The notes beneath the pieces were generated by a model, which was given only the letters and a program-made list of their open reading frames with translations, searched no databases and was not told the origin of the DNA. A stretch of 50,762 bases of DNA from Chloroflexota bacterium (lineage in GTDB: Bacteria > Chloroflexota > Dehalococcoidia > Bin125). Made by a program: the position numbers and the translations under genes. This document shows, in pieces, positions 1 through 50,762 of the stretch. Each line of letters starts with the position of its first letter. Position 1 is the first letter of the stretch. The stretch is taken from the NCBI GenBank assembly GCA_009838735.1, contig VXQZ01000051.1:2949-53710 (forward strand). Direction: 5' to 3'.

Positions 1-33
1 CGCCACGGTTTGTTTTGATTATATCATATGTAG

Positions 34-106
34 AAGTCGCCCCCGCTAAGACGGGGCGCAGCTACAAAGTTGCCACGGGGGGGCCCCGCCTTCGGGGGGC
101 CGACTT
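34..106. other. Cloverleaf-like structured intergenic element
   Basis: A 73-base stretch can fold with an outer 5-bp stem (34-38 with 102-106) enclosing three hairpins. These are 41-56 (5-bp stem, 6-base loop), 58-73 (6-bp stem with one G-T wobble and an ACAA loop) and 82-101 (GC-rich stem, one bulged base, small loop). It lies just beyond the 3' end of purA, so on the minus strand it could serve as a terminator or 3' structure. It does not have tRNA proportions. It could equally be a dispersed palindromic repeat. The base pairing is seen directly; any function is guesswork. Confidence 0.35.
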
Positions 107-156
107 TGATAAGGGTACGCGCCCGTCTCCTATGCGAGATGGTCAGGTGAGGGCAA

Positions 157-1497
<1,341 letters not shown>

Positions 1498-1630
1498 TCA
1501 TTCGACCGTGATGAACATGACGGTGCGAGTCAGGACCACCGCGATCCGCAGGCAAGCGTAACACGGTGGATCGCGTTCGCAAGGGCTGGCAAGCACTGGT
1601 AACGGTTGTGGCTGGCGGTAGTCTGCGCGC

Positions 1631-2185
1631 ATGAGCGAGTCCCTCGACTGTTCTGATCTGCCGCCTGCTCCGACTGCGACGATTACCGAGCGCAAGGTGG
1701 CGCTTGACGGACGGATACTCGAGTTTCCGCTTGAACGCTGGCTGACGACGGCTGAGGTGATCGTCGGGCGCTGGGTGGCGGACCAGGATCCCCGGGCGAT
1801 CGAGCGGTATCCGCGAGCGAGTGGATTCACGAGTTGGGGCGTCTGGTGGCCGGGCAGGCCGTACAGCGCGTATCGGCTGCATCGACCGGATGGATCGTTG
1901 CGCGTGTATCGGCTGGATACGGTCGACCAGGTCTGTTTCGACGGTCAGACGGTGGAGTTCCACGACCTGTTGCTGGACGCGCTGATTCGTCCCGACGGCG
2001 AGGTGACGATTGAGGATGAGGACGAGGTCGAGGAGGCGAGCGCCGAGCGCAAGCTGAGCATTGACCAGCGCTGGCGAATCGAGTGGACGAAGCATCTCTA
2101 TCTGAATCGGTCGGAGTTGTTGATGGAACGGATCGACGCGGCGATCGAGCAGGCGGTCGCGAGCGTGAGAAACGGGGGCGGCTGA
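1631..2185 (+). CDS. DUF402 family protein
   Basis: A 184-residue soluble protein of the DUF402 family. Characterised relatives such as FomD and NtdP are metal-dependent nucleotide or phosphodiester hydrolases. Seen in the sequence: a WGVWWPGRPYSAYRLHRPDG segment, a central LDTVDQVCFDG strand, then FHDLLLDALIRPDGEVTIEDEDEVEEA. The last matches the family pattern of D-x-x-L-D and D-G followed by an acidic DEDE cluster that binds metals. The next gene, a DNA adenine methylase, starts two bases after its stop, so the two are probably co-transcribed. The physiological substrate cannot be told from sequence. Confidence 0.8.
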   Translation: MSESLDCSDLPPAPTATITERKVALDGRILEFPLERWLTTAEVIVGRWVADQDPRAIERYPRASGFTSWGVWWPGRPYSAYRLHRPDGSLRVYRLDTVDQVCFDGQTVEFHDLLLDALIRPDGEVTIEDEDEVEEASAERKLSIDQRWRIEWTKHLYLNRSELLMERIDAAIEQAVASVRNGGG

Positions 2186-2186
2186 G

Positions 2187-3047
2187 ATGGCCAAGCCGTT
2201 TCTCAAGTGGGCGGGCGGCAAGACGTCGTTGTTGCCGGAGTTGCTCCGGGCGGCGCCGGATGAGATCGAGACGTACTACGAGCCGTTCGTCGGAGGGGGG
2301 GCGTTGTTCTTCGCGCTGCAGGCTGCGGGGCGGTTCAAACGGGCGGTGTTGTCGGACAGCAATCGGGAGTTGATCAATGCGTACGCGCAGGTGCGAGACA
2401 ATGTCGACGGGCTGGTCAGGGCGCTGTCAGTGCATCAGCGCAAGTACCGGGAATCGGAGGATCGAGCCGAGTACTACTACACGATCCGGGGTAAGAAGCT
2501 GACCTGCAGTCTGGGCGGGGCGGCGAACCTGATTTTCCTGAACAAGACTTGCTACAACGGCCTGTATCGAGTGAATAGCAAGGGGTGGTTCAACGTGCCG
2601 CACGGTCGGTACGTGAATCCGACGATTTGCGACGAGGGGAATCTGCGTGCGGCGTCGGAGGCGTTGCAGGGGGTGGAGTTGCGGGTGGCCGATTTTGCGG
2701 ACGGGCCGCGCTTGGCCGGCGCGGGCGACTTTGTGTATTTCGATCCGCCCTATGTGCCTCTGAGTGAGACGGCGTACTTCACGTCGTACACGGCCAAGGA
2801 GTTCGGGATGGTCGAACAGGAACGCCTGGCCAGGACCGCAGCGGAACTGGCGGAACGTGGCTCAAGGGTGGCGCTGTCAAACTCTGGTCACCCGGAGGTG
2901 AAGTCCATGTACTCGTCAGAGGTGTTCAAGCTGGAGGAGGTTCACGCGAAGCGCGCCATAAACTCGGACGCCAAGAAACGCGGACCGGTCCGCGAGTACC
3001 TGATTCAGTCGATCGTCAACTCGCCATTCAAAGCCAGTTCGGCCTGA
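2187..3047 (+). CDS. DNA adenine methylase, Dam/DpnM type
   Basis: An N6-adenine DNA methyltransferase of the D12/Dam class, transferring methyl from S-adenosylmethionine to adenine in a short site. The N-terminus FLKWAGGK (5-12) and YYEPFVGGGALFF (30-42) form the AdoMet-binding motifs X and I. The catalytic motif IV, DPPY, lies at 186-189. The length of 286 residues is typical of Dam/DpnM enzymes. The central target-recognition region contains LNKTCYNGLYRVNSKGWFNVPHG, the usual Dam-class pattern, which makes GATC a plausible site, but this is inference. Its last 43 bases overlap the convergent 3' end of a PD-(D/E)XK nuclease gene, suggesting a restriction-modification pair. Confidence 0.93.
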   Translation: MAKPFLKWAGGKTSLLPELLRAAPDEIETYYEPFVGGGALFFALQAAGRFKRAVLSDSNRELINAYAQVRDNVDGLVRALSVHQRKYRESEDRAEYYYTIRGKKLTCSLGGAANLIFLNKTCYNGLYRVNSKGWFNVPHGRYVNPTICDEGNLRAASEALQGVELRVADFADGPRLAGAGDFVYFDPPYVPLSETAYFTSYTAKEFGMVEQERLARTAAELAERGSRVALSNSGHPEVKSMYSSEVFKLEEVHAKRAINSDAKKRGPVREYLIQSIVNSPFKASSA

Positions 3048-3436
3048 CGGTAACTATCCTCCGGTAGATCAAAGAACTCGATCAGCCAATCCGCAAGTTC
3101 GTCGTATGCGATGGCCTTGCCTTTCCCCCGGAGATAGGGAGGAAAGTTCTCGGAGAATCCGTCGCCGTGAAACACCACCAGGCCACGGAAGGGCCAGGAC
3201 TCGATGTCCTCGATCGTCGCTGGGATCTTCTCTTCAGCTGTGCCAGGCACTCCCTGGTACTTGCATTCGATCCCCAGGCGGCGGCGCAACTCAGGGCTTC
3301 GGAAGACAACATCGATATGACGTTGTCGCCCCCAAACTCGCCGGCCGATTCGCACCTGAGTGCGAACATCCAGGCCTAGAGCGCGCCCAAGGTCGGCGAC
3401 CGCCCGTTCGAGCTGACGTCCGGTGGCGATTTCCAT
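3005..3436 (-). CDS. PD-(D/E)XK nuclease superfamily protein
   Basis: A 143-residue protein with the core of a PD-(D/E)XK nuclease: a helical N-terminus, then HIDVVF (Asp42), then the strand GIECKYQ (Glu57-x-Lys59), followed by TAEEKIPATIEDIESWP and a strand GLVVFHGDGF. These match the metal-binding Asp and the E-x-K pair of this fold. It could be a small restriction endonuclease partner of the adjacent Dam-type methylase, whose coding end it overlaps tail-to-tail by 43 bases. It could also be a stand-alone nuclease-fold protein. It starts nine bases after the MaoC stop on the same strand, so transcription may come from the fatty-acid gene pair upstream. Confidence 0.75.
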   Translation of the reverse strand: MEIATGRQLERAVADLGRALGLDVRTQVRIGRRVWGRQRHIDVVFRSPELRRRLGIECKYQGVPGTAEEKIPATIEDIESWPFRGLVVFHGDGFSENFPPYLRGKGKAIAYDELADWLIEFFDLPEDSYRQAELALNGELTID

Positions 3437-3445
3437 TGACTCATC

Positions 3446-3910
3446 CTACTCCGGGCGCTTGGGGATCATCACGGCTCGGTGGAAGGATAGTACTTCTGTA
3501 CCGGACTGATTTGCGGCGGTGGTGTGGACGGTGACGATGCCTCGGTCGGGTTGGCTGTTGCTTTCCCGGACTTCGAGGACTTCGGTTCTGGCCTGGAGGG
3601 TGTCTCCGTGGAAGACGGGGGCGGTGTGGCGCAGGTCGGAGGTGGCCAGGTTGGCGATTGCCTTGCCGGAGATGGTTGGGACGGTCATGCCAAAGACCAG
3701 TGAGTAGACGAACGGGCCGGAGACCACGCGCTGGCCGAACTGCGTGTCCTCGGCGTACTGCTTGTTGGTGTGCAGGGGATGATGATTCATGGTCAGCATG
3801 CAGAACATCAGGTCATCGGCTTCGGTCACGGTCCTGGCCGGCCAGTGCTCGATCACCTCGCCCACTTCGAACTCGTCCAAATAGCGTCCGTACAGTTCCT
3901 TCGTCGGCAT
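3446..3910 (-). CDS. MaoC family dehydratase (hot-dog fold)
   Basis: A 154-residue single hot-dog domain of the MaoC/R-specific enoyl-CoA hydratase group, likely hydrating an enoyl-CoA or acting on a related acyl thioester. Seen: the N-terminal LDEFEVGEVIEHWPARTVTEADDLMF, the MNHHPLHTNKQYAEDTQFGQRVVSGPF block with the conserved Asn/His and GpfV segment, and the APVFHGDTLQARTEVLEVRES strand pair. The start at 3910 follows a purine-rich GAGGGGGG. The same frame stays open far upstream through the acyl-CoA dehydrogenase gene, but that part is out of frame with the real gene. It lies downstream of the dehydrogenase, consistent with a shared acyl-CoA pathway. Confidence 0.88.
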   Translation of the reverse strand: MPTKELYGRYLDEFEVGEVIEHWPARTVTEADDLMFCMLTMNHHPLHTNKQYAEDTQFGQRVVSGPFVYSLVFGMTVPTISGKAIANLATSDLRHTAPVFHGDTLQARTEVLEVRESNSQPDRGIVTVHTTAANQSGTEVLSFHRAVMIPKRPE

Positions 3911-3937
3911 GGCGAAGCCCCCCTCTGCCTTCGGCAT

Positions 3938-4014
3938 CTCCCCCCGCAAAGCCGGGGGAGAGCTGATTGTGGTGTCGGCCCTCCCCCCACCGAGCAGGGG
4001 GAGAACTGATTGTG
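3938..4014. repeat. Two tandem hairpin repeats in an operon gap
   Basis: Two copies of a palindromic unit repeat with a 43-base period. Each has CTCCCCC, a short loop, and GGGGGAG (3938-3960 and 3981-4003), followed by the shared tail ARCTGATTGTG (3961-3971 and 4004-4014). They fill the gap between the acyl-CoA dehydrogenase stop and the MaoC start. The form resembles REP-like dispersed palindromes. In RNA they would give two strong hairpins that could stabilise or separate the two messages. Confidence 0.7.
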
Positions 4015-5202
4015 CTACTCGACGGCGTACATCTCCAGCAGGCGTCGTGCGATCACGATGCGCTGGATTTCGTTGGTGCCCTCGGCGACGGCCATCAGCG
4101 GGGCGTCGCGGTAGAAGCGCTCGACCGGCAGCTCCTTGGTGTAGCCGACGCCGCCATGGACGCGCATCGACTCGAGGCTGCATTCGAGCGCGACCTCGGT
4201 GGCGAACAGTTTGGCCATGCCGACATCGAGGTCGGAGCGCTGTCCGCTGTCCTTCTTGCGCGCGGCGTCGCGGGTGAGCAGCCGCGCGGCGCGGATCTTG
4301 GTTGCCATTTCTGCCAGCTTGAGCTGGATTGCTTGGTGCTGCGCGATCGGCACGCCCATCGTCTCGCGGCGCTGGGCGTAGACGATGGCCTCGTCGAATG
4401 CCGCCTGAGCCACGCCGGTCGCGCGGGAGGCGACGTTGATTCGCCCGATCTCGAGGCCGGAAATCATCTGCTGGAAACCGCGGCCTTCGCTTCCGCCGAG
4501 CAGGTTGTCGCGGGGCACGCGGGCATCCTCGAGGAACAGTTCGGCCGTCTCGGGACCCTTGTAGCCGAGCTTGTCGATGGTCCGCGCGACCGAGAACCCC
4601 GGCGTGTCCTTCTCGACGAGGAACGCGGAGATACCACGGTGCCTCGGCTGGGCAGAGGGATCCGTTTTTGTCATCGCCAGGTAGACGTCGCCGCGGTCGC
4701 CATTGGTCACGAACAGCTTGTTGCCGTTGAGGATGTAGTCGTCGCCGTCGCGCGAGGCGGTCGTGCGGATCGCCTGCGCGTCGGAGCCGGCGTTGGGCTC
4801 GGTGATCGTGAAGCAGCCCTGTTTCTCGCCCGTCGCCAGTCCAGGCAGGAATCGGTCCTTCTGCTCCTGCGTGCCGTGTTCGTCGATGATCCAGCCGTCG
4901 ATCACGTTGGTGTTGATGATTCCGGCCAGGCCCATCCAGCCGCGCGAGATCTCCTCGATTACAGCCGAATAGGTCTCGAACGAGAGCCCCAGCCCGCCAT
5001 GCGACTCGGGGAAGGTGATGCCGAAGATGCCCATTTCGCACATGTCGGCGTGGATCTTGGACGGGAACTCTCCCGCGTGTTCCAGCTCGGTGGCGTTGGG
5101 GATGACCTGTTCGTCGACCCAGCGGCGCACGTTGCGCGTGATCTCCACACCAGTTTCGCCGTCGCCTGCAATGATCTCCCGGACATCCGAAACGCCAGCC
5201 AT
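4015..5202 (-). CDS. Acyl-CoA dehydrogenase
   Basis: An FAD-dependent acyl-CoA dehydrogenase of about 395 residues that would introduce a trans double bond at C2-C3 of an acyl-CoA and pass electrons to ETF. Seen: an all-alpha N-terminal domain, the flavin/substrate motif CFTITEPNAGSDAQAIRTTA, the middle beta domain, and a C-terminal helical domain ending in HGGVGYTKELPVERFYRDA and VAEGTNEIQRIVIARRLL. The Glu of AEGTNEIQR aligns with the catalytic base of medium- and short-chain enzymes. The frame opens earlier, but ATG at 5202 is preceded by GGAG seven bases away. MaoC lies downstream on the same strand, and a divergent flavin monooxygenase operon starts 105 bases away. Confidence 0.93.
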   Translation of the reverse strand: MAGVSDVREIIAGDGETGVEITRNVRRWVDEQVIPNATELEHAGEFPSKIHADMCEMGIFGITFPESHGGLGLSFETYSAVIEEISRGWMGLAGIINTNVIDGWIIDEHGTQEQKDRFLPGLATGEKQGCFTITEPNAGSDAQAIRTTASRDGDDYILNGNKLFVTNGDRGDVYLAMTKTDPSAQPRHRGISAFLVEKDTPGFSVARTIDKLGYKGPETAELFLEDARVPRDNLLGGSEGRGFQQMISGLEIGRINVASRATGVAQAAFDEAIVYAQRRETMGVPIAQHQAIQLKLAEMATKIRAARLLTRDAARKKDSGQRSDLDVGMAKLFATEVALECSLESMRVHGGVGYTKELPVERFYRDAPLMAVAEGTNEIQRIVIARRLLEMYAVE

Positions 5203-5307
5203 CAGCACGCTCCAATCTGCCGCAACACTGCCTCGACCGCGTTGCGAACCCAGTGTATGCCCGGTAGGTTCAGGCTCGACCGGAACGGGCCAGGAGAGAC
5301 GCGACCG

Positions 5308-6489
5308 ATGTCGTCCGATCTCAACGCACAGTGCAGTGAATGGCGTAAGCGGAGCGAGTCGATCGCGCCGATTATTCGCGCCGAGGCCGACCACAATGAT
5401 CAGCTGCGGCACCTCTCACCGGCGACGATGGACGCCCTGCACCAGATCGACGCATTCGGGATCTGTACTCCGGTGGATCTCGGAGGCTCCGACCTGCATC
5501 CGGTGGCCCAGCTCGAGACCGTCGCGACGATCTCTGCCGCCGATCCATCGACGGGCTGGAATCTGATGAACGGTTGCCAGGAGTCGGCCTGGCTTGCTAC
5601 GAGATTGCCGGACGAAACGGTTGCACGCCTCTTTCGTCCGGGCAGCCGAGACTGGCGGTTTCCTGTCACCGCGGGAGGCCTGGCTCCCGAGGGCGAGGCT
5701 CGGCCAGTCGAGGGGGGCTGGGTCGTCACCGCGCGATCAGCCTGGGCCTCCGGTATTCACACAGCCGACTACGTGCTGATTCAGAGCTTCATCGCGGAAG
5801 AAGAGCAGGAGGCCGGCACGCCTCGATCCACAGTGACCCTCGCCGCGGCTCGCGAGGAGATTGTGATTGAGGACACCTGGCACACCCTGGGCATGCGCGG
5901 TACCGGTTCGGCGCACTATCGGTTCGACGAGCTGTTCGTCCCCGACGAGATGACACTCGTCAATCTGGAGTTGCCACCGGCCCGCGGCACGGGCTTCGTC
6001 ACTCGGCCCAATCCAATCTTTCTTGTCCCGGCGATGTACGCGACCAGCCTCGGGATCGCCCGCCGAGCGCTGGAGGAGTTCGCCGCACACGCGCCTGCGG
6101 GTCGTCGACGTGCGTATCGAGGGTCGGTGAGAGAGCGAGAACGGGTGCAACACGACATCGGCGAGGCGCAGGCGATGCTTGAGGCGATGGAGGGCTACGG
6201 CCGAAACCTTTGCGAGCAGCTACATGACACACCGGTCGACACGCTCGAACAGGCCGTGAACCTGGGTGATCGGGCACGCTCCGCCTATCGCTGGTGTAAC
6301 CAGACGACCGAACGCATCGTCAAGATCGTCCACGAACACATGGGCGGTGCCGACATCTTCGAGAGCAGCATGATCCAGCGGCTGCTGCGGGACATCCAGA
6401 CCTCGTCCCAGCACATAATGCCCGGCGACAGCGCGTACATCCGGCTGGGCCGCCATCGACTGGGTCTTGAGGTTCGACCAGGAATTTGA
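5308..6489 (+). CDS. Group D flavin monooxygenase, paralogue 1
   Basis: A 393-residue protein with the acyl-CoA dehydrogenase fold, of the HsaA/HpaB-C2-like (group D) two-component flavin monooxygenases. Such enzymes use reduced flavin from a partner reductase to hydroxylate aromatic or related substrates. Seen: the SPATMDALHQIDAFGICTP N-terminal segment, GGWVVTARSAWASGIHTADY, EDTWHTLGMRGTGSAHYRF, FVPDEM, and the C-terminal HMGGADIFESSMIQRLLRDI. The frame is open for 447 codons upstream, but ATG 5308 has AGGAGAG before it and matches the paralogues' N-termini. It is first of five co-directional genes. The substrate is unknown, and no flavin reductase gene is in view. Confidence 0.85.
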   Translation: MSSDLNAQCSEWRKRSESIAPIIRAEADHNDQLRHLSPATMDALHQIDAFGICTPVDLGGSDLHPVAQLETVATISAADPSTGWNLMNGCQESAWLATRLPDETVARLFRPGSRDWRFPVTAGGLAPEGEARPVEGGWVVTARSAWASGIHTADYVLIQSFIAEEEQEAGTPRSTVTLAAAREEIVIEDTWHTLGMRGTGSAHYRFDELFVPDEMTLVNLELPPARGTGFVTRPNPIFLVPAMYATSLGIARRALEEFAAHAPAGRRRAYRGSVRERERVQHDIGEAQAMLEAMEGYGRNLCEQLHDTPVDTLEQAVNLGDRARSAYRWCNQTTERIVKIVHEHMGGADIFESSMIQRLLRDIQTSSQHIMPGDSAYIRLGRHRLGLEVRPGI

Positions 6490-6536
6490 GGCAGCAGCCT
6501 CATACCCTAGATGGAACTAGCGGAGTGGGGGGCTCG

Positions 6537-7712
6537 ATGAGCAGCACATTGGCCGAGCAACGAGCGGAGTGGCGTGAGCGGATCGCCGGCATCGGTGACA
6601 CGCTGCGCGCGGAGTCCGAGACCAACGAGGATTTGCGGCAACTCTCGCCGGCGACAGAGGCGGCGCTGCGCAGCGTCAATGCGTTCAATCTCTGCTCACC
6701 TGAGGAGCTGGGCGGCGTCAATGCGCATCCGAGGCTGCAAACCCAGGTGATCGCGGACATCACCTCCCACGACTCGTCCGCCGGCTGGTGCGCGTTGATC
6801 GGCGCGCACGAGTCGGCCTGGTTGGCATCTCGCCTGCCCGACAGTTCGGTCGAGCGCATCTTCGCCCACTCCGATGAGCGCTGGCCGGTGACCTGCGGAT
6901 CGATCGCGCCCGAGGGCGAGGCGGAGCAGGTCGAGGGCGGCTGGATGGTTACGGGGCGCTGGGGCTGGGCGTCAGGGATTCATCATTCGGACTTCATCCT
7001 CTCGATGTCGCGGATCACCGGTCAGGAACCTGAACCGGGCAAGCCGCCGCCATTGCTCTGTGCAGCTGCGCCGAAAGCAGATGTCGTGGTCGAGGACACC
7101 TGGCACACCCTGGGCATGCGCGGCACCGGCTCGACGCACTACCGCTACGAGAACGTCTTCGTGCCCGACGAGATGTGCCTCGCCGGCTTCGAGCGTCCGC
7201 CGCTGCGAGGCGGCGGCTGGCTGGCGCGTCCGACCGTTACCTTCCTCACCGCAGCCGGCTATGGATTCCCGCTCGGCGTCGCCAAGCGAGCCGTCGAAGA
7301 GATTACGCGCCAGGCGACTGAACACACGCGGACTGGTCAACGTGCCTCGATCTCCGAGCAACAGCACTTCCAGGGCGACCTGGGACGTTGCGTCGCGCTG
7401 GTCGAGGCGATGGAGGGATACGGCCACCATCTCTTCGAGGAGTTGCTGGCCGCGCCGATTAACTCGCTGGAGGACGCTGTGCGGATGGACGATCGCGCCC
7501 GCGCCGCCTTGCGCTGGGCGCACCAGACCGCCGAGGATGTGGTCCGAACGGCGCACGAGCACGCCGGCGGACCGGCGGTGTACAGCGACAACGTGCTCGC
7601 CCGGCTGCTGCGCGACATCCAGACGGTCAGCCAACACGTAATCCAGACGCAGTCGGCCTACATCCGCCGGGGCCAGCACCAGCTCGGCATCCCGGTCCGG
7701 CCGGGTCTGTAA
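6537..7712 (+). CDS. Group D flavin monooxygenase, paralogue 2
   Basis: A 391-residue paralogue of the preceding gene, sharing the N-terminal LSPATEAALRSVNAFNLCSPEELGG, the middle VEDTWHTLGMRGTGSTHYRYENVFVPDEM and the C-terminal HAGGPAVYSDNVLARLLRDIQ. The C-terminus ends in an RRGQHQLGIPVRPGL motif very like paralogue 1, so these two form the closer pair. The start at 6537 follows GGAGTGGGG; an in-frame ATG 17 codons upstream is less likely. The gap to paralogue 1 is 47 bases. It probably binds reduced flavin supplied in trans and acts on a small hydrophobic or aromatic substrate, which cannot be specified. Confidence 0.85.
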   Translation: MSSTLAEQRAEWRERIAGIGDTLRAESETNEDLRQLSPATEAALRSVNAFNLCSPEELGGVNAHPRLQTQVIADITSHDSSAGWCALIGAHESAWLASRLPDSSVERIFAHSDERWPVTCGSIAPEGEAEQVEGGWMVTGRWGWASGIHHSDFILSMSRITGQEPEPGKPPPLLCAAAPKADVVVEDTWHTLGMRGTGSTHYRYENVFVPDEMCLAGFERPPLRGGGWLARPTVTFLTAAGYGFPLGVAKRAVEEITRQATEHTRTGQRASISEQQHFQGDLGRCVALVEAMEGYGHHLFEELLAAPINSLEDAVRMDDRARAALRWAHQTAEDVVRTAHEHAGGPAVYSDNVLARLLRDIQTVSQHVIQTQSAYIRRGQHQLGIPVRPGL

Positions 7713-7755
7713 TCGATAGGCTGGAAGTCCCGCAGGCAGTGGGAAGGACGATTCG

Positions 7756-8190
7756 ATGCTGCGAATCGCGCCGAAGCCGGAATCCGTCGCGCAACTGACC
7801 CGGATCCTGGAGGAGACGCCAGTGGGATTGACCTACGTGCCCGCCACCGTGATCAATCCCGCTGAACCGGATCGAACGTGGGAGGGCAGATTCCTCGTCG
7901 ACACCGGCTCGATGAGTTGCGTCGTGCCAGAATCGGTGTTGCTCTCGATTGGAATCGTGCCACGCGCCGCGACGGACATCTTTCTCTTTGATGGCTCCAG
8001 CCAGAGACGTTTCGTCGCAGACGCTCAATTTGAGCTGCTGGATGATAGTGCGTCGAGCCGCGTCATCGTTGGCGAGGACGGCGAGGAACCGATCATCGGA
8101 TTGACGCTACTGGAGTCCCTGGGCTTGATCGTCGATCCCTTCGCTGAGGAGCTGCACAAGCGCTCGGTTATCCGCAACGGCGCATCGTGA
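7756..8190 (+). CDS. Retropepsin-like (clan AA) aspartic protease domain protein
   Basis: A 144-residue protein with a single retropepsin-like fold. The motif FLVDTGSMSCVVPE carries Asp49-Thr-Gly, the expected catalytic triplet. The later hydrophobic segment PIIGLTLLESLGLIVDP gives the second IIG motif seen in clan AA proteases. No signal peptide or membrane segment is evident, so it should be cytoplasmic. Such proteins act as dimers. It sits between monooxygenase paralogues 2 and 3, and its stop overlaps the GTG start of paralogue 3 (GTGA), implying translational coupling. Whether it cleaves a protein or is only a binding domain is unknown. Confidence 0.8.
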   Translation: MLRIAPKPESVAQLTRILEETPVGLTYVPATVINPAEPDRTWEGRFLVDTGSMSCVVPESVLLSIGIVPRAATDIFLFDGSSQRRFVADAQFELLDDSASSRVIVGEDGEEPIIGLTLLESLGLIVDPFAEELHKRSVIRNGAS

Positions 8191-9377
8191 CGACGCTCTC
8201 CGGTCACGACCTGCATCGCGAACTCGGCGACTGGCGCGAGCGTGTCGAGGCGATTGCGCCCACCCTGCGAGCGCATTCTCAGGAATCTGTTGAGTTGCGC
8301 ACGCTCGCTCCGGCGTCGGTCGCCGCGCTTGACGAAATCGAAGCGTGGAAGCTGTGCGGTCCCCGTGAAGTCGGCGGGCTGGACGCCCATCCGCGCACGC
8401 AACTTGAGGCGTTCGTCGACTTGGCGCGGGCCGACGTGTCGGCCGGCTGGTGCACGATGGTGCAAGCGATGGTCTCCGGGATCGCGGGGGCGCATCTGCC
8501 GGACGGCGCTGCGTTCGACGCTGCGTTCGGTTCCAGCTATCCCAGATGGTCCGGCACCGCCAATCCTGAAGGCACGGCGCAGTCTGTCGAGGGCGGCTAC
8601 CTGCTCAACGGCCGCTGGTCCTATGCGAGTGGGATTCGTCATTGCGGCTGGGTGCTCGGCGGCGTGCGACTGCTCGACGGCGCCGGCGAGCCGCAGTTGG
8701 GCGCCAACGGCCGACAGCTGGAGGCAGCGATGGCGATCCCCACGGAGCTTGTCGAGATCGAGGACAGCTGGTGGGTCAGCGGTCTGCAGGGCACCGGCAG
8801 CCCGCACTACAACGCCCGAGACCTGTTCCTGCCGTCGTACCATCGGATGCCGTTCGGCGGCCCCGAGCCGGTGCGCGGCGGACCGTGGTTTGGCGTACCG
8901 ATGACGACGTTCCTGGTAGTTGGCGTGGCCGCCAGTTGCATCGGACTCGCCGAACACGCGCTGGAACTGTTCCGTGAGTACGCCGGGCGCACGCGATTCT
9001 CGACCGGCCAGGCGCTGGGTATGCGGACTACGATTCGGCACGACTACAGCGATGTCGCGCACGGAGTCGCGGCAGCGCGCGTCTACGCCGCCGACGTGCT
9101 CACCCGGGCAGCCGAGCAGCGACAACGCGGGGAGTCGATTGCGCGCGCCGACGAGGCCCGCATCCGCGCGATGGGATCTTGGGTCGGCGACCGCTGCCTC
9201 GAGGCCGTCCGCATGGCGTGGCGCGCGATCGGCGCCTCCGCCAACTTCGCCGATCACCCGATGGACCAGCTGCACCGCGACATGCTCGCCGCGTCCAACC
9301 ACGTGATCGTCTCTGACATCAACTACGAAATCGATGGCGCGCGACGTCTCGCATCGGATCAGGAGGCCCTGGCATGA
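8187..9377 (+). CDS. Group D flavin monooxygenase, paralogue 3
   Basis: A 396-residue paralogue with the same acyl-CoA dehydrogenase-like layout. Seen: LAPASVAALDEIEAWKLCGPREVGG near the N-terminus, NPEGTAQSVEGGYLLNGRWSYASGIRHCGWVL, EDSWWVSGLQGTGSPHYNARDLFLP, and a C-terminal ANFADHPMDQLHRDMLAASNH segment. It shares the NPEG, RWS(Y/F)ASGIRHCGWVL and RGGPWF blocks with paralogue 4 rather than with 1 and 2. It starts with GTG overlapping the retropepsin gene's stop, and its own stop overlaps the next start (ATGA). Translation of this part of the operon is probably tightly coupled. Confidence 0.83.
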   Translation: MTTLSGHDLHRELGDWRERVEAIAPTLRAHSQESVELRTLAPASVAALDEIEAWKLCGPREVGGLDAHPRTQLEAFVDLARADVSAGWCTMVQAMVSGIAGAHLPDGAAFDAAFGSSYPRWSGTANPEGTAQSVEGGYLLNGRWSYASGIRHCGWVLGGVRLLDGAGEPQLGANGRQLEAAMAIPTELVEIEDSWWVSGLQGTGSPHYNARDLFLPSYHRMPFGGPEPVRGGPWFGVPMTTFLVVGVAASCIGLAEHALELFREYAGRTRFSTGQALGMRTTIRHDYSDVAHGVAAARVYAADVLTRAAEQRQRGESIARADEARIRAMGSWVGDRCLEAVRMAWRAIGASANFADHPMDQLHRDMLAASNHVIVSDINYEIDGARRLASDQEALA

Positions 9378-10567
9378 GCCGCACCAGCGCCGAACGCCGG
9401 CGAGAGCGCTCCGAGTGGATCGAGCGAGCGGAATCGGTCGGGCCGACGCTCAGTGATTTTGCTGGCGCATCAGCCAGAGGCAAGACGCTCGCGATCGAGT
9501 CGGTCTCGGCGCTCGAAGATGCCGGGCTGTTCTCGATGGCGTCGCCGCTGGAGGTTGGTGGCTTCGACGTGCATCCCGCCACCCAGGTCGAGGCGTTTGA
9601 GGAGCTCGCCTCGGTGGATGTCTCCAGCGGTTGGGTGGCGATGATTCAGGCGGAATCGCCGGCCATGGCGGCATCACATATGCCCGAAGGAATCGGGCTC
9701 GAAACTGTCTTTGGCGGCGACTTCCCCCGTGTCGCAGGAACCGCAAATCCCGAGGGCATCGCCACGTCGCAGTCGGACGGTACGTTCCGACTCAACGGTC
9801 GTTGGTCCTTCGCCAGCGGGATCCGTCACTGCGGCTGGGTTCTGGCAAACGCGATCGTACGCATGGAAGACGGCTCGCGGCCCGCGCCGGCGGACGAGCT
9901 GCCGCCGGTCGTCGGATCGCTGGTTCCACTGGAGCAGGTGGAGGTGGAGGACACCTGGAACGTCATGGGTCTCGAGGGCACCGGGAGTTGCCACTATCAG
10001 CTCCACGATGTGATCGTCGAGCGCCCCTTCATGACCTCATTCGGCGGCGTGCACTCCTATCGCGGAGGTCCCTGGTTCGCCAACCCGACGATTACGTTTC
10101 TCAGCCCGGGACACACCGGCATCGCGCTTGGATCGGCGAAGCGTGCGCTGGAGCTGCTGACCGGTGAGGTTGGCAACCGGACACGATTCGGACAGGCCAG
10201 CGCGGTCGCCGACCGCGGCGCCTTCCAACGCGACTACGGCGAGATGTCCTGCCGCTACGAGGCGGCGCGCGCCTACGCGCTCTCCACGCTCGACGACGCG
10301 ATGGCCCAGCGTGAGGCGGGCGAACCGATTGTGCCGGCCTATGACGCACGGATTCGGGCCATGGTGACCTGGGTGACCGACACCTGTGTGGACGTTGTCC
10401 GCTTTGCACATCACCACGGCGGAGGCGCGGCGGCCTTCACCGACAGTCCGCTGCAACAGGTGCTGCGCGACATCCTCGTCGCGAGCCAGCACATCTTCGT
10501 GGCCGATGTCGCCTACGAGCGCGCCGGAGCCTTCCGTCTCGGCCGAGAGGCGAAGGGCGGCTTCTAG
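9374..10567 (+). CDS. Group D flavin monooxygenase, paralogue 4
   Basis: A 397-residue paralogue closest to paralogue 3: NPEGIATSQSDGTFRLNGRW, SFASGIRHCGWVLANA, EDTWNVMGLEGTGSCHYQLHD, SYRGGPWFANPTITFL and the C-terminal HHGGGAAAFTDSPLQQVLRDI. The last matches the C-terminal active-site segment of HsaA-type hydroxylases. It is the last gene of the five-gene operon. Its TAG stop shares the palindrome CTAG with the convergent CitE gene's stop. The four paralogues differ enough to have different substrates, or to form hetero-oligomers, but sequence alone cannot decide this. Confidence 0.83.
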   Translation: MSRTSAERRRERSEWIERAESVGPTLSDFAGASARGKTLAIESVSALEDAGLFSMASPLEVGGFDVHPATQVEAFEELASVDVSSGWVAMIQAESPAMAASHMPEGIGLETVFGGDFPRVAGTANPEGIATSQSDGTFRLNGRWSFASGIRHCGWVLANAIVRMEDGSRPAPADELPPVVGSLVPLEQVEVEDTWNVMGLEGTGSCHYQLHDVIVERPFMTSFGGVHSYRGGPWFANPTITFLSPGHTGIALGSAKRALELLTGEVGNRTRFGQASAVADRGAFQRDYGEMSCRYEAARAYALSTLDDAMAQREAGEPIVPAYDARIRAMVTWVTDTCVDVVRFAHHHGGGAAAFTDSPLQQVLRDILVASQHIFVADVAYERAGAFRLGREAKGGF

Positions 10568-11454
10568 CGCGCCGCTTCCATCGCTGCGATTTGTTCCGAC
10601 CAGGCCAGGACGTTTTCGGCCTGTTCGAGGACCGGCTTGTCGATCATTTGGCCGTCCAGCGCGACGGCTCCGAGGTTTCGCTCGACGCCATCCTGATAGG
10701 CGTCGACCACCCGTCGCGCCCAGTCGACATCGTCCGCCAGCGGGCTGAAGATCCGGTTGGCCGGACCGAGCTGGTCGGGGTGGATGCAGAACTTGCCCTG
10801 GAAGCCGATCTCCTTCATCCGTCGCAATTCGTCTTCGTAGCCCTCGGGGTCGCGGATGTCGGTCCAGGGTGTGTCGAGTGGGGCGATGCCGGCCGCGTGG
10901 GCGGCATTGACCGAGGCGCGTCGCGCCAACTCAAGCTCAGCGCCGCCCTTGGTCCGGCGCACGCCGATGCTGACGGCGTAGTCTTCGCCGCCGACGCAGA
11001 TCCCGACCAGCCGCTCCGAAGCTGCGCAGATCTCGTACGCGTTGGCGACGGCGTGGGCGTTCTCAATCCAGGCAGCAACCTTTACCTGGCCGTCGGCCAA
11101 GCCGCGCGCGCGTTCCAGCAACGTCAGGTAGTCGTCGATCCGCTGGACATCACGAGCCTGCTCGATCTTGGAAACGCTGACGCCGTCCAGCCAGGGCTGG
11201 ACGATCGCGTCGAGTTCCTGCTCGATCAGGCCGGTGTCGTAGCCGTTGGTGCGGACGAAGACCTGTCGCCCGCGCTTGGGGAAGTCGGGCAGGACACGGC
11301 AGAGCAAATCTCGGGCGGCCGGCTTGTCGTCCCAGGCGACCGAATCCTCGAGATCGAAACAGAGCACGTCGGCTTCGGCGTCGCGCGCCTTTTCGATGAA
11401 TCGTTCGCGAATCCCGGGCACCGACAACATGGAACGCATCACGGTGGCTGCCAC
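10564..11454 (-). CDS. HpcH/HpaI aldolase/CitE-like CoA-ester lyase
   Basis: A 296-residue TIM-barrel protein of the CitE/malyl-CoA lyase-like group, expected to cleave or form a beta-hydroxyacyl-CoA with Mg2+. Seen: MRSMLSVPGIRERFIEKA, the acidic metal-site strand VLCFDLEDSVAWDDK, VFVRTNG, a WIENAHAV segment in place of the usual IET, GICVGGEDYAVSIG, and the C-terminal GFQGKFCIHPDQLGPANRIF. GTG at 11454 is preferred as start because GAGGAGG lies seven bases upstream; ATG at 11439 is an alternative. It overlaps the stop of the upstream CitE-like gene by one base. Natural substrate unknown. Confidence 0.87.
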   Translation of the reverse strand: MAATVMRSMLSVPGIRERFIEKARDAEADVLCFDLEDSVAWDDKPAARDLLCRVLPDFPKRGRQVFVRTNGYDTGLIEQELDAIVQPWLDGVSVSKIEQARDVQRIDDYLTLLERARGLADGQVKVAAWIENAHAVANAYEICAASERLVGICVGGEDYAVSIGVRRTKGGAELELARRASVNAAHAAGIAPLDTPWTDIRDPEGYEDELRRMKEIGFQGKFCIHPDQLGPANRIFSPLADDVDWARRVVDAYQDGVERNLGAVALDGQMIDKPVLEQAENVLAWSEQIAAMEAAR

Positions 11455-12164
11455 TACGAATCCTCCTCGTCTTCGCCGTTTTCAGGTTCGGGCCTCGCAA
11501 ATGTTGCTCGCAGACCCTCAAGGTCGGCCAATTCACCGGTTGCGCAACCACGGAAGCCAAGCGACGCGGCGTACGCCGCGTCGGGCGGCGATCCGTAGAC
11601 GACCGGCAAGTTGTAGGCCGCCGCCGTCATCACGACGTGCGAACTGGCCTGCTGGACGGTCGGACTCTCCGGTTGGACACCTAACGACTGGGCCATCTCC
11701 GTGTGGTCGAAGGCGATCCAGGTCATCCGATCGGAAGAGTCACGCATCGCCGCCAGGCAGTCCGACATGATGTCGATTGCCCGTGGATCGTGAAAGCCGA
11801 CTGCCATCGCAGTCAGTCCTGGTCGGATGCCGGCCCGGATTTCAAGCTCCTCCAGCACGCCTTCCAGATAGCGGAGCTGATCGACGCTCGCGGCCGTCTG
11901 AACCGCGACTCCGTAGATTCCCGGCTGAAGGCTGTGTTGCAAATAGCCGCGAGCCAATCCGGAGTCCAGCGGCGGTATGACGAGATACACAGGTGGTCCG
12001 ACCTCGGTCGCCGCCGCCGCGCGCTCCGTTGCCGCTGCGTAGTCGCTCTCGTCTTGGGGAAAGACGAGGATGAGCCCATCTGCCGCTTCGACGTCTGCCC
12101 GTTCGGGGATTGGCGCGTCGGGAAGCACCACGAACATTGCGCGCACGTTATCCATGGCCAGCAA
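11454..12164 (-). CDS. Degenerate CitE-like/HpcH-HpaI barrel protein
   Basis: A 236-residue acidic protein whose overall pattern follows the CitE barrel, but with key positions changed. The acidic LDLED strand is replaced by LILVFPQDESD, the IET strand by AMAVGFHD, the G-x-x-D-L strand by WIAFDHTEMAQSLG, and the C-terminal GK-x-x-I-HP-x-Q motif by GFRGCATGELADL. It is therefore probably not a working lyase. It could be a partner or regulator of the intact CitE-like enzyme encoded directly downstream. A TTG start at 12164 has GGAAG five bases away; the ATG at 12155 is the alternative. The C-terminus is a Glu/Asp-rich tail. Confidence 0.65.
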   Translation of the reverse strand: MLAMDNVRAMFVVLPDAPIPERADVEAADGLILVFPQDESDYAAATERAAAATEVGPPVYLVIPPLDSGLARGYLQHSLQPGIYGVAVQTAASVDQLRYLEGVLEELEIRAGIRPGLTAMAVGFHDPRAIDIMSDCLAAMRDSSDRMTWIAFDHTEMAQSLGVQPESPTVQQASSHVVMTAAAYNLPVVYGSPPDAAYAASLGFRGCATGELADLEGLRATFARPEPENGEDEEDS

Positions 12165-12178
12165 CCACGCTTCCGTCG

Positions 12179-13501
12179 TCAGTTCGGGTTGAAACGGTCG
12201 ACCCGCTCGCGCAACGCGTCGTCCTGATCAAACGGACCCACGACCGCTGCGGCGAGATTGCCCTCGCGGACAACGCGCCGAGCCACTCGCTGGATATCGG
12301 CGGCGGTGACAGCCAGGTAGCCGGCGATCGTTTCCTCGACCGGTTCGATGAATCCGTTCGAGAGCAGCATGCCGCCGGCCCGGTGGCACCAACTCGCGGC
12401 CGCATCGAGACCGAGCCGGAACGATCCGATCGCATGCTCCCGAACTCGGTCGATCTCTTCATTGGTTACTGGCTCAGCGACGAGCTTGCCCAGCTCATCG
12501 AACACCACGTCCACCGTTTCCAATACGTGCTCGTCGGTGACGCCGGCCATGATCGTCAGGTGTCCGGCGTCGTCGAAGGCTGTCGGGTATGAGCCGACCG
12601 AATAGGCCAGCCCTCGCTTCTCGCGAATCTCGGTAAACAGCCGGGAACTCATCCCGCCGCCCAGCACTTCGTTGAGTAGCGCCATCGCATAACGGTCGGG
12701 GTCGAGCCGATGGATCGAGCGCAGCGCCAGCGCCAGATTGCACTGCTCGAGGTCTCGGACTTCAATCTGAGCCAGATCTTCGGACATCGACACGGTGGCC
12801 GAGGGCCGAGCCGGCGACGGCTCGAATGCGTTGCTCTGCCAGCCACTGCCCCAATGACGCTCGGCCAGCTCGACCACTTCCTCGCGCTGCACATTGCCAG
12901 CGACCGACAACACAATCCTGGATGGTCGATAGAACGTGTCAATGTGGTGCGCTAGATGTGCTCGCGTCACCGCGCCGACCGACTCCAGGTCTCCGGCGAT
13001 CTCCCAACCCAAGGGCTGCTCGCCGTAAGCGGCGTCGCTGATCAATTGCATCACCCGCTGGCCCGGTTGATCGTGCGCTCGGCGAATCTCGGAACAAATC
13101 ACAGTCCGCTCCCGTTCGATCTCGGCCTCGGCCAGCAACGAGTGGCGGACCGAGTCGGCCAGAACATCCATCGCCAGCGGCAGCCGATCGAACGGCACCC
13201 GATTCCAATAGCTGGTCAGTTCTCGACTCGTGAAGGCGTTGAGCGAACCGCCGGCGCCTTCGATCGCGGCGGAAATCGCGGTCGGCTCGGGCCGAGCTTC
13301 GGTGCCTTTGAAGAGCATGTGCTCCAGGTAGTGGGACAGTCCCAGCGTTTCCCGCGCCTCATCCCGCGAGCCGACGCCAACATAGGCGGCAAGCACGGCC
13401 GCTTGCGAATGCGGAATCTCAGTGACGACGACGCGCAGCCCGTTGGGTAGCGTGTCGATCGTCGGCTCGAGGGAGGTCGCTGCGGCGCTGGAGTTGGGCA
13501 T
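12179..13501 (-). CDS. M16 family zinc metallopeptidase (processing-peptidase type)
   Basis: A 440-residue M16B peptidase, the pitrilysin/mitochondrial processing-peptidase family, which cleaves peptides inside a clam-shell chamber. The inverted zinc motif H-x-x-E-H is at 57-61 (HYLEH) and the third ligand Glu138 (VICSEIRR) follows 76 residues later, exactly as expected. The C-terminal half carries the usual REKRGLAYSVGSYPTAFDDAGH segment with the substrate-binding Arg/Tyr. The length matches one full M16 unit. No signal peptide is seen. It leads an operon with two CitE-type genes. No clear Shine-Dalgarno precedes the ATG, so it may be leaderless. Confidence 0.93.
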   Translation of the reverse strand: MPNSSAAATSLEPTIDTLPNGLRVVVTEIPHSQAAVLAAYVGVGSRDEARETLGLSHYLEHMLFKGTEARPEPTAISAAIEGAGGSLNAFTSRELTSYWNRVPFDRLPLAMDVLADSVRHSLLAEAEIERERTVICSEIRRAHDQPGQRVMQLISDAAYGEQPLGWEIAGDLESVGAVTRAHLAHHIDTFYRPSRIVLSVAGNVQREEVVELAERHWGSGWQSNAFEPSPARPSATVSMSEDLAQIEVRDLEQCNLALALRSIHRLDPDRYAMALLNEVLGGGMSSRLFTEIREKRGLAYSVGSYPTAFDDAGHLTIMAGVTDEHVLETVDVVFDELGKLVAEPVTNEEIDRVREHAIGSFRLGLDAAASWCHRAGGMLLSNGFIEPVEETIAGYLAVTAADIQRVARRVVREGNLAAAVVGPFDQDDALRERVDRFNPN

Positions 13502-13590
13502 ACGTCAGCACAGCATACCCACAAGCCGAACGGCGTAGCGCTCGCCTACAACGCTCTGCAGCGCTGCCCTTCAGAGATTTGTCGTCGTGC

Positions 13591-14337
13591 TCACTCAGTA
13601 CCAACGCCTTGCAGGAAGACGAAGTCGCCATCCTGGTCGTTACTTCTCACGTAGCCGTAGACCGCGTAGATCGAATACCCGTATGTCCTGGTATTCACAG
13701 TGGAGGTATCGGTGTACGAGGTCGCGTCGGACCCGGCCGTGTCTAGCTCCTCGCTCGTGTAGTCCTGCCCCAGCTCAGGGTGCGAAACCGTGTACCAGGA
13801 ATCCCGCTCAATGACGTAGCCGCTCAGCGTCAACGCAAGACCCGTCCAGGACAGCGTGGGAGCGGTCCAGGCCAGGTCGATTCCGCTGGTGGTTCGCGTC
13901 TTGGTCAGGCTGCCCGGCTTTGAGACTCCCGGTGCGGTGATCGATACGGAATCGCTCGGATCACTACTCGAATCTTCGCTGTACACAGCGCTGACTCGGA
14001 ACTCGTATGTCTGCTCCGTCATCAGCAACTCGGTCGAGGTGTACTCGGTGTCGCTCACATCCTCCGCGATCGTCTCCCACTCGCTGTCTCCCGCCGCACT
14101 GGTCTTGCGCATCTCAACGTCGTATCCGGTCGGCGCATCTTCGCCGGGATCAAGCGTCGGAGCGCTCCAGGACAGCTCGATTCCGCTCGTCGCCACGGTC
14201 GCGGAGAGGTCGGTCGGCGCAGGCGGAGGATCACTCGCCTCCACGCCCGACGCGATCAGTAATCCGACCAACAGCGCCCCCACAACCAACGCCAACGCCC
14301 ATGGCCGACGCACGAGTGATCCGGTAAGTCCAGTCAT
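13591..14337 (-). CDS. Secreted two-domain fibronectin type III protein A
   Basis: A 248-residue exported protein. The N-terminus has positive charges followed by a hydrophobic segment (RRPWALALVVGALLVGLLIA), a signal peptide or membrane anchor. Two Fn3-like domains follow, each opening with the pattern PxxLSATVATSGIELSWSAPTL or SLTKTRTTSGIDLAWTAPTL and ending with a Y-x-F/Y-R-V-x-A-V-Y strand. No catalytic domain is present. It is probably a surface or secreted adhesion or binding protein. The start at 14337 has GGAG eight bases upstream. A paralogue is encoded about 100 bases upstream on the same strand. Confidence 0.78.
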   Translation of the reverse strand: MTGLTGSLVRRPWALALVVGALLVGLLIASGVEASDPPPAPTDLSATVATSGIELSWSAPTLDPGEDAPTGYDVEMRKTSAAGDSEWETIAEDVSDTEYTSTELLMTEQTYEFRVSAVYSEDSSSDPSDSVSITAPGVSKPGSLTKTRTTSGIDLAWTAPTLSWTGLALTLSGYVIERDSWYTVSHPELGQDYTSEELDTAGSDATSYTDTSTVNTRTYGYSIYAVYGYVRSNDQDGDFVFLQGVGTE

Positions 14338-14445
14338 TGCTCGTTCTCCAATCGCAGCAAACCAATCAGTCAAGCCAGTGCTGACAACTGCCCGCCGGTT
14401 CGGCGCACACGACCACGAACTGCGCGTTTCGGCTCATTCCGATCC

Positions 14446-15237
14446 TCAATCGCTCGCGATCGCTCGCGGCACGGCCACTGGCGTCGACATCTCGACCCGG
14501 TCGCCGCGCACGAAGTCGTACACAGCGCGCAGGCCATAGAGGTAGGACGAACCGCTGCTGCCTGTCGTGTCGCTGTACGACGTCGCAGCGGTTCCAAGCG
14601 TCGCCAACTCTGTCCATGAGGCTCCCGCGACAGCGACTCCGTCTGCGTCGGTCTCGAGGCGCTCAACGACAATCGCGCTCAGTGACGGCAGATTTGAAAG
14701 CCAGGACAGCGACGGCGCCGTCCAACTCACGTCCATCCCGTCATCCCCGACGGTGGCGGACAGGTTTGAGGCCGAAGGCGCGGAGGGAATCGAGATGGTC
14801 ACCGTGGATGACGCCGGCCCTCTCTGGTTGTAGCTGTCGTTGATCCTGAAGATTCCGATGACGCGGAAGTTGTAGTCCGAATCTTCAGTCAGGGTTGGCG
14901 ACACCGTCTGGGTGGTGGCGGTGTCGCTGCTGCTTTCGTAATCCACGGTCCATCCAGAGGATCCGTCCGCCAGCTGATAGGCCCGCTGGATCATGTAGCC
15001 CACGAGTTCGATCTCGAATCCGCTGGACGATTCCACCGTCGGGGCCGTCCAGGAAAACTCGATCCCGCTGGTCTTCAACGTGCCCGTGAAGCCGGTCGGC
15101 GCAGACAGATCCGGCTGACTGGCGCCCTGCGTGATCGCCTGCGGCAGGCAGAGGCACAGCAGCAGCAGACCCAGGATCGCGAACCGCTTCGCCCACCGCG
15201 GCACACACACGTTGCCCATCTTGATCCGGACAGCCAT
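14446..15237 (-). CDS. Secreted two-domain fibronectin type III protein B
   Basis: A 263-residue exported protein paralogous to the neighbouring Fn3 protein. A basic start (AKRF) is followed by a hydrophobic core (AILGLLLLCLCLP), then a Gln/Ala-rich cleavage region. Two Fn3-like domains follow, beginning LSAPTGFTGTLKTSGIEFSW and LSATVGDDGMDVSWTAPSL. The C-terminus YGLRAVYDFVRGDRVEMS corresponds to YGYSIYAVYGYVRSNDQDGD in protein A. The frame is open for another 52 codons upstream without family support; ATG 15237 (GGTGGTGA upstream) or ATG 15219 are the likely starts. Probably co-transcribed with A. Function unknown beyond likely surface binding. Confidence 0.75.
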   Translation of the reverse strand: MAVRIKMGNVCVPRWAKRFAILGLLLLCLCLPQAITQGASQPDLSAPTGFTGTLKTSGIEFSWTAPTVESSSGFEIELVGYMIQRAYQLADGSSGWTVDYESSSDTATTQTVSPTLTEDSDYNFRVIGIFRINDSYNQRGPASSTVTISIPSAPSASNLSATVGDDGMDVSWTAPSLSWLSNLPSLSAIVVERLETDADGVAVAGASWTELATLGTAATSYSDTTGSSGSSYLYGLRAVYDFVRGDRVEMSTPVAVPRAIASD

Positions 15238-15452
15238 CTTGTTCACCACCCGCCCCGCCAAGACGATCTTCGCCAAGAGGGCGAGACGTTTGAGACAAGT
15301 GTATCCAGATTCAGACGAAGTAGTGAAATACTCTTGAACATGATGATGGATATTGCGATCTAGTTCTGACCTACAAGCCACATATCTCCACATCTGAACG
15401 CCGCGATCAGGCGCGGCCTGCCGCCCGCTGCGCTCTCAAGCTTGGGCAGACA

Positions 15453-16394
15453 GTGCACGGCCGCCGATTCTCCTCCGCACCGCCAGGTCTCCTGGGCTGC
15501 CGTATCTTGACCGTTGCGGCTGCTGCCGATCCCAGGCCGCCGCACAAGGAGGTTGGCCTGCAAGCATTCGTCGAGGCGCGCTATGAGTATCACTGGGCGC
15601 CGCTGCTCGGCTGCCTGGTCGGTCAGCTGGAGCACATCGGCGCGGCGCAACCGAGCCACGTGATCGGCGCGGTCACCGGGATCAGCTACCAACCGCCGCA
15701 GGACGCCGAGCTGCCCGCGCTGCTGGAGGATGGACTCGCTGCGCTCGGCGTCGGCTCCCGGATTGTCAATCAGTCGTTCCCCAACCGTCTGCAACGGTTT
15801 CGTTGGCGTCAACGAGTCCGCAGCGAACTGCGTGCCGACCGTCCGGTCACGGCATACGGGGTCGGCGTCTCCGCCTTCGGTCCGACCTGGGGGCTGATCG
15901 TGGGTTGCGACGACGGACGCCGAGCCTGGCGTCGAGACGGCCCGATGACCGAACAGGTCTCGCCCTGGCTGGCGGAATCGGAGTTCGACGACTCTCCGGT
16001 CTTGATCCTGATCACTGTTCGTCAAGACGGATCACCTGATGCAGGACAGATCGCGCAGGTCGCTGGACAGGCCTTCGCTCAATCGATCGATCGCGCCTGG
16101 CGAGATCTGCTCGAACGAATTGAAGTGCTCGAAAGCGACATCGAACTCGAACCGCAGCGCTACTCACACGAAGTCCAGGCGCTTGCCGCCAACTGGGGCG
16201 AAGCCGCCACCTTCTGGCGCGAGTTCCCGCACGAAGATTTCGGATCGATCGCCCAGTTGATCGCTGTCGCGCTCTCGCGCTATTCGACCCTGTTCCCGTA
16301 TCCGATGGGCGGGCAGCCGAACAATCCGGGCGTCCGGAGTGCAGCCGTCCACATTCTGCACGAAGCCGCCGAGATTCTGGCCGCGGGCCATTGA
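15453..16394 (+). CDS. Unrecognised protein, uncertain start
   Basis: I do not recognise this family. The protein is up to 313 residues, soluble and rich in Trp, Arg and Glu, with no signal peptide. The region after residue 36 looks well conserved in character: FVEARYEYHWAPLLGCLVGQ, then HVIGAVTGISYQ. A later helix reads AWRDLLERIEVLESDIELEP and the C-terminus HILHEAAEILAAGH. The GTG at 15453 has only a weak ribosome site. A perfect AAGGAGG at 15546-15552 sits five bases before an in-frame CTG (15558), with no in-frame ATG, GTG or TTG near it. The true start may therefore be CTG, giving about 278 residues. It is followed closely by the ThiS/MoaD-like gene. Confidence 0.7.
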   Translation: MHGRRFSSAPPGLLGCRILTVAAAADPRPPHKEVGLQAFVEARYEYHWAPLLGCLVGQLEHIGAAQPSHVIGAVTGISYQPPQDAELPALLEDGLAALGVGSRIVNQSFPNRLQRFRWRQRVRSELRADRPVTAYGVGVSAFGPTWGLIVGCDDGRRAWRRDGPMTEQVSPWLAESEFDDSPVLILITVRQDGSPDAGQIAQVAGQAFAQSIDRAWRDLLERIEVLESDIELEPQRYSHEVQALAANWGEAATFWREFPHEDFGSIAQLIAVALSRYSTLFPYPMGGQPNNPGVRSAAVHILHEAAEILAAGH

Positions 16395-16427
16395 TACACT
16401 CCCAACCAACCAGCGACGGAGACCGTG

Positions 16428-16691
16428 ATGGCCATCAACGTCAAGCTCTTCATGACCCTTGTGCCGCTCTCCAAGTCGAAGAAATCGAACCTCTCGGTCG
16501 ACTGGTTCGACGGGATCACCGCGCAGCACATCCTCGAATCGGAAGAGTTCTCCGAGCAGGACCAGGAAGCGATTGCGGTGGTGATCAACTCCGTCCAGGC
16601 ACAGGTCGACGACCCGCTCAACGATGGTGACGAAGTCGATCTGCTGGTTAATCTGCAGGGCGGATCAGAAGGAGCGACATCGAGCCCGTGA
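16428..16691 (+). CDS. ThiS/MoaD-like ubiquitin-fold protein with internal Gly-Gly
   Basis: An 87-residue protein with the beta-grasp pattern of sulfur carriers. It has an N-terminal strand (AINVKLFMTL), a helix after LSVDWFDGITAQHILES, then VVINSVQAQVDDPLNDGDEVDLLVNLQGG. Carriers of this family normally end with Gly-Gly, which is adenylated and thiocarboxylated. Here the Gly-Gly is at 78-79 and eight residues follow (SEGATSSP). Either the tail is removed by a protease, or the protein is not a sulfur donor. The start at 16428 has GGAG six bases upstream. Its stop overlaps the GTG start of pyrG, whose ribosome site lies inside the tail codons. Confidence 0.78.
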   Translation: MAINVKLFMTLVPLSKSKKSNLSVDWFDGITAQHILESEEFSEQDQEAIAVVINSVQAQVDDPLNDGDEVDLLVNLQGGSEGATSSP

Positions 16692-18370
16692 GCAGCGGCG
16701 AACCCTCACCGAAGTACATCTTCATCACCGGCGGCGTGATCTCCTCCGTCGGCAAGGGCATCACCACCGCTTCACTCGGACGACTGCTTCAGTCCCGCGG
16801 CGTTTCGGTCACCGTTCAGAAGCTCGATCCCTACCTCAACGTCGACCCGGGCACGATGTCGCCGTACCAGCATGGAGAGGTCTACGTCACTGACGACGGC
16901 GCCGAGACCGACCTCGACCTCGGCCACTACGAACGATTCCTCGATCAGAACCTGACCACCGCCTCCTCGGTCACCATGGGTCAGATTTCGGCGTCCGTGA
17001 TCGAGCGGGAGCGTCGCGGAGACTACCTCGGCGGCACGATTCAGACCGTGCCGCACGTCACCGACCTGGTCAAAGAACGCGTCCGTAACCTGGCGAAGAG
17101 CGCAGGAGTGGATGTGTTGATCGTCGAAGTCGGCGGCACGGTCGGCGACATCGAGGGCCAGGCGTTTCTCGAGGCGATCCGCCAGATGCGCTACGAGGAG
17201 CCGCGCAACGGCACCCTCGCGATCCACGTGACGCCGCTCTTCCATCTCAAAGCGACGAACGAGCTCAAGACCAAGCCGACCCAGCACTCGGTCCGCACCC
17301 TGCGCAGCATGGGTATTCAACCGGACGTGATCATTTCGCGCACCGACATCCCCGCCGACGAGTCGATCACCGACAAACTGGCCCTGTTCTGCGACGTCCC
17401 GGCCGAAGCGGTGATGACCCTGGAAACCGCATCGTCGATCTACCAGGTGCCCGCGATCCTTGAGCGGGCGGGACTGACCGAACTGACGCTTGAGCGGCTC
17501 GGGCTTGAGGCGAGATCCCCCGACCCGGGACGTTCAATCGGCGACTGGATTGAATGGACCGACCGCCTCTCCCGAACCGACCGCGTGTGCCGGGTCGCGA
17601 TCGTGGGTAAGTACATCGAGCTGCGCGATGCGTATCTGTCGGTCAAGGAGGCGTTGATTCACGCTGGCGCGCAACGCGGCGCCAGCGTCGACATCACCTG
17701 GATTCAATCGGACGATCTCGATCACGCCGACCAGCCGGAGATCGCCGCGGCGCTGGCCGACGTCGATGGCGTGATCGTGCCGGGAGGGTTCGGAGAGCGG
17801 GGCATCGAAGGCGAAGTCGGCGTGGCCCGCTTCGCCCTTGAACAGAACATCCCCTACCTCGGGCTCTGCCGGGGGATGCAAAACATGGTCATCGCCTTCG
17901 CCCGCGAGCGACTCGACCTGCCCCAGGCTAATACGACCGAGGCCGACGAGCAGACCATCGACCCCGTCATCGCCCTGCTCGACGAGCAGCGCGAAGTCAC
18001 CGAGATGGGCGGCACCATGCGGTTGGGCAAGTATCCCTGTGCCCTGCTGCCCGAGACTCGGGCGTATGAGCTGTATCAGTCGGAATTCGCCTACGAGCGT
18101 CACCGCCATCGTTGGGAGTTCAACCCGCAGTACCGCGATCGCTTCGAGCGAGCCGGACTGATCGCCAGCGGCACTTCGCGAGACGGAGAGTTGGTCGAGA
18201 TCGCCGAGGTCTGCGAGCACCCGTTCATGCTCGGTTCGCAGTTCCACCCCGAGCTCAAGTCACGTCCCGAGCGTTCGCATCCCCTGTTCCTCGGCTTCAT
18301 CGATTCCGTCCTGGCCGAGTCGGAAACCGCGCTGCGCCATCCGGTCGGGGCGACCAACTCGTCGCATTGA
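16688..18370 (+). CDS. pyrG: CTP synthase
   Basis: A 560-residue enzyme converting UTP to CTP with ATP and glutamine-derived ammonia. The N-terminal synthetase domain opens with YIFITGGVISSVGKGITTASLG and includes LDPYLNVDPGTMSPYQHGEV and VGGTVGDIE. The C-terminal class I glutamine amidotransferase domain carries the nucleophile in YLGLCRGMQNMV and the His/Glu pair in GSQFHPELKSRP. The length is normal. The GTG start overlaps the ThiS/MoaD-like gene's stop by four bases, with an AGGAG about 13 bases upstream. It is the last gene before a 600-base non-coding region. Identification is secure. Confidence 0.97.
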   Translation: MSSGEPSPKYIFITGGVISSVGKGITTASLGRLLQSRGVSVTVQKLDPYLNVDPGTMSPYQHGEVYVTDDGAETDLDLGHYERFLDQNLTTASSVTMGQISASVIERERRGDYLGGTIQTVPHVTDLVKERVRNLAKSAGVDVLIVEVGGTVGDIEGQAFLEAIRQMRYEEPRNGTLAIHVTPLFHLKATNELKTKPTQHSVRTLRSMGIQPDVIISRTDIPADESITDKLALFCDVPAEAVMTLETASSIYQVPAILERAGLTELTLERLGLEARSPDPGRSIGDWIEWTDRLSRTDRVCRVAIVGKYIELRDAYLSVKEALIHAGAQRGASVDITWIQSDDLDHADQPEIAAALADVDGVIVPGGFGERGIEGEVGVARFALEQNIPYLGLCRGMQNMVIAFARERLDLPQANTTEADEQTIDPVIALLDEQREVTEMGGTMRLGKYPCALLPETRAYELYQSEFAYERHRHRWEFNPQYRDRFERAGLIASGTSRDGELVEIAEVCEHPFMLGSQFHPELKSRPERSHPLFLGFIDSVLAESETALRHPVGATNSSH

Positions 18371-18451
18371 TGGACTCTCCACCGTTGCTCCACAGACCCC
18401 CCGGTCCCCTCCCCCGTCACGGAGTCGCGCATGATCCCACGACGACCGACT

Positions 18452-18483
18452 CCCTCTCCCTCTGGGAGAGGGCTGGGGTGAGG
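18452..18483. repeat. Dispersed REP-like palindrome
   Basis: CCCTCTCCC (18452-18460), a 3-base loop and GGGAGAGGG (18464-18472) form a perfect 9-bp hairpin, followed by CTGGGGTGAGGG. This matches, from memory, a common interspersed bacterial palindrome of the CCCTCACCC...CCCTCTCCC type. It lies about 80 bases after pyrG and could act as a weak 3' structure; no run of T follows it. Confidence 0.6.
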
Positions 18484-18717
18484 GCCCGGGTCAACCAACA
18501 GACACCAGTCAAGAGACGCAACAGCATGCCCGACCCTCCATGTGCCAGCTCAGACACACCCGCCGCTTCATATTCAGAACAAAAGAACAGTATTATGAAT
18601 GCCGACAACCAACTGTGAAGGTCAGTCACCCGATGAAGCGCACTCCAATCTCCACCCATCGGATTCCACCACTCGGCCGACGGCGCTCAATCGTGGGCTC
18701 GCGATTCTCACGCTCTG

Positions 18718-18813
18718 CCGAACAGAACCGAACGCATCCGAACAGAACCGAACGCGATCTGCGCCTGAACAAGGCTGAAAAAACCCGAAAAAACCTGAAA
18801 GAACTTGAAACGC
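18718..18813 (+). repeat. Phased 10-bp repeat array 1
   Basis: Nine decamers in two blocks, four at 18718-18757 and five at 18764-18813, separated by six bases. The consensus is CCYGAAMARA. The first block alternates CCGAACAGAA and CCGAACGCRW, giving an exact 18-base direct repeat with a 20-base period (18718-18735 and 18738-18755). The second block has units such as GCTGAAAAAA and CCTGAAAGAA. The 10-bp spacing puts an A-tract on the same helix face at each turn. It points toward the membrane-protein gene at 18970. Possible roles are intrinsic DNA bending or cooperative binding of a protein. Confidence 0.7.
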
Positions 18814-18905
18814 AAGCGCGCGCAATTCCCTGCAAAACACTGGAAATCCGCAGCCGGACGACGTCCAGAAAAAAGTTTCCCGAAAACCTGAAATCGTCTC
18901 CGCGG

Positions 18906-18932
18906 CGCGAATATCTTCGCGTTCGGCGAACG
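18906..18932. promoter_or_regulatory. Two overlapping palindromes upstream of membrane gene
   Basis: CGCGAA-TATC-TTCGCG at 18906-18921 is followed, sharing two bases, by CGTTCG-G-CGAACG at 18920-18932. Both are perfect inverted repeats. They end 37 bases before the start codon at 18970. They could be operators for a dimeric regulator or hairpins in the leader RNA. No bound protein can be named. Confidence 0.35.
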
Positions 18933-18969
18933 CTGTTCGGTCCCGCGAGGAGGTCGAGGGATCGGGCGC

Positions 18970-19446
18970 ATGAGTGAAGACGACATCTTCCGATTCCTCA
19001 CGAGCGTCGCCGCGCTCGTCTATGCCGGCGGCGTTGCCTCCCTGGCGTTGGCGTTGACTCGCGCCTGGCAGACCGACGATGCGGTTGAGCGCGATGTCCT
19101 CGTTCGCTCGGCCGACCGCGCACACACGCGGATGCTGTTGCCCGGGATCATCGCAACCGGCGTCTTGGGCGCCATCTGGGGCATCCGCGCAGACGGGGTC
19201 GACCCGATCGGGACCGGCTGGTTGTTGGCCGTGGAAGTGCTCTACCTGATTTCGCTGTTCGTGTTGGTGCCCGGTATGTTCGCCGGCGTGCGGCGGGTGC
19301 GGTTGCTGTCGCTGCAGGCGCGCAAGACGGGCCACATCTCGGATGAGCTGACCGATGCGCTCAATGACCGCGGCCCGCTGGTCTTTGCCGTGCTGATGGT
19401 CATCCTGCTGCCGGTCCAGGTCGCGCTGGTTACCGTGCAGCCATAG
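18970..19446 (+). CDS. Small integral membrane protein, DUF2269-like
   Basis: A 158-residue protein with four predicted membrane helices, near residues 5-30, 55-72, 80-105 and 133-156, and short loops. The second part contains LVPGMFAGVRRVRLLSLQARKTG and a C-terminal helix PLVFAVLMVILLPVQVALVTVQP. The arrangement resembles DUF2269-type predicted membrane proteins. No transport or enzymatic motif is seen. It stands after a long regulatory-looking intergenic region with repeats and palindromes, and 72 bases before the transaldolase gene. Function unknown. Confidence 0.7.
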   Translation: MSEDDIFRFLTSVAALVYAGGVASLALALTRAWQTDDAVERDVLVRSADRAHTRMLLPGIIATGVLGAIWGIRADGVDPIGTGWLLAVEVLYLISLFVLVPGMFAGVRRVRLLSLQARKTGHISDELTDALNDRGPLVFAVLMVILLPVQVALVTVQP

Positions 19447-19455
19447 CTGCCCCCT

Positions 19456-19492
19456 CATAGTGCAGCCTGAGTGGTTGCGTCATAATGCAGCC
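19456..19492. repeat. 12-base direct repeat upstream of transaldolase
   Basis: CATAGTGCAGCC (19456-19467) and CATAATGCAGCC (19481-19492) match at 11 of 12 positions with a 25-base period, in the 72-base gap before the transaldolase start. They may be tandem operator sites or a chance duplication. Confidence 0.35.
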
Positions 19493-19518
19493 ATAACGAT
19501 CGGTAAAGGAACCCGAGC

Positions 19519-20208
19519 ATGAAGATCTTCCTCGATACCGCCCGGCTCGACGAGATTCGGCAAGCCGTCGACTGGGGCGTCTGTGATGGCGTCACGACCA
19601 ACCCATCGCTGCACTCGCGCGCGGTCGCGCACGAGGGCGATGTTGCGATCACCTATCGAGAGCGCATCCTGCGAATTGCCGACATGGTCGACGGACCAAT
19701 CTCGGCTGAATGCGTCACGCGAACGACTGAGGAGCTGATCCTCGAAGCGCGTGAACTGGCGAGCTGGCATTCGAGCGTGGTCGTCAAAATCCCCATCGAT
19801 GGTCCGGGCCTGGCCGCGATCAAGGCGCTCTCCGAAGAAGGCATTCGGATCAACACGACGCTGATTTTCTCGCTCAATCAGGCGCTGCTGGCGGCGCGGG
19901 CCGGTGCGGCATTCGTGTCGCCCTTCGTGGGACGGCTCGACGACATCGGCGAGAACGGGATTCAACTCGTCGCCGACACGGTCGATCTGCTTGACCGGTT
20001 CAACCTGCCGGCCCAGGTAATCGCAGCCTCCTTGCGAAACACGGATCACACGGCCGAGGCGGCGCGAGTCGGCGCGCACGTCGCGACGATCCCGTTCCCG
20101 GTGCTGGAACAGATGCAGCTGCATCCGCTGACCGACAAGGGGATTCAGGCGTTTCTCGACGACTGGCACAAAGCAGAAGCGGCGCTCAAGGCACAGCCAG
20201 TCGGGTAA
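19519..20208 (+). CDS. Transaldolase, small fructose-6-phosphate aldolase type
   Basis: A 229-residue single-domain (beta/alpha)8 barrel of the TalC/FSA-type transaldolase subfamily, acting in the non-oxidative pentose phosphate pathway or as a fructose-6-phosphate aldolase. Seen: the start MKIFLDTARLDEI, GVTTNPSL, the Schiff-base Lys90 in SVVVKIPIDGPG, INTTLIFSLNQALLAARAGA, VSPFVGRLDD and VIAASLRN. The length is typical of this short type. GGTAAAGGAA precedes the ATG. Sequence alone does not clearly separate transaldolase from aldolase activity. Confidence 0.92.
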   Translation: MKIFLDTARLDEIRQAVDWGVCDGVTTNPSLHSRAVAHEGDVAITYRERILRIADMVDGPISAECVTRTTEELILEARELASWHSSVVVKIPIDGPGLAAIKALSEEGIRINTTLIFSLNQALLAARAGAAFVSPFVGRLDDIGENGIQLVADTVDLLDRFNLPAQVIAASLRNTDHTAEAARVGAHVATIPFPVLEQMQLHPLTDKGIQAFLDDWHKAEAALKAQPVG

Positions 20209-20214
20209 CTTTCC

Positions 20215-20235
20215 GCAATTCACGCTCGGAATTGC
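20215..20235. terminator. Small hairpin after transaldolase
   Basis: GCAATTC (20215-20221) and GAATTGC (20229-20235) form a perfect 7-bp stem with a 7-base loop, starting six bases past the transaldolase stop. No T-run follows, so it is at best a weak intrinsic terminator or a 3' stabilising hairpin. Confidence 0.35.
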
Positions 20236-20434
20236 TTGCCAATCGGCAAATCACGCGTCTAGGATTGAGTTTGTCCCTGAGAGATTGGTTTCAGCGCGCC
20301 GCGCCCGTTGATCTGGTTGGCGTCGTAGAGCGCAGGAACCCGGTTCCACACAGACTGTGCCAGTACCCAGTCCTTCTGCAACGACGGCCGATCCACGCAA
20401 CGAGCACGCGATGCGCCATTTCCAGAGGTAGCCG

Positions 20435-21712
20435 ATGACGAGCCTGAACATCCCCGAGCTTGAGAGTTTGACCCGCGAGGAGCTCCTCACCAAGGCCCGC
20501 GAACTTGAAGTCAGCGGGTTGTCGGGACTCAAGAAACAGGACATCGTCCTGCGTCTCTTGCAGGCCCAGTCGGAGGCCGAAGGCCACATTCTCTCCGGAG
20601 GCGTGCTCGAAATCGTCGACGACTCCTACGGCTTCTTGCGCGGAGAGTCGCTCCTGCCAGCTCCGACCGACGTCTATGTCTCGCAGAGCCTGGTCCGCCG
20701 CTCCGGCCTGCGCACCGGCGACTACGTGATCGGCTCGGTCCGTCCGCCGAAGCAGGGCGAGAAGTACTACGGACTCTCTCGCGTCGATCTCGTCAACGGC
20801 GTCAGCCCCGATGAGGCGGCTGCCAGGCCCAGCTTCGAGAATCTGACTGCCGTGTTTCCCCATCAGCGCTTTGAGCTGGAAACCGAGGATCCGGCGGAGC
20901 TTTCCGGCCGCGTGATCGACCTTGTCGCGCCGATGGGCCGCGGACAGCGCGGCTTGATCGTCAGCCCGCCCAAGGCTGGCAAGACCATGCTGCTCCAGTC
21001 CATCGCCAATGGAATTGCGGTCAACCATCCCGAAGTTCATCTCATGGTTGTTCTCATCGGCGAACGGCCGGAAGAGGTGACCGAGATGAAGCGCTCGGTG
21101 CGCGGCGAGGTCATCGCCTCCACCTTCGACGAGCCAGTCGAGGAACACACCCGCGTGGCCGAGCTGGGACTGGAACGAGCCAAGCGGCTGATGGAGATGG
21201 GCCGCGACGTCGTGATCCTGCTCGACTCGATCACCCGACTCACCCGCGCCTACAACCTCGAGATGCCCTCGACCGGGCGGACACTCTCCGGTGGCATCGA
21301 CCCCGTCGCGCTCTATCCGCCCAAGCGCTTCTTTGGCTCCGCTCGCAAGGCCGAGGAAGGAGGCTCGCTCACGATCATTTCGACCTGCCTCGTCGATACC
21401 GGCTCGCGCCTCGACGATGTGGTGTTCGAGGAATTCAAGGGCACCGGTAACTGGGAAGTCCGCCTCGACCGCAAGCTGGCCGAGCGCCGCATTTACCCCT
21501 CCATCGACATCGCCGCGTCATCCACCCGGCGCGAGGAACTGCTGCTCTCGGGCGAGGAACTCCAGCGTGTCTGGCTCCTCCGCCGCATGATGTCCGTCCT
21601 CGCCGGCTCTGGCGGCAGCGCCACCGAGCCGACCGAGCGCCTGCTCGACCGCCTGGCCAAGACCAAGTCCAACACCGAGTTCCTCGAAAACCTCACTGCC
21701 GCTGAGGCCTAG
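20435..21712 (+). CDS. rho: Transcription termination factor Rho
   Basis: A 425-residue hexameric RNA-dependent ATPase that ends transcription. Seen: the N-terminal Rho domain ([31 protein letters not shown]), the RNA-binding OSB-like domain ([14 protein letters not shown]...DVYVSQS), Walker A SPPKAGKT, Walker [16 protein letters not shown], the Q-loop/R-loop region [30 protein letters not shown], and the C-terminal [21 protein letters not shown]. The length is standard, without the long N-terminal insertions of many high-GC Rho proteins. A 226-base leader precedes it. The MmcQ/YjbR gene follows after two bases. Confidence 0.97.
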
Positions 21713-21714
21713 AC

Positions 21715-22107
21715 ATGAACCGCAACGAAGTCGCCGACCTTTGCGAATCGCTGCCCGGCTCCTGGCCCGACTCGCCCTGGGGCGAAGACGATCTCGTCTA
21801 CAAGCTGGGCAACCGCAACGCCGACGGCAAGGGCGGCAAAATCTTCTGCTTCGTCGGCGGAGGCTCGACCGGCAGCAGGCCCCACGCCATCTCACTCAAG
21901 GCCGACCCCGCGATCGTCCCCGCTCTGCACCAGCAGTACGAAGCCGTCACCTTCCCCAGCTACTTGAACAAGTCCCACTGGGTCGCAATCACCCTCGAAT
22001 CCGACCTCCCCGACGACGAACTCGAAGACCTGATCGTCGACTCCTACGAACGCATCCTCGGTTCGTTCAGCAAACGCCAACAGCGTCTGATCAGAGGCGA
22101 GGAATAG
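21715..22107 (+). CDS. MmcQ/YjbR family protein
   Basis: A 130-residue protein of the MmcQ/YjbR family, a small alpha/beta fold likened to nucleic-acid-binding CyaY-like domains. Seen: the N-terminal helix EVADLCESLPGSWPDSPWGEDDLVYKLG, a strand GKIFCFVGG, AISLKADPAIVPALHQQY, then the signature FPSYLNKSHWVAITLESDLPDDELEDLIVDSYERI with a C-terminal helix. It begins two bases after the rho stop, so is probably co-transcribed with rho. The molecular role of the family is not established. Confidence 0.88.
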   Translation: MNRNEVADLCESLPGSWPDSPWGEDDLVYKLGNRNADGKGGKIFCFVGGGSTGSRPHAISLKADPAIVPALHQQYEAVTFPSYLNKSHWVAITLESDLPDDELEDLIVDSYERILGSFSKRQQRLIRGEE

Positions 22108-22113
22108 GGTCGA

Positions 22114-24015
22114 CTAGGCAGGAACGACCGACAGCTCCACCCGCGAGGCTCGCTCGGCGTTGTGGTGGATGGTGTTGAGCGCGGTCCGCGTGTGTGTCTG
22201 GCGGCCGACGGGTTCTCCCGTGTTGGGATTGACGTCGAATCTGGGGTAGTTGCTACTGCTGATCTCGACGGCGATCCGGTGCCCGGCTTTGAAGACGTTC
22301 GACGTGGGGTAGAGCTCGATCGTTACCTCGACCACATCACCGGGCGAGACCAGGTCCTCGCGGTCGTAGCCGTTGCGGAAGCGCAGGCGCTTGATGCTGT
22401 CGGTGATCCGCAGGTGGTAGCCCTCGGGATAGTCCGGATTGGGCGGGTAGCAGTCGAGCAACGCTGCTGTGAAGTCGGTGTCGGGAGCGCTGGTCGAGAC
22501 GCACAGATGGACCGTGACCGGGCCGCAGACTTCGGCGTCCTCGGCCAGCGGCTCGGTGCGGAAGGAGAGCACGTCCGATCGCGAGGCGGTCGGCAGGTAA
22601 GGCGGCTCGGCGCCCATCACGTCGGGCCGGGTGCGCTGGTCAGCACCGCCGGGCAGGATCAACTCCCGCGAGCGCTGCGTTGGCGGCCAGATTTGCGACT
22701 TGAGGGTCGGGTCTTCGGGCGCGAACTCACGCAGCGACGAGACGTTGGCGGAGATCGAGGGAACCGGGTTCTTCGGGTCGAAGTGGTAACTGGAGGAGCC
22801 GCCGTCTTCGCCCGCTGGTTCGCTCGCCAGGCCGCCGCCGGGCTGGAGGAACCAGTCGGCCGACTGCGCCTGGGCGGGAGGCCAGGCCGACTCGTCGCGC
22901 CACTCACCACCGTGGTCCATCCGGCCCGACGCGATCCGCCGTCCGCTGCCTCCGCCCATGACGAACATCTTGACCGGTGGCATCGCCGCCCAGCCGCTAT
23001 CGAGGTCCTTGAGCGTGTGGTCGAAGAACTGCAGTCGGAGATCCGAGATGCTCGGCGCGAGATTGCCCGACGTGGGCGCAGTCGGACCAAAATCGACATC
23101 GCCCGACCAGGTCCGGTCGAGCGTCACTTCGCCGTGCGTCCAGGGACCCATGAGCAGGTATTGCGGCGACGACATTGCCTCGGAGAAGGCCATGAACGAC
23201 TCAGTGGTGGCCCGGGTGTAGCTGTCGTACCAACCGCCCGAGTAGACGCTGGGGACATCGGCGGTCTGCCCGATAAATCGCTCGAAGTTCATCGACGGCA
23301 GCTGCCACAGCCAGTCGTCTTCGCGCCCGAGAGTCAGCAAGTCGATCGCCCAGCGCTCGTAATCCTGGGTCAGAGCGAGCGGCGTGTCGCCGTCGCGCCA
23401 GGGCAGATTGTTGAGGTAGCCGCGCAGGTCGACGGCGGCCTGGTCGAGCGCGGCGTAGAGCGCCGGGTCGCCGACGGCCTCGGGACTGACCGGAGCGTTC
23501 CAGAACGCCCAAGCGAGCCAGCGCAGCTCCAGCGCGCCGCCCTGTCGCAGGGACGAGGTGAGTCCATTGAACGCGCCCTGGTTGACCCACATCGCCGAGA
23601 GGTGTGGCGGATTCTGCGTCGCCGCGGCGGACTGCACCCAGCCCATATAGGACGTGCCGACGGTGCCGACCTTGCCTGTCGACCAGGGTTGCTCGGCGAG
23701 CCACTCGATGGTGTCGTAGCCGTCCTCAGCCTCGTTCTTGAGCAGGTAGAAGTCGCCCTCCGAGGCGAAGCGGCCGCGCACATCCTGCATGACTCGTGCG
23801 TAACCGCGGCTGGCCCACCATTCGCCGTCGGCGGCGAAGCCGAGTTTGTCGTAGGGCGTCCGAGTGAGCAATGTCGGCCAGGGACCATCCAGCGCGACGC
23901 CGTCGCGGGCGGGCAGGTAGACATCGGTGGCCAGCGTCACGCCGTCGCGCGTGGTCACTCGCCGATTGCGCTGGATGACGACTTCGAACTCGGGTTGCGA
24001 ATGCTGTCCGCTCAT
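22114..24015 (-). CDS. CocE/NonD family alpha/beta hydrolase
   Basis: A 633-residue hydrolase of the CocE/X-Pro dipeptidyl-peptidase (S15) family; relatives cleave esters such as cocaine, beta-lactam precursors or acyl groups. Seen: the N-terminal RRVTTRDGVTLATDVYLPA and PTLLTRTPYDK, the nucleophile elbow VGTVGTSYMGWVQ with Ser122, a helical cap, the acid region SGGWYDSYTRA, and the catalytic His in GPWTHGEVTLD. A C-terminal jelly-roll beta domain ends with RIAVEISSSNYPRFDVNPNTGEP. All expected parts are present. No signal peptide is evident. It starts one base after the stop of the MBL-fold gene, so the two form an operon. Substrate unknown. Confidence 0.93.
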   Translation of the reverse strand: MSGQHSQPEFEVVIQRNRRVTTRDGVTLATDVYLPARDGVALDGPWPTLLTRTPYDKLGFAADGEWWASRGYARVMQDVRGRFASEGDFYLLKNEAEDGYDTIEWLAEQPWSTGKVGTVGTSYMGWVQSAAATQNPPHLSAMWVNQGAFNGLTSSLRQGGALELRWLAWAFWNAPVSPEAVGDPALYAALDQAAVDLRGYLNNLPWRDGDTPLALTQDYERWAIDLLTLGREDDWLWQLPSMNFERFIGQTADVPSVYSGGWYDSYTRATTESFMAFSEAMSSPQYLLMGPWTHGEVTLDRTWSGDVDFGPTAPTSGNLAPSISDLRLQFFDHTLKDLDSGWAAMPPVKMFVMGGGSGRRIASGRMDHGGEWRDESAWPPAQAQSADWFLQPGGGLASEPAGEDGGSSSYHFDPKNPVPSISANVSSLREFAPEDPTLKSQIWPPTQRSRELILPGGADQRTRPDVMGAEPPYLPTASRSDVLSFRTEPLAEDAEVCGPVTVHLCVSTSAPDTDFTAALLDCYPPNPDYPEGYHLRITDSIKRLRFRNGYDREDLVSPGDVVEVTIELYPTSNVFKAGHRIAVEISSSNYPRFDVNPNTGEPVGRQTHTRTALNTIHHNAERASRVELSVVPA

Positions 24016-24016
24016 C

Positions 24017-24670
24017 TCACGCTCCTCTGGCCAGCAGCGGCGTCACGGTCGGCGCCGAGGGAATTGACGATCGGGTCACGTTGATGTGGTTATCGGACGG
24101 CGCCTCGGCCGTCACGCCCATCTCGCGCATGAACGCCGAGAGCGGTTCCAGGCCGGTTTGGACGGCGTCCGCGGCTTCCGGCTGGTAGAGCATCGGGATG
24201 ACGAGCGGGGCCGCGATTGCCCCAGCAACACTGGCGGCAGCCTCGGGTGAGAGGTGGGAGCCTCCGCCGCAGGGCAAGAGGACGACATCAGCGCGTTGCA
24301 GTTCTTCCATCGCTGAGCGCTCCGGCATCGCCTGTAGATCGCCCAGATGAGCCACGATGACTTCGTCGATGGTCACGATGAAGGCGACGTTGCGCGCACC
24401 TTCAGGACCTGGAGTCCGCACACCAGTCGCCAGCACTCGCTTGATCTCATACTCGCCGGGAGCGTCCAGTGTGCGCTGCGGTCCCGAAGACTCCAATGCC
24501 ACAGCGTCGATGAAATTATGCGACGTGTCCTGGCCTCTCGAGACCGTCACGATGTCCGCCGATGGCCGGTTCAACCGGAAACCGGTCGTGGGAGCACAGG
24601 GGTCCATGACCACGGCCGCTTCACGACCACGTAGACGAAACGCGGCATGACCGTACCAGGCGATATCCAT
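24017..24670 (-). CDS. MBL-fold (UlaG-like) protein with altered metal motif
   Basis: A 217-residue single-domain protein resembling the short UlaG-like metallo-beta-lactamase fold group. Seen: MDIAWYGHAAFRLRG, a strand VVMDP, LDAPGEYEIKRVLATGV, FIVTIDEVIVAHLGDLQ with the conserved Gly-Asp (110-111), and VVLLPCGGG. Where the family normally has the H-x-H-x-D-H zinc motif, this protein reads VTVSRGQDTSHN (residues 41-52). Most of the metal ligands therefore seem lost. It may be a non-catalytic or unusually metallated member. ATG 24670 is taken as start; a GTG six bases upstream is possible. It is translated just ahead of the CocE-type hydrolase. Confidence 0.75.
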   Translation of the reverse strand: MDIAWYGHAAFRLRGREAAVVMDPCAPTTGFRLNRPSADIVTVSRGQDTSHNFIDAVALESSGPQRTLDAPGEYEIKRVLATGVRTPGPEGARNVAFIVTIDEVIVAHLGDLQAMPERSAMEELQRADVVLLPCGGGSHLSPEAAASVAGAIAAPLVIPMLYQPEAADAVQTGLEPLSAFMREMGVTAEAPSDNHINVTRSSIPSAPTVTPLLARGA

Positions 24671-24719
24671 ACCCACAGCCTACGGAGCAGGTGACATATG
24701 CGCAGACGGGAGTGAGCGG

Positions 24720-25967
24720 TCAGGTGGCCAGCAAGGGGAGTTCGTCGCCGGCCTCGGCCTGGTGAGGCATGAGAATCAATGCCGCGTTCTGACCGTGCGC
24801 TCCGTAGGCAGCGGTGGCCGTGCCGACGATCCGGTCCTCGTAGAGCTTCGGGACGAACCCCAACCGGCAGGCGATGTCTTCCTGTTCGAAGGTGGCGTGC
24901 GGCGGAATCTGGCGTTTGTCAGCGATCTGAGCGGCGGCGACGGCGCCGAACGCGCCCGACGCGCCGACCGTGTAGCCGATGTTCGGCGTCACAGCCGTGG
25001 CGTACATGTCGAGCGTTCGGCGGCCAAAGGCCCGCTCGATCACGTCGGTCTCGCGCTCGTCGCCTCGTGGTGAGCCCAGACCTGCGGTCACAATCACATC
25101 GACATCTGCGGGAGCGATTTCGCCGCCCAACAGCGCGTCTCCGGTCGCTCGTCGCGCGACCTCGACGTCGGTCGGCGCCTGTCCATCGCCCATGGGCCCA
25201 GAGGTGAGCGCCTCGCCGGCGATCTCCGCATAGATGTGGACGCCTCGCTGCGTGGCCAGTTGCCGGTCCTCGAGCATCAGAGCTGCTGCGCCTTCGCCCA
25301 GGATCATGCCCTGACGTTGGGCATCGAACGGGCGTTGCCCCCGGTGGTCGTCGGTGGGATCGAGCAGGCCGGACGATTCATAGGCGTTCCAGATCTCGGG
25401 CTGCAGCGGCGCCTCAGCCCCGATCGCCAGGGCGGCGCGCATGACCCCGGATCGAATCAGTTGGGAAGCCAGCACGATCGAGGCCAGACCCGATGCGCCG
25501 CCCATCGAGACCGTGAAGACCGGTCCGGCGATGTTCAGTCCGACGGAGGCGCCGGACAGTCCCGAGCCCAGCGCGGCCCAGCCGTCGCCTGCTGCGGGGT
25601 GCCCGATCCCGGTCACCGCACCGACCGCGAAGGCGTTCTGCTGGTTGAACTCAATGCGCGCGTCGGTCTGCGCCTGGATGGCGGCATCGAGCGCCAACTG
25701 CGACGCGCGATCCATCCGGGCCAGCAGCCAGTCCGGAACCCCGGACGGACCCTGCCAGGTCGACTCGACCTGTCCGGCCGCCGCCGCTCGTGGCGCGTCG
25801 AAGGTACTCAGCGCCGACGTGCAGACCCGACCTTCGCTGATCGCGGACCAGAAGTCGGACGCGCCGCCTCCCGCTGCCGAGATTGCGCCCACACCTGTGA
25901 TGACGACTCGCCGCCGCTCACCCGCTGCCTCGTCGAAGAGACCACGATGCGATGCGCCGCTGACCAT
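24720..25967 (-). CDS. Ketosynthase homologue lacking the Cys-His-His triad
   Basis: A 415-residue thiolase-fold protein that follows the FabF/KAS II layout: RRVVITGVGAISAAGGG at the N-terminus, RPFDAQRQGMILGEGAAALMLED, PRGDERETDVIERAFG, VGASGAFGAVAAAQIAD and NAALIL at the end. The catalytic positions do not match an active enzyme. The TACxx cysteine is Gly157 (VSMGGASG), the first His of NAHGTSTP is Ala295, and the second His of TGHLLGAAG is Tyr332; the conserved active-site Lys is also absent. It may act as a chain-length-factor-like partner or a structural subunit. No active ketosynthase is encoded nearby. It is transcribed away from hrcA. Confidence 0.88.
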   Translation of the reverse strand: MVSGASHRGLFDEAAGERRRVVITGVGAISAAGGGASDFWSAISEGRVCTSALSTFDAPRAAAAGQVESTWQGPSGVPDWLLARMDRASQLALDAAIQAQTDARIEFNQQNAFAVGAVTGIGHPAAGDGWAALGSGLSGASVGLNIAGPVFTVSMGGASGLASIVLASQLIRSGVMRAALAIGAEAPLQPEIWNAYESSGLLDPTDDHRGQRPFDAQRQGMILGEGAAALMLEDRQLATQRGVHIYAEIAGEALTSGPMGDGQAPTDVEVARRATGDALLGGEIAPADVDVIVTAGLGSPRGDERETDVIERAFGRRTLDMYATAVTPNIGYTVGASGAFGAVAAAQIADKRQIPPHATFEQEDIACRLGFVPKLYEDRIVGTATAAYGAHGQNAALILMPHQAEAGDELPLLAT

Positions 25968-26043
25968 ATCTCCAGCCTCTCAACGTCCGCTACGGCGAGT
26001 GGGTCAACATGTTCTGTCGACCATGCAGGCGCATTGATTTCCT

Positions 26044-26072
26044 TTGCCGATTCCTGGAAACGCTGCTACGCT
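26044..26072 (+). promoter_or_regulatory. Probable sigma-70-type promoter of hrcA operon
   Basis: TTGCCG (26044-26049) and TACGCT (26067-26072) are separated by 17 bases and match the -35 and -10 consensus at 4 and 3 of 6 positions. Transcription would begin near the left arm of the CIRCE element, the usual arrangement for HrcA repression. The match is moderate, so this is a proposal. Confidence 0.4.
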
Positions 26073-26079
26073 AACCCCG

Positions 26080-26106
26080 TTAGCACTCTCCTGCTGAGAG
26101 TGCTAA
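26080..26106. promoter_or_regulatory. CIRCE operator, HrcA binding site
   Basis: TTAGCACTC (26080-26088), nine bases, GAGTGCTAA (26098-26106): a perfect match to the canonical CIRCE inverted repeat. HrcA binds it at normal temperature and releases on heat shock. It lies 48 bases before the hrcA start and should control hrcA-grpE-dnaK, and possibly dnaJ-prmA. Confidence 0.97.
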
Positions 26107-26154
26107 ACGAAGCCTAACGGAGATTTCAGAACGGAACACGACTCGATACGAGCC

Positions 26155-27240
26155 ATGACTTCCGAACAGTTGTCAGACCGACGCGCCGGCATATTGCAGC
26201 TTGTCATTCAGGACTACATCGAGACCGCCACGCCAGTTGCGTCGCGCCATGTAGTGGAGAAGTACGCCTTGCCGGCGTCGGCAGCCACGATACGTCATGA
26301 AATGCATGCCCTCGAGCAGGGCGGATATCTGACCCATCCTCACACGTCTGCCGGTCGAGTGCCGTCAAACCGTGGCTACCGACACTTCGTCCAGTCGCTG
26401 ATGGGGCACGCCGAGCTTGGACTGGCCGAGCAGGCGCAGGTCAGGCACCAGTTCTTCCAGGCCGCTCCTTCGGTCGAGGAATGGGTCGAACTGGCGGCCA
26501 CCGTGCTTGCCCGTTCGTTGGGCCTGCTGGTGATCGTCGCGCCGCCGCACCCCGAGCGGCTACGCGTCCGCCAGGTGGAGCTGATTTCGCTGAACGAACT
26601 CCTCGTGCTGATGATCGTTGTGGTCCAGGAAGCGCGGATGATTCGTCAGCTGATGCCGTTGCCCCAGCCGATCGAGGTGGATGAGCTGGACGATCTGTCG
26701 ACCCGGTTGTCGTGGATGCTGCGCGGCCGCTCGGCGCCCGATGTCCGTGAGGCAGCGCGCTTGGCGATCGAGACGCCCGACACCCATCCGGTTGAACATT
26801 TCGTCCTGGAGACGCTGGCCCAGGTGCTCGATCGCGATGCCCAACGCGCCGGAGTGCCGTCAATCGCCGGTCTGGGCGGGATGATGGCGCAACCGGAGTT
26901 CCAGCAGGAACCAGAGCGCTCGCTCGAGTTGATCGAGCTGGTCGACCAGCATGCATCGGAAGACCTGATTCCTCCGTCGGTGATCGATGAGGTCACGGTT
27001 GACGGGGGTATGCACGTGTTGATCGGCGACGATCACCCGACCGAGCTGTTGCACGATTGTTCCCTGGTCCTGGCGCCCTATCACTCCACCACCACGGCGC
27101 CAAGCTCGCCGGAGATTCCGGGCTACGTCGGCGTGATCGGTCCGACGCGGATGAACTACCCGCGCAGCATCGCCGCAGCCCGCTTTTACTCGCGTCTGCT
27201 CCAGGAGATGATCGACGCCGTCTACGGAGTCAATCGATGA
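26155..27240 (+). CDS. hrcA: Heat-inducible transcription repressor HrcA
   Basis: A 361-residue repressor that binds CIRCE and depends on GroE for activity in studied species. Seen: an N-terminal winged-helix domain with ASAATIRHEMHALEQGGYLTHPHTSAGRVPSNRGYRHFV, the core signature, then a GAF-like dimerisation domain. The C-terminal block reads VLIGDDHPTELLHDCSLVLAPY and GYVGVIGPTRMNYPRSIAAARFYSRLL. A perfect CIRCE stands just upstream, so it probably controls itself. Its stop overlaps the grpE start (ATGA). Confidence 0.97.
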   Translation: MTSEQLSDRRAGILQLVIQDYIETATPVASRHVVEKYALPASAATIRHEMHALEQGGYLTHPHTSAGRVPSNRGYRHFVQSLMGHAELGLAEQAQVRHQFFQAAPSVEEWVELAATVLARSLGLLVIVAPPHPERLRVRQVELISLNELLVLMIVVVQEARMIRQLMPLPQPIEVDELDDLSTRLSWMLRGRSAPDVREAARLAIETPDTHPVEHFVLETLAQVLDRDAQRAGVPSIAGLGGMMAQPEFQQEPERSLELIELVDQHASEDLIPPSVIDEVTVDGGMHVLIGDDHPTELLHDCSLVLAPYHSTTTAPSSPEIPGYVGVIGPTRMNYPRSIAAARFYSRLLQEMIDAVYGVNR

Positions 27241-27836
27241 GCGACGAGAGCCAGTCGGCCGAGCAGGTTGACGAAGTCCTCGAGTCGGCCGACGAAGGGG
27301 TCGGCACCGCCAACTCCACCGACGACCTGGAGTCTCTGCGCGAGGAGTCGGCGCGGCACTATGCCGGCTGGCAGCGGGCCCAGGCCGACTACGAGAATCT
27401 CAAACGCCGCTCGGCGCAGGACGTCCGCGATCGGGTGCAGCAATCTCAGCAGGCGATCTTGCTCGATCTGCTCGACCTGGCAGACGACTTCGAGCGCGCG
27501 AATCGCGAGGCGCCGGCGGACGCGACCGATTCCGATGATCCCTGGCGACAGGGAGTGGAGCTGATTTCGCAGAAGCTCAATGCGCTGCTCCTACGTCAGC
27601 AGGTCAGGCGAATCGAGACTGTGGACCAGAGTTTTGATCCCGAGTTCCACGAAGCGGTCGGGCAGCTGCCCGGGACGCACGACGAGATCGTCGCGGTGTT
27701 GCGAACCGGCTACACCGTCGGCAACCGCGTCCTGCGGGCGACGCAGGTGATGGTTGGCGACGGTTCAATCGCAGCAGCAACACCTGCAGGAGCATCAGAC
27801 CAACCAGACGAAGCAGAAGACGAAGCTAGCGAGTAG
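27237..27836 (+). CDS. grpE: Nucleotide exchange factor GrpE
   Basis: A 199-residue co-chaperone that releases ADP from DnaK. Seen: an acidic disordered N-terminus ([20 protein letters not shown]), a long coiled-coil helix ([25 protein letters not shown]), and the C-terminal beta domain with the family signature [40 protein letters not shown]. An acidic tail ends in DEAEDEASE. The start at 27237 overlaps the hrcA stop by four bases. The frame is open further upstream, but this start fits the family and the overlap. Part of the CIRCE-controlled operon. Confidence 0.96.
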
Positions 27837-27846
27837 GAGCACTCTC

Positions 27847-29739
27847 ATGCCCGGACGAGTCATTGGCATTGACCTCGGCACCACCAACTCTGCCGTCGCC
27901 GTCATGGAAGGCGGCGAACCGACCGTGATCCCGAACGCCGAAGGCAATCGCACCACCCCATCCGTCGTGGCGCTGACCAAGACCGGTGAACGGATCGTGG
28001 GCACGGCCGCCAAGCGCCAGGCCGTGACCAACCCCGAAGACACACTGTTCTCGGTCAAACGCCTCATGGGCCGCCGGTTCGAGGATCCGAACGTGCAGGG
28101 CGCGGTTGGCCGGCTGCCGTATCGCGTTGACGCTGCCGAGAACCACGATGCCCGTGTGTCGATGGGCGGCAACCCCTATTCACCGCCGGAGATCGCGGCC
28201 ATGGTGCTGCAGAAGCTCAAGGCCGACGCCGAGGCGTACTTGGGCGAGACGGTCAACGAGGCGGTCATCACCGTCCCCGCTTACTTCGACGACTCGCAGC
28301 GCAACGCGACCAAGGACGCCGGCCGGATCGCCGGGCTCAATGTGCTGCGGATCATCAACGAGCCGACAGCCGCCTCGCTGGCCTATGGCCTGGAGAAGAC
28401 GGAAGATCACTACATCGCTGTCTACGATCTCGGCGGCGGCACCTTCGACATCTCGATCCTCGAGCTGGGCGAGGGCACCTTCCAGGTCCGATCGACCAAC
28501 GGCAACACGTTCCTCGGCGGCGACGACTTCGACCAGCGCCTGATGGATTACCTGGTCGACGCGTTCCGTAAGGAGCAGGCCATCGATCTGTCGCAGGACC
28601 GGATGGCGCTGCAACGGCTCAAGGAAGCCGCCGAGCGGGCCAAGGTCGAGCTCTCGACCACGCAGTCGACCGAAATCAACCTGCCCTACATCACCGCCGA
28701 CGCCTCCGGTCCCAAGCACTTCACCCACACGCTGACTCGTGCCCAGATCGAGCAACTCGTGCTCGATCTGGTCGAAAGCACGCTCGAGCCGTGCCGCAAC
28801 GCGCTCGACGACGCCGGGATCACTCGCGACCAGGTGGACGAGGTCGTGCTCGTCGGCGGACAGACGCGAATGCCGCTGGTCCAGCAGAAGGTGGAACAGT
28901 TCTTCAACAAGGAACCGCACCGCGGCGTCAATCCGGATGAGGTCGTGGCGCTCGGCGCCGCGATCCAGGCCGGCGTCCTGCGCGGCGAAGTCAAGGACGT
29001 GTTGCTGCTCGACGTCACCCCGCTGACGCTGGGGATCGAGACGCTGGGTGGGGTCTCAACCCCGTTGATTCCCAGGAACACGACGATTCCGACTTCGAAG
29101 TCGCAGGTCTTCTCAACCGCCGCTGACAATCAGTCGCAGGTCGAGATTCACGTGCTCCAGGGCGAACGAGAGATCGCCGGCGGCAACAAGTCGCTGGGCC
29201 GCTTCATCCTCGACGGCATCCTGCCGGCACCGCGCGGCATGCCGCAGATCGAGGTCACCTTCGACATCGACGCCAACGGCATCCTCAACGTTGGCGCTCA
29301 GGACAAGGGCACCGGCAAGGAACAGCGGATTACCATCCAAGGTTCGTCCGGACTCTCGGATGACGAGATTGCGGCGATGCAGCGCGACGCCGAGGAACAC
29401 GCGGAAGAAGACAAGCGCATTCGCGAGCTGGCCGAGGTCCGCAACCGCGCCGAGACGACAGCCTATGAGGCGGAGAAAGTGCTGAGCGACCAGGAAGACA
29501 AGATCGACGACGACCTCAAGGCCGAGATGCAGGGCAAGATCGAGACGCTCCGCGGCACGCTCGAGTCGGAGGACGCGGCCCCGATCCAGTCAGCCCTTGA
29601 CGACCTCAACACGACCTTGATGAAGGTTGGAGAGAAGATCTACGGCCAGCAGGAACCCGCCGGGGCCACCGCCGACGCAGGCGGAGCCGCGCCGCCGCCG
29701 GACGACGACACAGTCGAAGGCGAGTTCCGCGAGGTGTAG
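27847..29739 (+). CDS. dnaK: Chaperone protein DnaK (Hsp70)
   Basis: A 630-residue Hsp70. The N-terminal ATPase domain has the phosphate-1 motif [31 protein letters not shown], the phosphate-2 motif [13 protein letters not shown] and the adenosine motif [14 protein letters not shown]. The substrate-binding domain begins after [16 protein letters not shown] helical lid and an acidic tail ending [12 protein letters not shown] follow. ATG 27847 has TAGGAG upstream and begins right before the conserved core; an upstream in-frame extension is rejected. It stands 10 bases after grpE and is regulated with it by CIRCE. Confidence 0.98.
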
Positions 29740-29828
29740 GAGTTGCGACAGGCGCCTCGTATTGAGGCAAGGCATGACGGTACCCTGACGCCAACTCCCA
29801 ACTCCACGCCAAACGAAGAAACGGCCTG

Positions 29829-30953
29829 ATGGCTCAATCCGACGACTTCTATGAGATTCTTGGCCTCTCTCGAGAGGCGTCGCAGGATGAGATCCGTCGA
29901 TCGTTTCGCAAGCTGGCGATGGAGCATCACCCCGACCGGGTAACCGATCCGGCGCAGAAGGAGGCCTCGGAGGCCAAGTTCAAGCGCATCGCGGCGGCCT
30001 ACGAGGTGCTCTCCGATGCCGAGAAGAAGGCCAAGTACGACCAGTACGGCTCGGTCGGCGCCTTCGCCCAGGGCACGGGTTTCGAGGGCTTCGACTTCGG
30101 CGGCTTTGGCGACATCTTCGACGCCTTCTTCGGCGGACGCCGCGCTGCCGGTCCGATCCGCGGCGGTGACCTGCGGATCCAGATCGAGCTCGATTTTGAA
30201 GAGGCCGTATTCGGCTGCGAGGAAGAGATTCGCGCCTCGCGGCTGGAACACTGTACGGTCTGCGGCGGTTCGGGCGGCGAGCCAGGCACCCAGCGCGTCG
30301 TCTGCCAGCCATGCGGCGGTTCAGGCGAGTTGCGGCGCACGCAGAGCAATGTCTTTGGGCGGTTCGTCAACGTCGCGCCCTGTGAGCCCTGCGACGGCGA
30401 AGGCACGGTGATCGAGCATCCCTGCAAAGCCTGCGGAGGCATCGGCCGCGAACAGCGCAACCGGCGGCTCAAGGTCAAGATCCCCGCCGGCGTGACCGAC
30501 GGAGCGCAGATGCGGCTCTCCGGCGAGGGCGACGCGGGCCTGCGGGGAGGCCCGGCCGGCAACCTGTACGTCGACATCAATGTCCGCGCGCACGAGACGT
30601 TCATCCGCGACGGCAACGATTTGATTCTGCCGCTGCACGTGAACGTGGCGCAGGCGGTGCTTGGGTCCGAGGTGCAGATCCCCGGCATTGACGGTCATGC
30701 GCAGCCGCTCAACGTCCCGGCCGGGACTCAACATGGGCACGAGTTCCGCCTCCGGGGCCAGGGCGTCCCGCATCTGCGCGGCCGCGGGCGTGGCGATCTG
30801 CGCGTGCACGTTGTGGTTGAGATACCTACCAAGTTGTCGAGCCAGCAGCGCGAGCTGTTTGAGCAGCTCGCCGAGGAACTCGATGTACCCACCTCCTCAG
30901 GCGGTGAGGAAGACGGCGTCTTTTCGCGCATCCGCGGAGCGTTCTCCAATTAG
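29829..30953 (+). CDS. dnaJ: Chaperone protein DnaJ (Hsp40)
   Basis: A 374-residue type I Hsp40 that stimulates DnaK ATPase. Seen in order: a J domain (residues 1-70) with HPD in MEHHPDRV, a Gly/Phe-rich linker (FEGFDFGGFGDIFDAFFGG), a zinc-finger domain with four C-x-x-C-x-G-x-G repeats (CTVCGGSG, CQPCGGSG, CEPCDGEG, CKACGGIG), then the C-terminal substrate-binding domains with NVPAGTQHGHEFRLRGQGVPHLRG. It follows dnaK after an 89-base gap. Its TAG stop overlaps the apparent ATT start of prmA, which suggests translational coupling. Confidence 0.98.
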   Translation: MAQSDDFYEILGLSREASQDEIRRSFRKLAMEHHPDRVTDPAQKEASEAKFKRIAAAYEVLSDAEKKAKYDQYGSVGAFAQGTGFEGFDFGGFGDIFDAFFGGRRAAGPIRGGDLRIQIELDFEEAVFGCEEEIRASRLEHCTVCGGSGGEPGTQRVVCQPCGGSGELRRTQSNVFGRFVNVAPCEPCDGEGTVIEHPCKACGGIGREQRNRRLKVKIPAGVTDGAQMRLSGEGDAGLRGGPAGNLYVDINVRAHETFIRDGNDLILPLHVNVAQAVLGSEVQIPGIDGHAQPLNVPAGTQHGHEFRLRGQGVPHLRGRGRGDLRVHVVVEIPTKLSSQQRELFEQLAEELDVPTSSGGEEDGVFSRIRGAFSN

Positions 30954-31857
30954 TCGCACGCCAACCCTGCTTCGGGTCTCGATCGCCGTCGATGCGTCAC
31001 AGGTTGAGTTCGCCGTCGCTGCCTGGGAGCTGGTCGGGGTCTACAACTCGAGCGTCGAGTACCTGCTGGACGAACCAACCGAAGAACCCTGGCCCGGCCA
31101 CGACGACCGCACCGAGCGTGCGGAAGTGGTCGGCTATCTGACTGTCGACCAGTGGAGTGAGATCGAGCCGGCACTGCGCGCATCGGCGGCGCAACTGCTG
31201 TCGGAACAGCAAGTCCTCGCAGTCAAGAGGTTGCCGGATCGCGACTGGCGTACAGCCTGGCATGAGCATTTCGAGATCGTGCGGGTCCCCGGCCCCCGAA
31301 CCATCGTTGTCCGCCCGCCCCACATTCCGTACGAAGCCAGTGCAGACGAGGCAGTGATTGACCTCGTTCCGGGACTTGCCTTCGGTACCGGGCAGCATCA
31401 GTCGACGAGGCTTTGTCTTGGTCTGTTAGCGGAACTGATCGAAGGCGGAGAACGCGTTCTGGACGTTGGGACCGGAAGCGGCATTCTGGCCGTCGCGGCC
31501 GCGAAACTTGGCGCGGCGTTGGTCGTCGCGACCGACATCGACCCGGTGGCCGTGGATGCCGCCCGCCAAACGATACGGCAGAACCGGCTCGCCGACCGCG
31601 TTCAAGTTTCAGAAGGTTCCATCCCGACGGCAGAACGGTTCGATCTCGTGGTCGCGAACCTCACGGCCGACTTGCTGCAGTTCCTGGCCGAAGATCTGGC
31701 AAGCGCACTGATACCGGGCGGCAGACTGATCGTCAGCGGATTGATCGCCTCACGGCAGGATGAGGTAGCGGCTGCCCTGAGCAACAGGTGTCTGCAGCTT
31801 CAGACTGTCCGCACTGAAGACGAATGGCGCGCGCTGCTTCTTGGCGCCGCCTCGTAG
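30949..31857 (+). CDS. prmA: Ribosomal protein L11 methyltransferase, probable ATT start
   Basis: A protein of about 302 residues that methylates ribosomal protein L11 with S-adenosylmethionine. The N-terminal substrate domain starts LRVSIAVDASQVEFAVAAWELVG, followed by WRTAWHEHFEIVRV. The methyltransferase domain has the PGLAFGTGQHQSTRLCLG signature, motif I VLDVGTGSGILAVAAAKLGA, and DLVVANLTADLLQFLA. No ATG, GTG or TTG lies near the family's usual start. ATT at 30949, overlapping the dnaJ stop and preceded by GGAG about nine bases away, fits best. An ATG at 30883 inside dnaJ would add 22 unrelated residues; CTG 30967 is another option. The dnaJ-prmA order is conserved in many bacteria. Confidence 0.88.
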   Translation: MSRTPTLLRVSIAVDASQVEFAVAAWELVGVYNSSVEYLLDEPTEEPWPGHDDRTERAEVVGYLTVDQWSEIEPALRASAAQLLSEQQVLAVKRLPDRDWRTAWHEHFEIVRVPGPRTIVVRPPHIPYEASADEAVIDLVPGLAFGTGQHQSTRLCLGLLAELIEGGERVLDVGTGSGILAVAAAKLGAALVVATDIDPVAVDAARQTIRQNRLADRVQVSEGSIPTAERFDLVVANLTADLLQFLAEDLASALIPGGRLIVSGLIASRQDEVAAALSNRCLQLQTVRTEDEWRALLLGAAS

Positions 31858-31871
31858 AGCAAGCTTCCTGG

Positions 31872-32651
31872 TTACCACGCTGGCGAGGCGCCGCCGTCAA
31901 TGTTGATCGCGCAGCCGGAGATGAAACTGGCCGCTCCCGAGGCGAGGAAGACGATCATGTTGGCTGCCTCCTCGGAGGTGCCGATCCGCTTGACCGGAAT
32001 CCGTTCGCCGACGCTGTCGAGGAATTCTTCGTACGTCGCGTCGGGCATCTGCGCCTCGTGGAAGCCGTGCCACTGGGCCGAATCGACTGACCCGATGCAG
32101 GCCGCGTTGACGAGAATCTGGTCGGCCGCGACTTCCTTGCTCAGCGCCTTGGTCATGGCCAGACCGGCGGCGCGCGAAGCTGCCGTGGGCATCGAGCCTG
32201 CGCCGGGCGTCTTGCAGCCGATGTTGAGCAGGTTGACGATACGTCCGCCGCCACGCTCTCGCATCGATGGCGCGCAGAGCTTGGCCAGGCGGATCGCCCC
32301 GTAGAGCTTGAGGTCAAGGTCGACCGCCCAGGTTGCGATGTCATGCGACTCGATCATCCCTGATGACGACTGGCCGGCGTTGTTGATCAGGATGTCGACG
32401 CCGCCGAAGCGCTCGATTGTGGCCGCCACAAGCCGCTCGCAGTCCTGGTCAGATGTGACATCCATCGACATCGCCAGACAGTCGCCGCCGACCGCTTCGA
32501 CAGCCGCCTGCGCCTCGTCGAGCGGGCCCTGACGCCGAGCCCCGATCGCGACGCTGGCGCCTTCCTGAGCGAACAGGATCGCCGTAGCCCGTCCAATGCC
32601 CTCTGAACCGCCGGTGACAATCGCCACCTTGCCCTTGAGTCCGAGATCCAT
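31872..32651 (-). CDS. SDR-family protein with atypical active site
   Basis: A 259-residue short-chain dehydrogenase/reductase fold. The N-terminal Rossmann motif TGGSEGIG (13-20), MDVTS and the NNAG strand (90-93) point to NAD(P) binding, and the C-terminus ISGCAINIDGGASPAW is typical. The catalytic Y-x-x-x-K is replaced by Thr156-A-A-S-Arg160 (MPTAASRAAG), and the usual catalytic Ser position falls in the altered segment NLLNIGCK. Ordinary SDR chemistry is therefore unlikely. ATG 32651 has GGGGGA before it and is preferred over ATG 32663. The gene sits on the opposite strand between prmA and rsmE, genes usually adjacent. Confidence 0.87.
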   Translation of the reverse strand: MDLGLKGKVAIVTGGSEGIGRATAILFAQEGASVAIGARRQGPLDEAQAAVEAVGGDCLAMSMDVTSDQDCERLVAATIERFGGVDILINNAGQSSSGMIESHDIATWAVDLDLKLYGAIRLAKLCAPSMRERGGGRIVNLLNIGCKTPGAGSMPTAASRAAGLAMTKALSKEVAADQILVNAACIGSVDSAQWHGFHEAQMPDATYEEFLDSVGERIPVKRIGTSEEAANMIVFLASGAASFISGCAINIDGGASPAW

Positions 32652-32776
32652 GAGATCCCCCATCCCTTGTTTGCTCTGAACCTGTCCGCGCGGAAGTAGT
32701 ACAGTTTCTGTCCCAGCGGAGTCTAATGCTCGATCTCGGTGATGCCCCGGATCGATTCTGAGAAGAGCTCGGCGCG

Positions 32777-33580
32777 ATGACCCGGCACTACGACGATCCG
32801 GCGATGGACGATGATCGAGCGATCGGGCTCGTGCCCCGGTACTTCCTCGACGAGTCCACGCGAGTTGAGGATGACGCGATCACGATCAGCGGCGGCAAGG
32901 CGAATCGTCTCAAGCGCGTGATGCGGATCCGCCGCGACGACGCCCTGGAACTGGTCCACCCCATCACCGATCGTCTCTACCGCGCCTCGGTTGAGCGGGT
33001 CACGCGAGACGACGTCATTTGCCGGATTGAGGAGAGCCGAGCGCTGCAGCCGCTGCCCCCGCCGCGCATCGTCATTTCTGCTTCCCTGATTCGTCCGCAG
33101 CGATACGACTTCATGATCGAGAAAGCGACCGAGCTGGGTGTCGATGAGATCCGCCCGGTCTGGTCGCAACGGGCAATCATTCGCGGCGACGCGGCGCAGC
33201 GGCTACACCGCTGGCGGCGATTGGCTACAGAGGCCGCCGAACAGTGTCGTCGCGAGTACCGACCCGAAATCCACGCGCCGGTCGAAGTGGTGGATCTGAT
33301 CCAGGAAGCCGCAGGGCCGAACACGTTGCGCCTGCTCGCTTCGGCGCTCGAGCCGGATCAACGCATCGCGCCGATCTTTCAGCAGCGTCGCGACGACGGT
33401 CTGCCCGAACCCGATCCGGTGCATCTGTTGATCGGTCCCGAGGGCGGTTACACGCCCGAGGAGGCCGAACTGGCCCGCAACCACGGCTGGCAACCGTTCT
33501 CGCTCGGCAACCGGCCCTTGAGAGCCGAAACAGCGGCAATCATCGCCATTGCGCTCACGCTGGAGGCGGCACGATCGTAG
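32777..33580 (+). CDS. rsmE: 16S rRNA m3U1498 methyltransferase RsmE
   Basis: A 267-residue SPOUT-class enzyme methylating N3 of U1498 in 16S rRNA. Seen: an N-terminal PUA-like domain with GGKANRLKRVMRIRRDDALELV, then LIRPQRYDFMIEKATELGVDEIRPVWSQRAI, EAAEQCRREYRPEI, and the trefoil-knot SAM site LLIGPEGGYTPEEAELA and SLGNRPLRAETAAIIAIAL. The length is slightly above typical because of a short N-terminal extension (MTRHYDDPAMDDDRA). An internal ATG at codon 10 is possible. It is separated from prmA by the opposing SDR gene. Confidence 0.95.
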   Translation: MTRHYDDPAMDDDRAIGLVPRYFLDESTRVEDDAITISGGKANRLKRVMRIRRDDALELVHPITDRLYRASVERVTRDDVICRIEESRALQPLPPPRIVISASLIRPQRYDFMIEKATELGVDEIRPVWSQRAIIRGDAAQRLHRWRRLATEAAEQCRREYRPEIHAPVEVVDLIQEAAGPNTLRLLASALEPDQRIAPIFQQRRDDGLPEPDPVHLLIGPEGGYTPEEAELARNHGWQPFSLGNRPLRAETAAIIAIALTLEAARS

Positions 33581-33625
33581 GGCGGTCGCTGCTCCGAGTC
33601 GAAGCGAATGTCGAGGTGCCCCGAC

Positions 33626-34780
33626 TTACGAGCCTTGGGCCAGGTTTGTTGAAGTGAGCGCGTTAGTCGGGTTCAACTCCTGGAACGGGTCGGGGAACTC
33701 CAGCAAGCGCAGCCAGGGGAGTGGATTGACGGTGGTGCCTCGGACGACCACCTCCCAGTGCAGGTGCGGGCCGGTTGCCAGCCCGGTGGCGCCCATCCGC
33801 GCGATCAGATCGCCCTGCTCGACCACCGCTCCCGCTGTTTGCAGCACTTCGGACAGGTGGTAGTAGCCGGTGAAGACCCCTGCGCCATGGTCGACGATGA
33901 TCCCATTGCCGCGTCGCCGCGTTCGCCCCGCCCAACTGACGATGCCGCTGTTGGCCGCGGTCACGGACGAACCGGTCTCGCCGCCGAAATCAATGCCGGT
34001 GTGGTACTCCTCGATTGGACCGCCGTTGAACGAGCGCTGCTCACCGTAGAGGGCGGTGATCTGTCCGTCAGAGGGCGGATCGAAGACGCCCAACCAGTGC
34101 AGTTGCGGCGTCAGCGTTGACTGGAACGGCAGCCTGGCGGTCTCGTCGGCCTGGCGGATGGCCGGCTCGAGCAGGGCGGCGTTGGGGCCGTCGATCTGGA
34201 TGTTGTCGATCGTCCATTCCACGGATTCGATCTCGATCACCGTCTCCTGCCAGAGCAGTTGCTCGCCGCGCGGCCCCCACACGGCAACGCCGAGCGACTG
34301 CGGGCCGACCGGCGCATTCGCGTCGATCCCGAAGAAACCCAGGAATCGGTCTTCGCTCTTGAGCAGCGAGAACGCCTGCCCCTGCCAGGACAGTGACGCC
34401 TGGCGTGCGCCGGGCGCTTCGATCAACACGAGAACGGTCTGGCCTTGTGTCGCGGGGCTGGGGATGACGTAGACCAGTGGTTCAGGCAACTCAATGGCGA
34501 GGTCGGCCTGGCCAGCCGCCTGCGCGGCCGCCTCTTCCGGCTGGGCCTGCTGCGGTTGCGTCTGCTGCGCCTGGTCCTGGGTCCTGGACGGCGGCGCGGT
34601 CGGCTGTCGGCCAGCGGCGAACGGATCGAGGTCGTCTCCGCCGCAGGCGGTGAGGAGCACGCCGGCGCCGGCGCCGACCAGCGCCCGCAACACGGTCCGC
34701 CGGCTCAGCCGGAGCGGATAGTGGGGCGATTGCAGCGGCATCCCCCGTCCCACCTGCCTGAGATCTTCCGAATGGGACAT
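33626..34780 (-). CDS. M23 peptidase-domain lipoprotein
   Basis: A 384-residue exported protein. A twin-arginine-like LSRRTVLRALVGAGAGVLL stretch leads to a lipobox LLTAC-G, so it is probably lipid-anchored outside the membrane. A Gln/Pro/Ala-rich linker follows, then a beta-rich region, then a C-terminal M23/LytM domain. The domain shows YHTGIDFGGETGSSVTAANSGIVSWAG, GIIVDHGAGVFTGYYHLS and GLATGPHLHWEVVVRG, with the H-x-x-x-D and H-x-H zinc ligands, so active peptidoglycan endopeptidase is likely. It is transcribed away from the moxR operon, 141 bases apart, and may have a linked role in the cell envelope. Confidence 0.9.
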   Translation of the reverse strand: MSHSEDLRQVGRGMPLQSPHYPLRLSRRTVLRALVGAGAGVLLTACGGDDLDPFAAGRQPTAPPSRTQDQAQQTQPQQAQPEEAAAQAAGQADLAIELPEPLVYVIPSPATQGQTVLVLIEAPGARQASLSWQGQAFSLLKSEDRFLGFFGIDANAPVGPQSLGVAVWGPRGEQLLWQETVIEIESVEWTIDNIQIDGPNAALLEPAIRQADETARLPFQSTLTPQLHWLGVFDPPSDGQITALYGEQRSFNGGPIEEYHTGIDFGGETGSSVTAANSGIVSWAGRTRRRGNGIIVDHGAGVFTGYYHLSEVLQTAGAVVEQGDLIARMGATGLATGPHLHWEVVVRGTTVNPLPWLRLLEFPDPFQELNPTNALTSTNLAQGS

Positions 34781-34921
34781 ACCGACAGAACTACTTTACA
34801 GACATCGGCTACGCTCTCATCAAGTGTCCCTCAGACCAGATGTCGGAGGCCGCTTCGGTTCGTAACGGCCGCGTCGTTGCGATTGGAATCAGCGGCAGAC
34901 CTGTAAGCGGAGAACTCCCCG

Positions 34922-35872
34922 ATGGACGATCCCCGAACCGTGCTCCTCAGTGTCGTGGCCAACGTCGAACGCGTCATCCTGGGCAAGACGAGAGAAGTGC
35001 GCCAGGCAGTGGTCGCCCTCGTCGCCGACGGGCACTTGCTGATCGAGGACGTACCGGGCACGGGGAAGACGATGCTCGCCCGGGCGCTCGCGGTTTCGAC
35101 CGGTTGCACCTTCAACCGGATCCAATTCACCCCCGACCTGCTGCCTTCCGACGTCACCGGTGTGTCGGTTTACAACCAGAAGACCCAGGACTTCGAGTGG
35201 CGGCACGGACCCGTCTATTCGCAGATCGTGCTTGCCGACGAGATCAACCGGGCCACGCCGAAAACCCAATCGGCGCTGCTGGAGGCAATGGAAGAACGGC
35301 AAATCACTGCCGACGGCGTCACCCGACCCTTACCTCCGCCCTTCATGGTCATGGCAACCCAGAACCCCGTCGAGTACGAAGGCACCTTCCCGCTGCCGGA
35401 GGCGCAACTGGACCGCTTCCTGCTGCGCATCCACCTCGGCTATCCCGACGCCAACGACGAAGTCGCGGTGCTCGAAGGCCAACAGCAACAGCATCCGATC
35501 GAATCGCTCACGCCGGTCACGTCCCCGGAGGAGGTCCGAGAGATCCACCGGGTGACTCGCGATATCTGGGTCGATCCGCAACTCAAGCAGTACGCCGTGC
35601 AGTTGGTCGCGGCGACTCGTTCTCACGAGGCGGTGTACCTGGGCGCCTCGCCGCGCGGGTCGCTGGCGCTGTTCCGCTGCGCCCAGGCGTCGGCCCTGCT
35701 GGCCGGACGCGACTACGTGATCCCCGACGACATCAAGGCGCTGGCCCACGCCGCGCTGGGCCATCGGATCATCCTCAGCCCCTCGGCACAGGTGCGAAAC
35801 CAGGATGCCCGCACGGTGGTCGATGATGTGCTCGAGCGGGTCGCGGTGCCGGGCGCCAGAGCTGCATCATGA
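34922..35872 (+). CDS. MoxR-family AAA+ ATPase
   Basis: A 316-residue AAA+ ATPase of the MoxR group, chaperone-like proteins that help activate partner VWA/DUF58 proteins. Seen: [18 protein letters not shown]-like Walker A as [30 protein letters not shown], Walker [22 protein letters not shown], sensor-1 [25 protein letters not shown], and sensor-2 [16 protein letters not shown]. It opens an operon followed by a DUF58 gene (41 bases later) and a transglutaminase-like gene. A parallel moxR operon of separate lineage lies on the opposite strand about 9 kb away. Confidence 0.95.
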
Positions 35873-35913
35873 CCTGCCGGCGCTCCAGGCCGGACCGCAG
35901 AACGGACTAGAAG

Positions 35914-37365
35914 GTGCGCGGCGTCGGTGGAGCAGTGGCCAGCCCGTTCCGCCTCGTGTTTGGCGGGGCATGGCGCGCAACCTTCGGCACACGCCGTTCG
36001 TTGAGCATCGTCGTCACGCTGACGATCGTCGCATTCGCCGTTGGCTTCGCTTCCAACTACTGGCTGCCGCAGCGACTCGGCTACACCTTGCTCTTCGGTC
36101 TGATCCTGGCCGGGTTCTGGACCTGGTCTTCGGGACAGGGCGTGCGCGTGCGCATGTCGCGATCCCGCGATCGAGTGCAGGCCGGCGAGTCGATTGTCGA
36201 GCGATTCGAAGTCATCAACGATTCGGCCATCCCCAAGCTCTGGCTGGAAGTTGAGGAAGCATCCGACCTGCCTGGACACACTGCCCAGTTTGTGACGTCT
36301 CTGGGGCGCACCAGTCACCGCAATTGGCGCGTACAGACGACATGCCACCGGCGCGGGCTCTATAACCTGGGCCCGATCACCGTGCGCAGTTCCGATCCGT
36401 TCGACATCTTCAGCCGCGAGATGCGATTCGGACACCGTCGCGGGCTCGTCGTGTATCCGCGCGCGCTCGAGTTGCCGCGCTACTCCGCTCCACCTGCCAA
36501 CCTGCCCGGTGAGGGACGGTTTCGCCGACGCACCCACTACGTCACGCCCAATGCGTCGGGCATTCGCGACTACGAACCGGGCGACTCCGTTAACCGGATC
36601 CACTGGAAGAGCAGCCTGCGCACCGGTTCGCTCAAGGTCAAGACGTTCGAGCTTGACCCGGCGTCTCACCTCTGGGTGATCCTCGACCTCTCGAGTCAGG
36701 ACCACATCGGCACAGGAGACGACGCCACGATTGAAACCGCCGTGACCGTTGCCGCATCGGTCGTGCGTCTGTTCATCAACCAGAATCGATCCGTGGGCCT
36801 GATGATGTTCGGCGAACGGCTCGACGTGATTGAGCCCGACCGCGGATCACAGCACTTTGGCCGGATGCTCGAATCACTGGCCGTCGCCCAAGCGGTTGGG
36901 ACGGTGCCGGTCGCTTCGATTCTCTATCAGCAATCGCGGCGCTGGGGGCGGCACACGACCGTGATCGTGGTTACCGGCTCGACCGATCCACGATGGCAGG
37001 GAGCGATTCGCACGCTGACCCAGCGCGGCGTCAAGGCGGCGGTGGCGATGATCGACCTGGAATCGTGGGGAGGTCGCTCAGGCGCAGCGGCAACCGCCGT
37101 CGAGCTGCGAGCGCTGGGTGTCCAGGTCAACCTGATTCGCAAGGGCGATCACATTCCCGCCGTGATGGTTGGCCAGATTCCCGGCGGCGGCAGAGCCTCA
37201 GGCGTCGCGCTATCCGCCGACTCATCGACCAACGGAACTATCGGAGGCGGAGCCGCGCCTGCGGCTCAGGCCAGTATGGAAATGGAAGAAGTCCTCGCCG
37301 AGGTCGACTGGAGCAACGGCGATGATGCCGTTGAATCGGCGAGCGAAGAGACACCCGTCCAGTGA
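35914..37365 (+). CDS. DUF58 membrane protein
   Basis: A 483-residue protein with one or two N-terminal membrane helices (SIVVTLTIVAFAVGFASNYWL and YTLLFGLILAGFWTWSS), a beta-rich central region, and the DUF58 signature DYEPGDSVNRIHWKSSLRTGSLKVKTFE. A VWA-like domain follows from WVILDLSSQD, with the first metal-site Asp retained but the full D-x-S-x-S altered to DLSSQ. The C-terminal third is Gly/Ala/Glu-rich and probably disordered. The start is a GTG at 35914 with a weak ribosome site. The stop overlaps the next gene's GTG start. Typical partner of MoxR and transglutaminase-like genes. Confidence 0.9.
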   Translation: MRGVGGAVASPFRLVFGGAWRATFGTRRSLSIVVTLTIVAFAVGFASNYWLPQRLGYTLLFGLILAGFWTWSSGQGVRVRMSRSRDRVQAGESIVERFEVINDSAIPKLWLEVEEASDLPGHTAQFVTSLGRTSHRNWRVQTTCHRRGLYNLGPITVRSSDPFDIFSREMRFGHRRGLVVYPRALELPRYSAPPANLPGEGRFRRRTHYVTPNASGIRDYEPGDSVNRIHWKSSLRTGSLKVKTFELDPASHLWVILDLSSQDHIGTGDDATIETAVTVAASVVRLFINQNRSVGLMMFGERLDVIEPDRGSQHFGRMLESLAVAQAVGTVPVASILYQQSRRWGRHTTVIVVTGSTDPRWQGAIRTLTQRGVKAAVAMIDLESWGGRSGAAATAVELRALGVQVNLIRKGDHIPAVMVGQIPGGGRASGVALSADSSTNGTIGGGAAPAAQASMEMEEVLAEVDWSNGDDAVESASEETPVQ

Positions 37366-40217
37366 GTGCCAGAACCCCCACCGGCAACGACTCCAACGAG
37401 CCAACAACGCTCGTTGCCGAGGCGGAACGCCGCTTCTTCGCCCGCCGTGCCTCGGGCGAGACCCTCGTGGTTTCAGGTCAGCAGCGGAGGCTGACGCTCC
37501 CCCAGCGCTTGATGGAGACGACGATCACGATCGGCATCCTGCTGCTGGTCGCCCTGTCCACCTCGAACAGCATCTACATCGCCGGCTGGGTCGACGGCAT
37601 GCCCGACCTGCGGATCACCGCCGCTGCGGCCGTGCTGCTGGCCGTTGGTCTGGGACAGGTCCGCTGGCTGCGCTGGCCGTTCGCGATGATCGCCGCGATC
37701 GTGATTGGCGGCCTGATCATCATGACGCAAATCACGCAGATGGAAACACTGGGCGGGCAGCCCTTGTTCTGGGACCGGTTCACCGACTTCGGCTTTCGCT
37801 TCCAGGACTGGTTCAAACAGGCCTTCAGTTCCGGCCTGACGACCGACAACCTGCCATTCGTCTTCTTCACTGATGTGTTCGTCTTCATCGCATCGTTCCT
37901 CGGCGCCTATGCGGTCGCGCGATGGCGCAACGCCTGGGTCGCGGTGATCCTGCTTGGCGCATTGCTGGCCGTCAACGTCTCATATCTCTCCGACCGCCAG
38001 TGGAACCTGTCCTACGGGTTCTTCCTGACCGGCTCGATGCTGCTCCTGATGCGGGCTTCGTTGCTGCGGCGAATGGACCGCTGGCGGGCGCAAGGGTCCG
38101 CCTATCCCGACTGGATCTCGCTCTCCTTCCTCGGCGCCACGATGATCGCGATCGTGCTGTTGCTCAGCCTGTCCCGAGCGATTCCGCGGCCGGATGAGTC
38201 TCAGGCGCTGGAAGACGCCTGGGCAACCATCGCCGAGCCCTTCGACGGGCTGAATGACGACTTCCGTCGCCTGTTCAGCGGAATCGACTCCCGACGCGGA
38301 GTGCCGGTCCATTCGTTCGACAACTTCCTCGTGCTGCAAGGCGACGTTGATCCTGGTGACGCGATCATCATGCGCGCTGCCGCGACCGAGCCCGGCCTGC
38401 TCCGCGGCGCGGCATACGACGAATACACGGGAAGAGGATGGCGTCAATCGCCATCAATCGCCAGGACCGTACGAGAGCTGGAACCGATCGCAGGCTCTCG
38501 GGCATCGGATGAGACCTCTGTCGCCAACGAGGCCACGGTCCTGACCAGCGAGTATCTGGAACGTCGTCCGGTTGCCGCTCAAATCTCGGTCGAGAAATCT
38601 CCGGCGGTGATGTTCTCGTTCGGCGCGCCCGTGATCGCGAACAAGGATCTGCGCGTCGACACACTGGCATCGGTGGACTTCACAGTCGACTTCGCTCGGC
38701 CGGAGCGCTTCGACGGGACCGATCTGGAGTCGCCCCTGGCGGCCATCAGCGAGCGGATCGCAGCGGGCAATCGAGACTCGGACGACGAGATCGAGCCGCC
38801 GTCCGCCGACGAGGTGGCCTCGTATGTGCCGGCCCAGTACACGCTGGTTGACGTGGCCGTGGATTCGAAGAGCGGCGCGCCGATCGGCCTGTTGCTGCGC
38901 TCGATGCCCGAAGAGACGGACGTGCTCTCCCTACGGCCCACGCAGCGCCGGGTGCGGGCCGGATTCACCTATCAGATCACCGGTACGGTGTCGGGCGCCA
39001 ACGAAGGAGCGCTGGCCGCGGCGGGCAACGACTATCCGCTCTGGGTCAGCGAGACCTTCCTCCAACTTCCCGACTACGACGAAGAGGAACTGACCAACCT
39101 GAACGCGTTGCTTCGCCAGATCGCCAGGAGCTTCAATCTGGGACCCGACCCGTTGCGCGATGACGACGGATACAACCCCTACTCGATCGCTTCGGCAATT
39201 GAGACGTACTTACGCTCCGCACCGGCGATTGACGAGGACGGTCAAGTCGTGCGCGGCGACGATGGCGAGGCGATCCCGCTCTATCCGTTGACGACAGAAA
39301 TCGAACTGCCGCCGGCCAAGTCGGACGCGGTCTACTGGTTCCTGTTCGAAAACGTGGAAGACGGCCTGCCGATTGGCGGCTACTACGACTACCACGCGTC
39401 GTCGATGGCGATCCTGCTGCGCCTCGCTGGCGTTCCCGCACGGATCGCGACGGGCTTCGTGCTCAGCGGCAACAACTTCGACGAGCGTACCCAGAACTAC
39501 ATCGTTCGCGGACACGACGCCTACGCCTGGGTCGAGGTCTACTTCCCCGACTACGGCTGGGTCGACTTCGACCCGACCCCCACGACGTCGGCGGATGAGG
39601 CGCTGGCCTCGATCGCGGGCGGCGGCGGTGGCGGCCGCCGGATCGCCGCTCAGCGTCTGGCCACGCCAAGATTCGACCTCAGACCTGGTGTCGGCGGCGT
39701 AAGTCTGGCCGACGTCGTGCTCGACGACATCCTGCAGTACCTGGCCGCGGGGACGATACCGGCCGAGAATCTCCGTCTCCAACAGGGAACCAGTCAGTGG
39801 TACTGGCTGGGTCCGGCCATTGCGGCAGCAGTGCTCGCCGCAGTTCTGCTGCTGTTCTGGCTGCTCTGGCAGATCTCGTTGCGCGGCCTGGAGCCGACTG
39901 CGAGGCTCTGGGTGTCGACTTCCCGGCTGGCGCGCTGGATCGGCATTCGCGTTGAACCCTCGACTACTCCCCAGGAGCACGCCCGGCAAATTGACGCGAC
40001 GCTCGGGCTGGGAGAACTGGCCGTTGACCTCGCCGACCACTACACCGCCACTCGATTCGGCCGCAAGACGCTGAACGAGGAACAGCGAGCGCACACGCTT
40101 CAGTCCTGGAAGCGCCTGCGCAACAGCCTGATCCGTCGCTGGCTCAGAATCCCGGTGAAGGCTCCCTCACTGGCTGAGGACGAGATCGAGTCGGCGCCTG
40201 CTCCTGCCGGAGACTGA
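37362..40217 (+). CDS. TgpA-like transglutaminase-fold membrane protein, Cys replaced by Tyr
   Basis: A 951-residue membrane protein. Six or so N-terminal helices (about residues 45-265) precede a large external region with a transglutaminase-like domain, then another helix (YWLGPAIAAAVLAAVLLLFWLLW) and a cytoplasmic DUF4129-like tail. In the transglutaminase core the segment GGYYDYHASSMAILLRLAGVPARI should contain the nucleophile as G-x-C; here the position is Tyr675 (codon TAC). The downstream His (RGHDAYAWVEVYFP) and Asp (WVDFDPTP) are present. It is thus predicted to be non-catalytic for classical thiol chemistry. It overlaps the DUF58 gene by four bases and converges with the Bat operon. 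Confidence 0.92.
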   Translation: MSARTPTGNDSNEPTTLVAEAERRFFARRASGETLVVSGQQRRLTLPQRLMETTITIGILLLVALSTSNSIYIAGWVDGMPDLRITAAAAVLLAVGLGQVRWLRWPFAMIAAIVIGGLIIMTQITQMETLGGQPLFWDRFTDFGFRFQDWFKQAFSSGLTTDNLPFVFFTDVFVFIASFLGAYAVARWRNAWVAVILLGALLAVNVSYLSDRQWNLSYGFFLTGSMLLLMRASLLRRMDRWRAQGSAYPDWISLSFLGATMIAIVLLLSLSRAIPRPDESQALEDAWATIAEPFDGLNDDFRRLFSGIDSRRGVPVHSFDNFLVLQGDVDPGDAIIMRAAATEPGLLRGAAYDEYTGRGWRQSPSIARTVRELEPIAGSRASDETSVANEATVLTSEYLERRPVAAQISVEKSPAVMFSFGAPVIANKDLRVDTLASVDFTVDFARPERFDGTDLESPLAAISERIAAGNRDSDDEIEPPSADEVASYVPAQYTLVDVAVDSKSGAPIGLLLRSMPEETDVLSLRPTQRRVRAGFTYQITGTVSGANEGALAAAGNDYPLWVSETFLQLPDYDEEELTNLNALLRQIARSFNLGPDPLRDDDGYNPYSIASAIETYLRSAPAIDEDGQVVRGDDGEAIPLYPLTTEIELPPAKSDAVYWFLFENVEDGLPIGGYYDYHASSMAILLRLAGVPARIATGFVLSGNNFDERTQNYIVRGHDAYAWVEVYFPDYGWVDFDPTPTTSADEALASIAGGGGGGRRIAAQRLATPRFDLRPGVGGVSLADVVLDDILQYLAAGTIPAENLRLQQGTSQWYWLGPAIAAAVLAAVLLLFWLLWQISLRGLEPTARLWVSTSRLARWIGIRVEPSTTPQEHARQIDATLGLGELAVDLADHYTATRFGRKTLNEEQRAHTLQSWKRLRNSLIRRWLRIPVKAPSLAEDEIESAPAPAGD

Positions 40218-40251
40218 GCGCGGTCGCTAGCGGCGCGAGATTACTCTCGGT

Positions 40252-42117
40252 TCACCAATCAAAGAGACGGTCCGAGAGCTGCAGCCGGCCGGCGGCCAGA
40301 CGCTCGCCCGGCACAGCCCGCAGCGCATCGAGGACGGCCAACGCCTGCTCCAGGCTGGCATTCTCCAGCGGTAGTTGTTCCAGCGCGGTCTGGAGTTCGT
40401 CGAGCGCCACCGCGCGTCGCTCAAGCAGCGACTCCTCCTCGGCGAACGTTGGCGTGGTCGGTCTCGCTCCTGCGCCCTGGCCGCCCTCCGTCGACTGACG
40501 TTGCCCCTCGCTGTCAGCCTGGCTCCGCGGGCGGTCGCGCCCTGCTTCGCCTCCCGATAGCTCGGCATCTGATTCTGAGGAATCAGATGCCGAGCCTTCC
40601 TGTCCGCTCGCCTCGGGATCATCACCGCCAACTTCGTCGTCATCGTCTTCCAGTAGCGACGCCAGCAAGCCATTGACGATTTCAAGGTTGATCTTCGCAT
40701 CAAGCAGCGCCGGTGACTCGCGCAGCGCCTCGATAAAGGCCAGACGCGCGCCCAACAGATCCTCGCTGGCCCAGCGATGATTGCCGGTGTGGAACCATGC
40801 CAGAGCGCGGAGTGCCACGTCTTCGGAGCGCAGGGCGTTCAGCGTTTCCGTTTCCGCCCGCTCGAATTCACCGAGCTGATGGAGGGCGCGACCGGCGTTG
40901 AGGTGCAGCCGCGGATCGATTCCGGCGTCCGTGTACCGCGCATACTCTTGCGCCTCACGCCAGGATTCCAGGGCCTCCGCGTATTGGCCCGCCCCATAGT
41001 GATTCACGCCGTCGCGATTGAGTTGGCTGATGCTCGGACCGCCGCAACCACTCGCGAGCAGCATCGCCCCGGCCAGTGCGCCCAGAGAGGCGAGACCGAA
41101 GCGACCCCCCAGCGACCATCCGAAGACTCGCGCCGCCAGCGCCGACAGCAGGGCAAATGCCGCCGCTCCGGCGAACCACTGGAACTGCTCGGCCAGTGCC
41201 GTCTCTTCGATGACAACCTCGCGGACCAGGTCCAGGGCGGCGAGGTCGGCGTTCATGCCCGCCATCGTGCCCGGCTGGTCGAGCTCGAGATAACGTCCAC
41301 CACCGGCCGCCGCAATCTGCCGCAGATGCGTCGCGTCGAGCCGCGTGATGATCGGCGCGTTGGTGGCCGGGTTGACCTTCGGTTCACCGCTTGCGTGGAT
41401 CGGAATGGTCGAACCGCGTTCCGATCCAACGCCGACTGCGAACACCTGTAGTCCCTGCGCTCGCGCCGCCGCCGCCGCGCCCTCGGCGTCTCCGACATGC
41501 ACTTCCCCGTCGCTGACGACCGCGATCGCCCCGTTCACGCGTCCGGCGCCGTCCTCTTCCGACGCACGGGCAATGGTGTCCGCAGCCAGTTCGATGCCCG
41601 CGGCGATGTTCGAGCCCGGAATGACAAGTGCCTCACCGGGTTCCAACGCCTCAAGGACCTGCAACGCGGCCTCGTGATCGCGAGTGAGCGGGAAGCGGAG
41701 AAAGGCGTTGCCTGCGAAAATCACGAGCCCCACCCGATCGCCGCGTCGGCCGTCTATGAGTCGTTGGATCTCCGACTTCGCGGCTGTGAAGCGGCTGACT
41801 GGTTCGCCGATGCCTGCGCCAACGTCTTCAGCGGCCATGCTTTGTGAGACGTCCAGCGCGACGACCAGGGAGAAGTCCGACTGTCCCAGGGTCTGCTGGC
41901 CGGCGTCCCACATTGGCCGCGACGCCCCCAGCGCAATCAGTCCGAACGCCATGAGCAACAGCAACCGCGACAGCGTTACTCCCCGCCGAACGCCCGCGAC
42001 CTGTGCGCCGACAGCCAGTCGGTGCAGCCGTCGCGCGCGCCAGAGCCACCACCAGCCGATCCCGGCTGCGGGAATCAATGCCAACAGGGCGAGCATCGCC
42101 GGCGAACCGAGTGCCAT
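40252..42117 (-). CDS. BatB-like VWA membrane protein fused to TPR (BatC-like) region
   Basis: A 621-residue protein. Two N-terminal membrane helices (about 5-28 and 50-68) precede a VWA domain with the complete MIDAS motif D89-V-S-Q-S (LDVSQS) and the later VVSDGEVHVGD. Two further helices lie near AAAFALLSALAARVFGWSLGG and LGALAGAMLLASG. A TPR-like region follows: GVNHYGAGQYAEALESWREAQE, LNAGRALHQLGEFERAETETL and ARLAFIEALRESPALLDAKINLEIVN. Next comes an acidic low-complexity stretch and a C-terminal helix. In Bacteroidetes Bat operons BatB and BatC are separate; here they appear fused. The start overlaps the BatA stop (TGATG) with GGAGGG upstream. Confidence 0.88.
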   Translation of the reverse strand: MALGSPAMLALLALIPAAGIGWWWLWRARRLHRLAVGAQVAGVRRGVTLSRLLLLMAFGLIALGASRPMWDAGQQTLGQSDFSLVVALDVSQSMAAEDVGAGIGEPVSRFTAAKSEIQRLIDGRRGDRVGLVIFAGNAFLRFPLTRDHEAALQVLEALEPGEALVIPGSNIAAGIELAADTIARASEEDGAGRVNGAIAVVSDGEVHVGDAEGAAAAARAQGLQVFAVGVGSERGSTIPIHASGEPKVNPATNAPIITRLDATHLRQIAAAGGGRYLELDQPGTMAGMNADLAALDLVREVVIEETALAEQFQWFAGAAAFALLSALAARVFGWSLGGRFGLASLGALAGAMLLASGCGGPSISQLNRDGVNHYGAGQYAEALESWREAQEYARYTDAGIDPRLHLNAGRALHQLGEFERAETETLNALRSEDVALRALAWFHTGNHRWASEDLLGARLAFIEALRESPALLDAKINLEIVNGLLASLLEDDDDEVGGDDPEASGQEGSASDSSESDAELSGGEAGRDRPRSQADSEGQRQSTEGGQGAGARPTTPTFAEEESLLERRAVALDELQTALEQLPLENASLEQALAVLDALRAVPGERLAAGRLQLSDRLFDW

Positions 42118-43082
42118 CAGGGCGCCCTCCGCCACCAGGTCGATCGCAGACCGATCTCCAGGGCGATCAGCAACCCCGCCGCGATCAGGAACCAGGGAGC
42201 AAGCTCCTCCGTGGTCAGGAACAGCTCGTCGCCGACGCGTTTGCGCTCCAGGTCGGAAATCGACTGATAGGCGTCCGCCAGTTCCTGCGAGTCGGTCGCA
42301 CGGAAGTACACGCCGCCCGTCTCGTCGGCCATGTAGACCAGCGTCAGTTCGCTAAATCCCACGCCGACGGCCCGCGGGTTTGAAGGCAGACCGATCGCGT
42401 AGAGCTTGACTCCTGTGGCGCGAGCCACCGCGGCCGCCTGATTCGGCGTGATGTCGGGAACGTTGTTTTCGCCATCGGTCAGGACCACAACGATTTGCGA
42501 CGCCGCGTCTGAGCCCCGTAGCAGATCAATCGCCTCCATGGTCGCGACGCCGAGTGCCGTCCCATCAGGGATTAGGCCGCTGCGCACCGAGACGTCGACC
42601 ATCTCGTCGATCGCGTCCAAATCCAGTGTCAGGGGACTCAGCACCAGGGCTCGTCGCTGGAACATGACCAACCCAATCCGGTCGGTTCCGTTGGCCTGCC
42701 GCTCGGCGATGAAGTCGCGCGCGACGCGGCGGGCCGCTTCCATGCGCGTTTCATTGCCGGTCAGTCGCGCGGCCGTCATTGATGACGAGGCATCGATCAC
42801 CAGGACGATGTCGATTCCCACGGCCGGCTTGACGGCCTCGACGGTTGTCGCCTGCGGTCTGGTCGCCGCAATGATGATCAGTACCAGCGCGACCCCGCGC
42901 AGGATCGGCAGCCAGGGCATCGCTCGCATCCGTCGACTAGCGCGGCCGGCCAACGGCGGCGCGCCATGGAGCTGAGGCAGGAGATACCGAGGCCGCACCA
43001 AGCGCGCTTCGCGGCGCAGCAACCAGAGGTATGGCGGAAGCAAACAGAGCAAAGCGAGCAGGGCCGGATCGTCGAATCTCAC
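42117..43082 (-). CDS. BatA-like VWA membrane protein
   Basis: A 321-residue protein of Bat/aerotolerance-operon type. An N-terminal helix (PALLALLCLLPPYLWLL) and a second helix (ILRGVALVLIIIAAT) flank a basic loop. The VWA domain follows with an intact MIDAS motif at 97-101 (IDASSSM) and VVVLTDGENNVPD. A last helix is at the C-terminus (LAPWFLIAAGLLIALEIGL). The frame is open 84 codons upstream through the neighbouring gene, but GTG 43082 overlaps that gene's stop (GTGA) and begins at the usual MRFDDPALLALL. It is central to a six-gene operon and probably interacts with the MoxR ATPase. Confidence 0.88.
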   Translation of the reverse strand: MRFDDPALLALLCLLPPYLWLLRREARLVRPRYLLPQLHGAPPLAGRASRRMRAMPWLPILRGVALVLIIIAATRPQATTVEAVKPAVGIDIVLVIDASSSMTAARLTGNETRMEAARRVARDFIAERQANGTDRIGLVMFQRRALVLSPLTLDLDAIDEMVDVSVRSGLIPDGTALGVATMEAIDLLRGSDAASQIVVVLTDGENNVPDITPNQAAAVARATGVKLYAIGLPSNPRAVGVGFSELTLVYMADETGGVYFRATDSQELADAYQSISDLERKRVGDELFLTTEELAPWFLIAAGLLIALEIGLRSTWWRRAP

Positions 43083-43963
43083 GACGAGTCTCCATCTGAC
43101 CAGATCGACTCCGCCAGTTGTACGTAACCGCTCACACGATCGGGACTGGGCAGTTCGCCGCCAAACTGGACGCGATCGCAGGCTTCCAGCAGGCGAGTGA
43201 CTCGAAGGACCACTACACCCGGCGCACCGACCGCGGCCAGCGCCGGGCCAATCTCCGATGATGTCAGCGCCGAGGCCGGCAGCGACCAGTCCTCGGCTAG
43301 GCGTGAGCGGACCGACGTCGCCAGCTGCCGGCATTGCTCTGCCTGATCCAGCGTTGCGTCCGGTTCAAACCCTACGGGCTGCGTGACCGCAGCCTCCGTT
43401 CCATTGATCGCGACCGTCAGGGGCGACCGGCGAAATCGGCGTCGAACCAGGGTGGCCAGCACGAATCCGAGACCGATGCCGATGATTCCCACGATCCACG
43501 GTGTGAAGCTGCGGCGATCACCGTCAAGCAGCTCCGGACCGCTGATCGGGCGGGGCTCCGACTGCCCATCCAGCACCGAACTGATCGTGATTGATAGCGG
43601 GCGCAAGGGAAGCTCGGTCAGTGATTGGTCGGCGCGTTGGATTGGGATCGCCGGCAGCTCGGCGTCGAATCGGCCGGAGGCGAATGCCCGGGTTTGGAAG
43701 ACGACCAGGGTCTCGGTCTCGCTGACATCGGTAATCACCGGCGCCGCCGGCTCCATGCCGCCCATCTGCACGACCGACCCGTCCATCAGCACACGATCGC
43801 CTGGTTCGTGACTGATCCTGACCCGGACTTCGACAGGATCGCCCACGGTCAGTTCGCCGTCGGGCACGATGGACACCGTCGCTGCGGGCTCCTGGGCAAT
43901 GGCGACCACTGACGGCACCACCGCTGCGAGCAGGAGCAGCAACCCCAGGCCAGCGTGCTTCAC
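43079..43963 (-). CDS. BatD-like exported membrane protein
   Basis: A 294-residue protein. An N-terminal signal (LGLLLLLAAVVPSVVAIA) leads to an external beta-sandwich region (VSIVPDGELTVGDPVEVRVRISHEPGD, VVFQTRAFASGRFDAELPAIPIQ) of the BatD/oxygen-tolerance type. A single membrane helix (PWIVGIIGIGLGFVLATLV) and a cytoplasmic helical tail follow. Size and position between DUF58 and BatA genes support the assignment. GTG 43963 overlaps the preceding stop and directly precedes the signal peptide; the long upstream open frame is not believed. The biochemical role of BatD is not established. Confidence 0.78.
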   Translation of the reverse strand: MKHAGLGLLLLLAAVVPSVVAIAQEPAATVSIVPDGELTVGDPVEVRVRISHEPGDRVLMDGSVVQMGGMEPAAPVITDVSETETLVVFQTRAFASGRFDAELPAIPIQRADQSLTELPLRPLSITISSVLDGQSEPRPISGPELLDGDRRSFTPWIVGIIGIGLGFVLATLVRRRFRRSPLTVAINGTEAAVTQPVGFEPDATLDQAEQCRQLATSVRSRLAEDWSLPASALTSSEIGPALAAVGAPGVVVLRVTRLLEACDRVQFGGELPSPDRVSGYVQLAESIWSDGDSS

Positions 43964-44910
43964 TGCCGACTCCGACGCTGGCGGAAGAGTCCAACGAGCA
44001 CCGCAATCCAATCCTCGTCGGTGTCGATCATCACGGCGTCGCAGCCACACTGGCGAAGTCGGTCGAGCATCTGGCGACGTTCGCTGGCTAGTTCCCGCTC
44101 CTGAGTCTCTGAGATGCCATGGTCGGCCAGAAGCAGGTCCCCGCGCTCCGCCCCGCCCCAATGCACAATCGCGCTCCCGGCGGCGGCCGCCAGTCGCGTC
44201 TCGCGTGCGTCGCGCAGGCAAACGGCCACCACATCATGCCGCCGGCTGAGCTGGGCCAGGGCAGGTTCCCAGACGTGATCCGGATGGGTGGCAACGTAGT
44301 CCGAAATGACGATCACGACTCCGCGTTTGCGCATCACGCGACCGGCGTAGCGCAGCGCGCGAGCCAGTTCGGTCCGACCCCCGGCTCGCAGCGTGAGCAG
44401 GTCGCGCAGCATGCGCAGGACGTGGCTCGATCCCTTGGCCGGGGGCACAGCCAGGACGACATCGGTCGCAAACGCCGCCACGCCGACTACATCGTTCGCC
44501 GCTGCCGCCGCCAGTCCCAGTACGCCGGCGATCTCGACCGCCCGGTCCCGCACCGACGGTCCCGAAGCGGCGTAACACATCGAGCCGGAGACGTCGACCA
44601 GGATCAGGACCGTTTGTTCGCGCTCTTCGACGTAGCGGCGAACGACCGGGGTCCGCAACCTGGCTGTGGCTTTCCAGTCGATCGAGCGGACATCGTCGCC
44701 AGGGTTGTAGGGCTGCAACTCGGCAAACTCGAGACCCCGTCCGCGAAAGGCGGTTCGATACTCGCCAGCCAGCTCGTCGCGCAGGGCGCGGCGGGCTCGG
44801 ACTTCGATGTGCCGCACCTGGCGGCGAATCTCGTCCAGGGAGGGCGCCGGAGAACTGGCCTCCGTCATTGGAGGAGCGATCCACTCGCGAATCCGTTGCA
44901 GGCGGGACAT
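43960..44910 (-). CDS. DUF58 protein (VWA-like), Bat operon
   Basis: A 316-residue soluble DUF58 protein. Seen: the N-terminal YRTAFRGRGLEFAELQPYNPGDDVRSIDWKATARLRTPVVRRY signature, then a VWA-like domain with an intact LVDVSGSM metal site, LRAGGRTELARALRYA and VIVISDYV. Unlike the 483-residue DUF58 protein of the + strand operon it has no membrane helices and keeps the complete D-x-S-x-S, so the two are not recent duplicates. It starts seven bases after the MoxR stop and overlaps the BatD-like gene by four bases. Confidence 0.9.
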   Translation of the reverse strand: MSRLQRIREWIAPPMTEASSPAPSLDEIRRQVRHIEVRARRALRDELAGEYRTAFRGRGLEFAELQPYNPGDDVRSIDWKATARLRTPVVRRYVEEREQTVLILVDVSGSMCYAASGPSVRDRAVEIAGVLGLAAAAANDVVGVAAFATDVVLAVPPAKGSSHVLRMLRDLLTLRAGGRTELARALRYAGRVMRKRGVVIVISDYVATHPDHVWEPALAQLSRRHDVVAVCLRDARETRLAAAAGSAIVHWGGAERGDLLLADHGISETQERELASERRQMLDRLRQCGCDAVMIDTDEDWIAVLVGLFRQRRSRQ

Positions 44911-44917
44911 GACAGAC

Positions 44918-45970
44918 CTAGGGCAGTGGCAGCGCCGTGAGCAAGCGCGCGATCACATCGTCAGCCGTCACCTGGTCTGCCTCGGCCTCATAGCTCAAGA
45001 CAATTCGGTGGCGCAGCGCGTCCAGCGCCATTGCCTTGACGTCGTCGGGCGTGGCGTAGTCACGGCCCGACAGCCAGGCCACAGCCCGGGCGCTGGTCGC
45101 CAGTGCTGTGGTCGCCCGTGGCGAGGCGCCGAATTCGACATAGGCCGCCAGCTCTCGCACCTGCCGGCCGGGCGACCGGGTCGAGCGAACCAGCTGGACG
45201 ATGTAATCGCGCAGCTCTGGTTCCATTCGGACCAGGCCCACGGACCTCCGCGCCTCCGCGACATCTGGCAGGGCCAGTACCGGGTTGACCGCCTGAATTT
45301 CTCCGGTCAGCGTGCGGTCGAGCACTTCGCGTTCGTCCAGCTCGCCCGGATAATCCACCCGCACATTCAGCAGGAACCGGTCGAGTTGCGCCTCCGGTAA
45401 GGGATAGGTGCCTTCCTGTTCAATCGGATTCTGCGTGGCCAGCACAAGGAATGGAGCGGGAAGCGGAAACGTCTGGCCGCCAATAGAAACCTGACGCTCC
45501 TGCATCGCCTCGAGCAGCGCGGATTGCACCTTGGCGGGAGCACGGTTGATTTCATCAGCGAGCAGAATGTTCGTGAAGATTGGCCCTTGTCGCACTTCGA
45601 ACTTCGACTCGGCGGCGTTGTAGACCTCCGAACCGGTCAGGTCCGCGGGCAACAGGTCGGGCGTGAACTGGAGTCGTGCGTAGCCAGCATCGAGACATCC
45701 GGCGAGAGTCGAAACGGTCAGCGATTTGGCGAGCCCGGGAACACCCTCGACGAGGCAATGACCGTCACAGAGCAGCGCGATCAGGAGCCGAGTGACCAGC
45801 CCTTCCTGGCCGACAATCACGCGGCCTATCTCCTTGCGAAGTGCAGCAAAGGGAGAGTCCTGCGCCACGGCCGGCGTAGGCAACGACGCCGATTCCGCAG
45901 GCGGCACTCGTGCGGGTGCTGCCGGCTGTTCGGTCGCGAGCGGTCGATCGCCCCTGGCCCACTCAGACAC
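44918..45970 (-). CDS. MoxR-family AAA+ ATPase, Bat operon
   Basis: A 350-residue AAA+ ATPase. A Pro/Ala-rich N-terminus leads into the AAA+ core: GQEGLVTRLLIALLCDGHCLVEGVPGLAKSL (Walker A), [19 protein letters not shown], Walker [48 protein letters not shown] and sensor-2 FGASPRATTAL. The Walker A sequence GVPGLAKS differs from the usual GKT in having Ala before Lys, which is normal for this MoxR branch. GTG 45970 (GGGAG five bases upstream) is preferred over an upstream TTG. It is the first gene of the minus-strand operon, transcribed divergently from the LLM genes. Confidence 0.93.
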   Translation of the reverse strand: MSEWARGDRPLATEQPAAPARVPPAESASLPTPAVAQDSPFAALRKEIGRVIVGQEGLVTRLLIALLCDGHCLVEGVPGLAKSLTVSTLAGCLDAGYARLQFTPDLLPADLTGSEVYNAAESKFEVRQGPIFTNILLADEINRAPAKVQSALLEAMQERQVSIGGQTFPLPAPFLVLATQNPIEQEGTYPLPEAQLDRFLLNVRVDYPGELDEREVLDRTLTGEIQAVNPVLALPDVAEARRSVGLVRMEPELRDYIVQLVRSTRSPGRQVRELAAYVEFGASPRATTALATSARAVAWLSGRDYATPDDVKAMALDALRHRIVLSYEAEADQVTADDVIARLLTALPLP

Positions 45971-46079
45971 GTCGCTCCCGACCTTCCTGCCCAACCATCA
46001 TGTCCTGCGGCCCAGTGTATCCACGAAGGCCTACCATTCACGAACAACACGGCCGGGTACGAGAGCGCAGGTGGTGAAC

Positions 46080-47054
46080 ATGAGATTTGGCGTCGGCGTC
46101 GGCAATATGAATGGATTCAATGACGAGTCGGGTCCCAATGCCTGCATCGATGTCGCCCAGGCGGCCGAGGACCTGGGGTTCGACTCGGTCTGGACCAACG
46201 ATCACATCGTCGTGCCGACCCAGATTGAGTCTCGCTATCCCTACAACGATCTGGGCGAGTTTCCCGCGCCGTCGACGATTCAGTGCTTCGATCCGCTGGT
46301 CGTCATGTGCGCCCTGGCGGAGGCCACGCAGTCGGTCGAGATCGGCTGTTCGGTGCTCGTGATTCCGTACCGCCATCCCGCCGTCGTGGCCAAGATGCTG
46401 GCCGCCGCCGACCAGATCTCGGGTGGGCGGATCGTGCTGGGCGCGGGCGTCGGCTGGATGCGCGAAGAGTTCGAAGCACTGGGACTGACCGAAGTCCACT
46501 ATCGCCGCCGCGGAGCGGTGACGAACGAGTACCTGCGGGCAATGCGCGAAATGTGGACCAATCCAGGGCCGTCCTCGTTCCACGGACAGTTCGTCGAGTT
46601 CCACAATGTTGGCGCCTATCCCAAACCGGTCCGACGCGAAGACGGCGGTACGATTCCGATCGTGATCGGAGGCAACGGGATCAACGCCTGGCGCAGAGCC
46701 TCACGCTATGGCGATGGGTACCACGCCGCCTTCCAGACGGTCGAGAACATGGCAGTCGAGGTCGAGGGTGTGCGCAACGCCTGCGAGCGCGACCGCCGCG
46801 ACCCCGACGAGTTGGAGATTCAGCTGTTGCAGAATCTGCGTCCGTCAATGACGTCATTGGACGAGGACGATCGGCCGCTGCTGCACGGCTCGCCCGACCA
46901 GATTGCCTCGGATTTGCTCGCGTTCGGCCGTGTCGGCGTCGAGCACCTGATCGCTACGCCGATGATGGTGAACCCCGAGGGGGACACGACGGTCGAGCGG
47001 GTGCTGAACAGCATGCAGTTCGTCTCCGACGAGATTTTGCCGGCATTCGCCTAG
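46080..47054 (+). CDS. Luciferase-like (LLM) flavin oxidoreductase 1
   Basis: A 324-residue TIM-barrel protein of the LLM class (FMN- or F420-dependent). Seen: MRFGVGVGNMNGF, AAEDLGFDSVWTNDHIVVPT, a strand EIGCSVLVIPYRHP, the signature DQISGGRIVLGAGVGWMREEFEALG, then PIPIVIGG-like TIPIVIGGNGINAWRRASRYGDGYH. It resembles F420-dependent LLM oxidoreductases. The frame is open 96 codons upstream through the moxR gene, but the conserved start is ATG 46080 with AGGTGG before it. The next gene is a paralogue 15 bases downstream. Substrate and cofactor are not determined by sequence alone. Confidence 0.9.
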   Translation: MRFGVGVGNMNGFNDESGPNACIDVAQAAEDLGFDSVWTNDHIVVPTQIESRYPYNDLGEFPAPSTIQCFDPLVVMCALAEATQSVEIGCSVLVIPYRHPAVVAKMLAAADQISGGRIVLGAGVGWMREEFEALGLTEVHYRRRGAVTNEYLRAMREMWTNPGPSSFHGQFVEFHNVGAYPKPVRREDGGTIPIVIGGNGINAWRRASRYGDGYHAAFQTVENMAVEVEGVRNACERDRRDPDELEIQLLQNLRPSMTSLDEDDRPLLHGSPDQIASDLLAFGRVGVEHLIATPMMVNPEGDTTVERVLNSMQFVSDEILPAFA

Positions 47055-47069
47055 TCGAGGAGCAAGACG

Positions 47070-48047
47070 ATGAAGTTTGGAATCCCGATCGGCAACTTTG
47101 GCACCGCCGGCAAGTTCGGCGACATCAACGATGTCGTCGACGTAGCGGAACGCGCAGAACTGCTGGGCTTCGACTCGGTCTGGGTGCATGATCACATCTT
47201 CATGCCCGCAGCAATCAAGTCGAGGTATCCATATAACGACTCCGGCGTGGCCGGTTTCGCCTTTCACCAAGACATCATGGACCCGTTGGCTGTGATGTCG
47301 GCGGTCGCTGTGAGGACCTCAGAGATCCAGATCGGCACATCGGTCCTGATCGTGCCCTACCGCGACCCGCTCTACCAGGCGCAGGCGATCGCGACGATCG
47401 ACCAACTGTCCGAGGGACGGGTGCTGCTTGGGATCGGCGTGGGTTGGATGGAGGAGGAGTTCGAGGCGCTCGGCCTGGGCGGCGAGCCGTTCGATCGGCG
47501 CGGCGCGCTGACCGACGAGTGGATGACGATCGCGATCAGCGCCTGGACGAATGGCGTCAACCGCGAACCGATCTCGCACGAGGGCCATTTCCGCCAGTTT
47601 GAGAACCTGGGCGGTCTCTCGGGCTGTTACCAGCAGCCCCATGTCCCCGTCTGGATCGGCGGTAAGGGCCGAATCGCAGCGCGGCGCGTCGCGCGATACG
47701 GAACGGGCTATCACACGATCACCTCGGAGCCCGACCAGATCCGCGAGGAACTGTCCATCGTCGAGGAAGAGATGGAACGCGCCGGCCGCGACATGTCGGA
47801 GCTGGAGATCTCGATGCTCGGACCGATGGTGCTGCTCGACGGCGACGCCGATTCGGTGCGAGGCTTCCCCGCCGTGGTCGGCGGCTCGCGCGACGAGATC
47901 ATTGACACCCTGGGCCAGTATGAAGAGGCCGGTCTCGAGCACGCGCTCAGCATCCCTGCCTACCGGACCCCGAACTGGGACGTCCCGCCCGACCAGCAGA
48001 TGCAGGCGATGGCGGAGCTGGCGGAGATCGTGGAGGACTTGCGTTAG
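47070..48047 (+). CDS. Luciferase-like (LLM) flavin oxidoreductase 2
   Basis: A 325-residue paralogue of the preceding gene. It has the same start pattern (MKFGIPIGNFGTAGKFGD), LLGFDSVWVHDHIFMPAAIKSRYPYND, IGTSVLIVPYRDPLYQAQAIATIDQLSEGRVLLGIGVGWMEEEFEALG and VPVWIGGKGRIAARRVARYGTGYHT. The shared SRYPYND segment marks a tandem duplication with later divergence. GAGGAGC lies upstream of the ATG. It ends convergently with the Gfo/Idh/MocA gene 16 bases away. Confidence 0.9.
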   Translation: MKFGIPIGNFGTAGKFGDINDVVDVAERAELLGFDSVWVHDHIFMPAAIKSRYPYNDSGVAGFAFHQDIMDPLAVMSAVAVRTSEIQIGTSVLIVPYRDPLYQAQAIATIDQLSEGRVLLGIGVGWMEEEFEALGLGGEPFDRRGALTDEWMTIAISAWTNGVNREPISHEGHFRQFENLGGLSGCYQQPHVPVWIGGKGRIAARRVARYGTGYHTITSEPDQIREELSIVEEEMERAGRDMSELEISMLGPMVLLDGDADSVRGFPAVVGGSRDEIIDTLGQYEEAGLEHALSIPAYRTPNWDVPPDQQMQAMAELAEIVEDLR

Positions 48048-48063
48048 CAGTCTTTCTCCGCTG

Positions 48064-49125
48064 TTACTCCCGCTCGATCGGCAACACCTGGCCGGCCGAC
48101 GCGGATTCGCGCATTGCGTCGATCGCGATCTGTGAGTGCAGGCCGTCGGTGAAGTTTGGCGCGGGCGAGTTACCCGTTTCGATGCCCGTTGCGAATGCCT
48201 GAATCAGCCGTGCGGAGGTGCCCACGGCGTCTGCAGGCAAGTCTTCGGAGTCCTGAGCGGGCGCCTGGAGTGCGGTGAGCTGGCTGTCTCCGGCCTTGCC
48301 GATCTTCACCTCACCCTCAGACAGCATGCTGCCGGGCGAGATGGCCAGGATCACGCCGTCCGAACCTGTGATCACGATATGTAGGCCCAGGGGCGGATCG
48401 GAGACCCAGCTCATCGACAGCGCGGCTGAGGCGCCCGAGTCGAATGTGAAGCTGGCGTTGACTTGATCCTCCGTGGTGAAGGAGGGGTCCAAGCCCTCTG
48501 GCGGGAAGGACGCGAACTGGGCCGAGACGGAGGCGATGTCTCCGAACCACTGGCGGAAACGATCGATGGCGTGCGAACCCATCTCGTTCAACAGTCCGCC
48601 GCCGTGGGCTGGGTCGAGCCGCCAGGGGCGATCCATCTGGATCATGGGATTGGTCATGTGCAGGTCAATGCTGGCATGTCGGACTTCGCCGATGGCGCCC
48701 TGCTGCAACAGCTCCGCTACTCGTGCGCGGAGCGGGGCATAGCGGAACTCGTAGTTGACCATCGCAGTCAGACTGGAATTCTCAGCGGCCGCAGCGAGCT
48801 GGCGCGCGTCATCGACGTTGGTCGCGAACGGTTTGTCGACCAGGACGTGCTTGCCGGCGGCGAAGGCGGCGCGGCAGAGGTCGAGGTGCATGTGCGGCGG
48901 GGTGTGGATTGCGACCGCGTCGATCTCGGGCCGGTCGAGCAGCGCGGAAGCTTCGTGCGTGGCGAAGGGAATCTCCAGTCGCTGCGCCATCATCGCGGCG
49001 CGTTCGGGCTTGCGGCTCCAGAGGGCGGCGACCTCCCAGCCGGCGGCGCGGAAGGCCGGGACGGAGACCCGGGTGCCCCAGCCCGTCCCGAAGACGCCGA
49101 CTCGCTTCGGTTCGTTTGTGGTCAT
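48064..49125 (-). CDS. Gfo/Idh/MocA family oxidoreductase
   Basis: A 353-residue NAD(P)-dependent oxidoreductase. The N-terminal Rossmann domain begins RVGVFGTGWGTRVSVPAFRAAG, with AVAIHTPPHMHLDLCRAAFAAGKHVLVDKPFATNVDDARQL carrying the conserved Lys-Pro of the (E/D)KP motif. The C-terminal alpha/beta domain includes LNEMGSHAIDRFRQWFGDI with the expected conserved His. The family typically oxidises sugars, inositol or similar polyols. It follows the third LLM gene by six bases on the same strand, so the two are probably co-transcribed. Substrate unknown. Confidence 0.93.
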   Translation of the reverse strand: MTTNEPKRVGVFGTGWGTRVSVPAFRAAGWEVAALWSRKPERAAMMAQRLEIPFATHEASALLDRPEIDAVAIHTPPHMHLDLCRAAFAAGKHVLVDKPFATNVDDARQLAAAAENSSLTAMVNYEFRYAPLRARVAELLQQGAIGEVRHASIDLHMTNPMIQMDRPWRLDPAHGGGLLNEMGSHAIDRFRQWFGDIASVSAQFASFPPEGLDPSFTTEDQVNASFTFDSGASAALSMSWVSDPPLGLHIVITGSDGVILAISPGSMLSEGEVKIGKAGDSQLTALQAPAQDSEDLPADAVGTSARLIQAFATGIETGNSPAPNFTDGLHSQIAIDAMRESASAGQVLPIERE

Positions 49126-49131
49126 CGCGGC

Positions 49132-50433
49132 TCAGTCGGCGGCGACGGTGAGGTCTTCGCCGGTTTTGGTGTCGACCTCGAAGGCAGACTTGAGGTCGAG
49201 CTCCTTCGCGATTTCGCGCGTTGCGGGGATGACTTCCTCTCCGAAGAGGCGCAGGGAGCGCATCGAGTCCTGGTGGGTCATCGCGCCGTCGCCGTCCCAG
49301 AAGAAGATTTGGCCGGGGCGGAGATACTCCAGCACGTGACGGATCTTGGGGATCACCGTTTTGGGCGTGCCCGTGATGATCGTCATGCGCTGCTTCTGGT
49401 CCTCGTAGGAGCCGAAGATGTCCGAGGCCTCGGGCTGTTGCTGCTCGCGGGCGGCGAGGGCGGCCTCGGCGGCGGCGGTCCGCCCGCGTGAAGCGGCGGC
49501 GGCGAAGTTCTGGATCGTGGGCAAGACATTGGTGCGGGAGGTCAGGCCGGGTAGATTCTGCAGGTTGGCCTTGACCACGCCCTGGTTGCCCTCGAGGAAG
49601 GGGTTCGAGGGGCCCTGCAGGTAGCGGCGGCCGGCTTCCTCGGCCAGCTCCTCGGTCTCGTCGACGTGGACCTTGAACAGGTAGCCGTGGTGCTGGGAAC
49701 CGGCCTCGTACCCGTTTTCCTGAGCGACTTCGTCGTAGTAGGCGAACGACTGCTTGGTCGGCTCGAGGTCGGTGGCGAGCATGACGTAGGGGTAGCGATG
49801 CTCGGCCGTCCACTTGACCGTGTTGCGGCTCATGATTCCGGGGATCCAGATCTGCGGGTGCGGATCCTGGATCGGACGCGACCAGGGGTTGACGTAGCGG
49901 AAGTTGTAGTGCTCGCCCTCCCAGCGGAAGGGGCCGGGCGTCGACCAGGCCTTGACGACGAAATCGTGCGCCTCCTGGAAGCGCTCCCAGTTGAAGGGCG
50001 CCTGGGCATTGTGCGAGACGGACTCGCGCCCGCCGCCGCGGACCCAGCCGGTGACCAGCCGGCCCTCGGAGATCATGTCGATCTGGGCGAGCGTCTCGGC
50101 CAGCCAGAGCGGATCTTCCCAGATCGGCAGGATGTTGCCGAGCAGGACGATTTTGGCCTTCTTGGTGATTCGCGCGAGGATCGCCGCCTCGACGTTCATC
50201 ACCGAGCCCATGCAGAAGGGCGTGGAGTGGTGCTCGTTGAGCATGAGCGCGTCGAAGCCCATCTCCTCGGCGTAGATCTTCTCGTCGAGGTAGCGGTGAT
50301 AGAGCTCCGAGCCGACCCGCGGGTCGTAGGCCGAGTTGGAGGCGTCGAGGTCGGTCAGGTCAAGTCCGGTGGCGCCGAAGAATCCGGTCTGGGGGTCCTG
50401 GTAGGGGCGTTCGGTGAAGTAGCCGATCAGCAT
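49132..50433 (-). CDS. Luciferase-like (LLM) flavin monooxygenase 3, long form
   Basis: A 433-residue LLM protein nearer the bacterial luciferase/alkanal monooxygenase branch than the two LLM genes above. Seen: MLIGYFTERPYQDPQTGFFG, EKIYAEEMGFDALMLNEHHSTPFCMGSV, KIVLLGNILPIWEDPLWLAETLAQIDMISEGRLVTGWVRGGGRES, PHPQIWIPGIMSRNTVKW and a C-terminal LRPGQIFFWDGDGAMTHQDSMRSLRLFGEEVIP. The EHH segment is typical of luciferase-like oxygenases. The frame continues about 97 codons upstream through low-complexity repeats, but ATG 50433 with AAGGA seven bases before it is the natural start. Operon with the Gfo/Idh/MocA gene. Confidence 0.9.
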   Translation of the reverse strand: MLIGYFTERPYQDPQTGFFGATGLDLTDLDASNSAYDPRVGSELYHRYLDEKIYAEEMGFDALMLNEHHSTPFCMGSVMNVEAAILARITKKAKIVLLGNILPIWEDPLWLAETLAQIDMISEGRLVTGWVRGGGRESVSHNAQAPFNWERFQEAHDFVVKAWSTPGPFRWEGEHYNFRYVNPWSRPIQDPHPQIWIPGIMSRNTVKWTAEHRYPYVMLATDLEPTKQSFAYYDEVAQENGYEAGSQHHGYLFKVHVDETEELAEEAGRRYLQGPSNPFLEGNQGVVKANLQNLPGLTSRTNVLPTIQNFAAAASRGRTAAAEAALAAREQQQPEASDIFGSYEDQKQRMTIITGTPKTVIPKIRHVLEYLRPGQIFFWDGDGAMTHQDSMRSLRLFGEEVIPATREIAKELDLKSAFEVDTKTGEDLTVAAD

Positions 50434-50762
50434 GGCGGAATCCTTGTCACTTCCAGGCAGTATCGGAAATCGAGAACGGGATTGCCAGCGTCGGACTCGG
50501 AGGAAATTCAGCCTGGGTGGGCAGAATGTGCTGTTCTGCGCTAGGGATTGTGCGCTTTTGTGTGCCGATTTGTCCAGATTTGTCCAGATTTGTCTGGATG
50601 GTTCCTGACTGGTCCGGATATCGAGAGGGTCGTTCCAGGGTGATCCAGGTGCGTGCAGTCGAACCCGGGTTGCGGCGCGGCCGTTGACATTGGGGGATGC
50701 CGGCTGGAGTCGCACATGAGGCATATTCGTGGGTAGTGGATATCGGCACTGCGGGGCTTGAG
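50434..50762. other. Intergenic region at window edge with repeats
   Basis: Leader region of the third LLM gene. No gene is supported; open frames on the minus strand translate the repeats. It contains the second decamer array (50548-50617). The last 100 bases show nothing that I can name. Confidence 0.5.
50548..50617 (-). repeat. Phased 10-bp repeat array 2
   Basis: Read on the minus strand, seven consecutive decamers lie 115-184 bases upstream of the LLM start at 50433. The best units are two identical CTGGACAAAT copies (50568-50577 and 50578-50587) next to CCAGACAAAT (50588-50597). Outer units such as CCGGACCAGT and AAGCGCACAA are more diverged. The consensus CYGGACAAAT resembles that of array 1 (CCYGAAMARA), and both read toward the downstream gene. 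No stem or dyad lies within a unit. Confidence 0.6.

Follow-up and report, generated by a model that had tools for sequence, protein, structure and literature searches.

Dispersed one-directional arrays of helically phased decamers in the intergenic DNA of a Dehalococcoidia genome, candidate sites for an oligomerising protein

BldC, a MerR-like protein of Streptomyces, forms a head-to-tail cooperative oligomer on direct repeats, which are variable in number, lie about one helical turn apart and give the complex a direction (PMC5859096). BldC sites are AT-rich and shorter than the arrays described below, covering about 30 bp at whiI and more at smeA (PMC5859096). The sites of ArcA, which governs a redox regulon, consist of 10-bp elements placed about every helical turn (11 bp centre to centre), with 2–5 or more elements per site and degenerate outer units (PMC3798270). 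In the excisionase/RDF arrays of phages and ICEs (Apl, RdfS), helix-turn-spaced direct repeats at one attachment site or switch are filled by an oligomerising winged HTH protein. To our knowledge, bacterial multi-repeat operators are normally few per regulon, and it is unusual for dozens of gaps in one genome to hold arrays that are long, strictly in phase and all of one direction.

Two decamer arrays occur in the stretch of DNA analysed here (the window, 50,762 nucleotides of a Chloroflexota contig), and their features are collected in Table 1. A preliminary description had read array 2 as seven minus-strand decamers, which are confirmed; from position 50617 downwards, they run CCGGACCAGT CAGGAACCAT CCAGACAAAT CTGGACAAAT CTGGACAAAT CGGCACACAA AAGCGCACAA. 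The three central units, near-identical to CTGGACAAAT, are unmistakable. TRF reports a period of 10 with 2.8 copies and 100% matches, and array 2 is the only site in the window for the two-unit motif CTGGACAAATCTGGACAAAT at up to 3 mismatches (0 of 100 shuffles). The two units nearest the gene are weak and are most readily taken as a CGCAC spacer leading to a decayed dyad, as in other copies, while two further units can be added upstream, beyond a 21-bp (2 x 10.5) step that shifts the register by one base and recurs in the family-wide profile. The orthologue of array 2 in genome G011 has CCGGACGAGT and CTGGACCAAT in place of CCGGACCAGT and CAGGAACCAT.

Table 1. Features of the two arrays and of the gene that array 2 faces (positions in the window).
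Feature	Position	Strand	Remark
Array 1, first word: CCGAACAGAA CCGAACGCAT CCGAACAGAA CCGAACGCGA	18718–18753	+	
Array 1, second word: CCTGAAAAAA-like decamers	18764–18810	+	
Dyad closing array 1, AATTCCCTGCAAAACACTGGAAATC	18824–18848	+	6 mismatches to family form
Luciferase-like monooxygenase (LLM) gene, target of array 2	49132–50433	-	Pfam PF00296; start codon at 50433, in accord with the LLM comparisons
Putative LLM promoter, TGGCAA-N17-GATACT	50459–50487	-	Promoter assignment inferred
GAATTTCC, resembling the A/T-rich tail motif 3' of the dyad in other copies	50502–50509	-	By eye
Decayed dyad closing element	50525–50549	-	Family register; similarity weak in the array 2 copy
Decamer array 2	50548–50617	-	Seven units readable, 135 bp upstream of LLM gene
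Weak units 6 and 7 of the preliminary description	50548–50567	-	Last half-unit and CGCAC spacer
Array 2 core, CCAGACAAAT CTGGACAAAT CTGGACAAAT	50568–50597	-	TRF and motif search
Degenerate upstream decamers CCGGACCAGT, CAGGAACCAT	50598–50617	-	G011 orthologue compared
Further degenerate units CTGGATCACC (50648–50639) and CTGGAACGAC (50638–50629)	50629–50648	-	Past the 21-bp step

Array 1 uses the word CCGAACANNN and then ACCTGAAAAA, which differ from the word of array 2, but the architecture is alike. It is a composite of decamers and dyad (18718–18848), and therefore arrays 1 and 2 are related. The link previously drawn between them thus holds as different words in one shared composite architecture.

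The arrays belong to a genome-wide family, as had been predicted. In the 3.15-Mb Dehalococcoidia (Chloroflexota) genome, the core pattern TTTGTCCAGATTTGTCCA at up to 3 mismatches gives 95 matches, which fall into about 40 arrays, and the reversed control pattern gives none; these genome counts rest on pattern searches and fetched stretches. Aligned on the core, the family shows conserved columns from about -75 to +95 (~170 bp), spaced constantly by 10 bp except for one 21-bp step. Array-bearing gaps have autocorrelation at 10, 20 and 30 bp, which is not seen in other intergenic DNA. The unit has the core YYGRACA, and the words seen are CTGGACAAAT, CCGAACANNN, TTGGACANNN, ACCTGAAAAA and AAAATTGACC. 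The longest arrays contain up to about 12 TTGGACANNN units, in which seven bases are constant and three are free. This pattern would be expected if one protomer occupied each turn, and not from copied tandem DNA.

The decamers are accompanied by other elements at defined distances. A dyad, GATCTCCAG-YAAAAC-ACTGGAGATC, takes the family forms GATCTCCAGYAAAACACTGGAGATC or GATCCTCAGTCCAGGACAGGAGATC and often closes the arrays at a fixed distance, with an A-rich tail about 25 bp past the dyad GATCTCCAGYAAAACACTGGAGATC. Dyad counts track array counts across genomes; the exception is G017, which has arrays and zero dyads. Upstream of the arrays, at 125–150 bp and on the same strand, lies the motif TACGATCAGAACATATG with a -10-like hexamer, for which the peak 50-bp bin (-150 to -101) holds 17 hits compared to about 0.16 expected. 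A coding repeat was rejected, as 40 loci have no consistent frame and stops lie close upstream. It is highly improbable that the arrays act simply as intrinsically bent DNA, in which the upstream DNA would be curved by phased A-tracts and the words would be incidental. Predicted curvature is indeed 4.4 degrees per turn compared to 2.4–2.5 in other intergenic DNA and shuffles, and the alternate words ACCTGAAAAA and AAAATTGACC are A-tract-like. However, the invariant part is GRAC rather than an A-tract, and the curvature of the 50-bp core barely exceeds that of shuffles (5.8 v 5.3).

The arrays have a strong bias in position and direction, which had also been foreseen. Among sampled arrays in fetched loci, 107 of 117 are intergenic, and the GRAC strand coincides with the coding strand of tandem gene pairs in 62 cases against 8 (27:0 for gaps of up to 400 bp); genes were called with a home-made codon-usage caller, the 8 exceptions lie mostly in long gaps where a gene was possibly missed, and the counts are partly non-independent because some sampled arrays are orthologous to each other. 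In divergent gaps, 19 of 24 arrays are directed at the nearer gene, and convergent gaps hold 13 of the 107 intergenic arrays. One of the convergent gaps, at the UDG locus (L294–L297 and L301), contains a conserved CATACAAT box and an array common to five species, which could be a small stand-alone transcript. A replication-oriented motif of the KOPS or Chi kind was rejected, as orientation flips within 15–20 kb on contigs C4, C31, C33, C35 and C41.

The downstream genes encode, among others, arginyl-tRNA synthetase, Mur ligases, LLM proteins, CoA-transferases and NADH-quinone oxidoreductase. No common pathway was found among them, and with targets this diverse a single regulon was rejected. 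The earlier suggestion of one oligomerising regulator or a nucleoid protein therefore stands as a possibility only in part: an oligomerising protein may be involved, but probably not one single regulator, because several decamer words exist. The genome itself yields 31 matches to the LLM protein of the window, which amounts to a large expansion of monooxygenases. Among species whose LLM genes are 96–98% identical, only two of eight have the array, and the putative LLM promoter is kept with or without it.

A rival reading is that the arrays work in RNA. A transcribed array would be an unstructured, C/A-rich leader or intercistronic stretch, whose spaced GRACA motifs are used by an RNA-binding protein, Rho or the ribosome. 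We regard this as rather unlikely for the family as a whole. It accounts for the absolute sense orientation in gaps of up to 400 bp, for the promoter-like motif upstream on the same strand, and for a sense strand with much less folding potential than its antisense counterpart (-40.6 v -59.7 kcal/mol per 170 nt). In addition, in the short operon gaps at sdhA-sdhB, sucD and efp, the array end abuts the start codon at only 13–41 bp, and therefore there is no space for a promoter 3' of the array; these gaps favour an RNA-level or neutral reading there. Against action in RNA, a register kept strictly at 10 bp, with a 21-bp step, across about 170 bp fits turns of DNA and not single-stranded RNA, and the putative LLM promoter of the window sits downstream of array 2. 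Moreover, stem covariation is absent at the dyad, where Watson-Crick pairs are no commoner than column composition predicts, and an RNA hairpin was rejected on this ground. A known RNA family was likewise rejected, with no Rfam match in the window and 5 array loci. Rho utilisation sites were judged by an excess of C over G, regularly spaced YC and a position downstream of genes, and were rejected, as C and G are equally frequent in CTGGACAAAT, a fixed YC dinucleotide is missing from TTGGACANNN, and divergent gaps hold 24 arrays.

The preliminary description had missed that the arrays are carried by a dispersed element whose insertions are polymorphic. In G000 and G011, an array-bearing segment of approximately 250 bp lies between the response regulator and kinase genes of an operon, and the same genes abut or overlap in G006, G014, G002, G005 and G001. 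This insertion is flanked by CTGA, which includes a stop codon, and no inverted termini were seen. At C24:89787, about 430 bp separate genes that stand 6 bp apart in G001. Comparison with G002 also shows an insertion of 779 bp at L066 (G000 C54, 6007–6784). A phage link was rejected: a 17-mer has 9 viral-contig hits, 8 of which are without a regular array of at least 3 units, and the other (L086) has a short array at a contig end.

Dispersal and insertion polymorphism are shared with a MITE- or REP-like repeat without host function, in which the decamers would serve spread of the element or arise by slippage and the orientation bias would arise because antisense insertions are purged from operons. 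Such a repeat is an unlikely explanation. Copies are up to 76% identical outside the core, they form discrete insertions between otherwise abutting genes, and tandem gaps with an array have a median length of 375 bp compared to 126 bp for other gaps. A second dispersed intergenic repeat, CTCTCCCCCCGCGAAGCGGGGGGAGATGCCGAAGGCAGAGGGGGG (CTCTCCCCC...), fills gaps that hold arrays in other species (L043, L163, L281, L317, L318). However, the core is better conserved than the flanks between copies, one gap can have different decamer words in different species, and neither a transposase nor terminal inverted repeats nor a convincing duplication of the target turned up. Orthologous arrays also persist, in up to four other species, and their conservation is phase-dependent. 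Over 31 orthologous pairs that are not mutually independent, the degree to which the degenerate flanks are conserved follows decamer phase strongly (0 of 2000 rotations), and the outer flanks have no such variation; with one pair per locus the effect is modest (82 of 2000). Because loci were picked by the core pattern, the identity of cores between orthologues is a biased measure.

The word changes between species at a fixed locus. In the gap 5' of one paralogous pair, CTGGACAAAT units occur in G000, G002, G005 and G006, TTGGACANNN in G013 and G014, a CTGAAC/CTGGAC mixture in G007 and G008, and CCGAAC units in G011, while G001, G009 and G012 have no units. Across the genomes, CTGGACAAAT is present in G000, G011, G002, G005 and G006. 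A tree built from the sdh region pairs G001 with G005 as sisters at full support, and G001 has no CTGGACAAAT match; the word is in G005 and the outgroups and is missing from G001, as if one cognate factor had been lost. A looser pattern, in which four GRAC follow one another every 10 bp, is common in most of the genus's genomes and in a single further genus of the family, a sister genus; it is nearly absent from the rest of the class. In G017, which belongs to another genus of that family, arrays reach about 14 CGAACANNN decamers with a small set of linker words (L179–L208), and near-duplicate arrays with their flanks occur at two places. Among named genomes, most exact-match relatives are Chloroflexota/Dehalococcoidia MAGs from the RHO series, RHO presumably denoting the sponge Rhopaloeides odorabile. 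Close relatives appear to originate from marine sponges.

The array family is not placed in any known operator or repeat family, as for none of the families tested could every defining feature be shown. Like BldC sites, the arrays are direct repeats with one-turn spacing and variable number, but they have a GRAC core instead of AT-rich sequence, extend up to 17 turns, carry a dyad and are dispersed as a repeat. They resemble sites of ArcA and the OmpR family in direct elements spaced by about 10–11 bp with degenerate outer units. However, their spacing is exactly 10 bp apart from the one 21-bp step, their targets are unrelated, and the array-adjacent OmpR-type regulator is not distributed as the arrays are. 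Compared to the Apl and RdfS arrays, the arrays here occupy about 40 chromosomal gaps rather than one site. With MITEs and REPs they share short, non-coding, intergenic, multicopy and presence/absence polymorphic copies, and differ in a tandem phased core conserved above the flanks and a fixed orientation.

Our preferred reading, held tentatively and at a little under an even chance, is a dispersed intergenic element that carries head-to-tail sites for an oligomerising DNA-binding protein and acts in cis on the gene to which it points. The element would measure about 170–270 bp and be limited to one genus of sponge-associated Dehalococcoidia, and array 2 would be one copy. Its core would be GRACA-centred decamers set head to tail on one helix face, often with TACGATCAGAACATATG upstream and the dyad at the end. 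Each decamer may bind one protomer, such that the protein would lay a directional filament along the array and tune transcription of the gene pointed at, with the dyad anchoring the filament end. Directional arrays, a non-hairpin dyad in fixed register, and seven constant with three free bases fit what an oligomeric winged-HTH protein would be expected to select, and BldC and ArcA offer precedents for sites of this kind, variable in length and spaced by one turn. Confidence is held at this level because the arrays 13–41 bp from a start codon may act on mRNA or not at all. No cognate protein was identified. The sole OmpR-family regulator with an array in its operon (G000 C37) does not track array presence and was rejected as the reader, as array-poor G009 and G010 have it intact and array-bearing G007 and G008 lack it. 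Its orthologue has one in-frame stop in array-poor G004 (L317) and G003 (L318).

A bolder proposal, possible though doubtful, is that of a portable cis-regulatory cassette, which spreads as an intergenic repeat and has its species- or lineage-specific word swapped per locus, tracking a fast-evolving and as yet undescribed family of filament-forming DNA-binding proteins. The words swapped at the same locus, on this proposal, are CTGGACAAAT, TTGGACANNN, CCGAACANNN and mixed CTGAAC/CTGGAC. The about 40 arrays suggest an undescribed family of dispersed sites coated by a repeating protein. With 40 sites, 15 related genomes, and locus-matched presence/absence and word swaps, one can study the co-evolution of an operator word with the protein that reads it. 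The array set also lets one ask whether dispersed repeats rewire transcription in uncultured sponge symbionts.
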